Program-made: the position numbers and the translations under genes | Notes under the pieces: generated by a model | Told to the model about the DNA's origin: nothing | Databases searched by the model: none | The model's input: only the letters and a program-made list of their open reading frames with translations | DNA from: Anaerolineaceae bacterium | Lineage (GTDB): Bacteria; Chloroflexota; Anaerolineae; Anaerolineales; Anaerolineaceae | DNA length: 64,000 nucleotides | Reading direction: 5' to 3' | Assembly: GCA_016841525.1 (NCBI GenBank) | Contig: JAENYZ010000002.1 | Location: 144,078-208,077, forward strand | In this document: piece by piece, positions 1-64,000 of the stretch | Layout: each line of letters starts with the position of its first letter | Position numbering within the stretch: the first letter of the stretch is position 1

Positions 1-81
1 CTTTCGAAGTCGGCGGCAAAGAAGAGGTTGAAAGAAGCATTGGCAGTAAGCATCCAGAGAGGAATGCCTGAGGTTCAATAG
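1..81 (+). CDS. C-terminal end of an unidentified protein (partial)
   Basis: Frame 1 is open from the window edge to a TAG at 79-81 and gives a basic, helix-prone tail ending GMPEVQ. A hairpin followed by Ts begins about 17 bases after the stop, as expected for the end of a gene. Frame 3 is also open for 23 codons, to a TGA at 69-71, so the frame is not certain. Too little remains to name a family. Confidence 0.3.
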   Translation, partial: LSKSAAKKRLKEALAVSIQRGMPEVQ

Positions 82-96
82 TATTTTTTAAAGCAG

Positions 97-124
97 GTTT
101 CAGATTAATTTATCTGAATTTTTG
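97..124 (+). terminator. Rho-independent terminator of the upstream partial gene
   Basis: TTCAGAT and ATCTGAA (99-105 and 112-118) form a 7-bp stem with a 6-nt loop, followed by a run of Ts. The stem is AT-rich and therefore weak. Confidence 0.45.
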
Positions 125-206
125 AAACGCTGAAGATATTTTTAAATGGATGGGATTTTTGCTGCTGGTTTTATGATATCCGCTTGCATTTTCTCCCAGA
201 AAAAAA

Positions 207-869
207 CTATGATTCACCCCGCCAGGAACTTAGTATTTTTGCAATATCATCGTTAACACGCTGGCGAGCTTCGTATCGCGTTATACCCTGATTAAGAAAG
301 ACGTCATAATCCGTTTGTGCGTGCCTGATGTGGGCAATCACTGCCAGGTCAATGGCTTCTTTATCGAAACTTTTGGCAGCAGCTGTTCGTCCCACACGAC
401 CACTGTATTTTTGGCAGGCGTGCTCCGCAATGCTTTCTTCAACACCTTCAGGACAATATGGATAAAGCTTGCGAATGTGTGCAGCAAAGTCATGCATGAA
501 TTCCTGATCCAATTCTTCACGACGCTGGGCTTCTCTTTCTCGCCGTCGTTCCCGTATTTCAGCATCTACCAGACATTCTTCCTCTGCTCTTTGAATTGCA
601 GACTCTTCCACCAGTATTCCCTGGCGCTCATATCGTTTTCTTCTGGTGCTCCATTTAAGGACAACAGCCTTAAGGCTTGAGTATTTCCCTGATCTCCGGG
701 TGAGAGCGGCATCTCCTGAGGGAAGAAAAACAAGATGGTCCAAATCAGCGCAACTCAGGCAAACCACATCTTTATCTTGCGTCAGGGTTATCCAGGCGTG
801 TCGACCCAAATTCTCGCCGCATTCGCTGCATACCGCTTCCTTAGAAGCAATAAAAACGGTGAAATCCAA
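207..869 (-). CDS. DUF2293 domain protein
   Basis: The 220-residue product has three parts. The N-terminus carries two CxxC pairs (CSEC near residue 14, CLSC near 38) that suggest a small zinc-binding fold. A charged Arg/Glu-rich coiled-coil-like middle spans about residues 75-125. The C-terminus carries the DUF2293 pattern: SGRVGR, then AVIAHIRHAQTDYD, then AR..V and a final W. The start is a TTG at 867-869, preceded by AAGGAGGTG at good spacing. DUF2293 proteins have no established biochemical role. The gene stands alone, facing away from the next gene. Family call from recalled motifs. Confidence 0.75.
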   Translation of the reverse strand: MDFTVFIASKEAVCSECGENLGRHAWITLTQDKDVVCLSCADLDHLVFLPSGDAALTRRSGKYSSLKAVVLKWSTRRKRYERQGILVEESAIQRAEEECLVDAEIRERRREREAQRREELDQEFMHDFAAHIRKLYPYCPEGVEESIAEHACQKYSGRVGRTAAAKSFDKEAIDLAVIAHIRHAQTDYDVFLNQGITRYEARQRVNDDIAKILSSWRGES

Positions 870-1113
870 GGCACCTCCTTATGGTCTATATGATAAATTA
901 TAAGACTAAAAATCTGAGATGCTGTTTGATCAAGAGGAAGAATCTGCAATTTAAATTTGCTTGGTTTGCATTGATAAACAATATACTAAAATATGGTATG
1001 CTCAAAGCTGGTTTTCATGATATATTTTGGACGAAATTTATTAAACTTAATGGTCTAAATAATTTTGAGACATAATAATCTTTGAAAAATTTATTTGTCA
1101 GGGATTGTACGCG

Positions 1114-1677
1114 ATGGAAGGCATAGTGGAATATTTACCCTTATTGATTTACGCAGTGCTATTTGCAGGCTTAAAGATTAGCGAGCATTTTGTTCTATCC
1201 CATTCGGATAGGATGATCCGTAAGGAATGGGGGGATTGGACAGTTTACCTGATCCTTATCCCGATGTGGTTGGTTTTATTCGGGCCTGTTCTGGAATTTA
1301 TCTTCCTGGAGCAGAGACCGGACGTTTGGGAAATGGTTGTTGGTGGTTTATTGTTTGCTACAGCGGGTTATTTATCGATTAAGGGTTACCGGGATTTACA
1401 ATATGGCTTTGCTCAAGCCATTGAGATAGAAGATATTAGCATTGTTGTCACGGGTCTATATCATGTCATCCGCCACCCAATTTCTTTAGCTAACATCCTG
1501 TTTTGCATTGCCTGTCCACTATTTTTATCCGCAGGTCCTTCATGGATACCAGCGCTGGTTGGCGTTTTCGGTGTCATTTTTCGGATTTCTATTGAGGAGA
1601 GTTTTATGGCGCAGCACATCCCGGATTATGCAGACTATAAAAAGCGAACCTGGGCGTTAATTCCTTATATCTATTAG
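1114..1677 (+). CDS. Isoprenylcysteine carboxyl methyltransferase-like membrane protein
   Basis: About 187 residues with four to five hydrophobic segments. The signature region GLYHVIRHPISLAN, followed by an EE and a Y..YKKRT segment near the C-terminus, matches the ICMT/PEMT membrane methyltransferase superfamily (RHP plus downstream EE forms the SAM pocket). Bacterial members methylate small lipophilic or phospholipid substrates; the substrate here is unknown. The ATG at 1114 follows CAGGGA at 1099-1104. An in-frame TTG at 1105 is less likely because it directly abuts that motif. It converges with the SDR gene downstream. Confidence 0.75.
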   Translation: MEGIVEYLPLLIYAVLFAGLKISEHFVLSHSDRMIRKEWGDWTVYLILIPMWLVLFGPVLEFIFLEQRPDVWEMVVGGLLFATAGYLSIKGYRDLQYGFAQAIEIEDISIVVTGLYHVIRHPISLANILFCIACPLFLSAGPSWIPALVGVFGVIFRISIEESFMAQHIPDYADYKKRTWALIPYIY

Positions 1678-1748
1678 AGATAAAATTAAATTCCTGTAAG
1701 AATATTTTATTGATCCTGTGTGGGAGAAAATTCAATATTTTGAATCAC

Positions 1749-2969
1749 TCATTTTAATGTTTCCTGGAATGCATTTATAAATTTCAAGCGATGTTCTGTC
1801 GTTTTCATAACCTCTCTAAGAAAATTTTCATCATTTGTGAATCTTGCCATTTCTTGAGGAACTTCCCGGTAATACTTTGCTAATTTATTCAGCTTTTCAT
1901 AAAGATTGGGAGAGGAAGAAGGTTCTCCTGATTCAAAATTGGATAATGTGCGCTGCCAATCCGACAAACTCATTCCCGCTTTATTTTTGAAACCTTGTTT
2001 TGCCATTGGTCTGGCGAAGGTAGGTAAATCTTTAAATTCCCCCTCTGTATCCTTTAAAATTTGTTCGATTTTCATCATAAGCATTTCTTGACTAATTTCA
2101 GTTTTCTCAGCATTAGCAACCAATGTTGTACTTTCTGGCATTTCTACAGATAGTACCCCGGCTCTTTCCAGTACTTCATACCCATTTACTTCCTGGCCAT
2201 GAAATTCATCCGCGAGGAATAATGCCAGGTAGACAACTGCAGCAGCAGCGTGCTCTGGCGGCATCAAGCCTTTGTAGGCTTGATGCAGTGAGGTATTTAG
2301 AAATTCTGCTTCTGATAAACCCAAACGCGGCGCAAGTCCACCTGCAATCTTCCTGATGCCTGGTGTGTCAACCATGCCTGGCCCGAAGGGAATAACCTTG
2401 ATGCCTGTCCCCTGTAATTCTTGTGCAAGAGATTGCGTGAAACCCAGTATGCCCATTTTACTGGCAATATATGCGGAAAGCCCGGGCATTGCATTTGTTG
2501 AAATCATATTGATTATTGTCCCGACGTTATGAGTGATCATGTCTGGGAGAAATGTGCGACAGGTGAGGAATGCCCCTCGTAGATTGGTGGTAATCGTGCG
2601 GTTCCACATGTCGGTACTCATCTCAACAACCGGGGATTCATCGATATAAATTGCATTGTTAATCAAGACTGTAGCCTGCCCTAACTCCTTCTTTACAAAA
2701 GAATAAAGATGGGACCCAGAGTCTGGGTTGCTGACATCTGTTTGAAAAAATGTTGCTTCACCGCCTTCTGCGCGGATATTACATTCTGCGTGCTTCCCAT
2801 TTTCAGATAATTCAGCAATGACCACTTTGCCACCTAAGAAAGCAAATGCCCGAGCTGTGTGAAAGCCAATGCCCTGTCCTGCACCTGTTACAACAATAAC
2901 CTGGTTTTTAAATGCATTAGTGCTGAGTTGCAATTCTTCAGTTAATAATTGGTATAAATTGATTGACAT
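1749..2969 (-). CDS. Short-chain dehydrogenase/reductase with a C-terminal extension
   Basis: Residues 20-260 form a Rossmann SDR domain: TGAGQGIG (nucleotide binding), NNA, catalytic Ser in the NMISTN region, and YIASK (catalytic Tyr and Lys). Classical SDRs end near 250 residues; this one has about 150 extra residues, largely charged and helical with no recognised domain. The N-terminus also has about 18 residues before the first strand. NAD(P)-dependent oxidation or reduction of an unknown substrate is expected. AAAGGAAA lies upstream of the ATG. The 406-residue length is the odd feature; the frame is uninterrupted, so it is not a frameshift artefact. Confidence 0.8.
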   Translation of the reverse strand: MSINLYQLLTEELQLSTNAFKNQVIVVTGAGQGIGFHTARAFAFLGGKVVIAELSENGKHAECNIRAEGGEATFFQTDVSNPDSGSHLYSFVKKELGQATVLINNAIYIDESPVVEMSTDMWNRTITTNLRGAFLTCRTFLPDMITHNVGTIINMISTNAMPGLSAYIASKMGILGFTQSLAQELQGTGIKVIPFGPGMVDTPGIRKIAGGLAPRLGLSEAEFLNTSLHQAYKGLMPPEHAAAAVVYLALFLADEFHGQEVNGYEVLERAGVLSVEMPESTTLVANAEKTEISQEMLMMKIEQILKDTEGEFKDLPTFARPMAKQGFKNKAGMSLSDWQRTLSNFESGEPSSSPNLYEKLNKLAKYYREVPQEMARFTNDENFLREVMKTTEHRLKFINAFQETLK

Positions 2970-3052
2970 TTATTCGTCCAATTTCCTTTCTAGTATATTT
3001 TTTTATATTTAATTGATGTTTCTGTACGAAGTATAGGACATCTACCAAAGTT

Positions 3053-3475
3053 CTATTTTATCGAAATTACTCGTAATAATATCTGCCGCTTGTGTCCCCG
3101 TTGCCGGTGTTCTGCCAGGAAAATCCCCTGCCAGGTACCGAGAGATAATTTGCCATTATCCACTGGAATGGTCAGATCTGTGTGCGTGAGCATTGTTTTT
3201 AAGTGAGAAGGAGAATCATCTGCTCCTTCCATTGTGTGGGTGTACCAGCTTTGTCCTTCCGGCGCGATATTTTTCAGGAAGTTTTCCATATCACGCTGAG
3301 AGGAAGCAGCATAATTCTCATTGATGACCAATGATGCACTTGTGTGCTGAAGAAATATAAAGGCGATCCCTTCTTCAAGGCCCCATTCCTGGATGATGCC
3401 GTCAATTTTCTGTGTAATGTCGTAGAATCCACGCCCTTCTGTAGGGATTGTGAGGGTTTGCTTATACCATTGCAT
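3053..3475 (-). CDS. YjbQ family protein (secondary thiamine-phosphate synthase-like, UPF0047)
   Basis: The 140 residues cover the whole family length. Hallmarks are HTSASLVINE, the metal-site segment EGADDSPSHLK and the LGTWQGIFLAEHR strand near the C-terminus. Family members bind a metal through conserved His/Asp/Glu; a weak thiamine-phosphate synthase activity has been reported but the physiological role is unsettled. AAGGAG lies 6 bases before the ATG. It follows the SDR gene's promoter region on the same strand, 83 bases away; co-transcription is possible but not shown. Confidence 0.88.
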   Translation of the reverse strand: MQWYKQTLTIPTEGRGFYDITQKIDGIIQEWGLEEGIAFIFLQHTSASLVINENYAASSQRDMENFLKNIAPEGQSWYTHTMEGADDSPSHLKTMLTHTDLTIPVDNGKLSLGTWQGIFLAEHRQRGHKRQILLRVISIK

Positions 3476-3715
3476 AAAAATCTCCTTGAATGAATGTGAG
3501 CTTGGTTCTGATTTTTTCGATTATGTTATTTTTGTTTGCTACTATTATATTGTTAAAAGCCTTTGGTTAAGATCCCAACAATGAATGGACTTTATGATCA
3601 AATCGGCAATCTTCTTTAAGCGGTAGTAGGGCATCGCAGAATTTTCTTTTCAAATTGCATTAGAGATAAGCTATAATTAATTCAACAGGAAAAATAAATG
3701 AAATCGGAGGTTAAA

Positions 3716-3946
3716 ATGCGAAAATTTGGAAATTTAATGCTTGGTGCTATTTTAGGTGGTATTGTAGGCAGTGCTCTAGCAATTTTGTTTGCACCAGCAT
3801 CAGGAGAAAAGGCACGAGATGAAATCAGAGCTTATTTCTCAAATATTAAAGATGAAGTCGGCCGTGCTGCAGATGAGAAACGGGCAGAATTAGAAATGGA
3901 ATTGCAGCGACTTCGATCCGGGGAAACCATCTCAATTGAGAAATAA
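3716..3946 (+). CDS. YtxH domain small membrane-anchored protein
   Basis: A single N-terminal glycine-rich transmembrane segment (ILGGIVGSALAILFAPASG) is followed by an amphipathic helix, the usual YtxH arrangement of stress-related small proteins. The ATG at 3716 is chosen because GGAGG sits 5 bases before it; an in-frame ATG at 3698 lacks such a site. A TATAAT at 3672-3677 could be the -10 element. A terminator follows at 3989. Confidence 0.8.
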   Translation: MRKFGNLMLGAILGGIVGSALAILFAPASGEKARDEIRAYFSNIKDEVGRAADEKRAELEMELQRLRSGETISIEK

Positions 3947-3988
3947 ACATAACAATTTTTAAGAAAAATTGAGAAAAATCAAATATTG

Positions 3989-4015
3989 CACCCTCCAATA
4001 AATGGGGGGTGTTTT
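3989..4015 (+). terminator. Terminator after the ytxH-like gene
   Basis: CACCCTCC and GGGGGGTG pair with one G-T wobble around the loop AATAAAT, followed by TTTT. Confidence 0.75.
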
Positions 4016-4101
4016 AATTCACATGAAAATTTGTTGTTGGGAATAGATCCATTACGGAGCATCAGGTCAATGGCTGATCAATCCTATGAGGGCTGTTTGA
4101 T

Positions 4102-5994
4102 TTATGGATAAGGATTGGTGTCTGTGGGTTGTTGTGTTGGATTGACTGGCTCGGTTGCGGTCGGCTCTGGTGCCGGGTAGTCAGAAATTGTTGCTGTGGG
4201 TGTTGGCGTGGGTTGACCATCACTGCCTGGTGTGCTCGTTGGCATACTCGTTGGTGTGCTGGTCATAGTCGGTTGTTGGGTTGGAAGAGCTTGGTCAGCA
4301 GTTGGCTCAGGTGTTGGTGTGGCAATACCTGGCATGTATGTGATGTCATTGACATAATCAATGCTGGTCTGGCAAATGCCTGGCTCGAGAAATTGGATCA
4401 CGTTTTCCCAGGTGAGGGCGTAACGTGCATTGGTCGCTTGTTGGATGGCGTTTGAGAGGCAGCCCGGGCCAGCATTATAGTTGATAAGGGTGAAGCGCCA
4501 TAAATCTTCATAGGTGCTGGCTTCGCCTGCTTCTTGCCGCGTGGCGTTATAGATTATTTGACTGACCTGTTCGCAGTTAGCCAGGAGGCTGCGAGCAAAA
4601 ATGCTGATGCTAAAATTTGCCTGGCTTAGATCGATGCCCATCGGACATTCAGGGCAGGCAGCGTTAACTTTTTGCACCAGTGCTCCCCTGAGCATCTCTT
4701 GTTCGGCAAGATCAAGGTTGCCAAAACCCCTCTGGCATACGCTTGAGTCAAGAATAAGCGGGCAGAATTGGCTGAAGAAACTGGGGTTCCATAATAAGAC
4801 CGTGTCAGCGCCGATATCACTGAGATGTCCCAAACCTGCCTCATTATAGTCAGATGAAAAACCAGGCCAAAATTGGCTTTCTCGGCTGAAAATATTTTTC
4901 ATCAATTGAGCGGGAACGCCTGTTTCATTTGCTACCCGGATGATTTCAGAGTTAAATTGATTTTGCCATTGGTCAATCAAAGGCCGAGCTGCTTCCAGCC
5001 CACATTGATTGGCATAATTGAATGATTCAAGGCCGCCGTTGGAGCATCCTTGAACATCCACCAAGCCTTGAGCGATTAATGAGCCCGCCAAGTAATAATA
5101 GGGTTGGGTTGAGATCAAGGCATCCGGGTGATCAGGAGATGAAAGCCACAGCGGTGGACCGCCGACAGCCGGGAAAGATGACCAAATTTGTGAAGCTGGC
5201 GATTCAGCACCCCCGAAATATTGGCTGCTGATAATATCCACGTACCATTGTGGTTGATCAGAGGACTGTGTGTCAGGTGCTGTAAAGTCTCCCCAGGGAA
5301 TGACCCTGACTCTTGCAGTAAAGGGTGTTGATGCATCACCAAAGCTTGATTCTGCCCAGAACGTGGCTCTGATCCCTTGATTACCGGTCGCGGGAAGTGG
5401 GACACTGCATTCTGACCCTTCACAAGAGAAGGGTTCTGCGCCAATATATCCCTGGATATTGATGATTTGTTCGTTTGGGAGCGGCTCAATGGCTGTAAAC
5501 TGCAGGCTTGGTAGCGTTTCACAACGGTTATCAGGAGGCTGAGGGTTGCAATTTGCAATATCAACAAAAACCTCCGGGGGCATCAGATCAACTTCGATCA
5601 GCCTTTCACCGGGGGTTATGTTAACCAGGTGAAGGTAAAATCCGGAACAATGTTCTGCCCTGGTTATCTCATCTGAGAACTCACAAGGACTTGTTTTCAG
5701 CCAATCCCGCTTAACTTGTTCACCGCAATAATAGCCAATTTCACTTGAGTCGGGTAAGCCCTCATGTTCGACGTAAATTTGACACACGACCTGTGAATGC
5801 GCCCATGTGAGAAGCCACCATTCGTAAGTTGTATAAGAAACCGTTATATGGGCTTTTCTTTCAGGGGTGTTTGCATTGAAACCATAAGCTTCCACTTTGT
5901 TTGGATTCGTAAATATTAAACCAGCCAAAACACCTGTTAAAATCGCAACAGTAAGAAAAATGATCCATATGTGGTCGAGCTTACTTTTAAACAT
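4102..5994 (-). CDS. Secreted/anchored lytic transglycosylase-like (SLT) protein with Thr/Pro tail
   Basis: The 630 residues begin with a membrane-spanning signal anchor (residues 8-28). A beta-rich N-terminal region of about 290 residues contains several Cys. An SLT-like domain follows: GVPAQLMKNIFSRES supplies the putative catalytic Glu, AGLGHLSDIGA replaces the usual AxGLMQ segment, and NYNAGPG matches the family's YNAGPG motif. The last ~80 residues are almost entirely Thr, Pro, Ser and Gln and end NPYP, like a cell-wall or glycosylated stalk. It starts 12 bases after the LCP-like gene, so the two are probably one transcription unit acting at the envelope. Cleavage of glycan strands is inferred, not proven. 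Confidence 0.7.
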   Translation of the reverse strand: MFKSKLDHIWIIFLTVAILTGVLAGLIFTNPNKVEAYGFNANTPERKAHITVSYTTYEWWLLTWAHSQVVCQIYVEHEGLPDSSEIGYYCGEQVKRDWLKTSPCEFSDEITRAEHCSGFYLHLVNITPGERLIEVDLMPPEVFVDIANCNPQPPDNRCETLPSLQFTAIEPLPNEQIINIQGYIGAEPFSCEGSECSVPLPATGNQGIRATFWAESSFGDASTPFTARVRVIPWGDFTAPDTQSSDQPQWYVDIISSQYFGGAESPASQIWSSFPAVGGPPLWLSSPDHPDALISTQPYYYLAGSLIAQGLVDVQGCSNGGLESFNYANQCGLEAARPLIDQWQNQFNSEIIRVANETGVPAQLMKNIFSRESQFWPGFSSDYNEAGLGHLSDIGADTVLLWNPSFFSQFCPLILDSSVCQRGFGNLDLAEQEMLRGALVQKVNAACPECPMGIDLSQANFSISIFARSLLANCEQVSQIIYNATRQEAGEASTYEDLWRFTLINYNAGPGCLSNAIQQATNARYALTWENVIQFLEPGICQTSIDYVNDITYMPGIATPTPEPTADQALPTQQPTMTSTPTSMPTSTPGSDGQPTPTPTATISDYPAPEPTATEPVNPTQQPTDTNPYP

Positions 5995-6006
5995 AAGACC
6001 TGTCTT

Positions 6007-7293
6007 TTATGGATATCCCTGTGTTGTCGGCGTTGGTGTTGGTGTAGGGACATTCGTTGCATTCGTTGGTGACGGCATCAGGCTTGGAATTGGGGTTGAC
6101 CACGTGGGTGTGGTGCTTGGAACGGGTGTGATCGTTGGTGTATTTGTGATCAAGGCTGAAGCTGTTGCCTGGTGTGCTGCAGTTAATTGTGCTTCCAGGG
6201 TTCGCACCTGGTCCGTCAGGGGTGACGGTGTTAGAATTTTGTCGACTGCTTCCTCTAATAGCATTTTAACATCTTTTTCTTTAGGAAGGAAGACCTGGGC
6301 TTGACTGTAACCGGGTATATCCCAAACTGAGATTTGATCCCAACCGATCATATAGTACCCAATCCGATCAGAATCAGCCAGCCGAAGTGCAAGGGGAATG
6401 TAGTCTATTAATTCCCCAAGTGAAATATCTGTTTTTACCCAGCCTTCAAAGCTGGCATAGAGCAGAGGAAGCTGGATCAGGTTTCCATCCTGAGTGAGTT
6501 TGCGGAAAATTACACGCAATAGCTGCTGCTGTCGACGCATTCGATCGATCTCATCAATGCCATCTCGATATGAGCTGTAGCAAAGTGCCAATGTGCCGTC
6601 CATTTCAATCAAACCTGCTCGAATGCCACCGCAAGCCTGGGGCATTGGGAGAAAAACGGTAACTTCAATCCCATTGATATCATCCACCAGCCATTGAAAA
6701 TCACCAGGGTGTGCCAGAACGAATCGATCAGGTGTGACACCGAAGTTATATGCGAAAGTCTCTCTTAAAGTCTCAATCCCGCCGAGGGCATAGGCTGTGT
6801 TGATCCGCTGCATGGTATAACCTGGAATATAAACATAGAGGTCACCAGGAATTGACACAATGCTCGCCTTAGAAAACCTTGGATGGATGAAAAGCAAGTG
6901 AATTGCCATTGTTCGCCCAATAAAGGGCGGTTCTTCATCTGACCCCAACAAAACCCAAACAAGGACCTCGTCTGGAATGTCAAGTTCGGTTTGAGGTGGG
7001 GGTATCGGAGTAGCAGGATCGCTGCTTGGTGGTAGGAAATCTCCCCAAAAAGAGCCCTGCTCATTTACAGGAGGAATTGCGGCAACCGTACTGGTTGCTG
7101 TCTGTCCTTCTGGGGAAGAAATTATTTCGGGTGTCAATAACGGTGTGTTTGTCGATGTCTCAGATACTTCCGGTGTGGCAGATTCTGAAATTTGATTTTG
7201 ACAGCCTTGTAACCCGAGCAGAGAAAAGATAGCCCCAAAAGAAAGCAGCACACCAATAAGTATGCGACGGTGTTTCAAACATTCTTTGTTCAT
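6007..7293 (-). CDS. LytR-CpsA-Psr (LCP)-like lipoprotein with altered active-site motifs
   Basis: An N-terminal signal ends in the lipobox LQGC, so a lipoprotein outside the membrane is predicted. An LCP domain covers about residues 115-270: WVLLGSDE, SIPGDLYVYIPG, INTAYALGG, SSYRDGIDEIDRMRRQQ. Canonical LCP ligases have SIPRD and an R-S-D-T motif; here the Arg of SIPRD is Gly and the Asp after GR is missing, so phosphotransferase activity is doubtful. The C-terminal ~60 residues are Thr/Pro-rich, ending QGYP, as in the next gene. The ATG at 7293 gives a normal signal peptide; an in-frame ATG at 7326 is an alternative, but a TATAAT on this strand (7310-7315) lies between the two. Confidence 0.78.
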   Translation of the reverse strand: MNKECLKHRRILIGVLLSFGAIFSLLGLQGCQNQISESATPEVSETSTNTPLLTPEIISSPEGQTATSTVAAIPPVNEQGSFWGDFLPPSSDPATPIPPPQTELDIPDEVLVWVLLGSDEEPPFIGRTMAIHLLFIHPRFSKASIVSIPGDLYVYIPGYTMQRINTAYALGGIETLRETFAYNFGVTPDRFVLAHPGDFQWLVDDINGIEVTVFLPMPQACGGIRAGLIEMDGTLALCYSSYRDGIDEIDRMRRQQQLLRVIFRKLTQDGNLIQLPLLYASFEGWVKTDISLGELIDYIPLALRLADSDRIGYYMIGWDQISVWDIPGYSQAQVFLPKEKDVKMLLEEAVDKILTPSPLTDQVRTLEAQLTAAHQATASALITNTPTITPVPSTTPTWSTPIPSLMPSPTNATNVPTPTPTPTTQGYP

Positions 7294-7385
7294 ATGATCC
7301 CAGGCTTTGATTATAGCATGAGTCATGCCTGGATTCGAATCTTACATGATGCGTGTCCCCTGTCATGGGACACACACATTTGGGA

Positions 7386-7805
7386 TTACCTCAGTATTTG
7401 ATCCTCAAAGCCATGACCAAGCGCTTCAGCCACGACCAGGAAATCTGTCGCCGAAATTATTCCCACGAGCTGTCCGTTCTCACCCATGACGGGCATGTGA
7501 TGAATGTGGTGCTCGCTCATTGTCTTTGCGCATTCGTAGATAGTTTGCTCAGGGTCAACAGTGACGAGAGGGCTTGTCATTACATCACGAACTTTGGTTT
7601 GAGCTGGGTTTTGTTCTTGAGCAACAATTTTGTCACAGATGTCTGTGGAAGTGACAATGCCGTATTCAGGATTATCCTGTGACTTATTGACGATCAGGCT
7701 GTTGAGATATCGACGCCTCATTATTGATAAGGCTTCCAGCACAGTTTTATCGGGTTCAATGTAAACAACCAGATCCATCATCCAATCTTTAACCAAGTCC
7801 TGCAT
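7386..7805 (-). CDS. CBS domain-pair protein
   Basis: Two CBS motifs cover the whole 139-residue protein (about residues 5-60 and 72-135): MM.....I.PD.TV.EAL followed by GIVTSTDI, then VMTSPLVTV followed by GIISATDFL. Such stand-alone pairs bind adenine nucleotides and act as energy or ligand sensors; no partner domain is present. The start at 7805 is set by AAAGGAG 8 bases upstream; the ATG six codons earlier has no such site. It lies just upstream of the LCP-like gene on the same strand. Confidence 0.88.
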   Translation of the reverse strand: MQDLVKDWMMDLVVYIEPDKTVLEALSIMRRRYLNSLIVNKSQDNPEYGIVTSTDICDKIVAQEQNPAQTKVRDVMTSPLVTVDPEQTIYECAKTMSEHHIHHMPVMGENGQLVGIISATDFLVVAEALGHGFEDQILR

Positions 7806-7999
7806 GTTCAGACTCCTTTTCATTTAGGTGAGGTTTAAGTTTTTCCAAAGGTCACATGTTTATATTACATTATCAACGAGCTAAAGTCCATTGATCGATT
7901 AGAAAAATGCGGATTCTTTCAAGATAATTTTTTTAAAGTGAATCAATTATAATATGTATTGAAGATCTATATTTTAGAATGTTTGTAAAGGAGAAAACG

Positions 8000-8638
8000 A
8001 TGGCTTCGAAAAAAAGTTTTTGGTTATCTGTTATAAGCGGCATTATGCTTGTTGCCGCGGGCGTTATTTTTCTGCTGGTCAATTTTGATTTGATCACATT
8101 GGATTGGGAGTTATTAATTGGACCCCTATTTGGTCTTGGCGGTCTTGTTTTCTTAATTGTTTTTATCCTCAACACAGATGATTGGTGGGCACTGATCCCT
8201 GCATTTGTTTTGTTTGGCATCGGCGGTTCCATCTTTATTGACTTAACAATGGGTTCTACTGCTGAAAAATGGATTGGGCTTGTGTTTCTCGGATTATTAG
8301 GAATGGGATTTTTATTAATTTACATTTTTCATTCTGAACAATGGTGGGCGGTTATTCCTGGCGGTGTTCTGCTGACACTGGCAGGCGTTAGCCTCGTATC
8401 GGAGAATGATTTGCTTTCGGGTGGATTGTTTTTCCTGGGGATGTCACTGACCTTTGGGTTGATCTACATCCTTCCGAAACCCTCCGGAAAATCGAAATGG
8501 GCGTTATATCCAGCAGCGATTTTGCTGATAATCGGTGTGTTTATCACATTGGGTGCTGTCGATGTCATGAATTATGTATTACCCCTGGCATTGCTAATTG
8601 GCGGTGGGTATATCATTTATCGATCCTTGAAAAAATGA
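8000..8638 (+). CDS. Multi-pass membrane protein with repeated WWA(L/V)IP segments
   Basis: About 212 residues with seven or so hydrophobic segments. Two copies of a unit reading D/E-x-WWA(L/V)IP followed by a glycine-rich helix show internal duplication; a third, weaker copy reads KWALYPAAIL. No catalytic motif is visible and the family is not recognised with confidence. AAAGGAG at 7987-7993 fixes the ATG at 8000 rather than the in-frame ATG at 7979. A strong terminator follows. Confidence 0.75.
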   Translation: MASKKSFWLSVISGIMLVAAGVIFLLVNFDLITLDWELLIGPLFGLGGLVFLIVFILNTDDWWALIPAFVLFGIGGSIFIDLTMGSTAEKWIGLVFLGLLGMGFLLIYIFHSEQWWAVIPGGVLLTLAGVSLVSENDLLSGGLFFLGMSLTFGLIYILPKPSGKSKWALYPAAILLIIGVFITLGAVDVMNYVLPLALLIGGGYIIYRSLKK

Positions 8639-8660
8639 TTGATTAGACCCCTAAAAATAT

Positions 8661-8694
8661 AAAGCTCCGAAAAGGTTGATTCGGAGCTTTTTCG
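8661..8694. terminator. Terminator between the membrane protein gene and rph
   Basis: AAAGCTCCGAA and TTCGGAGCTTT (8661-8671 and 8680-8690) form an 11-bp stem followed by Ts. It lies between convergent genes, and the A-run on the other side would let it work in both directions. Confidence 0.88.
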
Positions 8695-8708
8695 GTTTTC
8701 TTATGCCT

Positions 8709-9434
8709 TTATCCCAGAATGGTTTTCTGGAGGGCAATGATCTCATGAATGCCTTTTTCAGCCAGAACGAGCATTTGATCCAGTTCAACTCTTGAAAAAG
8801 GTTTACCTTCAGCAGTACCCTGAATCTCAATTATCTCTCCTTCAGATGTCATGACAAGATTTAGATCGACATCAGCCTGGCTGTCTTCAGCATAATCCAG
8901 GTCAAGAATGGGTTGGCCCAGAACGATGCCAACACTGACTGCGGCAATTGGTGGCCGCAGGACATCTGATGATATTTCGCCAGATTGGATCAGGGATTTT
9001 AGCCCCAGTGCCAATGCCACATAGCCGCCTGTCACAGATGCAACCCGGGTACCGCCGTCTGCCTGGAGGACATCACAATCCAGTAGGAGTGTGCGTTCAC
9101 CAATGGCTTCCAAATTCACAGCCATGCGTAATGATCGACCAATGAGCCTTCGGATTTCCTGGGTGCGTCCCTTCAGCCCCATTGTTTCCCTTGGTGTTCG
9201 GGTATGGGTGCTGCGAGGTAAAAGGGAGTATTCGGCAGTCATCCATCCCCGGCCCCTGCCTGCCATCCAGTGGGGGACGCCTTCCTGGATGGTCAAGTTG
9301 CAAAGGACGCGAGTATCGCCCCAGGTTACCAATACTGAGCCTTCAGGGAAAAGGACATAATCAGGGGTAAAGCTGATGTTCCTTAACTCATCGAATTGAC
9401 GTGCATCTTTCCGGATAAATGTATTTTTTGTCAT
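8709..9434 (-). CDS. rph: Ribonuclease PH
   Basis: A full-length phosphorolytic 3'-5' exonuclease that trims tRNA 3' ends. Diagnostic segments are VTWGDTRVLC, the GRGRGWMTAEYSLLPRST loop, ETMGLKGRTQEIRRLIGRSLR (phosphate and RNA binding) and the DCDVLQADGGTR active-site strand. The ATG at 9434 is preferred over the one at 9452. There is no Shine-Dalgarno, and a TATAAT on this strand (9441-9446) puts the expected transcription start on or next to the A of that ATG, suggesting a leaderless message. Confidence 0.95.
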   Translation of the reverse strand: MTKNTFIRKDARQFDELRNISFTPDYVLFPEGSVLVTWGDTRVLCNLTIQEGVPHWMAGRGRGWMTAEYSLLPRSTHTRTPRETMGLKGRTQEIRRLIGRSLRMAVNLEAIGERTLLLDCDVLQADGGTRVASVTGGYVALALGLKSLIQSGEISSDVLRPPIAAVSVGIVLGQPILDLDYAEDSQADVDLNLVMTSEGEIIEIQGTAEGKPFSRVELDQMLVLAEKGIHEIIALQKTILG

Positions 9435-9480
9435 AGTTCTATTATATTGCATGAATAAAATGTGAGTGATCTTGGGAAAA

Positions 9481-9630
9481 TATTCTTAATCAACTAATTG
9501 ATATGTTAAATCAATATCTGTACTTCGACCAAAGCCAACAGCTTAGATTGCCACGTTGGTCTCTTTGCAGTGATAAAAAAGCTATCATTGCGACGAGCCG
9601 CAAAGCGGCGAGGTGGCAATCTCGGAGAGA
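9481..9630. repeat. Intergenic palindromic repeat, copy 1
   Basis: A 150-bp unit beginning TATTCTTAATCAACTAA. Its second half is a palindrome opened by GATTGCCAC and closed by GTGGCAATC, with internal GC-rich arms. Such GATTGCCAC...GTGGCAATC palindromes are common dispersed elements in many bacterial genomes (recalled knowledge). The next 150-bp unit starts directly after it, at 9631. Confidence 0.75.
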
Positions 9631-9729
9631 TATTCATTAATCAACTAACTGATGTGGTAATCAAAATCTAAATATTGGCCATAGCTAACAGCTTAGACTG
9701 CCACGCCCCTTCACTACGTTCAGGGGCTC
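9631..9729. repeat. Intergenic palindromic repeat, copy 2 (left part, split by the IS)
   Basis: The first ~75 bases match copy 1 at most positions, including CAACTAA.TGAT and AACAGCTTAGA.TGCCACG. It then forms an inner hairpin GCCCCT/AGGGGC and stops at CTC (9727-9729). The missing right arm, GCAGTGACAGCTG, lies at 11007-11019 on the other side of the IS. It pairs with CAGCT and ACTGC of the left arm, which shows that one palindrome was split by insertion. Confidence 0.75.
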
Positions 9730-9732
9730 CAT

Positions 9733-9738
9733 TAGACT
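9733..9738 (+). promoter_or_regulatory. -10 half of a promoter formed when the IS ends join
   Basis: TAGACT lies at the left end of the element. In a circular form (right end, TC core, left end) it falls exactly 17 bases after the TTGACA at 10987-10992. In the integrated copy no good -35 precedes it. Confidence 0.65.
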
Positions 9739-9744
9739 TAGTTA

Positions 9745-9945
9745 TGCTAATATGAGAATAGTCGAACAAGGGCTGAATAAGTCTATTTCGCTCAAAGGAA
9801 GACAAGCCTAAACTGCGATGAAGACCCAGCCCTTGTGTGGATCAAAGCTAGATAGTAATGACGTCCACGAGACTGATAATGGAGGAAGCTCAATCCACAA
9901 TGTTCGACTACGCTCATTTTACACCCAAATTACCAGGAGGACGAA
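9745..9945 (+). ncRNA. Predicted bridge RNA of the IS110 element
   Basis: Three nested pairings are visible: AGTCGAA/TTCGACT closing the structure (9760-9766 with 9903-9909), ACAAGGGCTG/CAGCCCTTGT (9766-9775 with 9827-9836), and TGTGGAT/ATCCACA (9836-9842 with 9893-9899). The first loop should be the target loop: ACTGCGA (9812-9818) is the reverse complement of the right target TCGCAGT, and GCTC (9790-9793) matches the left target up to the core. The second should be the donor loop: ATAGTAAT (9852-9859) is identical to the right element end, and TAATGGA (9877-9883) is the reverse complement of the left end TCCATTA. Guide order matches the IS621 model. The 5' end is inferred from the junction promoter. 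Confidence 0.82.
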
Positions 9946-11001
9946 ATGAACAAACCAGGATTGTATGTTGGCATAGATATCGCATCAAAAACCTTTACTG
10001 CAGCGATAGGAAAATTTGAAGAAGAGACAGGATGGGGAATTGTTGCAAAACCAACAAATTTTGAAAATAAATATGATTCATTCAGTAAATTTTTACATTG
10101 GCTGAAAACCCATAATGTGCAGGCAGAGGAGTGCATCGTTTGCATGGAATCCACAGGAGTTTATGGTGAAGCTCTAGCCTATTTTATGGTTAGCAACAAT
10201 TACAAGACAGTCATCGAAGCCCCATTGAAAGTAAAACGAGCCTTCGATCCAGAGGGGCACAAAAGCGATCCTGTCGACAGTTGTCAAATAGCTGAATATG
10301 CATATCGCTTTTTTGATCAACTTAGGTATTGGAAGCCAAAAGATGTGGTCATAGAGCAGCTCAAGACCCTTCTAACAGTCCGAGAACAGCTTGTAGAACA
10401 GAGAACAGCACATAAAAACGCAAATCGGGCAATCGTGCGAAAGGTGGTCAGAACGCCCTTAGCGGAAACCATTCATGAAAAGGCGGTTCAGGAACTCACG
10501 AAGCACATTGAGGCGGTTGAAAAAGAAAGTAAACGCCTGATCAATGACGATCCATCCTCCCGAGAATTACAAAAATTATTTGAATCAGTTCCTGGTATTG
10601 GATCAATCCTGGCCACGTTTTTAGTGGTGACAATGTATTCAGCGCCAGAACCTTATAACCCCAAGGCATTGGCTGCTTATATTGGCATCTGTCCTTATGA
10701 GAACAGCAGTGGAACATCAAGACACAAGAAAGCTACCTCAAGGCATTATGGGACTTCACCCATGCGTCGGTTGATCTATTTGGCATCCATGTCTGTCAGG
10801 CAACATTGTCCTGTTTTTAAGCGATATTTTCTTAGAAAGCTGGCTGAAGGGAAACAAAAACAATTGATACTGAATAACATTGCTAATAAGCTTTTGAAGA
10901 TTGTTTGTGCCATCGCCCGCACCAGGACTCCGTATATCCCTGGTTATCGTTCAATCCATCCACAACTATTAACTATAAAACAACCCTTGACAGTGTCATA
11001 G
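9946..11001 (+). CDS. IS110-family transposase (bridge-RNA-guided recombinase)
   Basis: The 351 residues have the standard two-domain layout. A RuvC-like DEDD domain at the N-terminus shows YVGIDIAS (Asp), CMESTGVYGEAL (Glu) and HKSDPVDSCQIAEYA (two Asp). A coiled region follows, then the C-terminal Transposase_20 domain: VPGIGSILA, AAYIGICPYENSSGTSRHKK with the putative nucleophilic Ser, and PMRRLIYLASM. AGGAGG at 9935-9940 precedes the ATG. The gene's last codons also contain the -35 hexamer TTGACA and end 4 bases before the core. Confidence 0.95.
   Translation: MNKPGLYVGIDIASKTFTAAIGKFEEETGWGIVAKPTNFENKYDSFSKFLHWLKTHNVQAEECIVCMESTGVYGEALAYFMVSNNYKTVIEAPLKVKRAFDPEGHKSDPVDSCQIAEYAYRFFDQLRYWKPKDVVIEQLKTLLTVREQLVEQRTAHKNANRAIVRKVVRTPLAETIHEKAVQELTKHIEAVEKESKRLINDDPSSRELQKLFESVPGIGSILATFLVVTMYSAPEPYNPKALAAYIGICPYENSSGTSRHKKATSRHYGTSPMRRLIYLASMSVRQHCPVFKRYFLRKLAEGKQKQLILNNIANKLLKIVCAIARTRTPYIPGYRSIHPQLLTIKQPLTVS
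10987..10992 (+). promoter_or_regulatory. -35 half of the IS circle-junction promoter
   Basis: TTGACA lies inside the last transposase codons, 12 bases from the core. Joined to the left end it pairs with TAGACT at 17-base spacing and would drive bridge RNA and transposase from the excised circle, as described for IS621. Confidence 0.65.
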
Positions 11002-11020
11002 TAATCGCAGTGACAGCTGA

Positions 11021-11220
11021 CCCTCCACGGGGATTGAGAGGGCATATTTTGAGTAATAAAGCAACAAAGCACCTGGAGGAATACTCTGGCAGGTTTATTA
11101 AAGATTAATGATTTTACGATTTTTTTTGGGGGGAGGTGAAAATTCTATATTAAATAGCAAATGCCCCCACGGGAATACCCTGAAGGGCACTTTGTTCGAA
11201 TCCCGGTTTTGGCACCTGTC
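11021..11220. repeat. 200-bp tandem repeat, copy A, with a degraded tRNA-Glu 3' half
   Basis: Starts CCCTCCACGGGGATTGAG and is repeated from 11221 with an exact 200-base offset. The ends are nearly identical between copies while the middle (about 11054-11120) differs. Read on the minus strand, 11161-11220 contains the acceptor, T-arm and part of the anticodon arm of tRNA-Glu. It is interrupted by a 19-base insertion inside the T-loop (11176-11194, containing the hairpin CCCTGAAGGG) and broken off after the variable region. Confidence 0.75.
11162..11213 (-). pseudogene. Broken tRNA-Glu fragment
   Basis: The minus-strand GCCAAAACCGGGATTCGAA and TTCCCGTGGGGGCA segments of the downstream tRNA are present here but separated by 19 unrelated bases. 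The 5' acceptor strand, D-arm and an intact anticodon stem are absent, so it cannot fold as a tRNA. Confidence 0.7.
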
Positions 11221-11364
11221 CCCTCCACGGGGATTGAGAGGGCATATTTTGAGCAGATAACGCAATAATGCACCTGCAGGAATATTCTGGTAGGTTAATT
11301 TGCAAATTCCTGATTTTACGATTTTTTCTTTGGGGGAGGTGAAAATTCTATATTAAATAGCAAA
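11221..11364. repeat. 200-bp tandem repeat, copy B, running into the intact tRNA-Glu
   Basis: The same CCCTCCACGGGGATTGAG start as copy A, and the same GGAGGTGAAAATTCTATATT block before the tRNA 3' end. On the minus strand this is the region directly downstream of the tRNA. No protein gene is visible in it. Confidence 0.7.
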
Positions 11365-11437
11365 TGCCCCCACGGGAATTCGAATCCCGGTTTTGGCCTT
11401 GAGAGGGCCACGTCCTGGGCCACTAGACGATGGGGGC
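11365..11437 (-). tRNA. tRNA-Glu (anticodon CTC)
   Basis: Folds as a complete cloverleaf: acceptor GCCCCCA/TGGGGGC, D-arm GTC..GAC, anticodon stem TGGCC/GGCCA with loop CTCTCAA, and T-arm CGGGA/TCCCG with loop TTCGAAT. Discriminator A; no encoded CCA. Confidence 0.95.
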
Positions 11438-11448
11438 AAGTGAAAGAA

Positions 11449-11477
11449 ATTTTAACACAAGCCAATGGTAAGGTCAA
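11449..11477 (-). promoter_or_regulatory. Promoter of tRNA-Glu
   Basis: On the minus strand, TTGACC (11472-11477), 17 bases, TAAAAT (11449-11454). The -10 ends 11 bases before the mature tRNA 5' end. Confidence 0.65.
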
Positions 11478-11550
11478 TGAGTCAATTTTAAAAAATTGGC
11501 TTGTGCGTTTCTCTGGCTTTCTTCAGCCAGAATTGCTTATTTTGCTGTGA

Positions 11551-12063
11551 TTAACAGCAATCGCTGCAACCTTCTGATGAGCAGCTGCTGCAGCCTTGTA
11601 CAAGTGAGCCGCGGCTAATTTCCTCGATGGTTGCGGGGCGCAGATCAGTTACTCGAGTTTTGAACAGCAGGTCTTTACCTGCCAGTGGGTGATTCAGGTT
11701 CATGGTGACCGATTCATCCGAAATTGCTACTGCAACGCCCGTGAAGATATGACCCTGACCATCCTGCATGCGCATGGGTTGACCAAGCTTGATTTCAAAA
11801 TCTTCCGGGAAGCTTTGACGAGAAACCTCAACCTCTAATTCAGTGTCGTAATCTCCGTAAGCATCTTCTGATTTGACCCACACTTCTTTCTCGTCACCAA
11901 GGCACATACCCTCGATTTGTTTTTCCAAACCCGGGATAATATTGCCGTGGCCTTGAATAAATTGGATGGGGCCTGAATCAATCAGATTGCCATTTACTTC
12001 AAGGCTGTAATCTAATGTTACTACTACATCTTTTTCAACCGATAATTTTTCTTCCTGTGCCAT
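11551..12063 (-). CDS. FKBP-type peptidyl-prolyl isomerase, SlyD-like, with Cys-rich tail
   Basis: 170 residues. The FKBP fold (VTLDYSLEVNGNLIDSG, GHGNIIPGLEKQIEGM, EDAYGDYD) is interrupted by an insert-in-flap domain (residues 70-125, containing LNHPLAGKDLLF), which is the SlyD/SlpA chaperone-isomerase layout. Five Cys occur in the last 13 residues (CSSCSSEGCSDCC), which suggests metal binding, analogous to the nickel-binding His/Cys tail of SlyD but without His. Cytosolic protein folding is the expected role. The upstream gap is mostly repeats; tRNA-Glu lies downstream on the same strand with its own promoter. Confidence 0.9.
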   Translation of the reverse strand: MAQEEKLSVEKDVVVTLDYSLEVNGNLIDSGPIQFIQGHGNIIPGLEKQIEGMCLGDEKEVWVKSEDAYGDYDTELEVEVSRQSFPEDFEIKLGQPMRMQDGQGHIFTGVAVAISDESVTMNLNHPLAGKDLLFKTRVTDLRPATIEEISRGSLVQGCSSCSSEGCSDCC

Positions 12064-12178
12064 TATTTTTGCTCCATATTGCCTGAATTTTAATAAAATC
12101 CAGTCTATTTTCTAATCGTTGGTAAAACAACCCCATTATTATACTTGATAGGATTGGTTTGAAAAGGCGTCAGTGTTG

Positions 12179-12406
12179 GGGATTGGGTATTGGGTATTAG
12201 GTACTGGGTACTGGGTATTAGGTATTAGTTATTAGTTATTGGGTATTGGTGAACATGTAAAGCGCAAAGATATTTTGTCTAAGATCATACATTTGAAAAT
12301 TTTCACCACTTCAGATTCTATCAGGTAAGGTCACGGGTCACTTATTCCTAATACCTGATTCCTAATAACTAAAGCCTAATTCCTGATACCTACTATCTGA
12401 TTCCTC
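12179..12406. repeat. Inverted arrays of short GGTATTA-type repeats, no gene inside
   Basis: The left array (12179-12252) is built of degenerate 7-8 base units reading GGGTATTG, GGTATTAG or GGTACTGG. The right array (12338-12406) contains the opposite-strand form (CCTAATACC, CCTGATTCC, CCTAATAAC). About 85 bases of unrelated DNA separate them. The same arrangement flanks the four-helix-bundle gene at 47.8-48.3 kb. The rest of this 425-base gap (12064-12488) holds only a possible TATAAT at 12447-12452 for pgm. Confidence 0.65.
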
Positions 12407-12488
12407 CCAACACCAATTCTGCTATATCTGGAATGACGCTCTCAGGTATAATTTGAATATCATTCAATCGATAAAAAAGGAAGGTAAG

Positions 12489-14138
12489 ATGACGATTAGC
12501 CCTTTAGCTGGAAAACCTGCTCCCACTGATTTATTGATTGACGTCCCCAAATTGCTTGCGGCATATTATACAGAATTCCCAGATCCTGATGACCCTTCGC
12601 AGCGCGTTTCCTTTGGTACTTCAGGGCATCGCGGTTCATCCCATGACCATGCGTTCAATGAGACCCATATCCTGGCTATCAGCCAGGCAATTGTTGAATA
12701 TCGCAATAATCAGGGCACGACAGGTCCGCTTTATATTGGCAAGGATACCCATGCCCTTTCGGAAGCTGCCTTGCGGACGGCTGTTGAGGTCTTTGCCGCA
12801 AATGATGTTGAGATAATACTTCAAGAGGGGATGGGTTATACGCCGACACCTGTTATTTCGCATGCGATCCTGACTTACAATTGTGCTCGAAGTGCAGGTC
12901 ACGCAGATGGCGTGGTGATCACACCCTCTCATAACCCACCTCGCGATGGCGGTTTTAAATATAATCCGCCTAATGGCGGTCCTGCTGGGACAGAAGTTAC
13001 CAGGACCATACAGAACCGCGCCAACGAGATTTTGGAAAATAATTTAAGAGAAGTCAAGCGCATACCCTGGGAAGCAGCAATTAATAAGGAAAGCTCACAC
13101 TTCTTTGATTACGTAAAACCATATGTTGATGATCTGGAAAATGTTGTCAACATGGGTGCAATCAAAGCATCTGGCATCAGGATTGGCGTCGACCCACTTG
13201 GCGGTGCGGGTGTGGAATATTGGGAGCCAATTGCTGAGACTTATGGGCTTGATCTTGAGGTTGTCAATCCTTCTGTGGACCCGACTTTCCGATTTATGAC
13301 CGTAGATCATGACGGGAAAATCAGGATGGACTGTTCCTCACCCTATGCAATGGCGGGTTTAATTGAGTTGAAAGACAAGTTTGATATTGCTTTTGGGAAT
13401 GACCCGGATTATGACCGCCACGGAATTGTTACCCCAAAAGGCGGGCTGATGAATCCCAACCATTACCTGTCCGTTGCAGTATGGTATCTTTTCCAGAACC
13501 GCAAGGATTGGCTGGAAGATGCAACGGTTGGGAAAACTGTTGTGACTAGCGCTATGCTGGATCGTATAGCGAAATCCCAGGGTAGAATGGTGACTGAAGT
13601 GCCGGTTGGATTTAAGTGGTTTGTTCCCGGATTGCTGGATGGAACGCTGGGCTTTGGCGGTGAAGAAAGCGCTGGCGCATCTTTTTTGCGGAAGAACGGC
13701 ACCACCTGGACCACCGATAAGGATGGGATCATCCTGGATCTGCTTGCAGCAGAAGTGCTGGCAATCACGGGGAAAGACCCAATGACGCATTATACAGAAA
13801 TTGAAGCGCAATTTGGCAAGGCTTACTACCGCCGCCTGGAAGCAAAGGCGACCATGGAACAAAAAGCTGTCTTCAAAAAACTGACGCCTCAAATGGTTAA
13901 AGCCGATCGATTAGCCGGAGAAATGATTGAGGAAAAACTGACTAAAGCTAAAGGAAATGGCGCGGATATTGGCGGCTTGAAGATCGTGACAGAAAATGGG
14001 TGGGTGGCAGTACGCCCATCAGGGACTGAAGATATTTACAAAGTTTATGCTGAAAGTTTCAAAGGCGAGGATCACCTGCAAAAGATACTTGATGAAGGAC
14101 AGGATATTGTCCAGCAATTGTTTAAGGAAGAATTATAA
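12489..14138 (+). CDS. pgm: Phosphoglucomutase (alpha-D-glucose-specific)
   Basis: 549 residues, usual length for this class. It interconverts glucose-1-phosphate and glucose-6-phosphate, linking glycolysis with glycogen and sugar-nucleotide synthesis. The four PGM domains are intact: FGTSGHRG, phospho-Ser147 in ITPSHNP, metal loop DPDYDRHG, sugar loop GFGGEESAG, and the phosphate-binding [10 protein letters not shown] at the C-terminus. The ATG at 12489 follows GGAAGG; an in-frame ATG at 12453 has no such site. A terminator follows. It could feed the polysaccharide operon at 17.6-22.5 kb. Confidence 0.95.
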
Positions 14139-14182
14139 GCCAGTAAAACACTTAAGTATCTTTTATCGCAATCAGTTTATAT

Positions 14183-14211
14183 CCAGGTCACGATTCTTGT
14201 GGCCTGGTTTT
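14183..14211 (+). terminator. Terminator of pgm
   Basis: CCAGGTCAC and GTGGCCTGG form a stem with one mismatch around a 7-nt loop, followed by TTTT. Confidence 0.8.
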
Positions 14212-14271
14212 ATATTAAGATAAAATTGAGAAGAATTTGATCACTAAGCGTTTTTTCTGAAGGTTTTGATC

Positions 14272-15240
14272 TTGCCCTTTATACACGAATTGGAAATCGT
14301 TGTAAACATCTTTTTACAAAATATTGGTGATTGGTTGATTTTGCCGATGCAAGCCATTACTGCCCTTGGATATGAGCAATTTTTTATCTTACTGCTGCCG
14401 ACAATCTATTGGTGTTTCGACCAGGTGCTTGGTCTTCGTGTAGGTATAATATTCCTGTTGGGGAACAGCCTGAACACATTCTTTAAATTTTTATTTCACA
14501 CTCCCAGACCTTATTGGGTGAGTGATCAAGTTCAAGCATATTCACACGAGACATCTTTTGGCTTACCTTCAGGACATGCGCAAATTGCTGCAACCATGTG
14601 GGGCTGGCTGGCAGTGGAAGTTAAGAAACGCTGGTTCAAAATTCTGGCATTAATCCTGATTTTTCTAATTGGTGTATCCAGGCTCTATTTGGGCGTCCAC
14701 TTTCTTAGTGATGTGCTCTTAGGCTGGGCTCTTGGTGCACTGTTGGTTTGGGCATTTTCTGCCTGGCATAAAAAGCTTGGTGATTGGCTCAGCAAGCAAA
14801 GCACCCTGATCAGGCTCCTTCTTGTGGCTCTCAGTGCTTTTGTTCTCTTGGGTTTAGTCCTTGGCGTGTGGTGGATGGTTGAGCCCTGGGAGATGCCCGT
14901 TGAATGGGCAAAAAGAGCCGTTGAGGTTGATCCCTATAATTTGGAGGGTGCATTGACCTTATGCGGCACATGGTGCGGAATGCTGAGTGGGTTTGTGCTG
15001 TTAACTGCACAAAAAGGTCATTTTCTGGCTGGGCAGGGGGATTGGAAACGCCTCCTCCGTTTCCTGGTCGGTATCATAGGTTTGTTAATCCTGTATTTTG
15101 GCCTGGGACAAATTTTCCCTGATAATGCTGATTTGATCAGCTATTTTTTGAGATTTATTCGCTATACTTTGATTGGATTGTGGGTTTCCTGGTGGGGGCC
15201 ATTGTTTTTCGAGAAAATCAAGCTCTTGCAATTTGAATAG
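14272..15240 (+). CDS. PAP2-family membrane phosphatase
   Basis: About 322 residues. The three acid-phosphatase motifs are present: K......RP (KFLFHTPRP), PSGH (LPSGHAQ) and SR....H...D (SRLYLGVHFLSD), embedded in a bundle of about nine hydrophobic segments. Activity on a lipid phosphate such as undecaprenyl diphosphate or phosphatidic acid is likely but cannot be decided. No ATG start is available; TTG at 14272 lies 8 bases after GAAGG, and TTG at 14266 is an alternative. The C-terminal ~120 residues carry additional membrane segments beyond the core domain. Confidence 0.85.
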   Translation: MPFIHELEIVVNIFLQNIGDWLILPMQAITALGYEQFFILLLPTIYWCFDQVLGLRVGIIFLLGNSLNTFFKFLFHTPRPYWVSDQVQAYSHETSFGLPSGHAQIAATMWGWLAVEVKKRWFKILALILIFLIGVSRLYLGVHFLSDVLLGWALGALLVWAFSAWHKKLGDWLSKQSTLIRLLLVALSAFVLLGLVLGVWWMVEPWEMPVEWAKRAVEVDPYNLEGALTLCGTWCGMLSGFVLLTAQKGHFLAGQGDWKRLLRFLVGIIGLLILYFGLGQIFPDNADLISYFLRFIRYTLIGLWVSWWGPLFFEKIKLLQFE

Positions 15241-15289
15241 AATTCTTAAAGCAGAAGAATTATTCTGCATCTTCTCTGAAAAGAAAAAT

Positions 15290-15324
15290 CGAGCGACGGC
15301 CAATTTTGGTCGTTGTTCGTTTTA
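15290..15324 (+). terminator. Terminator after the PAP2 gene
   Basis: CGAGCGACGGCC and GGTCGTTGTTCG pair, with G-T wobbles, around AATTTT and are followed by TTTT. Confidence 0.65.
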
Positions 15325-15500
15325 TCAGGAAATATTCCGCTTTTTTGATTTCAAAATATTAAGCACGCTTTTGGCTTGCTTCTTAACCTTCATAAAAACT
15401 TCACAGGCTGTTCACGCTTTTTATATGCCGCTCCTTTAAAATGCTTATTGTAAGATCCGATTTAGACGTTGAAAAATTTAGTTATGAAAAAGGAGTAACA

Positions 15501-15983
15501 ATGATTAAGAAAATTTTTGTAGGATTAACAATTACGCTAATTTTAGCTATTGGTGTCTTTGGTGTTGTAAACACAACTTATGCCCAGGATGAAGTTGAAC
15601 CACAGGCTGGTGCTGCTGTTCCTGAGCCTGAAACACTGGAATATGAATATGGGTATCAAAACGGCCTTCAGAACGGCGAAGTTGACCCAATCATGACCCA
15701 AACCCGCACACGATTGTTTGAAATGCAGGATGGTGAATGTGATGCAGATTGTGACCCTCAGCAAATTCGCCAACAGCTTGGTGTGAATAATGCCGGCGGC
15801 ATGCAGCAAGAACGATTGAATTCCGGTGAATTCGACTGCACGGGAGATTGTGTCCCACAGCAAGTTCGTCTCAGTGAAGGTACAGGCTATGGCGCTCAAC
15901 GGCAGATGAATTTATCAGCCGACGGCCTTTGTGATGGCACTGGCATTTCCCAGGGATATGGCCAGGCTGGCAGAGGTAACTAA
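15501..15983 (+). CDS. Small secreted protein with duplicated Cys-PQQ motif
   Basis: 160 residues. A clear Sec signal peptide (KKIFVGLTITLILAIGVFGVV...TYAQ) is followed by a Gln/Gly/Asp-rich mature chain. Two related units read ECDADCDPQQIRQQLG and DCTGDCVPQQVRLSEG; a third, shorter piece reads DGLCDGTG. The C....C.PQQ.R pattern is not one I recognise; disulphide formation or metal binding is possible. The ATG at 15501 follows AAAGGAG; the frame opens earlier but without a site. It stands alone between two terminators. Confidence 0.7.
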   Translation: MIKKIFVGLTITLILAIGVFGVVNTTYAQDEVEPQAGAAVPEPETLEYEYGYQNGLQNGEVDPIMTQTRTRLFEMQDGECDADCDPQQIRQQLGVNNAGGMQQERLNSGEFDCTGDCVPQQVRLSEGTGYGAQRQMNLSADGLCDGTGISQGYGQAGRGN

Positions 15984-16008
15984 GCCCTAAGATCCTAACA
16001 CAAAATAA

Positions 16009-16053
16009 GGTTGCCCAATTTGTAGTGCGCTGCAAAAAGGGCAGCCTTTTTTT
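16009..16053. terminator. Terminator between the secreted protein gene and the GH1 gene
   Basis: GGTTGCCC (16009-16016) pairs with GGGCAGCC (16039-16046) across a 22-base loop, followed by seven Ts. It serves the plus-strand gene. Confidence 0.7.
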
Positions 16054-16064
16054 GACCTATTTTC

Positions 16065-17441
<1,377 letters not shown>

Positions 17442-17579
17442 TTATTCATTTGTTGTTCAAATTATAAACGAATACACGTGAGGCCTCTAATCCACCACAA
17501 AGGATTTTAATTTGGTGCAGGGATTATTGTTGACGAAAATTGAGAGGGGGAAGAGATGTTGAGAAAAATCAGAAGGGTG

Positions 17580-18785
17580 TCAGTTTAAGAATTTTGAATA
17601 AAAATCATTTATCAAAGGACGGGTTGCTTCCAGGGATGCCCGTTTTTTAATGATCTCCTGATTGATGACCGCAGCATTATGACGTAGTTCAGGCTGGTTG
17701 AGCCCGTCAAGGATGGCTTTTGCAAGCGCATGTGGGTCACGAGGGTTAACCAGTAAGCCATTTTTTCCATGTTCGATCCATTCGCGTGCGGATTCAATAT
17801 CACCAAGGATGGGTAAACTGCCGCAAGCCATTGCTTCAAGCAATGTGTTGGGGGTGCCGTCATGACTGCTTGGTGAAACAAACAAAGCGGATTTTTTGAA
17901 CAAAGCCCATAATTGTGATTGGGGGAGTTTTGGCAATAGAAAGATGCCATCTTCAATGTCGAATTGCCTGATCCAAGCCTGAGCTTGGGGCTGTGCTTCA
18001 AGGCTGGGGCAAATGAAACTGATATCTTGCCGAGATTTCAGCACCTCAGGTATTGCTTCAAAAAACACTTCCTGGTGGATAGATCCCGGACGTAAGCCGC
18101 GCGGGTTTACTACCCACAAGGTATCTTTGGGAATATCAAAATGATTGGTAAAATCCTGTGATTTTTCTACAGCGTCTAAGTCCAACCCGCCTGAACCAGG
18201 AACACATAAAACGGGTGAAGCCGGGTTTAAACCCCAATCAACTGCCAGGGACAGGTCACGCCGAGTGTCAGAGGTAAGCCCATCAGCTCTTGTTAAGCTG
18301 TGCTTTGTGAAAAAACGCATGAGTAAGGAACCTTTTGCGTGCAGGGTCAGGTCGTTGCCCCAAATTGCAAGAATTAGCGGAATGTCTTTTGGCGTATAGC
18401 TGGCAAGCATGCCCTCATAAGGGATACGCAGTGCATGGACCAGGTCGGGTGCAATTTCTGTGACTAATTTTTGGTATTGTTTGGTGTATTTTGGCAAAGA
18501 TATCGGTCCGAGGATGTAGCGTAAGTTTCGGAGGAGCGGTGAAAATTGTTTGACAAGCTTCTTGATCCCAAAAGAGGTCTCTTCTTTTTTATCACTCGTT
18601 TGAGAACCTGTGCTGAAACGACTGAAGGCGATTGGCAGAACATGGAAATGAACCAATCCTTTCGGCTTTTCACACTGGAAAGAAGATATAACACTGACCC
18701 GGTAACCCAAAGAAAGGCTGTTTTTTATCCAGCTTTTTGTTGTAGGGCTGCGCCCATCAGCCATGATGAGGATGTGTTTCTTCAT
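17580..18785 (-). CDS. GT4-type glycosyltransferase (last gene of polysaccharide operon)
   Basis: 401 residues, GT-B fold. The N-terminal half begins HILIMADGRSP; the C-terminal half has the donor-binding pattern LFVSPSSHDGTPNTLLEAMACGSLPILGD and ...NPRDPHALAKAI of GT4 enzymes. It overlaps the preceding glycosyltransferase gene by 4 bases (ATGA), which indicates translational coupling. It should add a sugar to a lipid-linked or surface glycan; acceptor and donor cannot be told from sequence. Confidence 0.88.
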   Translation of the reverse strand: MKKHILIMADGRSPTTKSWIKNSLSLGYRVSVISSFQCEKPKGLVHFHVLPIAFSRFSTGSQTSDKKEETSFGIKKLVKQFSPLLRNLRYILGPISLPKYTKQYQKLVTEIAPDLVHALRIPYEGMLASYTPKDIPLILAIWGNDLTLHAKGSLLMRFFTKHSLTRADGLTSDTRRDLSLAVDWGLNPASPVLCVPGSGGLDLDAVEKSQDFTNHFDIPKDTLWVVNPRGLRPGSIHQEVFFEAIPEVLKSRQDISFICPSLEAQPQAQAWIRQFDIEDGIFLLPKLPQSQLWALFKKSALFVSPSSHDGTPNTLLEAMACGSLPILGDIESAREWIEHGKNGLLVNPRDPHALAKAILDGLNQPELRHNAAVINQEIIKKRASLEATRPLINDFYSKFLN

Positions 18786-19888
18786 GTTTGGCTCTGATTT
18801 AAAGCTTCAACAAAAACCTGGACCATTTTATCGATGTTAATCTCTTCCGAAACAATCCGGTAGCTCTCTGCGCCCATTTCACGTAATGCTGCCTTATCAC
18901 CAAGGGCTTTTTCAAGGGTGCTTTGTAAAGCTGTGATGTCGTCTGCCGGTATCTGCCAGCCGTTCCCTTCACGAATGAGGTCTGCCTGTGTGCCGTCAGC
19001 CTGGGCAGCAATAACGGGTAAACCGTAGCTCATTGCTTGCTGAATCGCCAGGCCGCCAGTGCCAGGCAGTACGAAAAGGTCCGCCTGTCGAAATTGTTGG
19101 GCTAAATTTTCGCCATAGAGGGCACCGGTAAATATTGTTTCTGGAAAAACCTTTTCTGCTATTTTTGCAAGGTGCAGCCTATCAGGCCCGTCACCAACAA
19201 TCACCAAATTGGGTTGCAGCGCTTCTGGCAGATGTGAACAAGCATGGATCAGGTTGTCCAGTTTTTTTCTTTCCTGTAATCTGCCGACAAAAAGGATTCG
19301 GACTTGCTGCACTTCTTCCGGATCTGGCCGATGCGGTATTGGGTGTGGCGGCGATGGGGTGACAGCGTTTTCAGCAACAAAGATGCGCTCTTTTGGAAAG
19401 CCCAATTTGGCATACTCTGATGCACCGGTTTGGCTGTAAGTGATCAGGGTGTCAAAATGCTGGATAAAATTCTTCCGTTTTCGCAATCTCAGGGCGGCTA
19501 AAGGGCTGGTGATGTCTGGGGACCCCAGACCCCAACCGATCACCGGTCTATCTTTATTCTGCATCCAGCGGATTGCTCGGGGTGTGCTCAGGTATCTGGG
19601 GTTGGCTTCCACGATCAGGACGTCAGGGTCACAGGATTTTATCCACTTGATCAAACCCAATTGAAAAGCCAAGTAGAAACGACCGCCAAAAATGTGAAGG
19701 TTTTTCCCAAGGGTGAGCTGTGCATGTTCCAGTTCGACAACAGGTTTGATGCCCTCTTCAGGTCTGGGTTCTCCTGAAAAAATATAAAGACCATCAGTGC
19801 AGGCTTTTCCAAACGCATTGAAAAATGGCTTCCGGTAATGGGGGAGCACCCTCTGGAATAAACTGACCCTACCCTGAAATGCGTTCAT
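18782..19888 (-). CDS. GT4-type glycosyltransferase
   Basis: 368 residues, GT-B fold. The central linker strand VRILFVGRLQERKKLDNLI is a GT4 hallmark, followed by LVIVGDGPDR and LFVLPGTGGLAIQQAMSYGLPVIA. The start shares one base with the upstream gene's stop, and the end overlaps the next gene by 4 bases, so it is mid-operon. Expected to build the same surface glycan as its neighbours. Confidence 0.88.
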   Translation of the reverse strand: MNAFQGRVSLFQRVLPHYRKPFFNAFGKACTDGLYIFSGEPRPEEGIKPVVELEHAQLTLGKNLHIFGGRFYLAFQLGLIKWIKSCDPDVLIVEANPRYLSTPRAIRWMQNKDRPVIGWGLGSPDITSPLAALRLRKRKNFIQHFDTLITYSQTGASEYAKLGFPKERIFVAENAVTPSPPHPIPHRPDPEEVQQVRILFVGRLQERKKLDNLIHACSHLPEALQPNLVIVGDGPDRLHLAKIAEKVFPETIFTGALYGENLAQQFRQADLFVLPGTGGLAIQQAMSYGLPVIAAQADGTQADLIREGNGWQIPADDITALQSTLEKALGDKAALREMGAESYRIVSEEINIDKMVQVFVEALNQSQT

Positions 19889-20910
19889 TAAGGCACCAAC
19901 ACTTCCAGGTATGACTCAACCATTGTATCCAATCCAAAAGCTGCTTCTGCTTGCTCGCGAGCAGCCTGTCGATAAGGGGTGTTGTTCTGAAAAATATTGA
20001 TGCAGGCATTTGCCAGGGGGGCAATATCAGGCGATTCAAGCCGCCAGTGGTTTGCGCCGTAAGGCACCACTTCACCTGCGCCGTTTTGAACCAATTCTTT
20101 TAATGCGCCGGTATCATAAGCGACAATTGGCAATCCACATGCCATCGCTTCAATCACGCTGTTAGGGCAGGCAGCGTTGAGATCAGCGCTGAATAAGACA
20201 TGGGCTGTTCGATCAAGCGATGGGATCCTATCACGAGGTACGATCCCACCCCATGTGATCCAGAGATCGGGTGCCATGCTGTAAACATGTGCTTTGAGGG
20301 CATCCTCGACATCGCCAACAACCACCATTTCCACACTGACACCATGGTTGTGCTTCAGGGTTTGTGCCAACCTGACTGCCGTTTCAAGCCCTCGGCTGTT
20401 GCCGGGGTGAAGATGACCTTCCACAAGTAAGAGGCGAAAATGATCGTCCGGTCGTTCTCCCGGCCCTTCTGGTGTGTATTCTGAAAGGTCCACCCCGTTG
20501 TAAACCACTCTTGCAGGTGTGGAAGTTTCTCTAAATTCGCGATGCCACCAATCGCGGCTGAACGCACTCTGGTAAATGATTTGTATCGCCAGGAACCGCC
20601 TGATAAAAGCCAGGGTCTGGTTATTGAGCTCTGCTTTGAAGGCTGCAGGAAACGGCGTTTTTTCAACTTTATGCAGCCAGTTCATCCCGTTCAACCTCTG
20701 GACGATGCGCACATCACGGCTTTTTGCTCGCCATAATTGCCAGATATGACGTGTGCCGCCAATCACCAGGACGGCTGTGTTGTTCGTGTCGCTGATGTCA
20801 AAAGTGTATGAAATTTTCTGCTTTTTCAAACCCTGGATAAATTTTGCCTGGAAAGATACCATGCCGCCCAAGCCATCTAATTTTGGTACCAGGCAAATTT
20901 GGGGGTTCAT
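19888..20910 (-). CDS. GT4-type glycosyltransferase
   Basis: About 340 residues. Motifs: GLGGMVSFQAKF at the N-terminus, LLLVEGHLHPGNSRGLE in the linker, and LFSADLNAACPNSVIEAMACGLPIVAYDTGALKELV in the donor site. The ATG at 20910 overlaps the acyltransferase stop (ATGA) and follows AAAGGAAAGG; an ATG 13 codons upstream would overlap further and lacks a site. Third of four coupled genes after wecB. Confidence 0.88.
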   Translation of the reverse strand: MNPQICLVPKLDGLGGMVSFQAKFIQGLKKQKISYTFDISDTNNTAVLVIGGTRHIWQLWRAKSRDVRIVQRLNGMNWLHKVEKTPFPAAFKAELNNQTLAFIRRFLAIQIIYQSAFSRDWWHREFRETSTPARVVYNGVDLSEYTPEGPGERPDDHFRLLLVEGHLHPGNSRGLETAVRLAQTLKHNHGVSVEMVVVGDVEDALKAHVYSMAPDLWITWGGIVPRDRIPSLDRTAHVLFSADLNAACPNSVIEAMACGLPIVAYDTGALKELVQNGAGEVVPYGANHWRLESPDIAPLANACINIFQNNTPYRQAAREQAEAAFGLDTMVESYLEVLVP

Positions 20911-21374
20911 GCTGCCCTTTCCTTTACCTGCGGCCGTTTCCCGACACAACGTGCAGGTGATCCTGCCCAGATTTCATATTCCCCTGTGGATTGTAGAAGG
21001 ACGGCATTTGCACCTATCACAGTGCCATTACCCACTTTGAGAATGCCTTCTTTACATAATATTTTAGACCCGGGCGAGAGGATCACATCATCACCAATTT
21101 CAATGCCTTCGAATTTTGATTGGGACATTGGCAGGTAGATATCCGCCCTGCCCAGTGTTACACCCTGGTAGATGTGGACGCGAGTGCCAATTTTTGCCTT
21201 ACTGTGGATAACAACCCCATGCCCCCCATGCTCAAGCAGGAATCCTTGTCCAATAGGCACAGAAACAGGGATCTCTGAGCCCAGCAATTTCAAAAGGTAA
21301 TAAAATAATTTGCCAATGATGGGCAATTGCCTCGCGTACACCAGGTTGGTGTAGAAATCTTTTTGGGTTTTCAT
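20907..21374 (-). CDS. Hexapeptide-repeat (left-handed beta-helix) acyltransferase, CysE-like
   Basis: 155 residues. Imperfect [LIV]GxxxxI repeats run from about residue 52 (GVVIHSKAKIGTRVHIYQGVTLG, IEIGDDVILSPGSKI, VGNGTVIGANAVL), with a closing AGSPARCVG typical of serine-acetyltransferase-like O-acetyltransferases. The N-terminal helical domain is short, so it is more likely a sugar O-acetyltransferase of the glycan pathway than a cysteine-synthesis enzyme; the operon supports this. It overlaps wecB by one base. Confidence 0.85.
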   Translation of the reverse strand: MKTQKDFYTNLVYARQLPIIGKLFYYLLKLLGSEIPVSVPIGQGFLLEHGGHGVVIHSKAKIGTRVHIYQGVTLGRADIYLPMSQSKFEGIEIGDDVILSPGSKILCKEGILKVGNGTVIGANAVLLQSTGEYEIWAGSPARCVGKRPQVKERAA

Positions 21375-22516
21375 TATTTCTCCCCCTGGGCTTCAAGCAG
21401 TGCCTTAACAATGCGTTGTGCAGCATAACCATCGCCATAAGGGTTTACCGCGCCAGCCATTTTGGCATGGGCTTGAGGATCGTCCAACAGAAGTTTTGCT
21501 TCAGAATAAATTTTCTCAGTATTTGTCCCGACCAGTTTGAGGGTGCCGGCATGTACACCTTCTTGCCTTTCGGTTCTTTCTCTCAATACAAGGGTCGGCA
21601 CACCAAAGGATGGAGCTTCTTCCTGAATACCACCGGAATCGGTCAATATCAGTGTCGCTTTTTTCAGTAAATGCACAAGCGGGAGGTAATCAAGAGGTTC
21701 CAGAAGAATGATATTATCGATCCCTGAAAGAATTTCATAGACGGGTTTTTGGATGTTGGGGTTGAGGTGCACCGGGTAGATCAGGGTGATATCATCCTGG
21801 AAGTTTTGTGCCAGTTGTTTTAAAGCCTCACAAATGTCTTTGATGGGCTGACCAAAATTCTCACGGCGGTGCGCTGTGACCAGTACCAATCGGCGTTTAC
21901 CCGATGTTACACCTGCCCGATCAAGGATGCTGACAGCCTCAGGCGGTGCTGATTGCTCAGAAATGATGCGCAGGGCGTCGATTGCCGGGTTGCCGGTTAC
22001 TTTGATGATGTCATCTGGGATGCCTTCGTGACGCAAGTTCTCACGATTGTTTTCCGTAGGTGCAAAATGTAAATCTGCGACCACACCAGCAATACGTCGG
22101 TTCACTTCTTCAGGGAAGGGCTGCCATTTGTCATTGGTTCGTAATCCGGCTTCAACGTGCCCAATTTTGACCTGGTTATAAAAACCCAGAATTGCAGCCG
22201 TCATGACAGTTGTGGTGTCACCTTGAATCAGAAGCCAATCGGGCATGATTTTTTTGATGACCGGGTCAAGCTCACTGAAAATCCGGGCGGTAAGATCGGA
22301 AAGGTTCTGGTCATGCCGCATCAAATCAAGGTCGATATCCGGTTTTATCTCAAAGGCATCCAAGACCTGGTCAAGCATTTCGCGGTGCTGCGCTGTTACG
22401 CAGGTAAAAAGTTTGATCTGCTCCGGGTATTTTTGCAGTTCCTTTATTACCGGGGCTAATTTTACAGCTTCAGGTCGGGTGCCGAAGACAACCATTACAG
22501 ACATTTCAGGTTTCAT
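21374..22516 (-). CDS. wecB: UDP-N-acetylglucosamine 2-epimerase (non-hydrolysing)
   Basis: 380 residues, full length. FGTRPEAVKLAPV at the N-terminus, QGDTTTVMTA, HVEAGLRT, the active-site TAHRRENFG, and LTDSGGIQEEAPSFGVPTLVLRERTERQEGVHAGT near the C-terminus are all intact. It makes UDP-ManNAc from UDP-GlcNAc. It is the first gene of the 17.6-22.5 kb minus-strand operon and indicates that the glycan contains ManNAc or a derivative. Confidence 0.95.
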   Translation of the reverse strand: MKPEMSVMVVFGTRPEAVKLAPVIKELQKYPEQIKLFTCVTAQHREMLDQVLDAFEIKPDIDLDLMRHDQNLSDLTARIFSELDPVIKKIMPDWLLIQGDTTTVMTAAILGFYNQVKIGHVEAGLRTNDKWQPFPEEVNRRIAGVVADLHFAPTENNRENLRHEGIPDDIIKVTGNPAIDALRIISEQSAPPEAVSILDRAGVTSGKRRLVLVTAHRRENFGQPIKDICEALKQLAQNFQDDITLIYPVHLNPNIQKPVYEILSGIDNIILLEPLDYLPLVHLLKKATLILTDSGGIQEEAPSFGVPTLVLRERTERQEGVHAGTLKLVGTNTEKIYSEAKLLLDDPQAHAKMAGAVNPYGDGYAAQRIVKALLEAQGEK

Positions 22517-22619
22517 TAGACCTATTATACTTTAAGCTGAAAAGGAAAAATTTGTTTCTCTCTTTGACTGACGGCTATGTTTGTGGACCAAAAATTTCTG
22601 CGACAATTTGACTCGCTTA

Positions 22620-22628
22620 TGCTATACT
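22620..22628 (+). promoter_or_regulatory. Possible extended -10 promoter of the six-gene operon
   Basis: TGC followed by TATACT gives an extended -10 with no good -35 at 17 bases. It lies about 105 bases before the first gene. The 218-base gap between wecB and this operon holds no other clear signal. Confidence 0.4.
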
Positions 22629-22734
22629 TTAATCATTGTCATGTACGAAACAGACATCTTTATGTATTTAAGGTGAGGTACGACATAATAAATTATTTTT
22701 CAAAATTGGACAAGCACATGCAAGGAGCAGAACA

Positions 22735-23484
22735 ATGAACTGGTCCATTCTTGGATGGGGATTGATTGGCATTGCAATTATCCTTTTGATCATTTTTACC
22801 TTTTTGTTTAAAAACGGCAGATCCTACCAGGTTCGAAAGAATAAACAAATTGAAGGCCTGAAGGTCTCGCGTGTTAAGGCAATTGAAGGTGGTCTGCATC
22901 GGACGCTTGTCCTTGGGCACAAATTGACGTCATCAAGTTATCCCGGCATCGGTCTCAACAGCCTGGCTGTTATGCCCGGTCTGCTTGATGCGGAAACTTT
23001 GGTTGATGGGAAGTTCAATATCTCTACCTCTCAAGGTTCCATGGTGGTATTTGCAAGACAAATTGTTGAAAATTCATACCAGAATGGGTTTTCAAAAGAC
23101 CTGGTCCAGAAGGGTGTCAAAGCTGTGCTGCCCGGTCCAACTGCTTATTCCAACCTGGTTGGGCTGCTTTATGAGCTGGATAAGCACCCGCAGCATGGGC
23201 TGATATTATCCGGAAATTTTGGCCCCGAGGCTTCTTTGTTAAGTGAGGTCTCCCAGGCGAAAAATGGCTATGTGTTTGCTGCCGCCGGTACCATTGCTTC
23301 GCAGTCCGCCTTATTTTCACAGGTAGAGGACTTGATGATCGGTGAAGATAGCTTTATGCTGCCTGGTTTGCTCGCACCTTCTCCGGGAAGAGCTGCTGGA
23401 TGGATGACAGAGGATATCTTGCGGCTCTTGCTGATCTTGACGATTATTATTGCGGCACTATTAAAAATGGTTGGTGTCTTATGA
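22735..23484 (+). CDS. Operon gene 1: membrane protein, DUF6754-like
   Basis: 249 residues. One hydrophobic segment at each end (residues 5-25 and about 228-247) flanks a soluble domain of about 200 residues, with GLHRTLVLGHKL, DAETLVDGKF and an alternating Gly-rich tail (GPEASLLSEV, AAAGTIASQSALFSQVEDLMIGED). I recall similar proteins being labelled DUF6754 in Anaerolineae, but this is from memory. Its stop overlaps the next start by 4 bases. It probably forms part of a membrane complex with the downstream products. Confidence 0.7.
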   Translation: MNWSILGWGLIGIAIILLIIFTFLFKNGRSYQVRKNKQIEGLKVSRVKAIEGGLHRTLVLGHKLTSSSYPGIGLNSLAVMPGLLDAETLVDGKFNISTSQGSMVVFARQIVENSYQNGFSKDLVQKGVKAVLPGPTAYSNLVGLLYELDKHPQHGLILSGNFGPEASLLSEVSQAKNGYVFAAAGTIASQSALFSQVEDLMIGEDSFMLPGLLAPSPGRAAGWMTEDILRLLLILTIIIAALLKMVGVL

Positions 23485-24095
23485 AAAAGATTCTTGCTGT
23501 CAGCATCCTTTTATTAATTGGTTTGACGGTTTTAGCAGGTTACTTTTTTCCACAAGCCCTTGGTCCAATCCTAAATTTAGTCATTGATTGGGGTATATTG
23601 CTGATCGGCACAGCAGCTTTGATTGGTATTGGCTATTTAATCAAGACCCACATCAGCCGAATAGCAAGGCGAGATAAACAAAGCTTTTTGAGCCTTGTGC
23701 TTTTGTTGGCTTTTGCCGTCACAATTATTATTGGTTTGATTTTTTCCTTCAATCACCCAATTTTTACAGACTTGATGATCAACGTTCAGTATCCTGTTGA
23801 AACCAGTTTACTCGCAGTTTTGGCTGTGGTTCTCTTGACGGCAAGCTTTCGATTAATCAGCACCCGGGGATGGACCCCGATGTCTATTGCGTTTTTATGC
23901 AGTTCTGTTATCACCGTTGGGCTTGATGCAGGGTCGATTTATTTGGGAACGGAAGGTGCAGGCGCTGAAATTTTGAATTTCTTGAGGCGATTGCCCATGG
24001 TAGGCGCACGGGGTATTTTGCTAGGGATGGGTTTGGGCGGCTTGATTGTGGCTTTGCGAGTTTTATTGACCATTGAGAAACCATATGGTGAATGA
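23481..24095 (+). CDS. Operon gene 2: polytopic membrane protein, unknown function
   Basis: 204 residues with six predicted transmembrane segments (starting KILAVSILLLIGLTVLAG and ending GILLGMGLGGLIVALRVLL). No residue pattern suggests transport or catalysis. It starts inside the previous stop (ATGA) and ends in a 4-base overlap with gene 3, so coupled translation with fixed stoichiometry is likely. Family not recognised. Confidence 0.7.
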   Translation: MKKILAVSILLLIGLTVLAGYFFPQALGPILNLVIDWGILLIGTAALIGIGYLIKTHISRIARRDKQSFLSLVLLLAFAVTIIIGLIFSFNHPIFTDLMINVQYPVETSLLAVLAVVLLTASFRLISTRGWTPMSIAFLCSSVITVGLDAGSIYLGTEGAGAEILNFLRRLPMVGARGILLGMGLGGLIVALRVLLTIEKPYGE

Positions 24096-25810
24096 TGACA
24101 GATAAAATTATTTGCCCGGAATGCGGTGCTGAAAACGAAGAAGACGCTGAATTTTGTCATGTTTGTCATGCGGATCTAAAAGGAGATACGACTTTAGAAT
24201 TTATTGATCCCCAGCAGACAGATCATGATGATTTCGACTTGTTAAACGTTGAGGAAGAGGACCTGACCGATATACTCCACGCGTTGAAACAAACGGATGA
24301 GGAAGCGATCCTGGAGGAAGAGATTAAGGAAGATCAACTGCCGGTTGTCGAGCCAGAAGAAGGGTTTGATGAAGGGAAAGCCCAGGAGGATGAGGGAATC
24401 CCGGATTGGCTGCATCGAATCCGGCAGCGTGCTACTGAAGAAGATGATTCCCTGGGAGAGATCACTCAAAAGATTTCGGCAGCAAAAGAAAGCCTGAAAG
24501 GTGATAAACCTGAAGCACAGCATGAAAATTTTGAGTCGTGGATTGAAAAATTGCGCGGACCCGTTGGCGGCTTTGTAAATAAGGAACCCGAAGCAGCAGA
24601 CTCAGATGATGCCTTTGATGATGAAGATGAAGAAATTCAGGAGAAGGAACCCGATTGGCTTCAAAAGATTCGAAAAGCTGAAGGAAAAGAAATTGTTGAA
24701 GAGGACCAGGAAACGCTTGATCACGGCGAGAATGGTTTATTAAATTGGTTAACTGCCCTGGAAGAAGGTGAAGAGGACACTGCTGAGGAGGGGGATGAGC
24801 CTGATCTCGTCGACGAAGATATTGAAAGTGAATCCGTCGAGATAGATGAATCAGCAGCAACCCGTGAAATTCCCGTAGATGAAGCCCCTTTATTTAAAGC
24901 TATACCTCCAAAGCTGACCATCACCAAAGAAGAGAGAAAACAGGCGGATCAACTCACATCAATGATTTTAGATGAGAATGCCCCAAGACCTGTCCGTGCA
25001 ATCAAACGACGCTCAAAACTTGGCGCTGCGCGCTTTTTCTTCGCCATTCTTCTCATCCTTGGCATGAGCCTTTCCCTATTTATTGGTGGAACAACTAACA
25101 ATCAATTTGGACCAATTCAGCCGCATACTACTGGATTTTTGTCCTGGATGTCGGATTTGGAAGAAGGTTCTTCAATTCTGCTGGTGTTTGATTATCAACC
25201 TGCGTATGCAAGCGAGATCAATCTGGTTGCGACGCCAATACTCCAAAGCCTGGTATCAAAAGATACCGAAATCAGCCTGATCTCCTCTTCAATTTCAGGG
25301 GCCATCCTCCAGCGGCAGCTACTTGGCGAAATTCACGCGTTGGAAATGGATGCCACGCATGATTTAGGGTATTTCCCGATTGGCGCTTACGGCGCATTTG
25401 GATTGGGTATGGTGACATCAGCGAACTGGCAAATTGTTGGACTGCCTGAAAGTTCAAAAGCGCTGCCTGACAGCGGATTTGACAGCATCCTGATCCTTTC
25501 TGATACGGCTGAAGGTGTCAGAACCTGGATTGAACAACTGACGGTATTGATTCCCAATACACCCATTAACCTGGTTGTCACTGCGCAATCAATGCCGATG
25601 CTGGTTCCTTATTTTGACTCGGGACAAATCACAGGAATGGTTTCAGGGCTAAATGATGGTGTAATTCTTGAGGCTGAATTATCAACAGGCATTCTGATTG
25701 GAAATCGTCGGCGGGCTTACCAGGTGGGTTTGGTGATGCTGGCAGCTGTTATGGTGATTGGTGCGATAAATGCTGGCAATCAAAATCGGGAGGAAGGGGG
25801 TGGGGCATGA
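24092..25810 (+). CDS. Operon gene 3: zinc-ribbon, acidic linker and membrane-anchored protein
   Basis: 572 residues. It opens with a CPxCG...CxxC zinc ribbon (CPECG near residue 9, CHVCH near 23). A very acidic, low-complexity linker of about 270 residues follows, holding three short DWLxxI(R/L) motifs (PDWLHRIR, PDWLQKIR, LNWLTALE). Then come a transmembrane segment (about 313-330), an outside domain of about 200 residues beginning SILLVFDYQPAYASEI, and a C-terminal transmembrane helix. The repeated WL motifs look like docking sites. Starts and ends overlap neighbours by 4 bases. Confidence 0.72.
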   Translation: MMTDKIICPECGAENEEDAEFCHVCHADLKGDTTLEFIDPQQTDHDDFDLLNVEEEDLTDILHALKQTDEEAILEEEIKEDQLPVVEPEEGFDEGKAQEDEGIPDWLHRIRQRATEEDDSLGEITQKISAAKESLKGDKPEAQHENFESWIEKLRGPVGGFVNKEPEAADSDDAFDDEDEEIQEKEPDWLQKIRKAEGKEIVEEDQETLDHGENGLLNWLTALEEGEEDTAEEGDEPDLVDEDIESESVEIDESAATREIPVDEAPLFKAIPPKLTITKEERKQADQLTSMILDENAPRPVRAIKRRSKLGAARFFFAILLILGMSLSLFIGGTTNNQFGPIQPHTTGFLSWMSDLEEGSSILLVFDYQPAYASEINLVATPILQSLVSKDTEISLISSSISGAILQRQLLGEIHALEMDATHDLGYFPIGAYGAFGLGMVTSANWQIVGLPESSKALPDSGFDSILILSDTAEGVRTWIEQLTVLIPNTPINLVVTAQSMPMLVPYFDSGQITGMVSGLNDGVILEAELSTGILIGNRRRAYQVGLVMLAAVMVIGAINAGNQNREEGGGA

Positions 25811-26508
25811 CCTTTTCCTACGAGATCATGTGGATCGTTTTCAGCTTTTTGCTGACCTTGATGGTGCTCAGCTATCTCCTCGGCGATAATATCTTCTTTC
25901 GTTTTGCATCCCACCTGTTTATTGGTGTCATGGCTGGATATGTGGTTTTGCTCATTTCAAACCAAATCTTGTGGCCTTATTTGGTCAAACCGATCGTTAA
26001 TTGGACCTTGCCTGGAGTCTTATGGCTGTTGATCCCCCTTATCTTGATCTTCATGCTGGTGTTAAGCCAATTCAAGCGGTTTACATGGATTGGCAGTTTG
26101 CCCTTAGCTTATATGGCTGGTTTAGCGGCGGCAATTGCTGTGGGCGGTGCAGTATTTGGCACTTTGCTTCCCCAGTCGCGAGCGATTGTTGATTCCTTTG
26201 ACCCGGCGATGTGGTACGCAGTGCCAAATCAAACATGGCTTCGCATTCTTAATGCTGTTCTAATGCTGGTCGGCACCGTCGCGACCCTGAGTTATTTTCA
26301 TTTTGGGCGTAAAAGAAAATCAACGATAGAAGAAGAGATGGAAAAACGCCCTGCGATATTGGAGGGTTTGAGTAAGGTCGGGCAGGTCTTTATTGGCATC
26401 AGCCTGGGTGCTGTTTTTGCAGGTGTGTTCTCTTCAAGCCTTCTGGCCTTAATTGATCGCATTCTCTTTATTGGACAATTTATCACCAATCTCTTTCGGA
26501 GTTTCTAA
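25807..26508 (+). CDS. Operon gene 4: polytopic membrane protein, unknown function
   Basis: 233 residues, about six transmembrane segments, with a short charged cytoplasmic loop (GRKRKSTIEEEMEKRP) before the last one or two. It is coupled at both ends: a 4-base overlap with gene 3 and a 1-base overlap with gene 5. Family not recognised; size and topology resemble gene 2, but no convincing residue similarity is visible. Confidence 0.7.
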   Translation: MTFSYEIMWIVFSFLLTLMVLSYLLGDNIFFRFASHLFIGVMAGYVVLLISNQILWPYLVKPIVNWTLPGVLWLLIPLILIFMLVLSQFKRFTWIGSLPLAYMAGLAAAIAVGGAVFGTLLPQSRAIVDSFDPAMWYAVPNQTWLRILNAVLMLVGTVATLSYFHFGRKRKSTIEEEMEKRPAILEGLSKVGQVFIGISLGAVFAGVFSSSLLALIDRILFIGQFITNLFRSF

Positions 26509-28250
26509 TGGACCATCAAGGTGTTTTGCACGCTTTACTTGGTTTGGACATTGGTTTTATCAATACGCGAGCGTCTTATTTTGGTATCCTGGAAGAAAAA
26601 TTCAAGCTGGAAGCCTTTGGTCGGGCATCATCGAGCCTGGGTAAGGATTTTCAGCTCGGGAGCGGCGCAGGTGCCGCCATGCAAGATTTGCAGAGCCGAT
26701 CAGATGTCCACATTTTAAAACCGAATGGCGAATTGATTTGGCCGTTTTATGAAACTGGCCTGGGTGTGGATCATATTGCTGTGACAATTTCCGGAGGCCC
26801 AAAACTCAGAACAGTTTTACTGGGTTTGACGGATTCTGGTTCTCTGAAAGTAGGACATGCGCTCGTTGAATCCATGCCCCTGGCGCTCGTTGCTTCTTAC
26901 AACCTGACAGCATTATCCAATGAAGCTGAATTGGTTGATGCGCTCGTTTCTCAACATCCTGAGCTTGTGATCCTGGTAGGTGGCGAAAATGGCGGTGATG
27001 AGCGACACCTCAGAGCCTGGATCGATGTTTTAAAATTGGTGCTGCGAATATTACCGGATGAGAACAAGCCTGATGTTCTTTACGCGGGGAATGTATTACT
27101 GGAAGAAAGGGTCAAACGACATTTAGAACCTTTAGCAGACCTTACAGTGGTGCCGAATATCCGTCCAGACCAGGATGAAATAGACCTGGTGCCGGCGCAG
27201 GCAGCGGTTGAAAAGATTGTCGTAAAACGTTATCAGAAGTCCATCCCTGGATTCAAAGCTTTGATCACAAAATCAAAATCCATTGCAGGCACGAAAAGTT
27301 TTGCGCTGTCAAGGATGATTCGGTACCTGGGTAGGGCGAATGCCAAAACAAGAAAAGGGGTCCTGGCAATTGATCTCAGCGGTGGCTCGACGATGTTGGG
27401 TGCTGGCACAGATGAAGATTCTGGCGTCATGATCCAGCCTGCCTGGGATGGTTTACCTGGCTCGATCGATATCGGCATGATCGATTTTGTGCATCAATGG
27501 ACTGCTGCTTCGGTGACACGGAAGGATATGAGTGAATTCTTATGCAACCATGCCTTGCTGCCCAATTTCGTGCCTGAAGATATTGATGGTTTAGCAATTT
27601 TACAGGCTTATACGCGATACCGGATAAGGCAGACAGCGCATCGCTTTGCAAAGAATTTTTCATGGTTCCCTTACAAACAAAAGAAAGGGCTTGCAGGCAG
27701 CTTTGAACCGGTGATCGCCAGTGGATCGATCCTGACTCAATCCCCGTCAGATGGTCGAACCATGTTGATGTTGATTGACGGACTGGAACCCTGGGGTGTG
27801 ACCACGATAGTGCTCGATCGCTATCAAATACTGCCGATGCTGGGTTTGGTTGGCACCCAGGAGCCGGTTTTGCCTGTACAGGTGTTAGGTTCGGATGCCT
27901 TTGAAAATTTGGGTACGGTTATTGTTCCCGTTTCAAGTGCCCCGGAAGATGAAGTGATATTAAATGTGAAGGTAAAGATGGATGGCGGCAAAGATTACGA
28001 TGTAGAAGTTTTACAGGGAAGCCTCAAGCGCCTGGTGATCCCATCTGATGTGACAGCAGAACTCAGCCTGGAGCCGATGATTGGAACAGATGTTGGATTT
28101 GGCGGTCAGGGTGTTGGCGGTCGTTTGAAAATTCCGGGCGGAAGCATGGGCGTTGTGATTGATGCTCGGGGTCGCCCTTTACGGCTTCCTGAGGATGACG
28201 AGAAAAGAATTGAGGAGCTGAAGCGATGGCAGGTTGTGCTTGGCGGATAA
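26508..28250 (+). CDS. Operon gene 5: actin-fold ATPase resembling glutamate mutase L (MutL)
   Basis: 580 residues. LGLDIGFINTRASYFGIL near the start and VLAIDLSGGSTMLGAGT in the middle match the phosphate-1 and phosphate-2 loops of the ASKHA/actin ATPase superfamily. The overall pattern (helical IRQTAHRFAKNF region, then SGSILTQSP) resembles MutL/GlmL proteins. No glutamate mutase subunits lie nearby, so a mutase chaperone role is unsupported; an ATPase serving the membrane proteins encoded upstream is more consistent. Its start shares one base with the gene 4 stop. Confidence 0.75.
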   Translation: MDHQGVLHALLGLDIGFINTRASYFGILEEKFKLEAFGRASSSLGKDFQLGSGAGAAMQDLQSRSDVHILKPNGELIWPFYETGLGVDHIAVTISGGPKLRTVLLGLTDSGSLKVGHALVESMPLALVASYNLTALSNEAELVDALVSQHPELVILVGGENGGDERHLRAWIDVLKLVLRILPDENKPDVLYAGNVLLEERVKRHLEPLADLTVVPNIRPDQDEIDLVPAQAAVEKIVVKRYQKSIPGFKALITKSKSIAGTKSFALSRMIRYLGRANAKTRKGVLAIDLSGGSTMLGAGTDEDSGVMIQPAWDGLPGSIDIGMIDFVHQWTAASVTRKDMSEFLCNHALLPNFVPEDIDGLAILQAYTRYRIRQTAHRFAKNFSWFPYKQKKGLAGSFEPVIASGSILTQSPSDGRTMLMLIDGLEPWGVTTIVLDRYQILPMLGLVGTQEPVLPVQVLGSDAFENLGTVIVPVSSAPEDEVILNVKVKMDGGKDYDVEVLQGSLKRLVIPSDVTAELSLEPMIGTDVGFGGQGVGGRLKIPGGSMGVVIDARGRPLRLPEDDEKRIEELKRWQVVLGG

Positions 28251-28275
28251 ATTTGAATAGTGTCTGGTGGCAGCA

Positions 28276-29331
28276 ATGATCGTTGATGTGGTAAGAGCGA
28301 CTTCATGTGCAGAAATCGAACGCGTTCGAAAGCTGCCGTTTCCTGGACAGGTCCTCATGGAAAAGGGAAAGGAAGTCAATCCCCAGGATGTGATTGCTGA
28401 AGCGCAGGTTCCGGGAAAGATCATCATGCTGGATATTGCCAAGGGTCTGGGAATATCACCTGATGAGACGACTTCATGTCTGATTCGTGAGGTAGGCGAT
28501 AATTTGGAAGAGGGCGATATCATCGCCCAATATGAAAAGACCCTACCTCGCATATTTAGAGCACCCATCAATGGAAAAATAATTAATTATTACCAGGGGC
28601 AAATGGCGCTTTCAACAGGGACGATCAAAACTCAATTAACAGCCAATATGATTGGAACGGTAAAAGAAATCATCCCTGAATATGGGGTTGTGCTCTCCTT
28701 ACGCGGCAGTGTGATTCAAGGTTTTTGGGGCAATGGACTGGCTGGCAGCGGTATTTTGAAGCTGTTGGACGCCTCCCAGGATAAACCGATAAGCGCCTCA
28801 ATGCTCAGGGATTTGTTAGCGGATCTGATCATTGCCGGCGGCGCTTGTGTGGAAGGCGAGGTTCTCGATGCCTGTTTGGAAAATGAAATTTCCGGGTTGA
28901 TCTTAGGGAGCTTATCCCCGGACCTTATTCAAAAGGCAGCGGGGATGCCTTTCCCGGTGGTTATCCTTCAAGGTTTTGGGGAGGATGCTTTGGCGCAGGA
29001 TGTTCTTGAGATTTTACAATCTCATTCTGGAGAAAAAATCAGCTTGAACGCTTGTAAGCTTGATCATGCCAATGATGAACGTCCCGAACTTGTCATCCCG
29101 AATGATGAGGAGAAAGAAACAAGGGAGCTGGGTTTTCGAAAGAAATTAGAACTTGGAGACAGGGTGCGCCTTATGTCAGGAAAGGCAAAAAACCAGGTTG
29201 GCAAAGTTGTTGAGTTGATTGAAGAGGATCAATTTTTTGAAAACGGGACTTTTTTACCTGCTGCACTGATAAAATTGCCCAGTTTGGAAAAGGTGAAAGT
29301 CCCCCAGTCAAATCTTGTGATTGTTGGGTAA
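28276..29331 (+). CDS. Operon gene 6: barrel-sandwich (biotinyl/RnfC-like) and KOW-type protein
   Basis: About 351 residues. The first 130 hold two half-barrel units (VNPQDVIAEAQVPGKIIMLD and LEEGDIIAQYEK...RAPINGKIINY) like the lipoyl/RnfC barrel-sandwich hybrid, without a lipoyl Lys motif. A mid domain (DLIIAGGACVEGEVLDACLEN...GLILGSLSP) follows. The last 60 residues form a KOW-like barrel (LELGDRVRLMSGKAKNQVGKVV). ATG at 28276 has GGTGG 5 bases upstream; GTG at 28267 does not. It follows gene 5 by 25 bases and closes the operon. Confidence 0.68.
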   Translation: MIVDVVRATSCAEIERVRKLPFPGQVLMEKGKEVNPQDVIAEAQVPGKIIMLDIAKGLGISPDETTSCLIREVGDNLEEGDIIAQYEKTLPRIFRAPINGKIINYYQGQMALSTGTIKTQLTANMIGTVKEIIPEYGVVLSLRGSVIQGFWGNGLAGSGILKLLDASQDKPISASMLRDLLADLIIAGGACVEGEVLDACLENEISGLILGSLSPDLIQKAAGMPFPVVILQGFGEDALAQDVLEILQSHSGEKISLNACKLDHANDERPELVIPNDEEKETRELGFRKKLELGDRVRLMSGKAKNQVGKVVELIEEDQFFENGTFLPAALIKLPSLEKVKVPQSNLVIVG

Positions 29332-29391
29332 GCATTTATTTTTTAAACCATAATTCCATTTAATATTATTGAAGGTAAAACGTTTGGGGGT

Positions 29392-30675
29392 TTAATTGTT
29401 TTCTGTTGCTGTTGGCGTTTCAGTGTTCGCCAGGGAAGCTAATAACCACCCTATTTCCCCTGTCTCAATCGTTACTTGATACCAAATTGAGCCATTTTCA
29501 GAGATGCTCTGGTTCAGCACCTCAAACTGTGTGCCATCATTGGCGTAACCAACGACAGGCGCTTGAAAATCGGCTGATTCCCGAATGACAATGCCATTAT
29601 TAGAATCAACAATGATAGAAAAGCGAGTTGGCTGCGGCGAGGGGCTTGCGGTTGGCGATAATGTGTTGGTTGGAGCACTTGTTAAGCTTGGTGCAACGGT
29701 GCTTGTCTGTGTCATCAATCTTTCAGTGGGCGTTGTCATAACTCTGGGTGAATTTGTTCCTGCGGGCATTTTGGTCGGTGTATGGGTAGCATCGTTGATA
29801 GGAATGCTTGTCGGTGCAGGTTTAAATGAGAAGGCGGGCAATGTCATACCGCTGAGACTCAGCGACCCAATGACCAATGTGAAACTGAGGATCAACGGCA
29901 AGATCGCGAGCATCCATCCAGTGTAGTGCTTTGGGCTGAATCCCAATATGAGGAAAGCAATGATTGCAATAAAAACAGCCAGTACCAGGTGGCAAATGGC
30001 GATCAGGATGGCATTTGGCCAGAGGCGAGCAATCCCAAGGGGTAAGCTAAATCCTGCAAGGGCAATTGGAACGAGAATCTCATAAGCTAATAAGACCCCC
30101 ATCTTTCTGGGTAATTTCCCCTGCCTGATCAAGAAAAATACGCATAAAAAGGCGCTCAGGGCAACAGCAGCCATGTCAAGCCAATATGGCGCACTAAAAC
30201 GAATGCCATCTAATCGATTGATCTGCCCGGTCTTTTGAAGATAGCCTGCGAGAACACCGGTTAAAAAAGCGAGCAAAACAGGGATAATCAAGCTAACCAG
30301 GGACTTGATCCAATGTCTGAATTTATGGGCATGTGGAAATAATGCCAGCGCGAAAACCGGGCGGAGAAATGGCGACGCTACTAATCCGAATATAAGGATG
30401 ACAGGCTCGTTAAAGTATAGAGCTAATCCGATTGTTAAACTCCCGAGAAGCGAGAGCAGGAAAAAATTCAATGTTGGTGCGGACAAATCTAAGAGTGAGT
30501 CGAGCAAGATTTGTCTCTCAGCAAGGGAAGCTGCGCGCGGCCGACGCCTTATGTGCCGCTGGCGTACGGGCGGCAGGTCGCTGATTTTTGTGGGTAAGGG
30601 TTCGCTGCTTGGAAGACCCATTTCTCTCATTTCTAAAATTCTCTGATGCACTTCTAAAATGTCTGCTATGCCCAT
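29392..30675 (-). CDS. Membrane protein with Thr/Pro linker and C-terminal SH3 domain
   Basis: 427 residues. A charged cytoplasmic N-terminus (about 60 residues, Arg-rich RRRPRAAS) precedes about eight transmembrane segments (residues 70-275). A Thr/Pro/Ser-rich stretch (about 285-350) then leads to a bacterial SH3-like domain (GIVIRESADFQAPVVGYANDG...WYQVTIETGEIGWL). SH3_3 domains bind peptidoglycan or its stem peptides, so the tail probably faces the wall. No catalytic motif is seen. It converges with the operon on its left. Confidence 0.72.
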   Translation of the reverse strand: MGIADILEVHQRILEMREMGLPSSEPLPTKISDLPPVRQRHIRRRPRAASLAERQILLDSLLDLSAPTLNFFLLSLLGSLTIGLALYFNEPVILIFGLVASPFLRPVFALALFPHAHKFRHWIKSLVSLIIPVLLAFLTGVLAGYLQKTGQINRLDGIRFSAPYWLDMAAVALSAFLCVFFLIRQGKLPRKMGVLLAYEILVPIALAGFSLPLGIARLWPNAILIAICHLVLAVFIAIIAFLILGFSPKHYTGWMLAILPLILSFTLVIGSLSLSGMTLPAFSFKPAPTSIPINDATHTPTKMPAGTNSPRVMTTPTERLMTQTSTVAPSLTSAPTNTLSPTASPSPQPTRFSIIVDSNNGIVIRESADFQAPVVGYANDGTQFEVLNQSISENGSIWYQVTIETGEIGWLLASLANTETPTATENN

Positions 30676-30753
30676 TATAATACAGCCAAAATGATTTTGG
30701 ACAAAAGGACTATGAATTGTAATTGTTAAAAATCAACCTGCTGAGGTAGAATA

Positions 30754-31809
30754 GTGGCTATGAAAAATATTAAGCTTCGAAATTTGCTTATTCTAACTGT
30801 CAGCATTGCCCTGGTCTTCGTTTTTGCTGCCTGTGAACCTTCTCCTGCTGCAGAAACAAGGGACCCTGAAGAAACGAATACAGAAACCCCGCCCGAAGTT
30901 GAAACAGAAATCCCTCCTACACTTACACCATCACAAGTTGTTCAGAAAGTTATTTTAATTTCTGACCAGGGCGTTGATGAAATTACGCTCACGCAAGTTA
31001 AGACGTCTTTAGAAGCGCTGACTGCCGAAGCAGGTTATGTACTTGAAATCGGGGATCAAGCATCTCTCGAAGCGATGACGCATGTGTTATTGGTTGTAAG
31101 CATTGGCGAGGATATTGAGATCAATAATCTTGCCCAAAGATATCCTGAAGTGCCCTTTATAGCTGTGGATAATACCAATGCCGTACCTGCAAGTAATGTT
31201 CATGTTATCGGCGATCCAATTGTCGACCAGCAAAACCGAGCATTTATGGCGGGGTACCTGGCAGTGCTAATTTCTGAAGATTATAAAGCTGCTGCGCTCG
31301 TTCTCTCAGAAACGGAAACTTCAGAAATTATATTAGAATCATTTGTTATTGGGGCGCGTTTCTTTTGTGGGCTTTGTCTGCCAAAGTACCCACCTTATCA
31401 AACTTTTCCACAATGGCAGACCCTTTCGGTTGAAAATTTAGAAGAGCAGTACCAGCCTATTATTGATAATTTTGGAAATAGCGGCGTTGAAGTTTTGTTT
31501 GTTCAGGGTGATCTTGCTGCATCCCCTGTCATGAATGCAGCATCCGAATTTGGAATGACGATTTTGAGTGATCAAAGCCCTGAATTGTGGCTGAATAATT
31601 ACGCCGGCACAATTGTTAATGATCCGGGTCAAGCATTGATGGGTCTTTGGCTTGAGATTTTGAAAGGACGTGACGGCTTTCGTGTGCCAGCACCCATCAT
31701 CCTGGCAGACAGGAATCCGGATCTTGTTTCTGAAGGTCGTTATTCAATGTTTTTGGAAATGGCGGAAAATCTTCAGAATGGATTGGTGTCTGCTGAAGCA
31801 GTGCCCTAA
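30754..31809 (+). CDS. BMP/PnrA-like substrate-binding lipoprotein
   Basis: 351 residues. The signal peptide ends in the lipobox FAAC, followed by a Glu/Thr/Pro-rich spacer. The body matches the Bmp family of periplasmic-binding-type proteins: a KVILISDQGVDE strand, PEVPFIAVDNTN, AFMAGYLAVLISEDYKAA and IVNDPGQALMGLWLEILKGRD. Relatives bind nucleosides or act as sensors; no ABC transporter genes are adjacent. GTG at 30754 is 7 bases after GAGG; ATG at 30760 is the alternative. Its stop overlaps the convergent sugar-transferase stop by 4 bases. Confidence 0.75.
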   Translation: MAMKNIKLRNLLILTVSIALVFVFAACEPSPAAETRDPEETNTETPPEVETEIPPTLTPSQVVQKVILISDQGVDEITLTQVKTSLEALTAEAGYVLEIGDQASLEAMTHVLLVVSIGEDIEINNLAQRYPEVPFIAVDNTNAVPASNVHVIGDPIVDQQNRAFMAGYLAVLISEDYKAAALVLSETETSEIILESFVIGARFFCGLCLPKYPPYQTFPQWQTLSVENLEEQYQPIIDNFGNSGVEVLFVQGDLAASPVMNAASEFGMTILSDQSPELWLNNYAGTIVNDPGQALMGLWLEILKGRDGFRVPAPIILADRNPDLVSEGRYSMFLEMAENLQNGLVSAEAVP

Positions 31810-32468
31810 AATTGAGAATCTGCGTTTTTGCCTGAGGTTTCGGGGGGATTGCCTTTAAATAATTCAGCGGTTGCCTGACCGGGTTGCGAGATACCCTCCC
31901 GTTTCAGGACTTTTAGCAGCGTGAGCCCAATTATTTTTACATCCAGCCAGATGGATTGATTGTCCACGTACCATACGTCCAGCTCAAATTTTTCTTGCCA
32001 TGAAAGTGCATTACGTCCATGCACCTGTGCCCAACCGGTTATTCCCGGTAAAGCATCATGCCGCCGAGCTTGTTCATCATTGTAGAGCGGCAAATAGGCA
32101 GGCAGCAAAGGACGGGGACCGACCAGGCTCATCTCGCCCTTGAGAACGTTGATCAATTCTGGCAGTTCATCAAGGCTCAGAGATCGTAAAAACCCTCCGA
32201 ATCTTGTCAGACGTTTTTGATCCGGGAAGGGCTCACCTGATTTATCAAGGGCATCCCGCATTGTTCGAAATTTGTAAATCGTGAAAATTTTTCCCCTGTA
32301 CCCCGGGCGTTCTTGGCGGAAAAGAATGGGAAATCCGTGAAAAATTGCCACAAGAATGCTAATAAGTATTAGAATAGGGGATAGTATAATCAATGCTGGT
32401 ATCGTTATTAGGATATCGAGCAAACGTTTGACAAGAGATGTGCCCTTCGGCAATAATTGAATAGACAT
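31806..32468 (-). CDS. Polyprenyl-phosphate sugar phosphotransferase (bacterial sugar transferase family)
   Basis: 220 residues. One N-terminal transmembrane helix (LLDILITIPALIILSPILILISILVAI) is followed by the cytosolic catalytic domain: FRQERPGYRGKIFTIYKFRTM, SLDELPELINVLKGEMSLVGPRPLLPAYL, and RHDALPGITGWAQVHGRN. These are the hallmark motifs of the WcaJ/PglC-like phosphoglycosyltransferases that start glycan assembly by moving a sugar-1-phosphate onto undecaprenyl phosphate. It could prime the glycan built by the 17.6-22.5 kb operon. Confidence 0.93.
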   Translation of the reverse strand: MSIQLLPKGTSLVKRLLDILITIPALIILSPILILISILVAIFHGFPILFRQERPGYRGKIFTIYKFRTMRDALDKSGEPFPDQKRLTRFGGFLRSLSLDELPELINVLKGEMSLVGPRPLLPAYLPLYNDEQARRHDALPGITGWAQVHGRNALSWQEKFELDVWYVDNQSIWLDVKIIGLTLLKVLKREGISQPGQATAELFKGNPPETSGKNADSQF

Positions 32469-32557
32469 TTGTAATATGATTTTACCAAATTAGTGCTGAA
32501 ATAAATTAATGCCATTTCATGAATCATGCAAAGTGATTGAAACGGAAAGGAAAAAAG

Positions 32558-33238
32558 ATGGACGAGAGAATTTTGATCATCGAAGACGATGAGGAGATCC
32601 TCAGGGTACTTAAACGAGTTCTCAGTTATGAAGGATATATTGTTGATACAGCGTTGACGGGTAAGGCGGGGTTAACCCTTGCTGATCAGCAGCGCCCTGA
32701 TTTGGTGATCCTTGATTGGATGCTGCCGAATATGGATGGCTTGGAAGTCTGCCGTCAATTACAAAAGATCGGCAATCAACCCATCATGATGTTGACAGCT
32801 AAAGATACCACTCAGGACCGCGTTGAAGGTCTGGATGTTGGTGCCGATGATTATGTTGTGAAACCATTTGAAATCGAAGAACTGCTTGCAAGAATCCGAG
32901 CTTTGCTTCGACGCACGGCTGCTGACCGAGTGAAGGTGCTGGAATTTGAAGATTTGAAACTTGACAGCAGTTCTCATAAAGCAATTCGAGGTGATCGAGT
33001 TATTACCCTGACAAAAAAGGAATACGATCTTCTTGATTTATTCCTTCGCCACACAAGACAGGTGATGCCCCGAGAAGTCATTTTTGACCGTGTGTGGGAT
33101 TATGATTTTGGCGGTGAAAGCAATGTATTGGATGTTTATATTCGTTACCTTCGCCAAAAATTAGAATCTGAAGGTGAGTCTCGATTGATCTATACCGTGC
33201 GTGGTGTTGGGTATGTCATGAGAGAACCCGAAGAGTAA
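32558..33238 (+). CDS. OmpR/PhoB-family response regulator
   Basis: 226 residues. Receiver domain at 1-115 (acidic EDD at 9-11, phospho-acceptor Asp53 in ILDWMLPNMDG, Lys in VVKPFE), then a winged-helix DNA-binding domain (LTKKEYDLLDLFLRHTRQVMPREVIFDRVWDYDF...RYLRQKLE). ATG at 32558 follows GGAAAGGAAAAAAG. The sensor kinase gene begins 8 bases after its stop, so the two form one two-component operon. Confidence 0.95.
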   Translation: MDERILIIEDDEEILRVLKRVLSYEGYIVDTALTGKAGLTLADQQRPDLVILDWMLPNMDGLEVCRQLQKIGNQPIMMLTAKDTTQDRVEGLDVGADDYVVKPFEIEELLARIRALLRRTAADRVKVLEFEDLKLDSSSHKAIRGDRVITLTKKEYDLLDLFLRHTRQVMPREVIFDRVWDYDFGGESNVLDVYIRYLRQKLESEGESRLIYTVRGVGYVMREPEE

Positions 33239-33246
33239 ATATTAGA

Positions 33247-34665
33247 ATGTCATTGCGCTTCCGTCTGACATTGTTTTATGCCAATTTACTGAGCGGCGTA
33301 GTGCTGGTGCTCAGTGGTGTAATGTATGGCATTGTGAACATTGTTATGATTGACCAGATTGATAACGGCCTTGAACATTCAGCGGAACAAATTATGGATG
33401 CTTTATGGGTTGACTCGGATGGAGCAATGAGGATTGATCAAGAAAAATTGGATCGTTTTACAACAGCCGATTACCAGGTTTGGTCAACAGATGATGATCT
33501 TTTACTTAATTCTGACCCTGAGAGTCCGCTGAGTGACGTATGGGATCCCCAAGCAGTTTTGGATCACGAATTAATTTTCAGAAGAGTTACCGTTAATGGC
33601 ACCACCTACCGCGTTTATAACATCTCCTTGGAAGCTGAAGGTGAAAATTATGGCTGGTTGCAAGTTGGGGCACCGTTAACAGATGTGCAACAAGCGGTAA
33701 GGTTGTTGGGCCTGATATTCATGAGCATTGCCCTCCTCGCCATAGCTATAGCAAGTTTGGTGGGGTGGTTTGTTGTGGGTAAGGGTATACAACCATTGAC
33801 GACAATCGTTGAAATTTCAAAAAACATTTCAAACACCGAGGATCTCTCCCTGCGGCTCCCGATAGAAACCGGGCGAGAGGATGAAATTGGACAGTTAAGC
33901 CTTACTTTCAATCAAACCCTTTCACGATTGGAACGTTTGTTCAACACGCAACGCAGATTTTTGGCAGATGTGAGCCATGAGCTCAGAACACCACTTACGG
34001 TGATAAAGGGCAATGTCGGTTTGATGCGCTTAATGCACGAATTTGATAAAGAATCCTTGGATAGTGTTGAAGTTGAAGTGGATCGGTTGACCCGTATGGT
34101 GGGGGATTTGCTGCTGATGGCACAGGCTGAAACGGGGCGGTTGCCATTGTTTATGGCGCCTGTTGAAATCGACGATGTTCTATTTGAAATATTTGAACAA
34201 TTAAAGGTGCTTTCAGACGGAAAACACGAAATTCGGATTCTTGATGTTGAGCCCGCGATGGTGACAGGGGATCGGGACAGGTTAAAGCAGGTGTTTTTAA
34301 ACCTTGGCGGAAATGCGGTTAAATTTACACCAGAAGGAAAGCACATCTTTTTGAGCCTGGATGTTGAGGGTAAGTGGGTCAAAGTCGTGGTTCGTGATGA
34401 AGGGCGTGGAATTCCTAAGGCTGAAGTTGGCCGTCTCTTTGACCGCTTTTACAGGGGCGATAAAGCCCGCCGGCGTGATGACAAAGACGCAGGCTTTGGT
34501 TTGGGCTTACCAATTGCTTACTGGATTGTGCGATCTCACGGTGGAAGGATTGATGTGGAGACAGAAGTGGGTGTGGGAACGACATTCACTGTTTGGCTGC
34601 CCGTTTCCCAGGCGGATGTCCCCACCAGGCCTGTAGATTTTGATGAAGAAGATGAAATTGAATAA
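33247..34665 (+). CDS. Sensor histidine kinase with HAMP domain
   Basis: 472 residues. Two transmembrane helices (about 13-33 and 155-178) bracket an extracytoplasmic sensor of about 120 residues, Asp/Glu-rich. Then follow HAMP (about 178-230), HisKA with His244 in DVSHELRTPL, and HATPase_c with the N box (NLGGNAVKF), G1 (DEGRGIPK), F and G2 (GFGLGLPIAYWIV) boxes. A short acidic tail ends EEDEIE. The signal is unknown. Partner of the response regulator directly upstream. Confidence 0.95.
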   Translation: MSLRFRLTLFYANLLSGVVLVLSGVMYGIVNIVMIDQIDNGLEHSAEQIMDALWVDSDGAMRIDQEKLDRFTTADYQVWSTDDDLLLNSDPESPLSDVWDPQAVLDHELIFRRVTVNGTTYRVYNISLEAEGENYGWLQVGAPLTDVQQAVRLLGLIFMSIALLAIAIASLVGWFVVGKGIQPLTTIVEISKNISNTEDLSLRLPIETGREDEIGQLSLTFNQTLSRLERLFNTQRRFLADVSHELRTPLTVIKGNVGLMRLMHEFDKESLDSVEVEVDRLTRMVGDLLLMAQAETGRLPLFMAPVEIDDVLFEIFEQLKVLSDGKHEIRILDVEPAMVTGDRDRLKQVFLNLGGNAVKFTPEGKHIFLSLDVEGKWVKVVVRDEGRGIPKAEVGRLFDRFYRGDKARRRDDKDAGFGLGLPIAYWIVRSHGGRIDVETEVGVGTTFTVWLPVSQADVPTRPVDFDEEDEIE

Positions 34666-34927
34666 TAGTCATAGTATTTTGTTTTTTAAAACATCAAATT
34701 AGTTAGCAAATTTCCGACAAGATTTGGTTTGGGACACGTTTGCCCAATTTTCAGGGGGTCGGTCGATTGTGATTTATTTTCAATAAAGGTAAAATAAATA
34801 AATGGATTAAAGAAGCTTTGTAAGGGTCAGAATTACAAGAATGATTTGGGGTGTAATCTTGACCTTTCAATCCAAATCGGATAGACTCATAAATCGCATA
34901 ATCATGAGCTTGTGCGGTTAAAAAGTC
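34666..34927. other. Intergenic region before the tRNA/tuf cluster
   Basis: AT-rich, 262 bases. No gene, repeat or convincing terminator is visible. It contains short A/T runs after the kinase stop and leads into the promoter at 34928. Confidence 0.5.
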
Positions 34928-34956
34928 TTGCGTTTAGGTTTGGGCTTTGGTATAAT
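34928..34956 (+). promoter_or_regulatory. Promoter of the tRNA-tuf-rpl cluster
   Basis: TTGCGT (34928-34933), exactly 17 bases, TATAAT (34951-34956). It lies 44 bases before the first tRNA. Confidence 0.75.
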
Positions 34957-35000
34957 CGTGCAGGTTTAAGGCGATTTGTAATTTAACAATTTATTATTTC

Positions 35001-35072
35001 GCCGATGTAGCTCAATGGTAGAGCAATCGCCTTGTAAGTGATAGGTTATGGGTTCGATTCCCATCATCGGCT
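35001..35072 (+). tRNA. tRNA-Thr (anticodon TGT)
   Basis: Cloverleaf with acceptor GCCGATG/CATCGGC, anticodon stem ATCGC/GTGAT (one G-T type pair) and loop CTTGTAA, T-loop TTCGATT. No encoded CCA. Confidence 0.95.
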
Positions 35073-35151
35073 CAGGTTGCACGTTTGCGACCGGGATTGA
35101 TTCGAATGGAACGATCCCGATCTCGAGCGGGTAACATACTCGCTTGATCCA

Positions 35152-35234
35152 GGACGGTTACCCAAGCGGACAAAGGGGACTGACTGTAAATCAGTTGGCA
35201 CAGGCCTTCGTTGGTTCGAATCCAACACCGTCCA
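35152..35234 (+). tRNA. tRNA-Tyr (anticodon GTA)
   Basis: Acceptor GGACGGT/ACCGTCC and anticodon stem around CTGTAAA, with the long variable arm expected of bacterial tRNA-Tyr. The 79-base spacer from the previous tRNA contains only a CGGGAT/ATCCCG hairpin, possibly a processing site. Confidence 0.95.
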
Positions 35235-35268
35235 CTTCTGGCAGCCCTGGCTTCCAGTCGGATCGGCT

Positions 35269-35341
35269 GCCCTCATAGCTCAGTCGGTAGAGCGCATTCT
35301 TGGTAAGAATGAGGTCATGGGTTCAAATCCCATTGAGGGCT
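35269..35341 (+). tRNA. tRNA-Thr (anticodon GGT)
   Basis: Acceptor GCCCTCA/TGAGGGC, anticodon stem CATTC/GAATG with loop TTGGTAA, T-loop TTCAAAT. Followed 65 bases later by tuf, the usual tRNA-tuf arrangement. Confidence 0.95.
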
Positions 35342-35406
35342 TTCTGCCGAAGTATGATTTAAAGAATAATTAGGTTTGAGGCTTTTAGCTAAGGAGAAAG
35401 GTATTT

Positions 35407-36609
35407 ATGGCCAAGGAAAAATTTGATCGCTCAAAGCCGCACCTCAACGTGGGAACAATGGGACATATTGACCATGGTAAGACCACGCTGACAGCGGCGA
35501 TCACCAAGGTTCAGGGATTAAAGAAACTTGCGGATTATCGAGACTTCTACTCGATTGACAATGCGCCGGAAGAAAAAGAGCGCGGCATCACCATCAACAT
35601 TTCGCACGTTGAATACCAGACAGAAAAACGGCACTATGCGCACATCGACATGCCTGGGCACCGAGACTACATCAAGAACATGATCACAGGTGCAGCGCAG
35701 GTTGACGGTGCGATATTGGTGGTGGCAGCACCCGATGGTGCCATGCCCCAAACCAAAGAGCACGTGTTGTTAGCGCGCCAGGTGGAAGTGCCCAGCATTG
35801 TGGTATTCCTGAACAAAATTGACATGATGGATGACCCGGAACTGTTGGAGCTGGTGGAGCTGGAACTTCGAGAGATGTTGGACGGCTACGGCTTCCCCGG
35901 GGATGAAATTCCGATCATTCACGGCAGTGCATTGAAGGCGCTGGAGTCAGAATCAACAGATCCGAATGCACCGGAATACCAGTGCATCATCGAGTTGATG
36001 GACGCAGTAGACAGCTACATTCCGGAACCGGTACGTGAGACGGACAAACCCTTCATGATGCCAGTGGAAGATGTGTTCTCGATCAAGGGACGCGGCACGG
36101 TTGTGACGGGACGAATTGATCGCGGCGTGATCCACACGGGAGACCCGGTGGAAATCGTTGGTTTGCAAGAGAAGAGCATGAACTCGGTCGTAACGGGTGT
36201 TGAGATGTTCCACAAACTGCTTGACGAAGGTATGGCGGGCGACAATGTAGGTTTGCTGCTGCGCGGTATCGGTCGAGATGAGGTGGAGCGCGGTATGGTT
36301 GTATCTAAACCAGGCAGCATCACACCGCACACCAAGTTTGAAGGTGAAGTATATGTCTTGACCCGAGAAGAAGGTGGACGACACAGTGCGTTCTTCAGCG
36401 GTTATCGACCGCAGTTCTTCATCCGGACGATGGATGTGACCGGAACGGTGACATTACCGGAAGGTGTTGAGATGGTCTTGCCTGGCGATCGTGTGACCAT
36501 TGAAGTAGAGCTGATTGTGCCAGTGGCATTGGAAAACGGTTCACAGTTCGCAATCCGCGAAGGTGGTCTGACGGTAGGTGCTGGCGTTATCTCAAAGATT
36601 ATTGAGTAA
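35407..36609 (+). CDS. tuf: Elongation factor Tu
   Basis: 400 residues. All GTPase motifs are intact: [10 protein letters not shown] (G1), the RGITIN switch, DMPGH (G3), NKIDMMD (G4) and GSALKAL (G5), followed by domain 2 ([13 protein letters not shown]) and domain 3. It delivers aminoacyl-tRNA to the ribosome. AAGGAGAAAGG precedes the ATG. It sits between tRNA-Thr and rpmG in the standard order for this cluster. Codon use looks strongly biased and GC-richer than the neighbouring genes, as expected for a highly expressed gene. Confidence 0.98.
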
Positions 36610-36628
36610 GAAACTATAGGAAGGATTG

Positions 36629-36659
36629 CATGGTTGTCCCATAATTTGGGACAACCATG
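36629..36659 (+). promoter_or_regulatory. Perfect 13-bp hairpin enclosing a four-codon ORF, between tuf and rpmG
   Basis: CATGGTTGTCCCA and TGGGACAACCATG pair perfectly around TAATT. No T-run follows, so it is not a simple terminator. AGGAAGG at 36618-36624 is ideally placed for the ATG at 36630, which opens a four-codon ORF (Met-Val-Val-Pro, stop at 36642-36644) inside the hairpin. The real rpmG start at 36671 lacks a clear Shine-Dalgarno. Confidence 0.6.
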
Positions 36660-36670
36660 ATAAAAGATAC

Positions 36671-36838
36671 ATGGCAAAGAAGAAAGGTATCCGCCCGGTT
36701 ATTACCCTGGAGTGCACAGAATGCCAGGAACGGAATTACACGACGGAAAAGAACCGACGTAATGACCCCAGCCGGATGGAGTTGAAAAAGTATTGTCCAC
36801 GATGTAAAGCTCACACGATGCATCGTGAGGTCAAATAA
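36671..36838 (+). CDS. rpmG: Ribosomal protein L33
   Basis: 55 residues, of the zinc-binding (C+) type: CTEC and CPRC pairs are present. The ATG at 36671 gives the standard [15 protein letters not shown] start. Large-subunit protein near the E site. Its gene sits between tuf and tRNA-Trp as in many bacteria. No strong ribosome site is visible; the hairpin upstream may matter for its translation. Confidence 0.95.
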
Positions 36839-36892
36839 GCTTGTTAAGGCTGCGCTATCGAAAGATAACCTGTTCGGCCTGACAACAAACAC

Positions 36893-36966
36893 AGGCCAGT
36901 AGCTCAATTTGGCAGAGCACCGCTCTCCAAAAGCGGGGGTTGTGGGTTCGATTCCTACCTGGCCTG
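36893..36966 (+). tRNA. tRNA-Trp (anticodon CCA)
   Basis: Acceptor AGGCCAG/CTGGCCT, anticodon stem CCGCT/AGCGG with loop CTCCAAA, T-arm GTGGG/CCTAC. Located in the usual place between rpmG and secE. Confidence 0.95.
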
Positions 36967-37029
36967 CCTTAGATTTTTCAGCGCCGTCTTATTTTGGGCG
37001 GCGTTTTAGCCGTAAGCAAGGAGAAACTT

Positions 37030-37245
37030 GTGACGCCTAAGAAGAAAAAATTAACATTAGTTCAAAGAATTCAGCGCTTTTGGCGAGAAACTACTGGCGA
37101 GTTACGTAAAGTAACCTGGCCTACACCGCCAGAAGCCTGGAAGATGACCCGTTTAGTGATGATTGTGATGGTTTTGATGGCATTAATCCTGGGTGTTTTG
37201 GATTTCGCGTTTTCACGATTTATCACATTCCTGGTTTCCCTTTAG
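37030..37245 (+). CDS. secE: Preprotein translocase subunit SecE
   Basis: 71 residues with one transmembrane helix (LVMIVMVLMALILGVLDFAF). The conserved amphipathic segment ELRKVTWPTPPEAWKMT that contacts SecY is present. The GTG at 37030 is chosen because AAGGAG lies 6 bases upstream; the frame is open further upstream without a site. Next to nusG as usual. Confidence 0.95.
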   Translation: MTPKKKKLTLVQRIQRFWRETTGELRKVTWPTPPEAWKMTRLVMIVMVLMALILGVLDFAFSRFITFLVSL

Positions 37246-37288
37246 TTAGCAGGGATTCCAGTCGGATATTCAGGTAAGGGATTTAATT

Positions 37289-37966
37289 ATGGCAGCAACA
37301 GAAAATCCAGAAGAGCAAGTTCCAGAGGAATTGCAAGAAACGCTCGCTTCTGAGTCGGAAGAATCGGCCGCGTTAGCGGAGGATGCTGCTGAACCTATCG
37401 TCGATCTTCCTGAAGACGACGAGGAGCAGATGCAAGAGGATGAAGACCGAGCCTGGTATGTGATCCATTGTTATTCGGGTTATGAAAACAAGGTTCGTCA
37501 CAACCTTGAGCAGCGTATCGAATCCATGGGGATGAAAGACGACATTTTTGATGTTGTTATTCCTACCCAGGAAGAGATTGAAGTTAAAGATGGTAAGCGG
37601 CGTTCGATAGAACGGCATGTTTTTCCTGGCTATGTCCTGGTTAACATGAAAATGAGCGAAGAGAGCTGGTATGTTGTGAGAAACACACCCGGCGTTACTG
37701 GGTTTGTGGGTATGGGTGAAGAGCCTATTCCTTTGAGACCAGAAGAAGTCTCGCAGATTTTACGCCGAATGGAAGCAGAAGCGCCGACCATCAAAGTGAC
37801 TTATAAAATTGGTGAAAAAGTTCGTATTGTTGATGGGCCATTCAATGATTTTCACGGTACCGTTGATGATATTGACATGGACCGCTCAAAAGTTCGAGTG
37901 ATGGTCAATTTCTTCGGTCGGTCAACACCGGTCGAATTGGACTTCTTGCAAGTCGAAAAAGTTTAA
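37289..37966 (+). CDS. nusG: Transcription termination/antitermination factor NusG
   Basis: 225 residues. An acidic extension of about 50 residues (very Glu/Asp-rich) precedes the NGN domain (RAWYVIHCYSGYENKVRHNL...VFPGYVLVNM, WYVVRNTPGVTGFVG). The C-terminal KOW domain reads GEKVRIVDGPFNDFHGTVDDID. It couples RNA polymerase to Rho or the ribosome. The acidic N-terminus is longer than in E. coli NusG; similar extensions are known in other phyla. Confidence 0.96.
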   Translation: MAATENPEEQVPEELQETLASESEESAALAEDAAEPIVDLPEDDEEQMQEDEDRAWYVIHCYSGYENKVRHNLEQRIESMGMKDDIFDVVIPTQEEIEVKDGKRRSIERHVFPGYVLVNMKMSEESWYVVRNTPGVTGFVGMGEEPIPLRPEEVSQILRRMEAEAPTIKVTYKIGEKVRIVDGPFNDFHGTVDDIDMDRSKVRVMVNFFGRSTPVELDFLQVEKV

Positions 37967-37987
37967 AAATTAATTTTTTAGTCAATT

Positions 37988-38019
37988 GTGGGAGGGTTTT
38001 TGTAGCCCGTTTGAACCAC
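37988..38019 (+). promoter_or_regulatory. L1-binding-type leader hairpin before rplK
   Basis: GTGG-GAGGGTT...GCCCGTTTGAA-CCAC. The outer stem GTGG/CCAC and the GTGGGAGG sequence resemble the L1 stalk of 23S rRNA, the classic mimic through which L1 represses its own operon. The same motif recurs before rplA at 38475. Confidence 0.6.
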
Positions 38020-38033
38020 AAAGGAGTATTTAC

Positions 38034-38462
38034 GTGGCAAAGAAAGTAAAAGCAATAATTACACTTCAGATCCAGGCTGGTAAAGCTAACCCTGCGCCCC
38101 CAATCGGCCCAGCTCTAGCTCAGCATGGCGTCAATATTATGGCTTTCTGCAAGGACTATAATGGCCGTACAGCCTCTAGGGCTGGCGAGATTATTCCTGC
38201 AGAAATCACGATATTCCAGGATAGTTCATTCCGTTTCAAGCTGAAATCACCGCCAGCGGCTATTTTGTTGTGCAAAGCAGCTGGTATTGAAAAGGGTTCC
38301 GGTGAGCCAAACCGGGATAAGGTTGGTACGGTGACCCGCTCCCAGGTTCGTGAGATCGCTGAGCAGAAGTTCAATGACATGAATGCGATTGATATTGAAG
38401 GTGCTATGCGCCAAATCGAAGGCACTGCCAAGAACATGGGCATTATTGTCGTAGAGGATTAA
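38034..38462 (+). CDS. rplK: Ribosomal protein L11
   Basis: 142 residues, full length. N-terminal segment [35 protein letters not shown] and C-terminal rRNA-binding domain ([29 protein letters not shown]) are complete. The GTG at 38034 follows AAAGGAG. Binds the GTPase-associated centre of 23S rRNA. First of a coupled rplK-rplA pair under L1-type leaders. Confidence 0.97.
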
Positions 38463-38474
38463 TTATTTATTTTA

Positions 38475-38505
38475 GTGGGAGGGTTATCAAACCCGTCAGT
38501 ACCAC
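38475..38505 (+). promoter_or_regulatory. L1-binding-type leader hairpin before rplA
   Basis: GTGGGAGGGTT, short loop, AACCCGTCAGTACCAC. GGGTT/AACCC pair inside GTGG/CCAC; the motif and the following AAAGGAG match the rplK leader closely. Confidence 0.6.
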
Positions 38506-38517
38506 AAAGGAGTTTTC

Positions 38518-39228
38518 ATGGCAAGTCACGGTAACAAATACCTTGAAGCACGAGCAAAGGTTGATCGAGAAAAATTGTACGGTCCGATGGAAGCACTGGA
38601 GCTGCTCAAGGAAATCACTTATGTAAATTTTGATGAAACAGTTGAAGTGCATCTTCGAACAAGCCTTGATCCGCGACAGGCAGATCAGCAAATTCGTGAT
38701 GTGGTTGTTCTGCCCAACGGCCTGGGTAAAACCGTAACGGTTGTTGTTTTTGCGCAGGGTGAAGCAGCTGACGTCGCTCGTGAAGCCGGTGCGGATTATG
38801 TGGCAGATTCAGATGAAATGGTTCAAAAGATCCAGGGCGGTTGGACTGACTTCGATGTAGCGATTGCTACACCGGATATGATGGGCACAGTCGGCCGATT
38901 GGGGCGCGTTTTAGGCCCTCGTGGTTTGATGCCAAACCCCAAGGCAGGCACCGTTGTTCAACAGGATAATATTGCAGATGCAATCCAGGAAGCAAAAGCT
39001 GGACGTATTGAATTTCGCCTTGATAAAACTGCGAATATTCACGCCCCGATAGGCAAAATGTCATTCACTGCCGAACAACTGCAGGAAAACTTTGTTGCCT
39101 TTTTGCTCGCAGTGCGACAGGCTCGGCCTGCCGGTGCACCCGGTAACTTCATCCGCCGAATTACTTTAGCATCATCGATGAGCCCCGGGATTAAAATTGA
39201 TCCTTACGCCTCATCAATTACTTTGTAA
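38518..39228 (+). CDS. rplA: Ribosomal protein L1
   Basis: 236 residues, normal size. [54 protein letters not shown] and the C-terminal segments are intact. Forms the L1 stalk and is the likely autoregulator acting on the two leader hairpins. AAAGGAG precedes the ATG. Confidence 0.97.
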
Positions 39229-39244
39229 GTCAACTAGATTGCGG

Positions 39245-39250
39245 TATAAT
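39245..39250 (+). promoter_or_regulatory. Possible -10 of an rplJL promoter
   Basis: TATAAT with only a weak -35 (TTTGTA) at 17 bases. A promoter here would explain the long leader before rplJ. Confidence 0.4.
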
Positions 39251-39296
39251 ATTTGATGCAAAACAGCACAATTGAATAGATAAAATTTCTTCGCTG

Positions 39297-39350
39297 AAGA
39301 AAGCAGGTGCTCCCCACGGAGCTTAATATCCCGCCGAGGTGAGGGCTTAA
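39297..39350 (+). promoter_or_regulatory. L10-type ribosomal leader
   Basis: Contains GCAGGTGCTCC, GGAGCTTAATATCCCGCC and GAGGTGAGGGCTTA. The GCTCC/GGAGC stem and the AATATCC.GCCGAGGT sequence match the conserved L10(L12) binding leader used for feedback control of rplJ-rplL in many bacteria. Confidence 0.75.
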
Positions 39351-39381
39351 TTTGACAGATAAATGTCAAAAATGACAATTA

Positions 39382-39420
39382 GAAGTCTTTGCCTCAGCGG
39401 AAAATTGAGGCAAAGACTTC
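39382..39420 (+). promoter_or_regulatory. Perfect 15-bp hairpin between the L10 leader and rplJ
   Basis: GAAGTCTTTGCCTCA and TGAGGCAAAGACTTC pair completely around a 9-base loop. No T-run follows. It ends 21 bases before the rplJ Shine-Dalgarno, so it may be an attenuator, a processing site or an RNA switch partner. Confidence 0.65.
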
Positions 39421-39458
39421 AATGTTTAAAAATCTTAAAATGGAAGGAGGTGAACGAA

Positions 39459-39995
39459 TTGGCGTTTACTCGTAAAGAAAAAGAAGCAATGGTTGAACAA
39501 TATCGAAATTGGGTCAAAGACAGCAGAGCATTTTTCGTCATGTCATATCAGAATATGGGCATGATGGCTGTCGATCAAGCGCGAGAAAATTTGCGTGAGG
39601 TCAACGGTGAGATTCATGTTGTGAAGAATCGACTTTTCAGACTTGTCATGAATGAAATGAACCTCGATTATGAGGATGGTTTCTGGGAAGAGAACAACAT
39701 GATCGCCTTTGCCTTTAGCGATGCACCGAGCGTTGCAAAAGTGATGAGCGATATTTCAAAAACTAATGTTTTTGATATTCGATCTGGTTACATGGACGAA
39801 AAACTGCTCACTGCCGATCAGGTTAAATCATTAGCAGACCTGCCGACACTGCCAGTCATGCGCGGTATTATGCTTGGCACCATTATGGCATCCGCCACCA
39901 AACTTGTACGTACTTTGGCTGAACCAGCCCGTTCTATGGCCGCGGTTGTCAAAGCCTTCTCAGAAGAAGGACAGGCTGCTGAAAGTGCTGCCTGA
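39459..39995 (+). CDS. rplJ: Ribosomal protein L10
   Basis: 178 residues. TRKEKEAMVEQYRNWVKDSRAFFVMSYQNM, EIHVVKNRLFRLVM and LPTLPVMRGIMLGTIMASATKLVRTLAEPA are typical L10 segments; the alanine-rich C-terminus anchors L7/L12 dimers. No ATG is available; TTG at 39459 follows the very strong GGAAGGAGGTGA, which decides the start. Weak TTG plus strong site may aid feedback control. Confidence 0.95.
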   Translation: MAFTRKEKEAMVEQYRNWVKDSRAFFVMSYQNMGMMAVDQARENLREVNGEIHVVKNRLFRLVMNEMNLDYEDGFWEENNMIAFAFSDAPSVAKVMSDISKTNVFDIRSGYMDEKLLTADQVKSLADLPTLPVMRGIMLGTIMASATKLVRTLAEPARSMAAVVKAFSEEGQAAESAA

Positions 39996-40073
39996 TAAAA
40001 AGTAGATATCAAATATTCAGGATGCAATTGCATCCCAAAAATAAAAATTTGAATTAATTAGGAGAAAATTACA

Positions 40074-40448
40074 ATGGCTGATTTAGAAAAATTGATGGAC
40101 CAATTGAGCGAGCTGACCGTTTTAGAGGCAGCCGAACTCGTCAAAATGTTAGAAGAAAAATGGGGCGTCTCTGCTGCTGCTCCTGTTGCTGCTATGGCTG
40201 GCCCCGCAGCTGCTGCTGAAGAAGAAGTTGAAGAACAGACCGAATTTGATGTTATCATCAAGAGCGCTGGACCGAAAAAGATCGAGACCATTAAGGTCAT
40301 CCGCCAGCTCACGAATCTGGGTCTGGTTGACGCCAAGAACATGGCAGAAACCGCCGACTCCAAGGTTTTGGAAGCTGTTGGAAAAGATATCGCCCAGGAT
40401 GCCAAGGAAAAACTTGAGGCAGCTGGTGCAGAAGTAGAACTCAAATAA
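40074..40448 (+). CDS. rplL: Ribosomal protein L7/L12
   Basis: 124 residues. N-terminal dimerisation helices, an Ala-rich hinge (about 35-52) and the C-terminal factor-binding domain ([46 protein letters not shown]) are all present. AGGAGAAAATTACA precedes the ATG. Last gene of the ribosomal cluster; a bidirectional terminator follows. Confidence 0.97.
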
Positions 40449-40482
40449 AGAACTTTCTTCAAAACAAAACATTTTAATAAAA

Positions 40483-40516
40483 AAAACAGGCCGTTATGAA
40501 TATCACGGCCTGTTTT
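40483..40516. terminator. Bidirectional terminator between rplL and lexA
   Basis: AAAACAGGCCGT and ACGGCCTGTTTT pair perfectly around a 10-base loop, with A and T tracts on both sides, between convergent genes. Confidence 0.9.
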
Positions 40517-40563
40517 GCATTCTCCAAAAAATGTTTTCCGAAATATTTAGTAACTCAAGTGAT

Positions 40564-41259
40564 TTAGACGCCTTCTATGCGGCGGATGACCAGGACGACC
40601 TTTCCCTGAACCTGGACCTGTGCAGGATTGTCGATAATGATCGGTTTCATGGTTGGGTTGGCTGGCTGTAAACGGACTTTACCGTTTTCGTTGAAGAAAT
40701 ATTTCAGTGTGGTTTCATCTCGATCGGTAAGCCAGACGGCAACCATTTCACCATTTTCTGCCTGGTTGATCGAACGCATGATGACGATATCCCCATCGTT
40801 GACCATTGCATCGATCATTGAATCCCCCTGAACTTCAAGTGCAAATAGATCATCCATTTTCTCACGTGGTGGGAGAAGGCTTCGGGCGATATTGATGCCT
40901 GTTTCCTGGTCATAGTAATTGAAGTCGGAAGAGGGCACCGGGACGGGTTCACCTGCTACAATACGGCCTACAACAGGAATATTGAACATTTCCGTGATAT
41001 TTTGGGCAGCATCTACGAGATTGCCTTCCAGGGTTTTTAATAATTTTATGCCGCGCGAGACGTTGCTTTCGCGGTCAATATAATTCATTTCCTCAAGCTG
41101 GTTCAGGTAATAATTAACGACTGAGGTGGAGCTGATGTTTGTGTTTTCACCAATTTCCCTGATGGATGGGGGATATCCGTTTTTGGTTTGAAATTTTTCC
41201 AGGAATTTCAGTATTTTTTTATGTCTTTCACCCAAGCCCATTTTTTTTCTTGCCATCAT
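40564..41259 (-). CDS. lexA: LexA repressor
   Basis: 231 residues. N-terminal winged helix (residues 10-75, YPPSIREIGENTNISSTSVVNYYLNQLEEM). Self-cleavage site Ala102-Gly103 in GRIVAGEP. Catalytic dyad Ser147 (QGDSMIDAMV) and Lys186 (TTLKYFF). It represses SOS genes until RecA promotes cleavage. GGAG lies 6 bases before the first ATG. Its promoter carries a perfect SOS palindrome, so it is autoregulated. Confidence 0.97.
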   Translation of the reverse strand: MMARKKMGLGERHKKILKFLEKFQTKNGYPPSIREIGENTNISSTSVVNYYLNQLEEMNYIDRESNVSRGIKLLKTLEGNLVDAAQNITEMFNIPVVGRIVAGEPVPVPSSDFNYYDQETGINIARSLLPPREKMDDLFALEVQGDSMIDAMVNDGDIVIMRSINQAENGEMVAVWLTDRDETTLKYFFNENGKVRLQPANPTMKPIIIDNPAQVQVQGKVVLVIRRIEGV

Positions 41260-41309
41260 TTCTGGCTCCTTAAATTAATATCGCTCATTTGTGCTATTTC
41301 TTTGTACTA

Positions 41310-41338
41310 AGTTTACACGAACATACGTTCGATGTCAA
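41310..41338 (-). promoter_or_regulatory. lexA promoter with SOS box in the spacer
   Basis: On the minus strand, TTGACA (41333-41338), 17 bases, TAAACT (41310-41315). The palindrome CGAACATACGTTCG (41318-41331) fills the spacer and matches the gram-positive-type SOS consensus CGAACRNRYGTTCG. Confidence 0.9.
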
Positions 41339-41522
41339 GCACTATTTTGGTGATTTTATTAGTGAAATGAAGACTAAATTGAGAATTTGTTATCTGAGCA
41401 ACAAATTGAGCAGAAATTTTATTAAAACTTGGAATGAAAATCAATTGGAAAAGCTCATTCACATGATGATCAAAGGGGTATAATGGGCTCTTGTTTGGCC
41501 TAATTAGTGGAACCGGATTGTG

Positions 41523-42428
41523 ATGAAAAAGATGCTGATAAAAATAAATCAATTCTTTGTGGAAATTGATTTTTCGAAGCGCGCGATCGTAGATTATTTG
41601 TTGATCCTTTTAGGTGCTTTCGTTCAGGCATTGGCACTCAGGTTGTTCCTTGTTCCATCGGACCTGGTCAGCGGCGGAATCAGCGGCTTGGCGCAATTGA
41701 TCAATCACTACACTAATTTCCCAATTGGCTTGATTGTGCTCCTCGGCAACATCCCGCTGTTTGTTCTGGGTTGGCAGTACCTGGGTGGGCCAAGGTTTGC
41801 CATCCGAACTATCTTATCCATTGTGGCATTCTCAGTGTTTATAGATACGCTGGTTTTATTTCTGCCCGGCGTTGCATTAACAGAGGATATGGTCCTCAAC
41901 ACATTGTACGGGGGCTTGTTGATGGGGATTGGATTGGGGATTGTTTACAGGGGGCGGGGTACCAGCGGCGGGACGGATATCTTAGGACGGATCCTGAATC
42001 GCCATTCTGGCATAACGATTTCACAGGCTTACCTGATCACGGATTCCCTGGTCGTTTTGGGTGCTGGATTTATATTTGGCTGGTCAAAGGCTTTGTACGG
42101 ACTTGTTCTAATTTATGTCAGCGGTCTGGCAGCGGAGGTTGCCTTACAGGGGACAAACATTATCAGAACGGCGATGATTGTTACATCAGAAACCGAAGAA
42201 GTCACCCATGCGATCATGCACGACCTGGAACGTGGGGTAACGATCCTATCAGGCACCGGCGGCTATACGGGCGAGCCAAGGGCTGTTATCTATTGCACAG
42301 TTTCACGCATGGAGATAAACCGTTTGAAAATTTTGGTGCATGATATTGACCCCCGGGCATTTATGGTGATTGGACAGGCTCAGGAAGCCCTTGGTGAAGG
42401 CTTTAAGCCTTTGAAGGAAGAGGATTGA
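41523..42428 (+). CDS. YitT family membrane protein
   Basis: About 301 residues. Five to six transmembrane segments (LILLGAFVQALALRLFLVPSDLVSGGISGLAQL...) are followed by a cytosolic DUF2179 domain of about 85 residues (MIVTSETEEVTHAIMHDLERGVTILSGTGGYTG). YitT proteins have been linked to transport, but the substrates are not established. GTG at 41520 is directly adjacent; ATG at 41523 taken. No clear ribosome site. Confidence 0.9.
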   Translation: MKKMLIKINQFFVEIDFSKRAIVDYLLILLGAFVQALALRLFLVPSDLVSGGISGLAQLINHYTNFPIGLIVLLGNIPLFVLGWQYLGGPRFAIRTILSIVAFSVFIDTLVLFLPGVALTEDMVLNTLYGGLLMGIGLGIVYRGRGTSGGTDILGRILNRHSGITISQAYLITDSLVVLGAGFIFGWSKALYGLVLIYVSGLAAEVALQGTNIIRTAMIVTSETEEVTHAIMHDLERGVTILSGTGGYTGEPRAVIYCTVSRMEINRLKILVHDIDPRAFMVIGQAQEALGEGFKPLKEED

Positions 42429-42443
42429 TCAGTTAATTAAAAA

Positions 42444-42857
42444 TCAATCATTCAGGATTTCGTAACTGGTTGTGATTTCAGCTACACCCCTCAATGTCGC
42501 TGCCACAGAACAATATTTTTCTTCTGAAAGCTCAATTGCCTGAGAAAGGTTCTTCTCAGTTATCCCTTTTCCCTTGACAATAAACTTCATGTGGATTTTT
42601 CGAAACGTCCATGGTGGGTCCGCATCTTGCTCTGCAGTGACATTGACCTCAAGATGGGTGAGCGGGGTATGTTTTTTCTCGAGGATATTCACCACATCCA
42701 CTGCGGAACACCCTGCCAGGGCGGATAGGATCAATTCAGAGGGTTTCATCCCCGTGTTTTCATTGGGCAAGGACATAACAACGGAATGCCCGGTTGAGTC
42801 TGTTGAAATATAACGATTTCCTCCAGGAACCCAGCGCAAAGTTGTATTGGCTGCCAT
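42444..42857 (-). CDS. OsmC/Ohr-family protein
   Basis: 137 residues. The two redox Cys are present, in AGCSAVDVV and KYCSVAATL; ELILSALAGCSAVDVVNIL is the family helix. OsmC proteins reduce organic and sulphur-containing peroxides with thiols. Third gene of the fmdB-cstR-osmC group, 25 bases after the regulator's stop, which fits a reactive-sulphur or peroxide response. Confidence 0.9.
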   Translation of the reverse strand: MAANTTLRWVPGGNRYISTDSTGHSVVMSLPNENTGMKPSELILSALAGCSAVDVVNILEKKHTPLTHLEVNVTAEQDADPPWTFRKIHMKFIVKGKGITEKNLSQAIELSEEKYCSVAATLRGVAEITTSYEILND

Positions 42858-42882
42858 TTTTTCTCTCCTTAATTTTGGTTGT

Positions 42883-43167
42883 TTAAGATACTGTACCGAT
42901 CATTTTTATCAGGTCATTCATCAAGGCTTGTTGAGCCTGTGGGTTTGCCTGGTTGTCTGCATTGAGCAGGCAGTCCCTGGCAACGTCCTGCATGAAGCTC
43001 AGGCTGGCGGATTGCACGCCAGCCCGGATCGCGATCAACTGCTGTAGTATCTCACGGCAATCACGGTCAGCATCAATCATTTTTTGGACGCCGCGCAGTT
43101 GGCCTTCGATGCGTGAAAGCCTGTGTTTGATATTTTCTTTTGATTCTGGATCTTTAATATTGATCAT
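42883..43167 (-). CDS. CsoR/FrmR-family regulator, CstR-like (persulfide sensor candidate)
   Basis: 94 residues, an all-helical tetrameric repressor family (HRLSRIEGQLRGVQKMI, DADRDCREILQQLIAIRAGVQSA). Cys37 and Cys66 are 29 apart, as in the persulfide sensor CstR. The metal-binding His that copper-sensing CsoR has four residues before the second Cys is Val62 here, so copper sensing is unlikely. It probably represses its own operon through the palindrome at 43444-43459. Confidence 0.85.
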   Translation of the reverse strand: MINIKDPESKENIKHRLSRIEGQLRGVQKMIDADRDCREILQQLIAIRAGVQSASLSFMQDVARDCLLNADNQANPQAQQALMNDLIKMIGTVS

Positions 43168-43210
43168 CTAATTTTCTTTTCAAGCCGCCGGCTTGATAGT
43201 GTTAGCCAGC

Positions 43211-43420
43211 TCAGCTAAAGCCGCCGGAACTGCCGCAGCTGGAACCGCTGGAAAAACTTGATCCCCGGCTGCTGAAGGATGCCACTTTGGATAATCGCCG
43301 ATTGGTGTTATTCGATTGGCATTCCGGGCATTCCGGTGAATTGATGTTGGGGTCGGAAAACCCCATTAATTTCTCAAATTCTTTACTGCAATTGCTGCAG
43401 TGATACTCATAAATTGGCAT
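43211..43420 (-). CDS. FmdB-family zinc-ribbon protein
   Basis: 69 residues. MPIYEYHCSNC...CPECQS is the diagnostic start of FmdB-type putative regulatory proteins, with two CxxC pairs; the C-terminus is Ser/Gly-rich (SSRGSSFSSGSSCGSSGG). The start at 43420 has GGAGGT upstream; a GTG six codons earlier is not supported. First gene of the operon. Function unproven. Confidence 0.85.
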   Translation of the reverse strand: MPIYEYHCSNCSKEFEKLMGFSDPNINSPECPECQSNNTNRRLSKVASFSSRGSSFSSGSSCGSSGGFS

Positions 43421-43443
43421 AAAAGTAAATACCTCCACTTAAT

Positions 43444-43486
43444 CTATACTGGGGTATAGTATATTTCACCTCAAATTTTATGTCAA
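43444..43486 (-). promoter_or_regulatory. Promoter and palindromic operator of the fmdB-cstR-osmC group
   Basis: Minus strand: TTGACA (43481-43486), 17 bases, TATACT (43458-43463). The palindrome CTATAC-CCCA-GTATAG (43444-43459) overlaps the end of the -10 and the start site, the right place for a repressor. The ATAC/GTAT half-sites around a C/G centre resemble CsoR-family operators. Confidence 0.72.
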
Positions 43487-43510
43487 GATAATGTATATTT
43501 TTCCGTTTTA

Positions 43511-44461
43511 TTATTTTCTTTGTCGTAATAGTGACGGAAAAGAAAACTTGGGAATGCTTTCCAGTGTGTATTTTTCTCTGGCGATAATTGCTTTTGCTGC
43601 TAATAAACCGCTCATGATGGCTGGGCGAATCCCTTCTCCCATGTCCCGGGTCGCTAATCCCAGTGCGTCACCTGCTAAATAAACATTCTCCAGATCTGCT
43701 TTTTTTGATTGCTGGCGGAGGAAATAAGCGTAGCCAAGAGGATTATATTCATGATCATTAACCAATCCTGATTCTGAAAGTTTGGCGACCAAACGATCCC
43801 AGTATTGTTTCAATGTTTCTCCCCTTGCTTTTAATTTTTTGCTATTTCCCCCGATACCGACGTTAATGTAACCACCCGTTTTCGGAACGTACCAGCTGTA
43901 ACCCGGGAAACCATTTTCAAAGAACCATAAATGGCAGCGGTCATCTACAATCGAATAAGTGAACTCTTCTTCCCTAGCAATGATTAGTCCAGATTTTCTT
44001 GATGAAAATTGTCTGTCAAAAAAAGTTCTTTGCACTGGACAATGGGTACCGCCCGCACCGACCAGGACTTTCCCTGAGTAAGCGCCATCGATTATAAAGA
44101 GGTCGTCTTGTCGGGTGATATGATCAACCTGGTGTTTTATAATTTCAACATCAGATCTTTCAAGCAGCCAGGTGTCAAATTCCCAACGGCGGACTGCATA
44201 TTGTTTGGTTGGGAATCGGAAACTGAAACCAAACAAAGAAACCTGGAAAGAAGAGAATCTTGTCAAACTTTTTGGGTATTCTTCGGGGGATATTTGAAGG
44301 GCTTTGAAAACCTCAGGCGTGATCCAGCCAGCACAGGGTTTTTGACGGGGAAAATTAGCTTTGTCCAGGATAACACAATTAACCCCGGATTTTCTTAACA
44401 TCCAGGCACAGGATGACCCCGTAGGTCCACCTCCAACAATCAGTACATCAGTGTTAATCAC
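43511..44461 (-). CDS. FAD-dependent oxidoreductase, geranylgeranyl-reductase-like
   Basis: 316 residues. N-terminal dinucleotide fold (DVLIVGGGPTGSSCAWML), a PCAGWITPEVF segment typical of geranylgeranyl reductase-type enzymes, GAGGTHCPVQR, and GDALGLATRDMGEGIRPAIMSG binding the FAD. Such enzymes saturate isoprenoid or other lipid double bonds. It starts 4 bases after the cyclopropane synthase gene's stop, which strongly suggests a joint role in lipid modification. Confidence 0.82.
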   Translation of the reverse strand: MINTDVLIVGGGPTGSSCAWMLRKSGVNCVILDKANFPRQKPCAGWITPEVFKALQISPEEYPKSLTRFSSFQVSLFGFSFRFPTKQYAVRRWEFDTWLLERSDVEIIKHQVDHITRQDDLFIIDGAYSGKVLVGAGGTHCPVQRTFFDRQFSSRKSGLIIAREEEFTYSIVDDRCHLWFFENGFPGYSWYVPKTGGYINVGIGGNSKKLKARGETLKQYWDRLVAKLSESGLVNDHEYNPLGYAYFLRQQSKKADLENVYLAGDALGLATRDMGEGIRPAIMSGLLAAKAIIAREKYTLESIPKFSFPSLLRQRK

Positions 44462-44465
44462 TTCC

Positions 44466-45581
44466 TTATACCAAACGGCATTCGGGTTGGGACGTACCTG
44501 GGCGAGTCATCACAATTTGCCATAATTGTAGTGAGCGAGAGCGAAAACCACCAGCACTGCTGAGCAAGTAATAATTCCACGTTCTTCGGAAGCGGTCGCC
44601 ATATCTGTCCTTGAGTTTCGGCCATGCCGCGTTGAAATTATGGTGCCAGGCCATTAATGTTTTATCATAATACGGACCAAAATTATGCCAGTCTTCCATG
44701 ACAAATTTCTTTTCCATGGCTTTACCGATTTGATTAATGGAAGGGAGCATGCCGTTGGGAAAGATATACTTGTCTGTCCATGGATCTCCTGTAGTTTTGC
44801 TAATATTGATCCCAATGGTATGGATGAAAGCTATCCCGTCCTTTTTCAAACAGCGGTCCACGACGTCCATATATATCTTGTAGTTTTTGTAGCCGACGTG
44901 TTCTATAATGCCGATGGAGATGACAGCATCATATTCACCCTGAACTTCGCGATAGTCCTGCAAGCGTAATTCAATGGGTAAGCCCTTACTGCGTTCTCTT
45001 CCCAGAGCTAACTGTTCCTTTGAGATATTAACCCCTACAACGGATGCGCCATAATTCTCTGCTGCATATTTCGCAAAACTCCCCCAGCCGCATCCCAGTT
45101 CCAGAATTTTCATATTCTGACGCGCACCAATCTTTCGGCAGATCAGGTCGAGTTTTGCTTCCTGCGCCTCATCAAGGTTTTGTGCGTTCTTCCAATAGGC
45201 ACATGTGTAATTTAACCGCTTGTCAAGCATCGCCTGATAAAGATCATTTCCCAGATCATAATGTCGTTCAGCGACTTCCTTTGCTTTAGTCAGGGACTGC
45301 CGATTAATTAATTTGGATTTGAGGACGTACCATCCCATCCGCCAATTCTTTTCCACTTTCTCCCTAAGATTAGCGCGAAATAATCTGTTGAAGAAGGCGT
45401 CAACGGCCTGACAATCCCACCAGCCATCCATATAAGATTCACCTAAACCTAGGGAGGCATCGCACAAAACTCGATCATAGAGACGGTTATCATGGACTTG
45501 AATATCCCATGGCTTGTGCCCGTTAACGGCTATCCCGGCTGATTCCAGCAGTTCATGAACGATCCTGGTTGAACTATTCAT
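44466..45581 (-). CDS. cfa: Cyclopropane-fatty-acyl-phospholipid synthase family methyltransferase
   Basis: 371 residues, normal length. The SAM-binding loop LELGCGWGSFAKYAAENYG, the preceding YDLGNDLY and NYTCAYW substrate motifs, IGIIEHVGYKNY and WHNFGPYYDKTLMAWHHNF are all Cfa signatures. It transfers a methylene group to unsaturated acyl chains in membrane lipids. Paired with the downstream FAD reductase; together they could produce cyclopropane or mid-chain methyl-branched lipids. The 286-base upstream gap is AT-rich with no clear signal. Confidence 0.9.
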   Translation of the reverse strand: MNSSTRIVHELLESAGIAVNGHKPWDIQVHDNRLYDRVLCDASLGLGESYMDGWWDCQAVDAFFNRLFRANLREKVEKNWRMGWYVLKSKLINRQSLTKAKEVAERHYDLGNDLYQAMLDKRLNYTCAYWKNAQNLDEAQEAKLDLICRKIGARQNMKILELGCGWGSFAKYAAENYGASVVGVNISKEQLALGRERSKGLPIELRLQDYREVQGEYDAVISIGIIEHVGYKNYKIYMDVVDRCLKKDGIAFIHTIGINISKTTGDPWTDKYIFPNGMLPSINQIGKAMEKKFVMEDWHNFGPYYDKTLMAWHHNFNAAWPKLKDRYGDRFRRTWNYYLLSSAGGFRSRSLQLWQIVMTRPGTSQPECRLV

Positions 45582-45867
45582 CGCTTTCCTTCATCTATGA
45601 GAAAGTAAATGGTCTTATAACAAAGCTCCCTGTTTAAACTTGTTAATCATATTATAGTAAAAGTGATCGGTCATTATCAATTCGAATATTAGGTGGTTCA
45701 AATTTTTCAATCAGAATTCCAAGTAAAGGGAACATTATTAAACCACTCAAGCATCCAAGTTATATTTGTCACAAAAATTTTCACGATGGTATTAGAATTT
45801 AGTTATTGTAACAAAATTTTTATTTGAGATTAATCGTATCAACAACAACGCATAAAGGAGCAAGGGC

Positions 45868-46314
45868 ATGGCTGAGAAAACAAAAATCGGGATCATTATT
45901 TGTGATCGTTACCGAACCTGTGCTGGCGGGAAATGCCTGCGTTCGATGCGGAATCGCGAGGGTGCCTTTAACCGTTACAAGGATAAAGATGTTGAGCTGG
46001 TCGGTTACACGACCTGCAACGGTTGTCCCGGCGGCAATATCGAGTATGCGGGCGATGAAATGGTCAAGAATGGGGTGCAGGTCATCCATTTTGCAACCGG
46101 CTTTCTGGTGGGTTACCCACCCTGTCCATACATTGACACTTTTAAGCAATTTCTTGAATATTGTTATGGCGTTGAGGTTGTTCTCGGTACGCATCCTATT
46201 CCACAAAAGTACCTGGAAATGCATCAGTCCCTGGGCACATGGGAAGATGGAATCTGGAAGATTTGGCTAAAAGACACCATGACCGATGAGGTAACCCGGC
46301 TGGCATATAACTAG
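45868..46314 (+). CDS. CGGC domain protein
   Basis: 148 residues. Cys-rich N-terminal half: ICDRYRTCAGGKCLRSM, then TTCNGCPGGNIEYA and YPPCPYID. This matches the CGGC family, proposed to bind metal or an iron-sulphur cluster; its function is unknown. AAAGGAG precedes the ATG. A stand-alone gene upstream of the pheS leader. Confidence 0.82.
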   Translation: MAEKTKIGIIICDRYRTCAGGKCLRSMRNREGAFNRYKDKDVELVGYTTCNGCPGGNIEYAGDEMVKNGVQVIHFATGFLVGYPPCPYIDTFKQFLEYCYGVEVVLGTHPIPQKYLEMHQSLGTWEDGIWKIWLKDTMTDEVTRLAYN

Positions 46315-46362
46315 AAAATTTAATTATTTGGATTTGGGACTGACCTAATTTCAAGCTTTTGC

Positions 46363-46391
46363 TTGACACAGGTCGAAGTTTTCGCGATAAT
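46363..46391 (+). promoter_or_regulatory. Promoter of the T-box/pheS transcript
   Basis: TTGACA (46363-46368), exactly 17 bases, GATAAT (46386-46391), just before the T-box leader. Confidence 0.72.
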
Positions 46392-46404
46392 ATAGGTGAA
46401 GAAA

Positions 46405-46690
46405 TATGTCATCGGCTGTGACGAAGGAAAGTAAGTCGGAGGAGGCTGACAGGGCGGTGTGGGCAAGACTGAGACCCATACCCTGCTGAACCCATCTGAA
46501 GTTCCCTTCCGAGCCGCTCAGGTGAAGGATGAATGTTATCTGGTAGTCTGAGCCGCAATCCCTGCGTTATTTGGGCCGCCAATCGCGATAATGCTGTTGG
46601 CAGTGAGTGGATCATGCAGCCAGGCTGCAAGGTCAAAAAAGGTGGTACCGCGGTCATCCCGTCCTTTTGTTCAGGACGGGTGTTTTGTTT
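46405..46690 (+). promoter_or_regulatory. T-box riboswitch (phenylalanine) with terminator
   Basis: The T-box sequence AGGTGGTACCGCGG lies at 46640-46653, followed by a CCCGTCC/GGACGGG terminator (46658-46664 and 46674-46680) and a T-rich tail. The upstream Stem I region starts with GACGAAGGAAAGTAAGTC. A TTC (Phe) triplet in CTGAAGTTCCC near 46502 is the likely specifier codon. Uncharged tRNA-Phe would stabilise the antiterminator and switch on pheS. Exact 5' end not determined. Confidence 0.92.
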
Positions 46691-46737
46691 AATGAAAAAC
46701 ACCGATTGGAATCAGAAATTTCTTGGAGGACGATTGT

Positions 46738-47781
46738 ATGGCAGATAAAGAAGCAGCATTAAAAAATTTAGAAAAAATCAAAGCGGATGCACTGGCTGTA
46801 TTGGAGGATATCGCCAATCAGGAATCCCTGGAAGCTTGGCGAGTTTCCCATTTAGGACGAAGTTCACCGGTGATGGGGGTGTTCAGCAGCATGGGGACGC
46901 TGGATAAGGATTTGCGCCCTCTGATGGGAAAAGCTGCCAACGAAGTCAGGCAGGCTTTGGAAACTGCATTTGAAGAAAAACGGCAGTTGATGGAAGCACA
47001 GGCTTTAAAGAAGGCGCTTGAGACGGAACAACTGGATGTGACTTTGCCTGGTCGCCCGATCGCCCATGGGCGCTTGCATCCCCTGACCCAGGTGCTGCGG
47101 CGCATCACGCGCATTTTTGGCGATATGGGTTTCCAGGTTTATCCCTCACCTGAGGTGGAAACCGATGATTACAACTTCACTTACCTGAATATGCCCCCTT
47201 ATCACCCAGCCCGAGATATGTGGGATACCTTCTACACAAAAACCGAGGGTGTCTTACTGCGAACCCATACGTCACCAGGGCAAATTCGGGTGATGCGCGA
47301 CCGTGCCCCTGAGCCAATCAGGGCGATCTTGCCGGGTGCAACCATGCGTTATGAGCAGCTTTCTGCCCGCAGTGAAATTGAGTTCGCCCAGGTTGAGGTG
47401 CTGGTGATCGGCGAAAATGTCACTTTTGCGGAGTTGAAAGGGACCCTTGAGGATTTTGCTCGCAGATTGTTTGGTGAAGATGCCAGGACGCGCTTACGAC
47501 CTTCTCATTTCCCCTTCACGGAACCGAGCGCTGAAATGGATGTGGGCTGTTTTGTATGCGGCGGTGAAGGCTGCCCGGTGTGTAAGGAGACCGGCTGGCT
47601 GGAGATTTTAGGCTGCGGTATGGTGCACCCGGTTGTGCTGGAATACGGCGGCTATGACCCCGAGAAATTTTCAGGATTTGCAGCCGGCATGGGCATCGAC
47701 CGCAGTACCCTCATGCGCTACCGAATCGATGACATCCGACATTTCCGGAATAACGATATTCGGTTTTTGAGACAGTTCTAG
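46738..47781 (+). CDS. pheS: Phenylalanyl-tRNA synthetase alpha subunit
   Basis: 347 residues. An N-terminal coiled coil (1-85) precedes the class II catalytic core: motif 2 around LLRTHTSPGQIRVM, PSAEMDVGCFVCGGEG (with Cys pairs CFVCGGEGCPVC), and motif 3 GFAAGMGIDRSTLMRYRI. GGAGG sits 9 bases before the ATG at 46738. Controlled by the T-box directly upstream. pheT follows, but only after an inserted 0.6-kb element. Confidence 0.96.
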   Translation: MADKEAALKNLEKIKADALAVLEDIANQESLEAWRVSHLGRSSPVMGVFSSMGTLDKDLRPLMGKAANEVRQALETAFEEKRQLMEAQALKKALETEQLDVTLPGRPIAHGRLHPLTQVLRRITRIFGDMGFQVYPSPEVETDDYNFTYLNMPPYHPARDMWDTFYTKTEGVLLRTHTSPGQIRVMRDRAPEPIRAILPGATMRYEQLSARSEIEFAQVEVLVIGENVTFAELKGTLEDFARRLFGEDARTRLRPSHFPFTEPSAEMDVGCFVCGGEGCPVCKETGWLEILGCGMVHPVVLEYGGYDPEKFSGFAAGMGIDRSTLMRYRIDDIRHFRNNDIRFLRQF

Positions 47782-48360
47782 AGATTGGTGAATGGTGAAT
47801 GGTGAATAGTAATTGGCAATCAGGTATTAGGTATTAGGAAATTGGTGCTGGTGGGCAGGGTTATGTAAAATGACTGAGGAGCTGAAAGTGGCAAATAAAA
47901 ATCAGGGCCTGGAGTCTTTGGATATTTGGCAGAAATCTATTGATTATTCGGTTGATTTTTGTCAAAATATTCTTCCAAAATTGCCATCAGAAGAAAAATG
48001 GGCTCTTAATTCCCAATTGCGACGTTCTGTTCAAAGCATTCCTGCAAATATTGCTGAAGGTTATGGACGTTATAATTTTCAAGAATCGATTCATTTTTGC
48101 TTTATTGCCAGAGGTTCAATGGCTGAAACAAAGACCCATCTAATATTAGCAAATCGATTAGGCTATTTAGATGACCAAACCCATCAAAAATATCAAACGC
48201 GATTAGCAGAATTGGGAAAAATGTTGAATGGATACATTAAACATCTGCGGAATCAAAAAAATATAAATCGCATAAAAGAAAATTCTTTTGTGGATGATGA
48301 ATATGAAATGTGATCTTTCCCGATACTCAGTACCAAATAACTGATACTGAGGAATAAGAA
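47782..48360 (+). mobile_element. Putative insert with inverted short-repeat arrays, between pheS and pheT
   Basis: The left flank has GGTGAATG repeats and GGTATTAGGTATTAGG (47787-47846). The right flank, after the gene, has the opposite-strand type (CGATACTCAGTACC, AACTGATACTGAGG; 48319-48354). The only gene inside encodes a four-helix-bundle protein. The arrays resemble those at 12179-12406. No transposase is present; mobility is inferred only from the arrangement and the interrupted operon. Confidence 0.5.
47870..48313 (+). CDS. Four-helix-bundle protein (23S rRNA intervening-sequence/Avd-like family)
   Basis: 147 residues. GLESLDIWQKSIDYSVDFC, LNSQLRRSVQSIPANIAEGYGR, and ETKTHLILANRLGYLD are the family's conserved pattern. 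Relatives lie inside 23S rRNA intervening sequences, accompany diversity-generating retroelements (Avd), or occur as solo genes; their molecular role is mostly unknown, with nucleic-acid binding proposed. ATG at 47870, or GTG at 47888, which follows GAGGAG. It separates pheS from pheT. Confidence 0.88.
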   Translation: MTEELKVANKNQGLESLDIWQKSIDYSVDFCQNILPKLPSEEKWALNSQLRRSVQSIPANIAEGYGRYNFQESIHFCFIARGSMAETKTHLILANRLGYLDDQTHQKYQTRLAELGKMLNGYIKHLRNQKNINRIKENSFVDDEYEM

Positions 48361-48408
48361 TTCAAAAATATTATGAACACGACAATTAGAAATAACGAGG
48401 ACTAACCC

Positions 48409-50943
48409 ATGAAACTACCCATAACTTGGTTAAAAGACTATGTAGATATTGACGATTTGGATCTTGAAGCATTGGCGAAGGTGATGACGATGGTCGGGCT
48501 GGAGGTTGAGGAGATCCGGCTGGTCGGTCTACCGATGCCTTCGGGTGAAAAGCATGAATTTAAATACACCGGTTTCTCCTGGCCGAAGGATAAATTTATC
48601 GTTGCCCAGGTGGATGAGGTTATGCCGCACCCCAATGCAGACCGATTGGTGCTGTGCCGTCTACACGATGGTGAAGAGGAAATCATCGTCCTGACCGGTG
48701 CACCCAACCTGTATGAATATAAAGGCAAAGGTGCGCTTGAGAAACCTTTGAAGGTGGCATATGCCCGTGAGGGATCCACCCTTTATGATGGACATCAACC
48801 CGGACGAAAATTGACCACCTTAAAACGGATGAAGATTCGCGGTGTGGAATCTTTCTCCATGATCTGCTCCGAAAAGGAATTGGGGATCTCTGACGCTCAT
48901 GAAGGGGTGATCATCCTGGATGAGGACGCCCCAACCGGGATGCCCCTTGTGGACTATATGGGGGATGCCGTCTTTGATGTAGACACCCTCCCGAATATGG
49001 TGCGGGATGCCAGTGTGTTGGGCATGGCACGCGAGATTGCTGCAGCGACGGGCAAAGAACTGAAACACCCCAATGACGTATTTGAGATGACAGGTCCATC
49101 CATTGAGGGAAAGGCAGCAATTGAAATCAAAGACCCAGAGCTGAACCCAAGGTTTGTTCTTGGCTTGATAGATGGGATTCAAATCCAACCCAGCCCATAC
49201 TGGGTGCGAAGGCGCTTGAATTTGGCTGGCATGCGTCCGATCAACTGCATTGTAGATGCCACCAATTACGTTATGCTGGAATTGGGCGAGCCCTTACACG
49301 CTTTTGATTATGATATTCTGCTTGAAAGGGCAGGCAGTGGAACCCCGACCATTATTACGCTCACGGCAAAGGATGGCGAAAAACTAACCACGCTGGATGG
49401 CGTTGAGCATGCCCTCGATAGCGAAATGGAATTGGTCACCGATACGGCTGGACCCCTGTCACTGGCAGGTATCATGGGGGGCGAGGAAAGCGAAGTCAAC
49501 AGCAATACAAAATCGGTATTGCTTGAGGGTGCCTCATGGAATTTCATCAATATCCGCAAGACGGTATCAAAACTCAAAATTAATTCCGAAGCAGCCTATC
49601 GTTTCAGCAGGGGTGTTCATCCTGCCCTGGCAGAATTGGGCGTACGTCTATGCTTAAAACGCATGCATGAATGGGGGGGCGGACGGGTTGCAAAGGGTTT
49701 AATCGATAATTATCCAGCGCCCCCGGAAGACCCGGTGGTTGAACTCTCTGCCACATGGGTGAACAACAACCTGGGTACGGCCATCAGCCCTCAGGAAATT
49801 GCTGAAATTTTAGGTTCTTTAGAATTTGAATGTAAGGTTGAGGGTGATATCATCACCGCAAAGACACCACCGCACCGGCTGGAAATCCACACTGGCATTA
49901 TCGGTCGGGCGGATTTGCTCGAAGAGATCAGCCGAATTTATGGCTTTGATAAGATCCCCTCGCAACGTTTGAATCAACCCTTACCACCGCAGCAAGTAAA
50001 CCCATATTTGGGGATGGAAGAGAATCTGAAAGACCTGCTGGTTAACCTTGGGCTTCAAGAATTGATTGCTTATCGAATGACATCCCCGGAGCGTGAAGCC
50101 CGACGTTTCCCGCCTGATTTTGAGGTGCCAGATCAGCAATATGTGGAAATCCAGAACCCGATCACGGTTGAAAGACGCGCTATGCGGCGCAGCATCCTGT
50201 CGTCTATGCTTGAAATTTTGGAGTACAACAGCAGTTTGAGCCAAAGGCTGGCTTTATTTGAGATAGGGCCGGTTTTCCATCCAGTTGAAGGGCAGCAGCT
50301 GCCTGAAGAGAGGATGATGCTCTCAATCGGGATGACAGGTCTGCGGGAGATGCCATCCTGGCAGGGCGGCGAGCCTGAAAATCTGGACTTTTATGATCTG
50401 AAGGGTGTCGTTGAGGGGATGATGCAGGGCTTGCATATTGCTGGCGTACGTTACCAGGCAAGTGAACATCCCAGTTTCCATCCAGGGAAAACTGCGAAAA
50501 TCCTGATTGGAGACTGGGAAATCGGCGTGATGGGCGAAGTGCATCCATTGGTTAAGGCGAATTATGAGATGGAAGAAGCACCGGTGTATGCTGCAGAAAT
50601 CGAATTGAAACCGCTGTTGGAAGCAGGAAGCATTTTGTTCGATGTAGAAGCTGTACCCACTTACCCGTTTGTGCTGGAAGACCTGGCAGTGGTGGTTAAC
50701 GAGAGCGTAACCGCTGCTGAAGTGGAAGCGGTCATGCATAAAGGAGGCGGAGACTACCTGGCGAAGGTTCAATTGTTTGACATTTATCGGGGTAAGCAGT
50801 TGGGTGAGGGCAATAAAAGCCTGGCTTTCAGCCTGACTTACAATGCGCCGGATCATACTTTGACAGATAAGGAAGTCTCAAAACGCCGCAACAAAATTAT
50901 TCATTTGTTGGATGAAGAATTGGGTGCGAAATTACGAAGTTAG
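48409..50943 (+). CDS. pheT: Phenylalanyl-tRNA synthetase beta subunit
   Basis: 844 residues, full length. Order of domains: N-terminal (MKLPITWLKDYVDI), EMAP-type tRNA-binding OB fold (about 45-165), the B3/B4 editing domain (about 225-400), B5, the catalytic-like core, and the C-terminal FDX-ACB anticodon-binding domain (VPTYPFVLEDLAVVVNESV...). Pairs with PheS as a heterotetramer. No strong ribosome site; only AACGAGGA lies upstream. Its expression must cross the inserted element. Confidence 0.96.
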   Translation: MKLPITWLKDYVDIDDLDLEALAKVMTMVGLEVEEIRLVGLPMPSGEKHEFKYTGFSWPKDKFIVAQVDEVMPHPNADRLVLCRLHDGEEEIIVLTGAPNLYEYKGKGALEKPLKVAYAREGSTLYDGHQPGRKLTTLKRMKIRGVESFSMICSEKELGISDAHEGVIILDEDAPTGMPLVDYMGDAVFDVDTLPNMVRDASVLGMAREIAAATGKELKHPNDVFEMTGPSIEGKAAIEIKDPELNPRFVLGLIDGIQIQPSPYWVRRRLNLAGMRPINCIVDATNYVMLELGEPLHAFDYDILLERAGSGTPTIITLTAKDGEKLTTLDGVEHALDSEMELVTDTAGPLSLAGIMGGEESEVNSNTKSVLLEGASWNFINIRKTVSKLKINSEAAYRFSRGVHPALAELGVRLCLKRMHEWGGGRVAKGLIDNYPAPPEDPVVELSATWVNNNLGTAISPQEIAEILGSLEFECKVEGDIITAKTPPHRLEIHTGIIGRADLLEEISRIYGFDKIPSQRLNQPLPPQQVNPYLGMEENLKDLLVNLGLQELIAYRMTSPEREARRFPPDFEVPDQQYVEIQNPITVERRAMRRSILSSMLEILEYNSSLSQRLALFEIGPVFHPVEGQQLPEERMMLSIGMTGLREMPSWQGGEPENLDFYDLKGVVEGMMQGLHIAGVRYQASEHPSFHPGKTAKILIGDWEIGVMGEVHPLVKANYEMEEAPVYAAEIELKPLLEAGSILFDVEAVPTYPFVLEDLAVVVNESVTAAEVEAVMHKGGGDYLAKVQLFDIYRGKQLGEGNKSLAFSLTYNAPDHTLTDKEVSKRRNKIIHLLDEELGAKLRS

Positions 50944-50967
50944 ACAGATGTGTTCCTATGAATTCCT

Positions 50968-50995
50968 GTAGGGGTACAGCGAGCTGTGCCCCTAC
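50968..50995. repeat. Short palindromic repeat after pheT
   Basis: GTAGGGG-T-ACAGC-GA-GCTGT-G-CCCCTAC, a near-perfect 13-bp inverted repeat. This GTAGGGG...CCCCTAC form is a widely dispersed intergenic palindrome (recalled). It may also end the pheT message, although no T-run follows. Confidence 0.65.
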
Positions 50996-51094
50996 TATTG
51001 TTACGGTGATTATCTCTAAGAGTTTTTTATTATTTTATCCTTCATTGGTTGAATTATAATTAAGAAAATAATCTCAAAATATTTGGGAGTTATC

Positions 51095-51919
51095 ATGAAA
51101 ATCACAACCTTGATTGAAAATCATGAGGATATATCAACCCCCTCACTAAAATCCGAACACGGTGTGTCTTTTTATATCGAGTTAGGTGGGCATGTCTATC
51201 TTTCTGATCTTGGACAGTCGGGGAATTTTGCTGAAAATGCTGAAAAACTGGGGGTAGATTTGTCCCGTGTTGAGGCTCTGGCGATTTCTCATTATCATTA
51301 TGATCATGGGGGCGGACTCGCTCGATTTATTACAGAAAACGATAGTGCAGCTATTTACTTACGACGATCTTTGGAAGCGGATTATTTAGCAATTGATTCG
51401 CCAGATTCGATCCGGTTTATCGGCTTGGACCGCAGTTTGTTGAAGCAGCATGAAGATCGAATAATCTATCTTGAAAACAATCAAGAGATTGCGCCAGGCT
51501 TTCATTTGTTGACAGATATTCCCGGGAATTTTCCTAAGCCGCATGGGGATGAGCGGTTAAAAATGCGTCTTGAAGGTGTAACAAGACCGGATACTTTTGA
51601 ACATGAGATGGTATCCGTTTTGGTGGAGGGTCAAGCTTTGGTGATATTGACTGGCTGCGCCCATAACGGTGTTCTGAATATGATTGCTGCCGCAAAGAAT
51701 GTCTTTCCAGATAAAAAAATCAAAGCGGTGATTGGGGGTTTTCATCTCAGTCGAGAGAATGATGATACCGTGGTAGAGGTTGGAAGAAAGCTGTTGGATT
51801 TTGATATTCCAATGGTTATAACCGGGCATTGCACAGGCGACCATGCGATAGGCATACTCAAAGAGGTTTTAGGTGGTCGCCTGCAAATATTGCACACCGG
51901 GCTGGTGATGAATTTATAA
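51095..51919 (+). CDS. MBL-fold metallo-hydrolase (COG1237-like)
   Basis: 274 residues. The metal-binding HYHYDH (LAISHYHYDHGGG) and downstream LTGCAHNG and ITGHCTGDHA are those of the subgroup often labelled dihydropterin-ribofuranosyl-aminobenzene-phosphate synthase-like. The substrate is unknown. ATG at 51095 follows GGGAG; an upstream in-frame start at 51083 lacks it. Followed 34 bases later by an aldo/keto reductase gene. Confidence 0.85.
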   Translation: MKITTLIENHEDISTPSLKSEHGVSFYIELGGHVYLSDLGQSGNFAENAEKLGVDLSRVEALAISHYHYDHGGGLARFITENDSAAIYLRRSLEADYLAIDSPDSIRFIGLDRSLLKQHEDRIIYLENNQEIAPGFHLLTDIPGNFPKPHGDERLKMRLEGVTRPDTFEHEMVSVLVEGQALVILTGCAHNGVLNMIAAAKNVFPDKKIKAVIGGFHLSRENDDTVVEVGRKLLDFDIPMVITGHCTGDHAIGILKEVLGGRLQILHTGLVMNL

Positions 51920-51953
51920 TCTCAATAATTGTACATAATCTAAAGGAGGCGTG

Positions 51954-52928
51954 ATGGTCGAAATTGAAAAAAGAATCTTAGGAAAATCAGGGATTGAAGT
52001 TACGAAAATTGGTGTTGGGTTGTGGGCTATTGGCGGAGACCAATGGGGTGAGGTCGATGACCGGGATTCTTTGGACATGATTGATGCTGCACTTGATCTG
52101 GGCATTAATTTCTTTGACACAGCAGATGTTTATGGGGGCGGGCACAGCGAAGAATTATTAGGTAAAGCCATGAAGAGCAGGCGGGACCAGTTTGTCGTCG
52201 CGACAAAGATTGGCTGGAAAGGGTTTGATGGGGATAAAGGTGCCAGTGCTTACGATACCGTTGAAAAATTAATTGCCGGCGTGGAGAGCAACCTGGAACG
52301 CCTTCAGACGGATTATGTCGATATGATCCAGAGTCACATTGATTTTCATGAACCCAACATGGAAATTTTTGTTGAGGGTTTTCAAAAGCTGCAGGAACAG
52401 GGCAAGGTACGTGCATACGGCGTCAGCACAAGTGATTTTGAATATCTAAAAGCCTTCAATGCGGATAATAAAGCATCGACCCTTCAGATTGATTACTCGA
52501 TTCTCAATAGGACACCTGAAAAAAACATCTTCCCCTACACCATGGAGAAGGATATCGGGGTCCTTGTGAGAGGTCCCCTGGCAATGGGCATACTGACCGG
52601 TAAATTCACAAAAGACACCCGGTTTAAAGAAGGGGATTTTCGTCAAAATTGGATTAAGAACGAAGATGAACACCAGGTTTTCCTGAGCGATCTTGAAAAG
52701 GTTGAAAAGCTTAAACCTTTGACGGATGGACGATCGCTGGCACAGTTGGCAATTCAATTTGTGATCCAGCATCCTGCTGTGACGCTGGCAATCCCCGGTG
52801 CTAAACGCATTTCACAGCTCAAAGAAAATGTGAAAGCGGCACTGGAACCAGAATTGACGCCTGAAGATCTTGCCTTGATTGAATCAATTACGCCCCCAGG
52901 CGGCGGACGCAAGATCTGGCCGGCATAA
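51954..52928 (+). CDS. Aldo/keto reductase
   Basis: 324 residues. Catalytic tetrad Asp and Tyr in FFDTADVYGGGHSEELLG, Lys in VVATKIGWKG and His in IQSHIDF; C-terminal NADPH site AIPGAKRISQLKENVKA. A typical TIM-barrel carbonyl reductase of the general stress/YajO-like type; substrate unknown. AAAGGAGG lies 5 bases before the ATG; GTG at 51951 is too close to it. Confidence 0.92.
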   Translation: MVEIEKRILGKSGIEVTKIGVGLWAIGGDQWGEVDDRDSLDMIDAALDLGINFFDTADVYGGGHSEELLGKAMKSRRDQFVVATKIGWKGFDGDKGASAYDTVEKLIAGVESNLERLQTDYVDMIQSHIDFHEPNMEIFVEGFQKLQEQGKVRAYGVSTSDFEYLKAFNADNKASTLQIDYSILNRTPEKNIFPYTMEKDIGVLVRGPLAMGILTGKFTKDTRFKEGDFRQNWIKNEDEHQVFLSDLEKVEKLKPLTDGRSLAQLAIQFVIQHPAVTLAIPGAKRISQLKENVKAALEPELTPEDLALIESITPPGGGRKIWPA

Positions 52929-52952
52929 AAATCAAAATTCGATTAAACAGCC

Positions 52953-52987
52953 AGACCCTGGACATTGCGAGACCGTTTCCAGGGTTT
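52953..52987 (+). terminator. Terminator-like hairpin after the aldo/keto reductase gene
   Basis: ACCCTGG and CCAGGGT pair across an 18-base loop, with a short TT following. Confidence 0.5.
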
Positions 52988-53144
52988 GATTGATTAATCT
53001 TGCAGATACTACTGGTGAATAATTCAATCCATTACAAATATCCTTTTGTTTCAGTCTATGTTAATACACGATAAGCGTAATGGTTAATAAGATATAACAT
53101 GTTATGATAGCCTAAGACAATTGAATGTTGAGGGAGAACTAATA

Positions 53145-53894
53145 ATGTTGTTGCAGCCTGAAAATGAAATCAAAAGACACACATGGGTCAAATCCCTTAT
53201 CTATCATCTTCTGCCGGGAGTATTAATCGGGGCAGCATATTATTTAATTACGCCTTTTATCCAGGCTGCCGGATACCCATCAGTGATGGCTCTGATTATC
53301 ACAGCTATTATTGTATTAATTCCTGTGGAATTAGGTATCCTCTTTTGGCAAGGAAAGCAGCGGAATGGAAAGTTGTCCTTGAAAGGGGTTGTTCTCTATC
53401 GTCAAAAATTAGCCTGGTGGCAGCTTGCTTTGTGGACCCTGGTGATTTTCATCACCTCTGGTTTGATCATGACAGTATTAAACCCGGTGAGTGCGTTTAT
53501 TAAAGGATGGTTCCATTGGATCCCGGATCATTTGCAATTAGGGATGGGCCTTTCGGAAACCTTCTCACGGGGCAAATTGATCCAGACCTATGCACTTCAC
53601 TTTGTTTTTATAGTTATCATTGCGCCGCTGATCGAGGAGCTGTATTTTCGGGGTTTTTTACTGCCGCGAATGCCTGAAAAGCTGGGTTGGAGCGGTCCCA
53701 TTTTGCACAGTTTGCTGTTTGCCTTATACCATGTCTGGTCCCCATGGATGTTTCTGGCGCGCACCCTGGCTCTGCTGCCGTTGATTTACATCGTGAGATG
53801 GAAGAAAAATATTATTTTGGGGATTGGTGCACACTGGCTGATCAACAGCATCGATTTTGTGATGGGTTTGATTTTTATCATGCAAATTGTGTAA
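53145..53894 (+). CDS. CPBP-family intramembrane metalloprotease
   Basis: 249 residues with about seven transmembrane helices. Active-site motif EELYFRG (motif 1), followed by a HSLLFALYHVW segment (motif 2) and AHWLINS near the C-terminus, as in CAAX-protease/bacteriocin-processing proteins. Bacterial members cleave peptides or act in immunity to bacteriocins; the target here is unknown. ATG at 53145 follows GGGAGAAC. Confidence 0.88.
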   Translation: MLLQPENEIKRHTWVKSLIYHLLPGVLIGAAYYLITPFIQAAGYPSVMALIITAIIVLIPVELGILFWQGKQRNGKLSLKGVVLYRQKLAWWQLALWTLVIFITSGLIMTVLNPVSAFIKGWFHWIPDHLQLGMGLSETFSRGKLIQTYALHFVFIVIIAPLIEELYFRGFLLPRMPEKLGWSGPILHSLLFALYHVWSPWMFLARTLALLPLIYIVRWKKNIILGIGAHWLINSIDFVMGLIFIMQIV

Positions 53895-54267
53895 TTAAAC
53901 ATTAATCGAAGTCTGGTTGTCCCCAGAATGTGTTATCAGAAATTGCTCCAATGAAATACATTTCCATACATGCTTATTATAAAATTGTTGTGCCAATTAT
54001 CCTGGTGCTTTCTACCAACTTGCCGTAGAGCCAGCATATTTAATGGGTGAGTTACAGAATTGTAAAAAATTATTTCTCATAAAGGGAAATAAACCTTGTA
54101 ATTCGTGCAATTTTCACTTGAATTCTTAATCTAAATTAATATATAATAATTATGCAACCAAAGATAAACTGGGCATTTGGGGGAGACAATTACCTGATCC
54201 CAAAATTTCTGCCCATTAAGTTGTTTGCATTTTAGGTTTTAACAACCAAATATTGGAGGGAGTAATC
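53895..54267. promoter_or_regulatory. AT-rich leader region of the giant surface-protein gene
   Basis: 373 bases without a gene. It contains a TATAAT at about 54142-54147 in an A/T tract and a long hairpin at 54170-54215: TGGGCA/TGCCCA as outer stem and TTTGGG/CCCAAA as inner stem. A strong GGAGGG lies just before the ATG. The hairpin may stabilise or regulate the message; no known riboswitch class is recognised. Confidence 0.45.
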
Positions 54268-57200
54268 ATGTTCCGAAAAAACTTTAACAACCCCACTGCT
54301 AAATTTTTACGTCTATTTTTTAGATTTGGAATTATTGCGGTTGTCGTCCTGGGTACTTTTCCACCAGGAATAGCACAAGCAGATGTTGTGAACCAGTCAT
54401 CATTAGCTGCAGAACAAATCATGGTGGAACCGGTTAACTTACCACCGGTATCCGATCTAGACCAGGCGTGGACGCACCCTGCTTCAGTGGCGGAAGATTC
54501 GCCTATGCAGGTTCCGCCTCCGCCAATGTCAATGAGATACCCGAACAGGAATAAACCCCCTTACCCACCAATGCAGGAAATGGAGAAGGATTTATTTAGC
54601 TTTGAACGCAGTGTGGAATCAAGCCAGACGGAAACGGCCCAAGCTTTGTCAAGCGGGGCTTGGAGCATCCCGAGTGGCATTGACCCACGCAGCCTGCCTG
54701 CAGGAATCACTGTTGATTTGACCTATGATGTCGTCATGGGTTTTGTTGACCCTGGTGAAACCGTAAATGTAACCCTGGGGACAGAAGGCTACGGCGCAGC
54801 TGTGGCAGATGGGGTGGGTTTTTTCTGGACGCCTATCTGGCATAACACGGATGGCTACCAGTTGGGCCTTGATTGTGGTGATTCTATCAGTATCGTTGTC
54901 GGGACTGATCCCGCCATTGAAATTGTCCCGCCGTGCATGACGGGTGGGATTGACGTCCTCAATGATCAAGTGCAGGGCAGCATCCCCGGTGATACGGGAG
55001 GGACTTCAGTCACAGCTGCACTGGGTTCATTTGATTTCTACTTTCTATCGGGTGCATTTCCGCCAAGCACCGGTTCTCCCCAGGTTACCGGGGTCACTGC
55101 AGGTGATGGCTCTTTTGGTTTGTCTTTTACTGGTATTGCGGACCTTGGTGCTGAGAGTATGGTTTCGTTAGATATTATCTATGCTAGCGTTAATGTACGC
55201 TCTTACCTCTACCCGGAGTCCCCTGTGTTTATGGTGCAACAGTACAACGCCATCGCGGGATTTGCAGATGTTAATCAAACAGTGTCTGCAACAGTTTATC
55301 AATCGGATGGAACGACTGAGCGCTGGAGCGACAGCACAAACGCGTCCTGGCCGCATGGTTTTTATACATTTTTTGAGCTCCCGATTGAGATTAATGATGT
55401 GATTGAGGTGACTCTGGATGGCGGTCCAACGCTCACGACTGAGGTTATTGAATTGGGGGATTTTAATTTTGATGTAGTCATGGATACTTTAGAAGGAACT
55501 GCGCCTTCGGGTCAGCTTGTGCGTGCCAGCATGCGCCAGTGGTCTGATGAAGATCGGCTTTACAAGGAAGCCTTTGCCACCGCAATCAGCGGTGATACCT
55601 TCGCTATGAGTTTTAGCCCGACAGATCTTCGCTCGCGCGACGAGGTGCTTGTCGTTGTCTCAGATACAAACGGCAACCAGGTGCAAATTGCCAGCGGTCC
55701 GCCTTTTGTGAGCGCGTATATCAGCCTGGATTCAAACCTGGATTGTGTTGTGGGTCGGTTAGATGCGCCAGATTTACCGATTTTTGTCTCTTTGGACAAG
55801 GGTGAAGGGGAGATCTACACCCGTGAGACCGGGTGGACGACGGATGTTGGCAATAAATATGATGTCTGTTTTACAGTGCGGGACAGCGAAGATAATTACG
55901 TAGATTTCAACCTGGGTGATATTGTCACTTTGGAATCTGATGATCCATCGAAATGGTTAGGCTCTGTCGAGGTGGTTGACTTCGCCTGGAGCGGTGATAC
56001 GACCAATGATATCATCAGCGGGACAACGTCTGACGGTGACCTGGAATTGACTGTTCACCAATGGCAGGATGGTTTGTATCCCTTCCACGGGACAGGGACC
56101 ATGCAACTGCCCGTCAGCGGCGGGGGATTTGGCGCCAGCTTTAGCAATTTTGATGTCCGCGATGGGGTAACGATGGACTTTAGCCACTATGATGCTGTAA
56201 CAGGATATGGGATTGAAACGATCAACTGGGGTTACTGGCCAACCCTGGCTTATTTTGAACTCGATCTGCCTTATGGCATCAGCGGCATGGTGAGTAGTCC
56301 TGGCGAAACGGTGGAGGCATGGCTGTATGATACAGATGGCATAACTTTATTGGGCTACACAAATGAGGATGGCGATGATGACCCCTACCGCTTCTGGCTG
56401 GATTTTTTTGTTGAGCATGCCCTTGAGGCTGGTTACAAGGTCGTGGTAAGCACTTCTGGGGGTTGGTCAGGGGAAATGATTGTGCCTGACATGTCTATTG
56501 ATGGCGATGTCAGCACGGATGTGCTTTCTGCAGTTGGACCCACAGGACTGCTCTACCTGGAGGTTTGGAACGATAATTCGTATTTTAGCCAATTTGTGCC
56601 CGGACCGACCGCCCTGCTTGATTTGGGTTATTTTGGTTGGGACCTCCAACTATGTGATGCCATATCGGTCAGCTACCAGGCAGTGGACGGCAATCGTGCC
56701 AGGGTTCAAAGTCAATTATCCGAGGTGTCAGAGGTTGAATTCTTTTTTAACCCTGGCGCTGATGATTGGATGTGGGGGCGTGCTGAACCCGGCACAATGG
56801 TGACTTCTGAAAGGGGCGGTATCACTTTATTCACTACATATGCTGACCCTGCCTGCGGCGGTTGCTGGAATATTGATGAACCCATTGATCTATATCCTGG
56901 GGATATCATCACCGTCAGCGCTGGTGAAGGCCTCATGCCGGTTGTAATCCAAATACCCGATCCGCTGACAGCTTATGCTGATTCAAGTACTGATGAAGTA
57001 TGGGGCCAGATTGACCACTTAGACACTGAAATGGTCGAGGTCCACGGCAATTGGGAGGAGGGTTATCAAGAGGTTTATACAGATTCAAACGGAAATTACT
57101 CAGCAATTTATCCGGATATCCCTCATGGAGCGGATGGATACGTACGCTATTACACAATGGTAAATTGGTCAGACATTGTTTTTCATCAATATTTCCGAAC

Positions 57201-60200
57201 CCCCGACCTGGCCTTAAATGTCAACTACGGTCACGATTGGATTGAGGGATGGTACCCGCCTGGTTATGAAGTTACATTGACCGTTACGGAAAGTGATAAG
57301 TTGACAGAAAAGGCATCCATTACGTTAACCACAGCAGAAATTCCCTGGTGGGGCGGCGGGACGGGTTTTTCAACCAATATTGAAGGCGCTGAGTGGATCG
57401 ATGAACAGCCGGATATCCAGGCTGGTGATTGGGTGCTGGGTGAGGTTGAGGTTGACTCGGTGATTTATTCCTCTGAGGTAAGGGTTGGAACAATCACCGG
57501 TGAGGTGGACATTACAACCAACAGCATCAGCGGGACGATCAATGCGCCCTGGCTGCCCCAGGATGTTGAAGTGTCAATTTGGTGCGATCCATGGGGTGGA
57601 CCAGGCGGCATAGACAGTAAAGGGGATTGGGTGCTGCCGAACGGGGATGATACCTATACCTGCGCATGGGATCCAAGCACAGAATGGGATGTAGAAGCCG
57701 GCCAGGATATTGCGGTTAGCTATGGAACGTCGGAGAATCATTCAATTCAGAATGTCTTCAAGGGTTATACCGATGAATTGATCCTAAACATTCATTACGA
57801 CCATGATTGGATTGAAGGGTATTACGAACCTGATCACACCGTGAACCTGACCGTTTATGATAGTGAAGACCGTGTCAAAGCGACTATCAGCCTGCCGACG
57901 GGTTATATTGAAGATTGGGGAGATACAACGGGCTTTGCCACTTACCAGGAGAGCGCTCAATGGGTGCCCGACCATCCTGATATCCAACCGGGTGACCGGG
58001 TTCACGGCGAAGTTGATGATGGAAGCCAGTTTACGGCGGATGTTGTCATTGGCGATGTAACCGGTGAGCCTGATATTAGTACTGACAGTATCAGCGGCAC
58101 CGTGGATGTCGAATGGCTGCTGCCAGGACCGGTGGACGTGGGGTGTTACATCTGGGAAGAAAACGGCAGGAATGTTTATGATTCAGTTGTGCCAGACGGC
58201 TCAGATAATTATGAGTGCGTGTTTGAAGGTGACAATTACTACGATATTGTCCCCAGCACGAATTTGATGGTGGCTTATTTTGAGCCGGAAGGGCACCAGT
58301 TGATCGGTGACTTTAGCCCGCCAGTAGCGCACCTGAGGGTTGAGAAATGGCTGACGGGCCAAAATGTCACAACAGGCGGCAACGCAGCATTTTATATTCA
58401 ATACAGGAATGAGGGGAATGCGCCAGCCGAAAATGTGACCATCACGGATACTCTGGTAGGGATGACCTATCTCCGAGATACTTCTGGTTTGCCCATCAAC
58501 GGCGGTGATACCGAAAAAACTTGGGATTTAGGCACAGTTGAGCCCGGAGATTGGATCAGTTTCTTCCTGTTTGCTGAAGTGACCGCTGATGAGGGTCAAT
58601 TTGTGAGTAATACGGCGCAGATTAGCACATCCAGCCCCGATATAGGTGATCCAGGTGACAAAATTGGCACATGGGAAGGGAATGTTGCAGGGAATGACAC
58701 CTATCTGAGTGTGGGCAAGGATACCTGGACCTGGAACCCTGCACCTGACCAGGATTTTGTCTATCGTGTGAGCGTGTGCAACAACGGCTCCACGGGCAGC
58801 TCGGCAGTCACCCTGACAGATACGCTGCCAGATCTGGTCAGTTTGGTTTCGTGGTGGGGAGATGAACCGGGATGGACAGAAGTGGATGTCAGTGGTAATC
58901 CACTGGTTCTTGAGCATAGTTGCATCTCCTCCTGGTCTTGCAGCGATATTTATTTCCAGGTGCATTTATCAGATCTTGCAGAGCCTGGGAATGAGTTGAT
59001 CAACCATGCTGCGATCAGTGGGGGTAACGACCTCTCCCCAGATGATAATGAAACGGAAGTGCAGCACAATGTGGGTGAACCTTATATTGACCTGAGGATC
59101 CAACAGAGTTGGCATGGGGGCAGCTTGGTGCCCGGCGGCTATTATCGCTATGGGATGAATTTTAGTAATGACGGCAATGTGGGAATTGCGGGTCCAATTG
59201 CGGTCAAGGCAACACTGCCGCCCGGGACAAGTTATGAGGGATGGGATAGTATGGATTTTGTAAGGGTTGAAGATCCCCCTGTTGTAGATGGGAATGAAAT
59301 TACATGGCAGATTGTAGATGGATTGTTACCGGGTTATTATGGAACAATCGAGGTCTGGGTAGCCGTTGACCCGCTTACAACACCCGGAACAGAACTTAAC
59401 CATTTTGTTGAGATTGATATTCAACCTGAAGAGGATAATATTGATAACAATAGCAGCATGTTCACTGAGACGATCAACGATCACGGCCCCAACCTGCGCA
59501 TTACGAAAAATGGCGGTGTCCACGGTCATGGCGAAGGACACAACCTGTGGTACAACCTGCATGTTGAAAACATTGGCGATCAGACGGTAAATGATATCGT
59601 CGTGACGGATTACTACCCAACCGGTATGGAACTGGATGGCGAGATATCTACCAACTACACTGAAGGATGGTCCTGGTGGGATAATGATCCGGAGGACCAG
59701 GCTTTCAGCGTCTATCTTGAATATGTAGGACCGGGATGGACTTTTGACATCGATTTCAATACGGTCATCCCTGGTGAAGATCCACTAGAGCCTGGTGTGG
59801 TCTATGAGAATCTGGCTGAAGTTCATCCAATGGTGGGTGATGTGAATCCGGACGACAATACGACAAGCTACATCATGGCGACCGGGCCGGATATGTACGT
59901 GGAGAAAACACTAGAGACGGGCACATTCTTACCTGATGAGCAAGTTACTTATCTGCTCACTTTTGGGAACATGCATCGTAATAATGAATGGTGGTGGAAC
60001 ATGACGGGTAATGCCACCATCACCGATATATTGCCAGAAGGAATGAGTTATGTTTCCGCTGAGTTGCACTGGTGTGAGAGTACGGAATGGTGTCAAGCTG
60101 ACCCGATTATCGATGGACAAATCTTGACCTGGAACCTGTACCCGATAGGCAGATCCAATTGGAATGAAATCCGATTGACTGTCGAAATCGGTGATGTTGA

Positions 60201-60348
60201 GCAAACCAACCCCCTCATCAATGAAATAATGATTGTGAGCGACCAACCCCTGGTCGATGTTGATCCTTACACGGATAATAACTTCAGCTTCTATGATCCT
60301 GGATTAGTTGTGACTTTCAGCACCTTTTTACCCCTGATCCTACGTTAG
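54268..60348 (+). CDS. Giant secreted surface protein with tandem repeats and DUF11 domains
   Basis: About 2,026 residues. A Sec signal peptide (ends near AQA, residue 40) is followed by a Pro-rich spacer, then a long series of beta-sandwich-like units with recurring GD-x-ITV, SGTxxxG and ETVxxxL patterns. A duplicated unit of about 190 residues opens HDWIEGWY (nt 57234) and again HDWIEGYY (nt 57804), each containing D.SISGT. From nt 58330 onward four to five DUF11 repeats follow (FYIQYRNEGNAPAENVTITDTL and similar). The C-terminus is a short hydrophobic STFLPLILR. Likely a cell-surface or sheath protein; no catalytic motif. GGAGGG supports the ATG. Confidence 0.85.
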   Translation: MFRKNFNNPTAKFLRLFFRFGIIAVVVLGTFPPGIAQADVVNQSSLAAEQIMVEPVNLPPVSDLDQAWTHPASVAEDSPMQVPPPPMSMRYPNRNKPPYPPMQEMEKDLFSFERSVESSQTETAQALSSGAWSIPSGIDPRSLPAGITVDLTYDVVMGFVDPGETVNVTLGTEGYGAAVADGVGFFWTPIWHNTDGYQLGLDCGDSISIVVGTDPAIEIVPPCMTGGIDVLNDQVQGSIPGDTGGTSVTAALGSFDFYFLSGAFPPSTGSPQVTGVTAGDGSFGLSFTGIADLGAESMVSLDIIYASVNVRSYLYPESPVFMVQQYNAIAGFADVNQTVSATVYQSDGTTERWSDSTNASWPHGFYTFFELPIEINDVIEVTLDGGPTLTTEVIELGDFNFDVVMDTLEGTAPSGQLVRASMRQWSDEDRLYKEAFATAISGDTFAMSFSPTDLRSRDEVLVVVSDTNGNQVQIASGPPFVSAYISLDSNLDCVVGRLDAPDLPIFVSLDKGEGEIYTRETGWTTDVGNKYDVCFTVRDSEDNYVDFNLGDIVTLESDDPSKWLGSVEVVDFAWSGDTTNDIISGTTSDGDLELTVHQWQDGLYPFHGTGTMQLPVSGGGFGASFSNFDVRDGVTMDFSHYDAVTGYGIETINWGYWPTLAYFELDLPYGISGMVSSPGETVEAWLYDTDGITLLGYTNEDGDDDPYRFWLDFFVEHALEAGYKVVVSTSGGWSGEMIVPDMSIDGDVSTDVLSAVGPTGLLYLEVWNDNSYFSQFVPGPTALLDLGYFGWDLQLCDAISVSYQAVDGNRARVQSQLSEVSEVEFFFNPGADDWMWGRAEPGTMVTSERGGITLFTTYADPACGGCWNIDEPIDLYPGDIITVSAGEGLMPVVIQIPDPLTAYADSSTDEVWGQIDHLDTEMVEVHGNWEEGYQEVYTDSNGNYSAIYPDIPHGADGYVRYYTMVNWSDIVFHQYFRTPDLALNVNYGHDWIEGWYPPGYEVTLTVTESDKLTEKASITLTTAEIPWWGGGTGFSTNIEGAEWIDEQPDIQAGDWVLGEVEVDSVIYSSEVRVGTITGEVDITTNSISGTINAPWLPQDVEVSIWCDPWGGPGGIDSKGDWVLPNGDDTYTCAWDPSTEWDVEAGQDIAVSYGTSENHSIQNVFKGYTDELILNIHYDHDWIEGYYEPDHTVNLTVYDSEDRVKATISLPTGYIEDWGDTTGFATYQESAQWVPDHPDIQPGDRVHGEVDDGSQFTADVVIGDVTGEPDISTDSISGTVDVEWLLPGPVDVGCYIWEENGRNVYDSVVPDGSDNYECVFEGDNYYDIVPSTNLMVAYFEPEGHQLIGDFSPPVAHLRVEKWLTGQNVTTGGNAAFYIQYRNEGNAPAENVTITDTLVGMTYLRDTSGLPINGGDTEKTWDLGTVEPGDWISFFLFAEVTADEGQFVSNTAQISTSSPDIGDPGDKIGTWEGNVAGNDTYLSVGKDTWTWNPAPDQDFVYRVSVCNNGSTGSSAVTLTDTLPDLVSLVSWWGDEPGWTEVDVSGNPLVLEHSCISSWSCSDIYFQVHLSDLAEPGNELINHAAISGGNDLSPDDNETEVQHNVGEPYIDLRIQQSWHGGSLVPGGYYRYGMNFSNDGNVGIAGPIAVKATLPPGTSYEGWDSMDFVRVEDPPVVDGNEITWQIVDGLLPGYYGTIEVWVAVDPLTTPGTELNHFVEIDIQPEEDNIDNNSSMFTETINDHGPNLRITKNGGVHGHGEGHNLWYNLHVENIGDQTVNDIVVTDYYPTGMELDGEISTNYTEGWSWWDNDPEDQAFSVYLEYVGPGWTFDIDFNTVIPGEDPLEPGVVYENLAEVHPMVGDVNPDDNTTSYIMATGPDMYVEKTLETGTFLPDEQVTYLLTFGNMHRNNEWWWNMTGNATITDILPEGMSYVSAELHWCESTEWCQADPIIDGQILTWNLYPIGRSNWNEIRLTVEIGDVEQTNPLINEIMIVSDQPLVDVDPYTDNNFSFYDPGLVVTFSTFLPLILR

Positions 60349-60370
60349 TCCCCAGGCATAAGAAATGAAT

Positions 60371-60404
60371 AATGGGGCTGCTTTGATGAGCAGCCCCATT
60401 TATT
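60371..60404. terminator. Terminator after the surface-protein gene
   Basis: AATGGGGCTGCT and AGCAGCCCCATT pair perfectly around a 6-base loop, followed by a T-rich tract; it lies between convergent genes. Confidence 0.9.
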
Positions 60405-60425
60405 TTAAGCATGATCTTTAAATGT

Positions 60426-61832
60426 TTAATCTTCTGGTTTTCTCGCCACGACTACCAGGGACAAGCCCTTCCAGGGCAGGATGGGATCAATCAACTTGAA
60501 AAGGGGCACCAGCATGTTGAAAGCCTTGAGACCAACCCGACCGATGGCATTTTGTTTGGCGATTTTCCCCCGGTACCACCAACCAATCACCCCAATTTTG
60601 TTGAGCGTGAAACATTCTTCAACTTGATAACCAAAGTCGTTGAAAAGCGAAATTAGTTGTTCCTTATCATAGCGTCGATAGTGACCGATCGCTGAATCGA
60701 GACTGGAATAGAGCTTTTCGCCGTGAGGCACGATGAAAATCATGTTCCCGCCTGGTTTAAGAACCTGGTCTGCATGGGCAATGACTGCCCGGTCATCTTC
60801 AATGTGTTCAAGCACATTGGAACACAAAATTGAATCTGGCTGGGGCAGGTCAAACGGAGGCGCCTGGGTAATATCCCATTCTCGGACTTCTACTCCTGGT
60901 GTATTGAGATAAGCATTCCGCAGCACTTCCAGGTAGACCGGGTCCGTCTCAGTGGCGATCACGTCCGTGTACTGCATCAGGATTCGCACGTTATTGCCGA
61001 TACCGGAGCCGATCTCCAAAAGCAAATCGCCGACATAGGGACGGGTGCGCTTAAGGGTCCATTCGGTGTATTTAGGAGCGGCTTCCATATCGATCAGATT
61101 TTTGTGACCATAATCCCCCTGGAACATATCATCGATCAACCAGAACTTGAAAATCGTCCAGAGCGCTTTGAAACCATCTGACCAGGTGATCTTCTTCCCC
61201 TCAGCGTAGGTGCGTCCGTGGTAGCTGATGGGCACCTCGAAAATGCGCAGTTTCCGTTTGGCAAATTTTGCCGTCAATTCCGGTTCGATGCCAAAGTCAT
61301 TTGACCGGATTGGGATGGTCTTGGCAACATGCAGGCGGAAGGCTTTGTAACAGGTTTCCATATCCGTCAGGTTGAGGTCGGTGAACCAGTTACTGATGAA
61401 GGTTAAAAGGCGGTTGGCAATGGTATGCCGGAAGTAGAGCACCCTTCTATGTTCTCGCTCTGCAAAGCGGGATCCGTAGACCACATCCGCGTCGCCGTCA
61501 ATGATTGGTTTAAGCACAACCTTATAATCCTGTGGGTCATATTCCAGGTCCGCGTCCTGGATGATGGCGATGTCGCCGGATGCTGTCTGGATGGCAACGC
61601 GGATAGCATTGCCCTTCCCCTGGTTTTGTTCTAGCAAAACTGGCACGATGGATTCGGGGTTTTCCTGGTGCAATTCATGGATGATGTCGATGGAACCGTC
61701 GGTGGATTGATCGTCGACAATCACCAGTTCCATTTCGTCCACGTCCGGAACCTCTTGTTCCAGGACGCGTTGAACAATCTCCCGAAGGGTGCGGCGTTCG
61801 TTGTAAACGGGCATGAGGACAGATAATTTCAT
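60426..61832 (-). CDS. Fused GT2 glycosyltransferase and SAM methyltransferase
   Basis: 468 residues. Residues 1-235 are a GT2 domain (LSVLMPVYNERRTL, VIVDDQSTDGS, QDADLEYDPQDY, FGIEPELTAKFAKR), closest to dolichyl/polyprenyl-phosphate mannosyl- or glucosyltransferases. Residues 255-440 are a class I methyltransferase (LLLEIGSGIGNNVRIL, CSNVLEHIEDDRAVI, VLKPGGNMIFIVP). The frame is continuous, so this is a genuine fusion. Sugar transfer plus methylation of the glycan or carrier is inferred. No transmembrane segment is evident. Confidence 0.88.
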   Translation of the reverse strand: MKLSVLMPVYNERRTLREIVQRVLEQEVPDVDEMELVIVDDQSTDGSIDIIHELHQENPESIVPVLLEQNQGKGNAIRVAIQTASGDIAIIQDADLEYDPQDYKVVLKPIIDGDADVVYGSRFAEREHRRVLYFRHTIANRLLTFISNWFTDLNLTDMETCYKAFRLHVAKTIPIRSNDFGIEPELTAKFAKRKLRIFEVPISYHGRTYAEGKKITWSDGFKALWTIFKFWLIDDMFQGDYGHKNLIDMEAAPKYTEWTLKRTRPYVGDLLLEIGSGIGNNVRILMQYTDVIATETDPVYLEVLRNAYLNTPGVEVREWDITQAPPFDLPQPDSILCSNVLEHIEDDRAVIAHADQVLKPGGNMIFIVPHGEKLYSSLDSAIGHYRRYDKEQLISLFNDFGYQVEECFTLNKIGVIGWWYRGKIAKQNAIGRVGLKAFNMLVPLFKLIDPILPWKGLSLVVVARKPED

Positions 61833-62118
61833 AGAAAAATTCCTTGGTTAGGATTATAACACGGGGGATAGGAAGGGAAAGCGCAATAAATTGAATTTTG
61901 GTTGAGATAATCTTCGGTATTCTTAGGATTAATAATCAGCTTCTTGCTGACATTATTATCGGCCTTAAGGCCTCACTCCATAAAGGTGAGCGCTTTGATA
62001 AGAAAGTTATTTTATTGGGGTAAAGGAAAAGCTTTTTAAGAAGGGGCGTTTTTCCAGCTATAATTGACCTTGTCCGATATTGTATTTTTATCCCCACAAA
62101 TCACCTTCGGAGGATCTT

Positions 62119-63957
62119 GTGCCGCTGTTTGTCATTGTGATTTTGATAGTCCTTGGATTGGTGTTCATCTGGCTAATCTACAGCCTGGTGTGGGGGACGC
62201 CGCCTTCGATCAACCTGGCGGTGGAACGTCTATCCTTGAAAATGATTCTTAATAATCCTGAAGCTCTGACCACCTTGGGCGTGATTGACAACACCCTCCT
62301 GGATTTTCACAGCGGACAATTGACGGATGTTTCCCCGAGTGCGGCACAAAGGAAGCATCAATTGGACCGAGAAAGCCTGGCATTGATCCGACGATACCAG
62401 GGGCGAGATTTATCGTATCAGCAGCAAATCACAATCCGGATGCTGCTTTGGTATTTTGACCAGAACCTGCGAGGGCATCGCTTTTTCTATCATTGGGAGC
62501 CAAATTCGGTCTTTATGGGACCTTATCCCGTGAACCATGTTTTTGGTGTCCAGATTGACCTGATCAATTTTTTAACGACCTACCATCAAATTAAAGGGCA
62601 GCGAAGTGCCAGGCGCTATATCCAGCGTTTGAATATGATCCCTTCGAAGATTGCCGGCTTGTTGGAAAGCCTGAACCTCAGGCAGGAAGCGGGTGTCACC
62701 CCGCCAAGGTTTGTGATTGAGAAATCCTTAAGGCAAATAGAAAACTTCTTATCCATACCTATTGAAGAAAACCCACTCTATACAAGCTTTACCGAAAAGG
62801 CGACGGCATCTGCGCAGTTTCCTGAGTATGCCATTGTGCGGTGGCAGGATCGTGTTAAGGACGCTATCGAAAACGAGGTTTATTTGCCCTATCGTTTACT
62901 GCAAAATTACCTAGAGGATTCCCTGGCGCTTGCATCGGATGATGATGGTGTTTGGAAGCTTCCGAATGGCGATGGCTATTATGCTTTCTTACTGCGCAAT
63001 CACACAACGATTGAAGCAACACCCGAGGAAATTCACCGGTTAGGACTGGATGAGGCAGCAGCGATTGAGGATTCTATTCAGGAGGTGCTTGAGGATTTAT
63101 GCTTGCCCACTGAGAATCCAGGGGCACAGCTCATGGCATTGATGGCAGATACTCAATTTCATTTCAGCGGTGAAAACCGAAGAGAATTGATTCGGCGAGA
63201 TTACCAGGATATTCTGGACGAGATCAACCAGAAGATGCCAGAGGTTTTCTCCTTTGGCGCCCTGGACGAAATTATTGTGGAGAGGCTGCCTGAATTTCGG
63301 GAACCGGATTCACCCATTGCGTATGGAGAAGCACCTTCAGTTGACGGCAGTCGACCGGGCAGGATGTGGATCAATTTACGCGACCCGGATAACATCTACC
63401 AGTGGGGGATGCGCACTCTGGCATATCATGAAGGCATTCCCGGTCATGTGTACCAGCTCGCTCAGGCACAGAAAATTAAAGGCCTTCCAACTTTTCGTAA
63501 AACACATTTTTTCAACGCTTATGTAGAAGGCTGGGCTTTGTACGCTGAACGATTGGGTTGGGAATTAGGACTGGAAGATGCACTCAGTAATTTAGGGCGC
63601 TTGCAGGCATTACTCTGGCGGGCAGCGCGTTTGGTTGTGGATACCGGCATTCATGTCAAAGGCTGGACCCGCCAGGAGGCGATCGATTACATGGTGCAAA
63701 CGACTGGCTTGCCAGAACGGGACGTGGTCACAGAGGTGGAAAGGTATATCGTCATGCCAGGCCAGGCGTGTGCGTATTATGTGGGGTATCTCAAAGTGCT
63801 GGGATTACGTCAAAAAGCCGAAGCGATCCTGGGAGACAAATTCCAGTTGAAGGAATTTCATGATGTGATCATCAACAGTGGGGCTTTGCCGCTCAAAATG
63901 CTTGAGCTTCTTGTCGATGATTATATTGATCAAAAAGCTGGTTTTCAAAAGATTTAG
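62119..63957 (+). CDS. DUF885 family protein (HEGIPGH metallopeptidase-like)
   Basis: 612 residues. One N-terminal transmembrane anchor (LFVIVILIVLGLVFIWLIYSL) precedes an all-helical domain with LAYHEGIPGHVYQLAQ, which supplies the HExxxxH-type zinc site of DUF885, and NAYVEGWALYAERLG, which supplies the downstream Glu. Some relatives have been assigned peptidase activity; the substrate here is unknown. The GTG at 62119 follows CGGAGGA; earlier in-frame starts have no site. Confidence 0.85.
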   Translation: MPLFVIVILIVLGLVFIWLIYSLVWGTPPSINLAVERLSLKMILNNPEALTTLGVIDNTLLDFHSGQLTDVSPSAAQRKHQLDRESLALIRRYQGRDLSYQQQITIRMLLWYFDQNLRGHRFFYHWEPNSVFMGPYPVNHVFGVQIDLINFLTTYHQIKGQRSARRYIQRLNMIPSKIAGLLESLNLRQEAGVTPPRFVIEKSLRQIENFLSIPIEENPLYTSFTEKATASAQFPEYAIVRWQDRVKDAIENEVYLPYRLLQNYLEDSLALASDDDGVWKLPNGDGYYAFLLRNHTTIEATPEEIHRLGLDEAAAIEDSIQEVLEDLCLPTENPGAQLMALMADTQFHFSGENRRELIRRDYQDILDEINQKMPEVFSFGALDEIIVERLPEFREPDSPIAYGEAPSVDGSRPGRMWINLRDPDNIYQWGMRTLAYHEGIPGHVYQLAQAQKIKGLPTFRKTHFFNAYVEGWALYAERLGWELGLEDALSNLGRLQALLWRAARLVVDTGIHVKGWTRQEAIDYMVQTTGLPERDVVTEVERYIVMPGQACAYYVGYLKVLGLRQKAEAILGDKFQLKEFHDVIINSGALPLKMLELLVDDYIDQKAGFQKI

Positions 63958-63964
63958 AGCTAGT

Positions 63965-64000
63965 TTAATCAATCCCAGTGGCTTTGCGGGCGGCTGCAAG
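63965..64000 (-). CDS. C-terminal end of an unidentified protein (partial)
   Basis: On the minus strand the window edge reads LAAARKATGID followed by TAA. The alanine-rich, well-formed ending converging 8 bases after the DUF885 stop suggests a real gene running in from the right. Too short to identify. Confidence 0.35.
   Translation of the reverse strand, partial: LAAARKATGID

What the first reader, a model, noticed from the sequence alone, without database searches (positions are those of the whole stretch)
9728..11006. A complete IS110 element whose bridge-RNA guides can be read against its own ends and target
ACTGCGA (9812-9818) is complementary to the right target TCGCAGT (11005-11011). 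ATAGTAAT (9852-9859) is identical to the right element end (10998-11005). TAATGGA (9877-9883) is complementary to the left end TCCATTA (9728-9734). GCTC (9790-9793) matches the left target only over four bases. Each guide lies on the expected side of its loop, and all agree on a TC core. That four independent matches fit one model by chance is unlikely. The IS621 bridge-RNA mechanism is established; its application to this element is inference.
Basis: partly seen in the sequence, partly recalled or inferred. Interest (0 to 1): 0.9.

Follow-up and report, generated by a model that had tools for sequence, protein, structure and literature searches.

The report
RNA-guided jumping gene (IS110 family)
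This is a complete, probably working jumping gene of a known RNA-guided kind (IS110 with a bridge RNA), and comparison with twelve relatives shows that its guide RNA really does change in step with the DNA ends and landing sites it is supposed to read.

Summary
Confirmed. Window 9728-11006 is an intact IS110-group insertion sequence in a Brevefilum-like (Anaerolineaceae) genome. Twelve related elements share its ends, its TC core and a leader RNA in the same place. A covariance model built without the window finds this RNA at 9766-9899 (E 4.5e-24, the only hit in the window). Across 13 elements the guides co-vary with their DNA: RTG with right target at 63/65 positions (44 with exchanged partners), LDG with left donor at 64/65 (50); 0 of 100,000 permutations reach either. 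The base after the RTG follows donor position 7 (13/13), the 'handshake' pairing of IS621. The left-target guide is weak here (GC plus the TC core) and in several relatives. The mechanism is the established one, so this is a new member of a known kind; its TC core and outer helix differ from IS621. Nothing was tested at the bench.

The parts
9728..11006 (+). Complete IS110-group insertion sequence, core to core (1279 bp)
   Evidence: Same ends in 12 other elements
9728..9729 (+). Left copy of the TC core
   Evidence: Shared dinucleotide at both junctions in all 13 elements
11005..11006 (+). Right copy of the TC core
9721..9727 (+). Left target (LT), CAGGGGC; position 7 is C9727
   Evidence: the base before the core is C in all but one of the left targets used in the covariation test and of the five G389 copies
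11005..11011 (+). Right target (RT), TCGCAGT, right border of a dispersed palindromic repeat
10998..11005 (+). Left donor (LD, right element end) ATAGTAAT
   Evidence: co-varies with LDG
9728..9734 (+). Right donor (RD, left element end) TCCATTA
9733..9738 (+). -10 half TAGACT of the junction promoter
   Evidence: Same place in all 13 elements
10987..10992 (+). -35 half TTGACA of the junction promoter (inside the 3' end of tnp)
   Evidence: 17-bp spacer to TAGACT across the RE-LE junction in all 13 elements
9752..9917 (+). Bridge RNA with outer helix P0 (about 9752-9766 with 9903-9917)
   Evidence: Inverted repeat; own 5'/3' strands pair far better than exchanged partners, 0 of 20,000
9766..9899 (+). 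Two-loop domain of the bridge RNA (TBL then DBL)
   Evidence: CM built from 12 relatives only: 125.9 bits, E 4.5e-24, sole hit in 64 kb
9766..9836 (+). Target-binding loop; basal stem 9766-9775/9827-9836, inner stem GUCU/AGAC
   Evidence: 9 of 10 basal pairs have compensatory changes
9786..9793 (+). Left target guide region UUUCGCUC (only GCUC matches LT)
9812..9818 (+). Right target guide ACUGCGA; next base U9819 is the handshake base facing donor A11004
   Evidence: Covariation 63/65 and 13/13
9837..9898 (+). Donor-binding loop; basal stem GUGGAU/AUCCAC, upper hairpin GUC 9863-9865/GAC 9871-9873
   Evidence: helices 3 and 4
9852..9859 (+). Left donor guide AUAGUAAU
   Evidence: Covariation 64/65
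9877..9883 (+). Right donor guide UAAUGGA; next base G9884 faces target C9727
9946..11001 (+). IS110 transposase/recombinase, 351 aa (D11, E68, D108, D111, S255)
   Evidence: Pfam PF01548 8.9e-25 and PF02371 4.7e-15; IS621 8wt6 2e-22; residues invariant in nine proteins

Best explanation
An autonomous IS110-group insertion sequence that moves by bridge-RNA-guided recombination. Inferred cycle: the DEDD/serine recombinase excises the element as a circle; joining the right and left ends builds a promoter (TTGACA-17 bp-TAGACT) that transcribes the leader as a bridge RNA; its donor loop pairs with the circle junction (AGTAATCCATTA) and its target loop pairs with a site of the form GC-TC-GCARTGA, mainly through the 7-nt right guide; exchange occurs at the shared TC dinucleotide. 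Shown here by sequence: ends, core, RNA structure, guide-site covariation, promoter halves, catalytic residues. Inferred from IS621: chemistry, circle, transcription, activity.
For: Exact matches at the given coordinates. Thirteen elements with the same boundaries. RTG-RT 63/65 and LDG-LD 64/65 with 0/100,000 permutations; after collapsing identical combinations 60 and 1 per 100,000; handshake base 13/13 (144/100,000); LTG-LT 52/72 (0/100,000). RNA structure with 15 of 24 pairs showing compensatory change, 0/500 shuffles; CM built without the window hits 9766-9899 only. Outer helix. One bRNA, five sites, always TC-GCAATGACA, in G389. Protein related to the IS621 and ISCro4 structures, catalytic residues kept. 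Promoter halves in all 13. Pairing rules from PMC11208160 and PMC11208158.
Against: The left target guide (UUUCGC) matches only two non-core bases of this site. The element is single copy in its genome apart from a decayed 3' remnant, no empty site was recovered, and there are no reads, RNA data or activity data. The left end is nearly invariant, so RDG pairing is not tested by covariation. The LTG register was set by eye in two relatives (L009, L038).
Confidence: 0.95

Rival explanations
1. The matches are chance strings picked from a 200-nt leader, and the element uses an unguided IS110 mechanism.
Against: All four ordered matches in 0 of 20,000 shuffles; guide-site covariation over distinct elements.
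Confidence: 0.01
2. The target is chosen by the protein, or by the hairpin shape of the palindromic repeats, and the RNA matches only reflect that the RNA copied a repeat arm.
For: Left targets often end in a hairpin arm (combined p 0.007, but only a minority individually); in the window and several relatives the right target is the border of a dispersed palindromic repeat; the LTG match is weak.
Against: RTG changes with the type of right border (GCAAT, GCAGT, AGAAT, GCGAT, AGGAT, GCAAC), and LDG and the handshake base follow the element's own end, which has nothing to do with the repeats.
Confidence: 0.04
3. The functional RNA is a short processed 'seekRNA' (about 60-75 nt, target part) rather than the full two-loop bridge RNA.
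For: Reported for ISEc21 of the IS110 family (PMC11187229).
Against: Donor loop, LDG covariation and the outer helix enclosing both loops are conserved, so the whole unit of about 165 nt is under selection; this rival differs only in RNA processing.
Confidence: 0.1

Closest known systems
IS621 (E. coli, IS110 group; bridge RNA, PDB 8wt6)
   Same: Leader-encoded two-loop RNA; LTG/RTG/LDG/RDG on the same sides; LDG of 8 nt ending at the first core base; right-side pairing over positions 8-14; split RDG (UA + 0-2 nt + AUGGA here; nine RNA nt to seven DNA nt in IS621); handshake base; circle-junction promoter; target in palindromic repeats; left position 4 poorly matched in both
   Different: TC instead of CT core; outer helix enclosing both loops (IS621 has a 5' stem-loop and its DBL runs to the 3' end); protein only distantly similar (2e-22); LTG matching looser
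ISEc21 (IS110 family, seekRNA, PMC11187229)
   Same: 5' non-coding region with guide RNA, circle with junction promoter, specific target
   Different: RNA described as short seekRNA; different target
ISCro4 (PDB 9t56)
   Same: IS110-family recombinase at a similar sequence distance
   Different: Core, guides and target not compared here
IS1111 group
   Same: DEDD recombinase and guide RNA
   Different: Guide RNA downstream of tnp and long subterminal inverted repeats; neither is present here

Membership tests
IS110 family transposase | RuvC-like DEDD domain plus Tnp domain with catalytic serine | tested here: met
   PF01548 and PF02371 above cut-off; E68, D108, D111, S255-G256 aligned to IS621 (D11 lies outside that local alignment); all five residues invariant in nine relatives
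IS110 group (versus IS1111) | Guide RNA in a long left end, short right end, no long subterminal inverted repeats | tested here: met
   LE 218 bp, RE ends 5 nt after the stop codon; bRNA in LE; no 12-nt inverted repeat near both ends
Bridge RNA system | Structured two-loop RNA conserved by covariation | tested here: met
Bridge RNA system | Target loop complementary to left and right target | tested here: met
   RTG 63/65 with covariation; LTG significant over the set but only 2 of 6 non-core bases in the window
Bridge RNA system | Donor loop complementary to the element's own ends | tested here: met
   LDG 64/65 with covariation; RDG match nearly invariant
Bridge RNA system | Core dinucleotide shared by target and donor | tested here: met
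   TC in all elements
IS621 subgroup | CT core with near-invariant T at position 9 | tested here: not met
   TC core; register fixed by the handshake base
IS621 subgroup | 5' stem-loop followed by TBL and DBL, DBL at the 3' end | tested here: not met
   Outer helix P0 encloses TBL and DBL (compared with PMC11208158)
IS110 family | Circular intermediate with active junction promoter | tested here: inconclusive
   Promoter halves with exact 17-bp spacer in 13/13; the circle itself is not observable here
IS110 family | RNA-guided recombination activity | not testable with these tools
   Needs expression and a recombination assay

The most novel reading that the evidence does not exclude
A separate bridge-RNA lineage with a TC core and a two-loop RNA closed by an outer helix, whose target choice rests almost wholly on a 7-nt right guide plus the bases next to the core, so that one RNA can enter many palindromic repeats with unlike left arms.
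Probability: 0.4. Interest if true: 0.5.

Novelty: new member of a known kind. Interest (0 to 1): 0.4.

Why it matters
It shows that a bridge RNA can be read correctly from one raw sequence and then verified by covariation, and it gives a compact set of natural elements (Anaerolineae, one Dadabacteria) with a core dinucleotide other than CT and relaxed left targeting. Bridge recombinases are candidates for DNA insertion tools, and core and left-guide constraints limit their target range.

Tried and rejected
Other copies in the same genome: only a decayed 3' fragment. Empty site in sister genome G006: no match, uninformative. Joined target in own genome: no second copy of the whole site. Rfam: no family match to the leader. 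Viral contigs: none; plasmids: one distant match. Hairpin shape as the left-target signal: only weak. Short CM hits in G169 and G190 as possible RNA-only elements: they stop at contig ends, so rejected. Reading the core as NT (CT in target, AT/TT in donor): rejected because the RNA base opposite that position follows the donor, as a handshake base should.

Full report
What was checked. All strings and coordinates in the finding are correct. The region holds one long ORF, 9946-11001, 351 aa, with both IS110 domains, similar to the solved IS621 and ISCro4 recombinases. In 20,000 dinucleotide shuffles of the leader, the four matches never occurred together in order.

Relatives. The closest named relatives come from a Brevefilum MAG (two copies), other Chloroflexi and one Dadabacteria MAG; whole-genome searches added more in the same order. 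Apart from the own genome, none of 400 genomes drawn across the phylum had a close match. The own genome holds only this copy and a decayed 3' fragment with an in-frame stop, whose right end abuts AGCAATGACA.

Boundaries. In 13 distinct elements the left end is TCCA(T/C)TAGACT and the right end TTGAC(A/T)NNNTCATNGNNNTC, with TC the only sequence shared by both junctions. Element lengths are 1213-1320 bp.

RNA structure. An alignment of the leaders of 12 relatives, without the window, supports a target loop and a donor loop: 93% of cells paired, 15 of 24 pairs with compensatory changes, no shuffle as good, and sliding the partner by one base drops pairing to 40-44%. The inner GUCU/AGAC stem never varies, so it is not tested. 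One relative (L009) was entered with its donor-loop tandem duplication reduced to one copy. A covariance model from these hits the window only at 9766-9899, 125.9 bits. An outer helix joins sequences before the target loop and after the donor loop; own partners sum to -215 kcal/mol against -100 for exchanged partners, 0 of 20,000. It is clear in 11 of 13 elements, weak in L038 and not seen in L039.

Guides. Right target guide against right target: 63 of 65 non-core positions match, mean 44 with exchanged partners; left donor guide against left donor: 64 of 65, mean 50; no permutation in 100,000 reached either, and 60 and 1 in 100,000 did after identical combinations were collapsed. Elements are related, so these are not strict probabilities, but the changes are spread over several guide types (ACUGCGA, AUUGCGA, AUCGCGA, AUUCUGA, AUCCUGA, GUUGCGA). 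The RNA base after the right target guide is U where donor position 7 is A and A where it is T, 13 of 13: the handshake pairing described for IS621 (PMC11208158). The base after the right donor guide is G in the relatives examined, and target position 7 is C in nearly all sites. This fixes the register and the TC core. As in IS621 the LDG ends at the first core base. The RDG is UA + 0-2 further nt + AUGGA, like the split RDG of IS621.

Left target. In the window only GC + TC match. Over 12 elements positions -1 and -2 match 12/12, -5 10/12, -4 only 4/12. In IS621 the natural target also departs from the guide at position 4 (ATCAGGCCTAC against ATCGGGCCTAC). Five copies with one RNA (one copy differs slightly) in G389 all have TC-GCAATGACA on the right, while the left ends in CCC in four and CAC in one. 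The LTG register was chosen by eye in two elements.

Target. TCGCARTGACA occurs 13 times in the genome against 1 for the reversed pattern, and most of the TCGCAATGACA sites lie at the right border of a repeat GAGATTGCTTC...TCGCAATGACA. In the window the left arm of that repeat reads GACTGCC (about 9696) and the right border GCAGT, so the repeat is an imperfect palindrome. The element thus lands at the border of dispersed palindromic repeats, as IS621 does in REP sequences (PMC11208160).

Promoter. TTGACA at 10987-10992 and TAGACT at 9733-9738 come to a 17-bp spacing only when the ends are joined; the same spacing holds for all 13. This matches the circle-junction promoter reported for IS621 and others. 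The -35 half is part of the last codons of tnp.

Verdict. Mechanistic steps (excision, transcription, exchange) are inferred from IS621. The lineage differs from IS621 in its TC core and outer helix; I could not check whether other described IS110 elements share these, since the held papers give structures of the others only as figures.

Noticed in passing
L117 (G183:C9), reverse strand, about 279 bp from position 1470 of the reverse complement: An internally deleted relative: both ends, promoter halves and full bridge RNA kept, nearly all of tnp lost, right target TCAGAATGGCA, in a genome that also holds a full copy (L046). A possible non-autonomous, bridge-RNA-carrying mini-element.
   Followed up: partly
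window 11021-11440: Two copies (about 200 bp apart) of a block that includes a tRNA 3' end (TTCGAATCCCGGTTTTGGC); the second belongs to tRNA-Glu(CTC) 11364-11438 (minus), the first looks like a duplicated fragment.
   Followed up: partly
G000:C3:84614-85306 and window 11021, 11221: A string close to CCTCCACGGGGATTGAGAGGGC recurs about six times at 119-184 bp spacing elsewhere in the genome.
   Followed up: no
window 9486-9705: Two 79-88% identical direct repeats, 150 bp apart, left of the element, in the palindromic repeat region that was the target.
   Followed up: no
window 9710-9715: TTCACT lies 17 bp before the -10 half TAGACT in the integrated state, a 4/6 match to a -35 box; the target repeat could give weak transcription of the inserted copy.
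   Followed up: no
L009 (G078:C517), reverse strand: The donor loop carries a short tandem duplication (GTAATGG TTACCGTCCCAGACGAGTAATGG), doubling part of the RDG region.
   Followed up: no
L121, L124, L127 (G169): Near-identical copies whose left target guides differ by one or two bases, at different left targets; possible natural guide drift.
   Followed up: partly

Follow-up and report, generated by a model that had tools for sequence, protein, structure and literature searches.

Six open reading frames of an Anaerolineaceae bacterium, here called g1 to g6, lie on the plus strand at positions 22735-29331 of the DNA that was analysed (a stretch of 64,000 nucleotides, hereafter the window). 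A preliminary description had taken them for a membrane system not described before, with an ATPase of the actin fold. Do the six genes form one system, and does it resemble any that is already known? The genes are as follows.

g1, 22735..23484, plus strand: DUF6754 protein of 249 aa, with a TM helix, a Rossmann-like domain predicted to be cytoplasmic and a second TM helix (PF20539, AlphaFold, charge bias)
g2, 23481..24095, plus strand: membrane protein of 204 aa with 5-6 TM helices, no known family
g3, 24092..25810, plus strand: protein of 572 aa with a Zn ribbon and an acidic PDWL linker, then a TM helix, a Rossmann-like domain predicted to be extracytoplasmic and a TM helix (AlphaFold for residues 300-572, charge bias)
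g4, 25807..26508, plus strand: membrane protein of 233 aa with about 6 TM helices, no known family
g5, 26508..28250, plus strand: ASKHA (actin-fold) ATPase-like protein of 580 aa with an extra C-terminal domain (PF13941)
g6, 28267..29331, plus strand: protein of 354 aa with a barrel-sandwich hybrid, a middle alpha/beta-like region and a C-terminal KOW/SH3 domain

Layout and conservation of the operon

The genes are closely packed, as had been claimed: the overlaps at the g1/g2, g2/g3, g3/g4 and g4/g5 junctions are 4, 4, 4 and 1 nt, and 16 nt separate g5 from g6. The start of g2 was set at the ATG at 23481 and not at the mechanical ORF start at 23400, and an ATG at 28276 is a possible alternative start for g6. 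The count of four membrane proteins also held, with about 2 TM helices predicted in g1, 5-6 in g2, 2 in g3 and about 6 in g4.

Scattering of the genes in relatives would have refuted the preliminary description. The opposite was found: gene order and strand were kept in all 40 Anaerolineales loci (13 families), one of which is truncated by the end of its contig and so lacks g1 and g2, and short overlaps were retained at many of the junctions. Such constancy in 40 of 40 relatives, in many of them down to the same overlaps, rules out chance as the source of the arrangement, and g1-g6 is a constrained operon. The g5 gene was present in 59 of the 61 genomes of the order, the window's own genome counted. 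PADLOC gave no defence match worth noting. Downstream and convergent with the operon, the window encodes a DUF389-like membrane protein with an SH3 domain (29392-30675, minus strand), and 20 of the loci read have a relative of it close to the operon.

Elsewhere there is a seventh gene, g0, which encodes a small helical protein of 80-140 aa. In most Anaerolineae and Chloroflexia its reading frame runs into the start of g1, and in other phyla g5 follows it directly. The window has no g0, nor have three loci of the same genus (L031, L035 and L038); it is kept in L032, L034 and L039. A tblastn search across the window found nothing upstream of g1, and a search of the window's own genome, run without a positive control, gave no match to g0. 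We regard g0 as lost here. Two further features belong to this upstream region.

Candidate promoter, 22600..22636, plus strand: GCGACA-17-TATACT with an extended -10; the count of this pattern is not above chance
Empty g0 place, 22637..22734, plus strand: the position at which g0 stands in relatives

The TATGCTATACTTT core is also found just upstream of g0 in relatives of the genus, its conservation being judged by eye.

The actin-fold protein g5 and its partner g6

The recognition of an actin-fold protein in the preliminary description was well founded, with ATP use not shown. The g5 protein matches PF13941 (MutL) at 1.8e-28 and 100 bits, against a gathering score of 27, and is thus a member of that superfamily. 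Its phosphate motifs, D14/G16/T20 and D289/G291, are conserved. Some g5 members (L068 and L070) have lost motif residues, which counts against the docking model proposed below. At the C-terminus follow about 115 residues specific to g5 and absent from GlmL, a domain that has an invariant D-x-R-G-R motif and ends in VIDARGRPLxLP.

Identification of g5 as GlmL itself was rejected. Its score was 32.2 bits, compared to the curated equivalog cut-off of 475, and a clade of the short GlmL-like proteins, which had 100/100 support in the tree, contained no g5. The homologues of g5 in other phyla scored 218-227 bits for GlmL against the same cut-off. The glutamate mutase L label that had been attached to the ATPase by similarity must therefore be given up, since g5 lies outside the GlmL clade, carries the extra C-terminal domain and has no glutamate mutase to serve. 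It could still be supposed from this label and from the PF13941 match that g5 is the GlmL reactivase of a B12-dependent mutase and that the other genes are incidental. This is scarcely credible in view of the 32 bits and the separate clade. The earlier remark that no mutase is nearby can moreover be extended: the glutamate mutase E subunit (PF06368) was not found anywhere in the window's own genome. It passed the cut-off in only one of the 61 genomes (G031), where the mutase adjoins a separate short GlmL and g5 lies elsewhere. Nothing relevant on glutamate mutase L was found in the open-licence literature.

The g6 protein had been called RnfC-like. This holds for the barrel only, and weakly, the RnfC_N match being below threshold (0.003; 18.0 bits against 25.6); it does not hold for the rest of the protein. 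No CxxCxxC Fe-S motif is present in the g6 sequence. The C-terminus has a KOW motif (5.7e-5), which we infer is likely just an SH3-like binding module.

The membrane proteins g1 to g4

The g1 protein is a weak but valid match to PF20539 (DUF6754), with 29.2 bits against a cut-off of 27. The assignment is repeated in its relatives: PF20539 was matched by all 38 g1 homologues of Chloroflexota, and homologues from other phyla matched DUF6754 at 1e-109 and better. For g3, the Zn ribbon (Zn_Ribbon_1, 2.6e-7) and the long acidic linker with WL motifs, both seen in the preliminary description, were recovered; the ribbon is N-terminal, and the linker, with its P/D-W-L motifs, lies between it and the TM-domain-TM part.

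The AlphaFold models of g1 (pLDDT 91) and of g3 residues 300-572 (pLDDT 87) share an order of elements, namely two TM helices with alternating strands and helices of a Rossmann-like kind between them. An hhalign comparison placed 202 columns of the two proteins in register with a probability of only 9%. Because of this low probability, common descent of g1 and g3 is only suggested. A PDB profile search gave nothing beyond noise for g5, g1 and g3, and Foldseek and VIA searches with the g1 and g3 models returned only generic Rossmann folds, with no named family prominent.

The distribution of charged residues supports opposite orientations of the two domains, as far as can be predicted from sequence. 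Around the first TM helix of g1 there are about 4 K/R after the helix versus fewer than 1 before it, and in g3 of Chloroflexota 2.9 before versus 0.5 after. By this bias, the g1 domain would be inside, in the cytoplasm, and the g3 domain outside. The topology of g3 is less sharp outside Chloroflexota (2.1 versus 1.3 K/R). The g1 proteins outside Chloroflexota often have N-terminal extensions and signal-peptide-like starts, and if these are what they seem, the extensions are extracytoplasmic; one of them is weakly FN3-like (0.044).

The g2 and g4 proteins are polytopic and have conserved polar residues. The invariant residues of g4 are S22, N28, Q123, F164, F166 and R218. Membership of either in a well-known transporter family would likewise have counted against the preliminary description, and neither matched a known transporter or any other family above cut-off in Pfam and NCBIfam. 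At least four of the seven genes (g0, g2, g4 and the main domain of g3) have no Pfam or NCBIfam family.

Being polytopic and carrying conserved polar residues, g2 and g4 could nevertheless form the path of a gated transporter or channel, in which the Rossmann-like parts of g1 and g3 would be ligand-sensing gates like RCK and KtrA. The model searches offer this idea some help: the highest-ranked match of g3 was the MthK RCK domain (Z 9.7, rmsd 2.6, 113 aligned), and KtrA ranked high for g1 (Z 9.9, rmsd 3.4, 126 aligned). However, many Rossmann folds were tied with them, unrelated proteins falling within 1 Z unit, and no transporter family was matched. Besides, RCK domains are cytoplasmic, whereas the g3 domain is predicted to be outside. 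We regard a gated channel as quite unlikely.

Distribution and a proposed role in the envelope

In a sample of 251 genomes spread evenly across Chloroflexota, the g5 profile matched 151, a count that takes in some short GlmL-like proteins. The g1 gene was found in 56 of the 251, and every one of these 56 also had a g5 match, compared to 95 of the 195 without g1 (Fisher p 4e-15, not corrected for phylogeny). Anaerolineae and several other families have the set complete or almost complete. Many other Chloroflexota keep g5-g6 but have no g1, g2 or g4, and these lineages often have, directly upstream of g5-g6, a separate Zn-ribbon/PDWL protein that lacks the Rossmann part. In other phyla, a TM-Rossmann-TM protein of about 280 aa, the counterpart of g3, is encoded alone, and g3 outside Chloroflexota has no linker. 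Because the separate Zn-ribbon/PDWL protein so often precedes g5-g6 in other lineages, the g3 of Anaerolineae looks like a fusion of that protein with the TM-Rossmann-TM protein, judging from the predicted domains.

For other phyla we used the motif DYxLxGEExFA, chosen from DUF6754 proteins of other bacteria. The genome collection contains at least 119 loci that match a DNA pattern for this motif. Eighty of them were read, and HMMs built from Chloroflexota recognised g1 in all 80; g1-g2-g3-g4 stood in this order in about 57, most of the others being cut by the end of the locus. By record titles, the cassette spans about 20 phyla, including WOR-3, Zixibacteria, Nitrospirota, Latescibacterota, Cloacimonadota, Planctomycetota, Myxococcota, Bdellovibrionota, Gemmatimonadota, Armatimonadota and a Bacillota lineage; two archaeal titles among the motif loci may be binning errors. 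Tandem copies occur in several of these lineages. The g5-g6 pair lies directly upstream of g1-g4 in Nitrospira, Latescibacterota, Methylomirabilis, Planctomycetes and Armatimonadota, is divergent from it in Zixibacteria and lies downstream in Bdellovibrionales. Among 29 non-Chloroflexota genomes picked by the g1 motif only, 27 had g5, nearly always at full length and in many cases far from g1-g4.

What flanks the genes in other phyla is for the most part housekeeping and specific to the lineage. In Nitrospira (L114, L121, L131, L140, L181 and L191), a protein of about 415 aa that is MEMO-like by eye follows g4 directly or a few genes on. In L092, L108, L245 and L258, from Chloroflexota and the Bacillota lineage, g5-g6 adjoins tsaE-tsaB-rimI-like genes or some of them.

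These counts show that g1-g4 is a fixed genetic cassette and g5-g6 a second fixed pair, which co-occur tightly and are often adjacent. Synteny and co-occurrence together give good support to a single system made of g1-g6, without showing physical contact, use of ATP or a cargo. It remains conceivable, if unlikely, that there are two independent modules, a soluble g5-g6 pair with a job of its own and a separate g1-g4 membrane complex, brought together for co-regulation only. This would suit the many Chloroflexota that have g5-g6 without g1, g2 and g4, and also Fermentithermobacillus, where extra g5-g6 copies lie away from g1-g4. Two separate modules do not explain why g1 is almost never found without g5 (56 of 56 and 27 of 29 genomes), why the adjacency recurs in different orders in several phyla, or why the linker module is apparently fused to g3. 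Even so, because the pair occurs without g1, g2 and g4 and as extra copies in Fermentithermobacillus, g5-g6 must have another role too. Up to five g5-g6 pairs per genome were seen in the Fermentithermobacillus lineage (L245-L248 and L258), and some g6 proteins there reach 450-480 aa, seemingly with an additional barrel repeat.

Some neighbouring genes point to the envelope. In 22 of 22 Anaerolineales loci, the product of the gene directly 3' of g6 is a small membrane protein whose C-terminus bears an LPx[TAGS]G sorting signal; this gene is absent from the loci of the window's genus. The protein (L041-L068; for example L053:6599-7252 and L041:11829-12467) has an N-terminal TM helix, a Thr/Pro linker and a C-terminal LPx[TAGS]G-TM-RR. 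Sortase (PF04203) was present in all 45 relatives outside the genus and in only 3 of 16 genus members, and it is missing from the window's own genome, apparently a loss at the level of the genus. The g5 and g6 genes of Zixibacteria stand on either side of a gene for a secreted TM protein and adjoin genes resembling TolQ-R-A-B-Pal, named by eye. The secreted protein, of about 260 aa, was seen between g5 and g6 in L253, L254, L256, L257 and L269 (Zixibacteria and neighbours), and the Tol-Pal-like genes stood beside g5-g6 in the first four of these. A further hint is given by the N-terminal extensions of g1 in other phyla, which are predicted to be extracytoplasmic. We take the LPxTG/sortase and Tol-Pal synteny as pointers to an envelope link, not as proof.

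We incline slightly to the view that the operon is the Chloroflexota version of an old membrane system of many phyla, in which g5-g6 dock on a g1-g4 core and drive an envelope process. By inference, g1, g2, g3 and g4 would make up the membrane core of one complex, g5 would bind ATP through its ASKHA motifs, and g5 with its adaptor g6 would dock on the inner face. The docking arm or tether in Chloroflexota may be the Zn-ribbon/PDWL linker of g3; as g3 lacks the linker in other phyla, docking must differ there. Through binding and hydrolysis of ATP, g5 might then bring about assembly, recruitment or gating of the membrane core and so drive the envelope process. Gated transport, export and surface-structure scaffolding are candidates, and none of them is singled out.

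Scaffolding recalls the PilM-type likeness noted in the preliminary description, of which only the ASKHA fold survives, there being no PilM, PilN, PilO or PilP family in a Pfam search at E up to 1. An envelope scaffold like PilM-PilN-PilO-PilP, with the actin-fold protein joining the cytoplasm to the membrane platform of a surface structure, would fit an ASKHA protein co-transcribed with membrane proteins that bear extracytoplasmic domains, as well as the LPxTG surface protein downstream in relatives. We consider it improbable: besides the missing families, the domains are Rossmann-like and not ferredoxin-like as in PilN and PilO, and the operon has no pilin, motor ATPase or secretin.

If instead the docking of g5-g6 on a g1-g4 core is accepted, the set may represent an undescribed class of ATP-driven envelope machine in about 20 phyla, with a four-subunit core, related Rossmann-like domains on opposite faces and an actin-fold ATPase with a barrel/KOW adaptor that powers or assembles it. 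This wider proposal is tentative, and we would not yet call it probable. The more general claim of an undescribed membrane system with an actin-fold ATPase is supported, and the system proved wider than Anaerolineae and has the seventh gene elsewhere. A gene set kept in about 20 phyla, sometimes in tandem, and tied to an ATPase-like protein probably has an important task in the envelope of many bacteria, most of them uncultured. The g5 protein is easily mislabelled as glutamate mutase L, and once the set is named as a single system, it can be tested in carriers that grow in culture.

Comparison with known systems

As far as these searches can tell, the system is undescribed, with no function shown, and its novelty rests on missing matches and on a limited search of open-access literature. 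No papers on DUF6754, PF20539 or PF13941, and nothing on partners of DUF6754, were found in the open-licence literature, and description elsewhere is not excluded. DUF6754 (PF20539), of which g1 is a weak member, is itself a domain of unknown function. The C-terminus of g6 has the KOW motif in common with NusG, Spt5 and L24, and the rest of g6 is unrelated to them. Its N-terminus is a barrel-sandwich hybrid like the N-terminal barrel of NqrA and RnfC, at a sub-threshold level, but g6 lacks the CxxCxxC cluster motif and has a KOW/SH3 domain after the barrel. The type IV pilus system PilM-PilNOP is similar in having an actin-fold cytoplasmic protein in an operon with membrane partners; it differs in sequence families, in predicted folds and in the pilus genes that the present operon does not contain. 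GlmL/MutL (PF13941, TIGR01319, NF040745) has the ASKHA core and its motifs in common with g5, whereas g5 stands outside the short GlmL clade, has its own C-terminal domain and no mutase, and comes with a fixed partner, g6.
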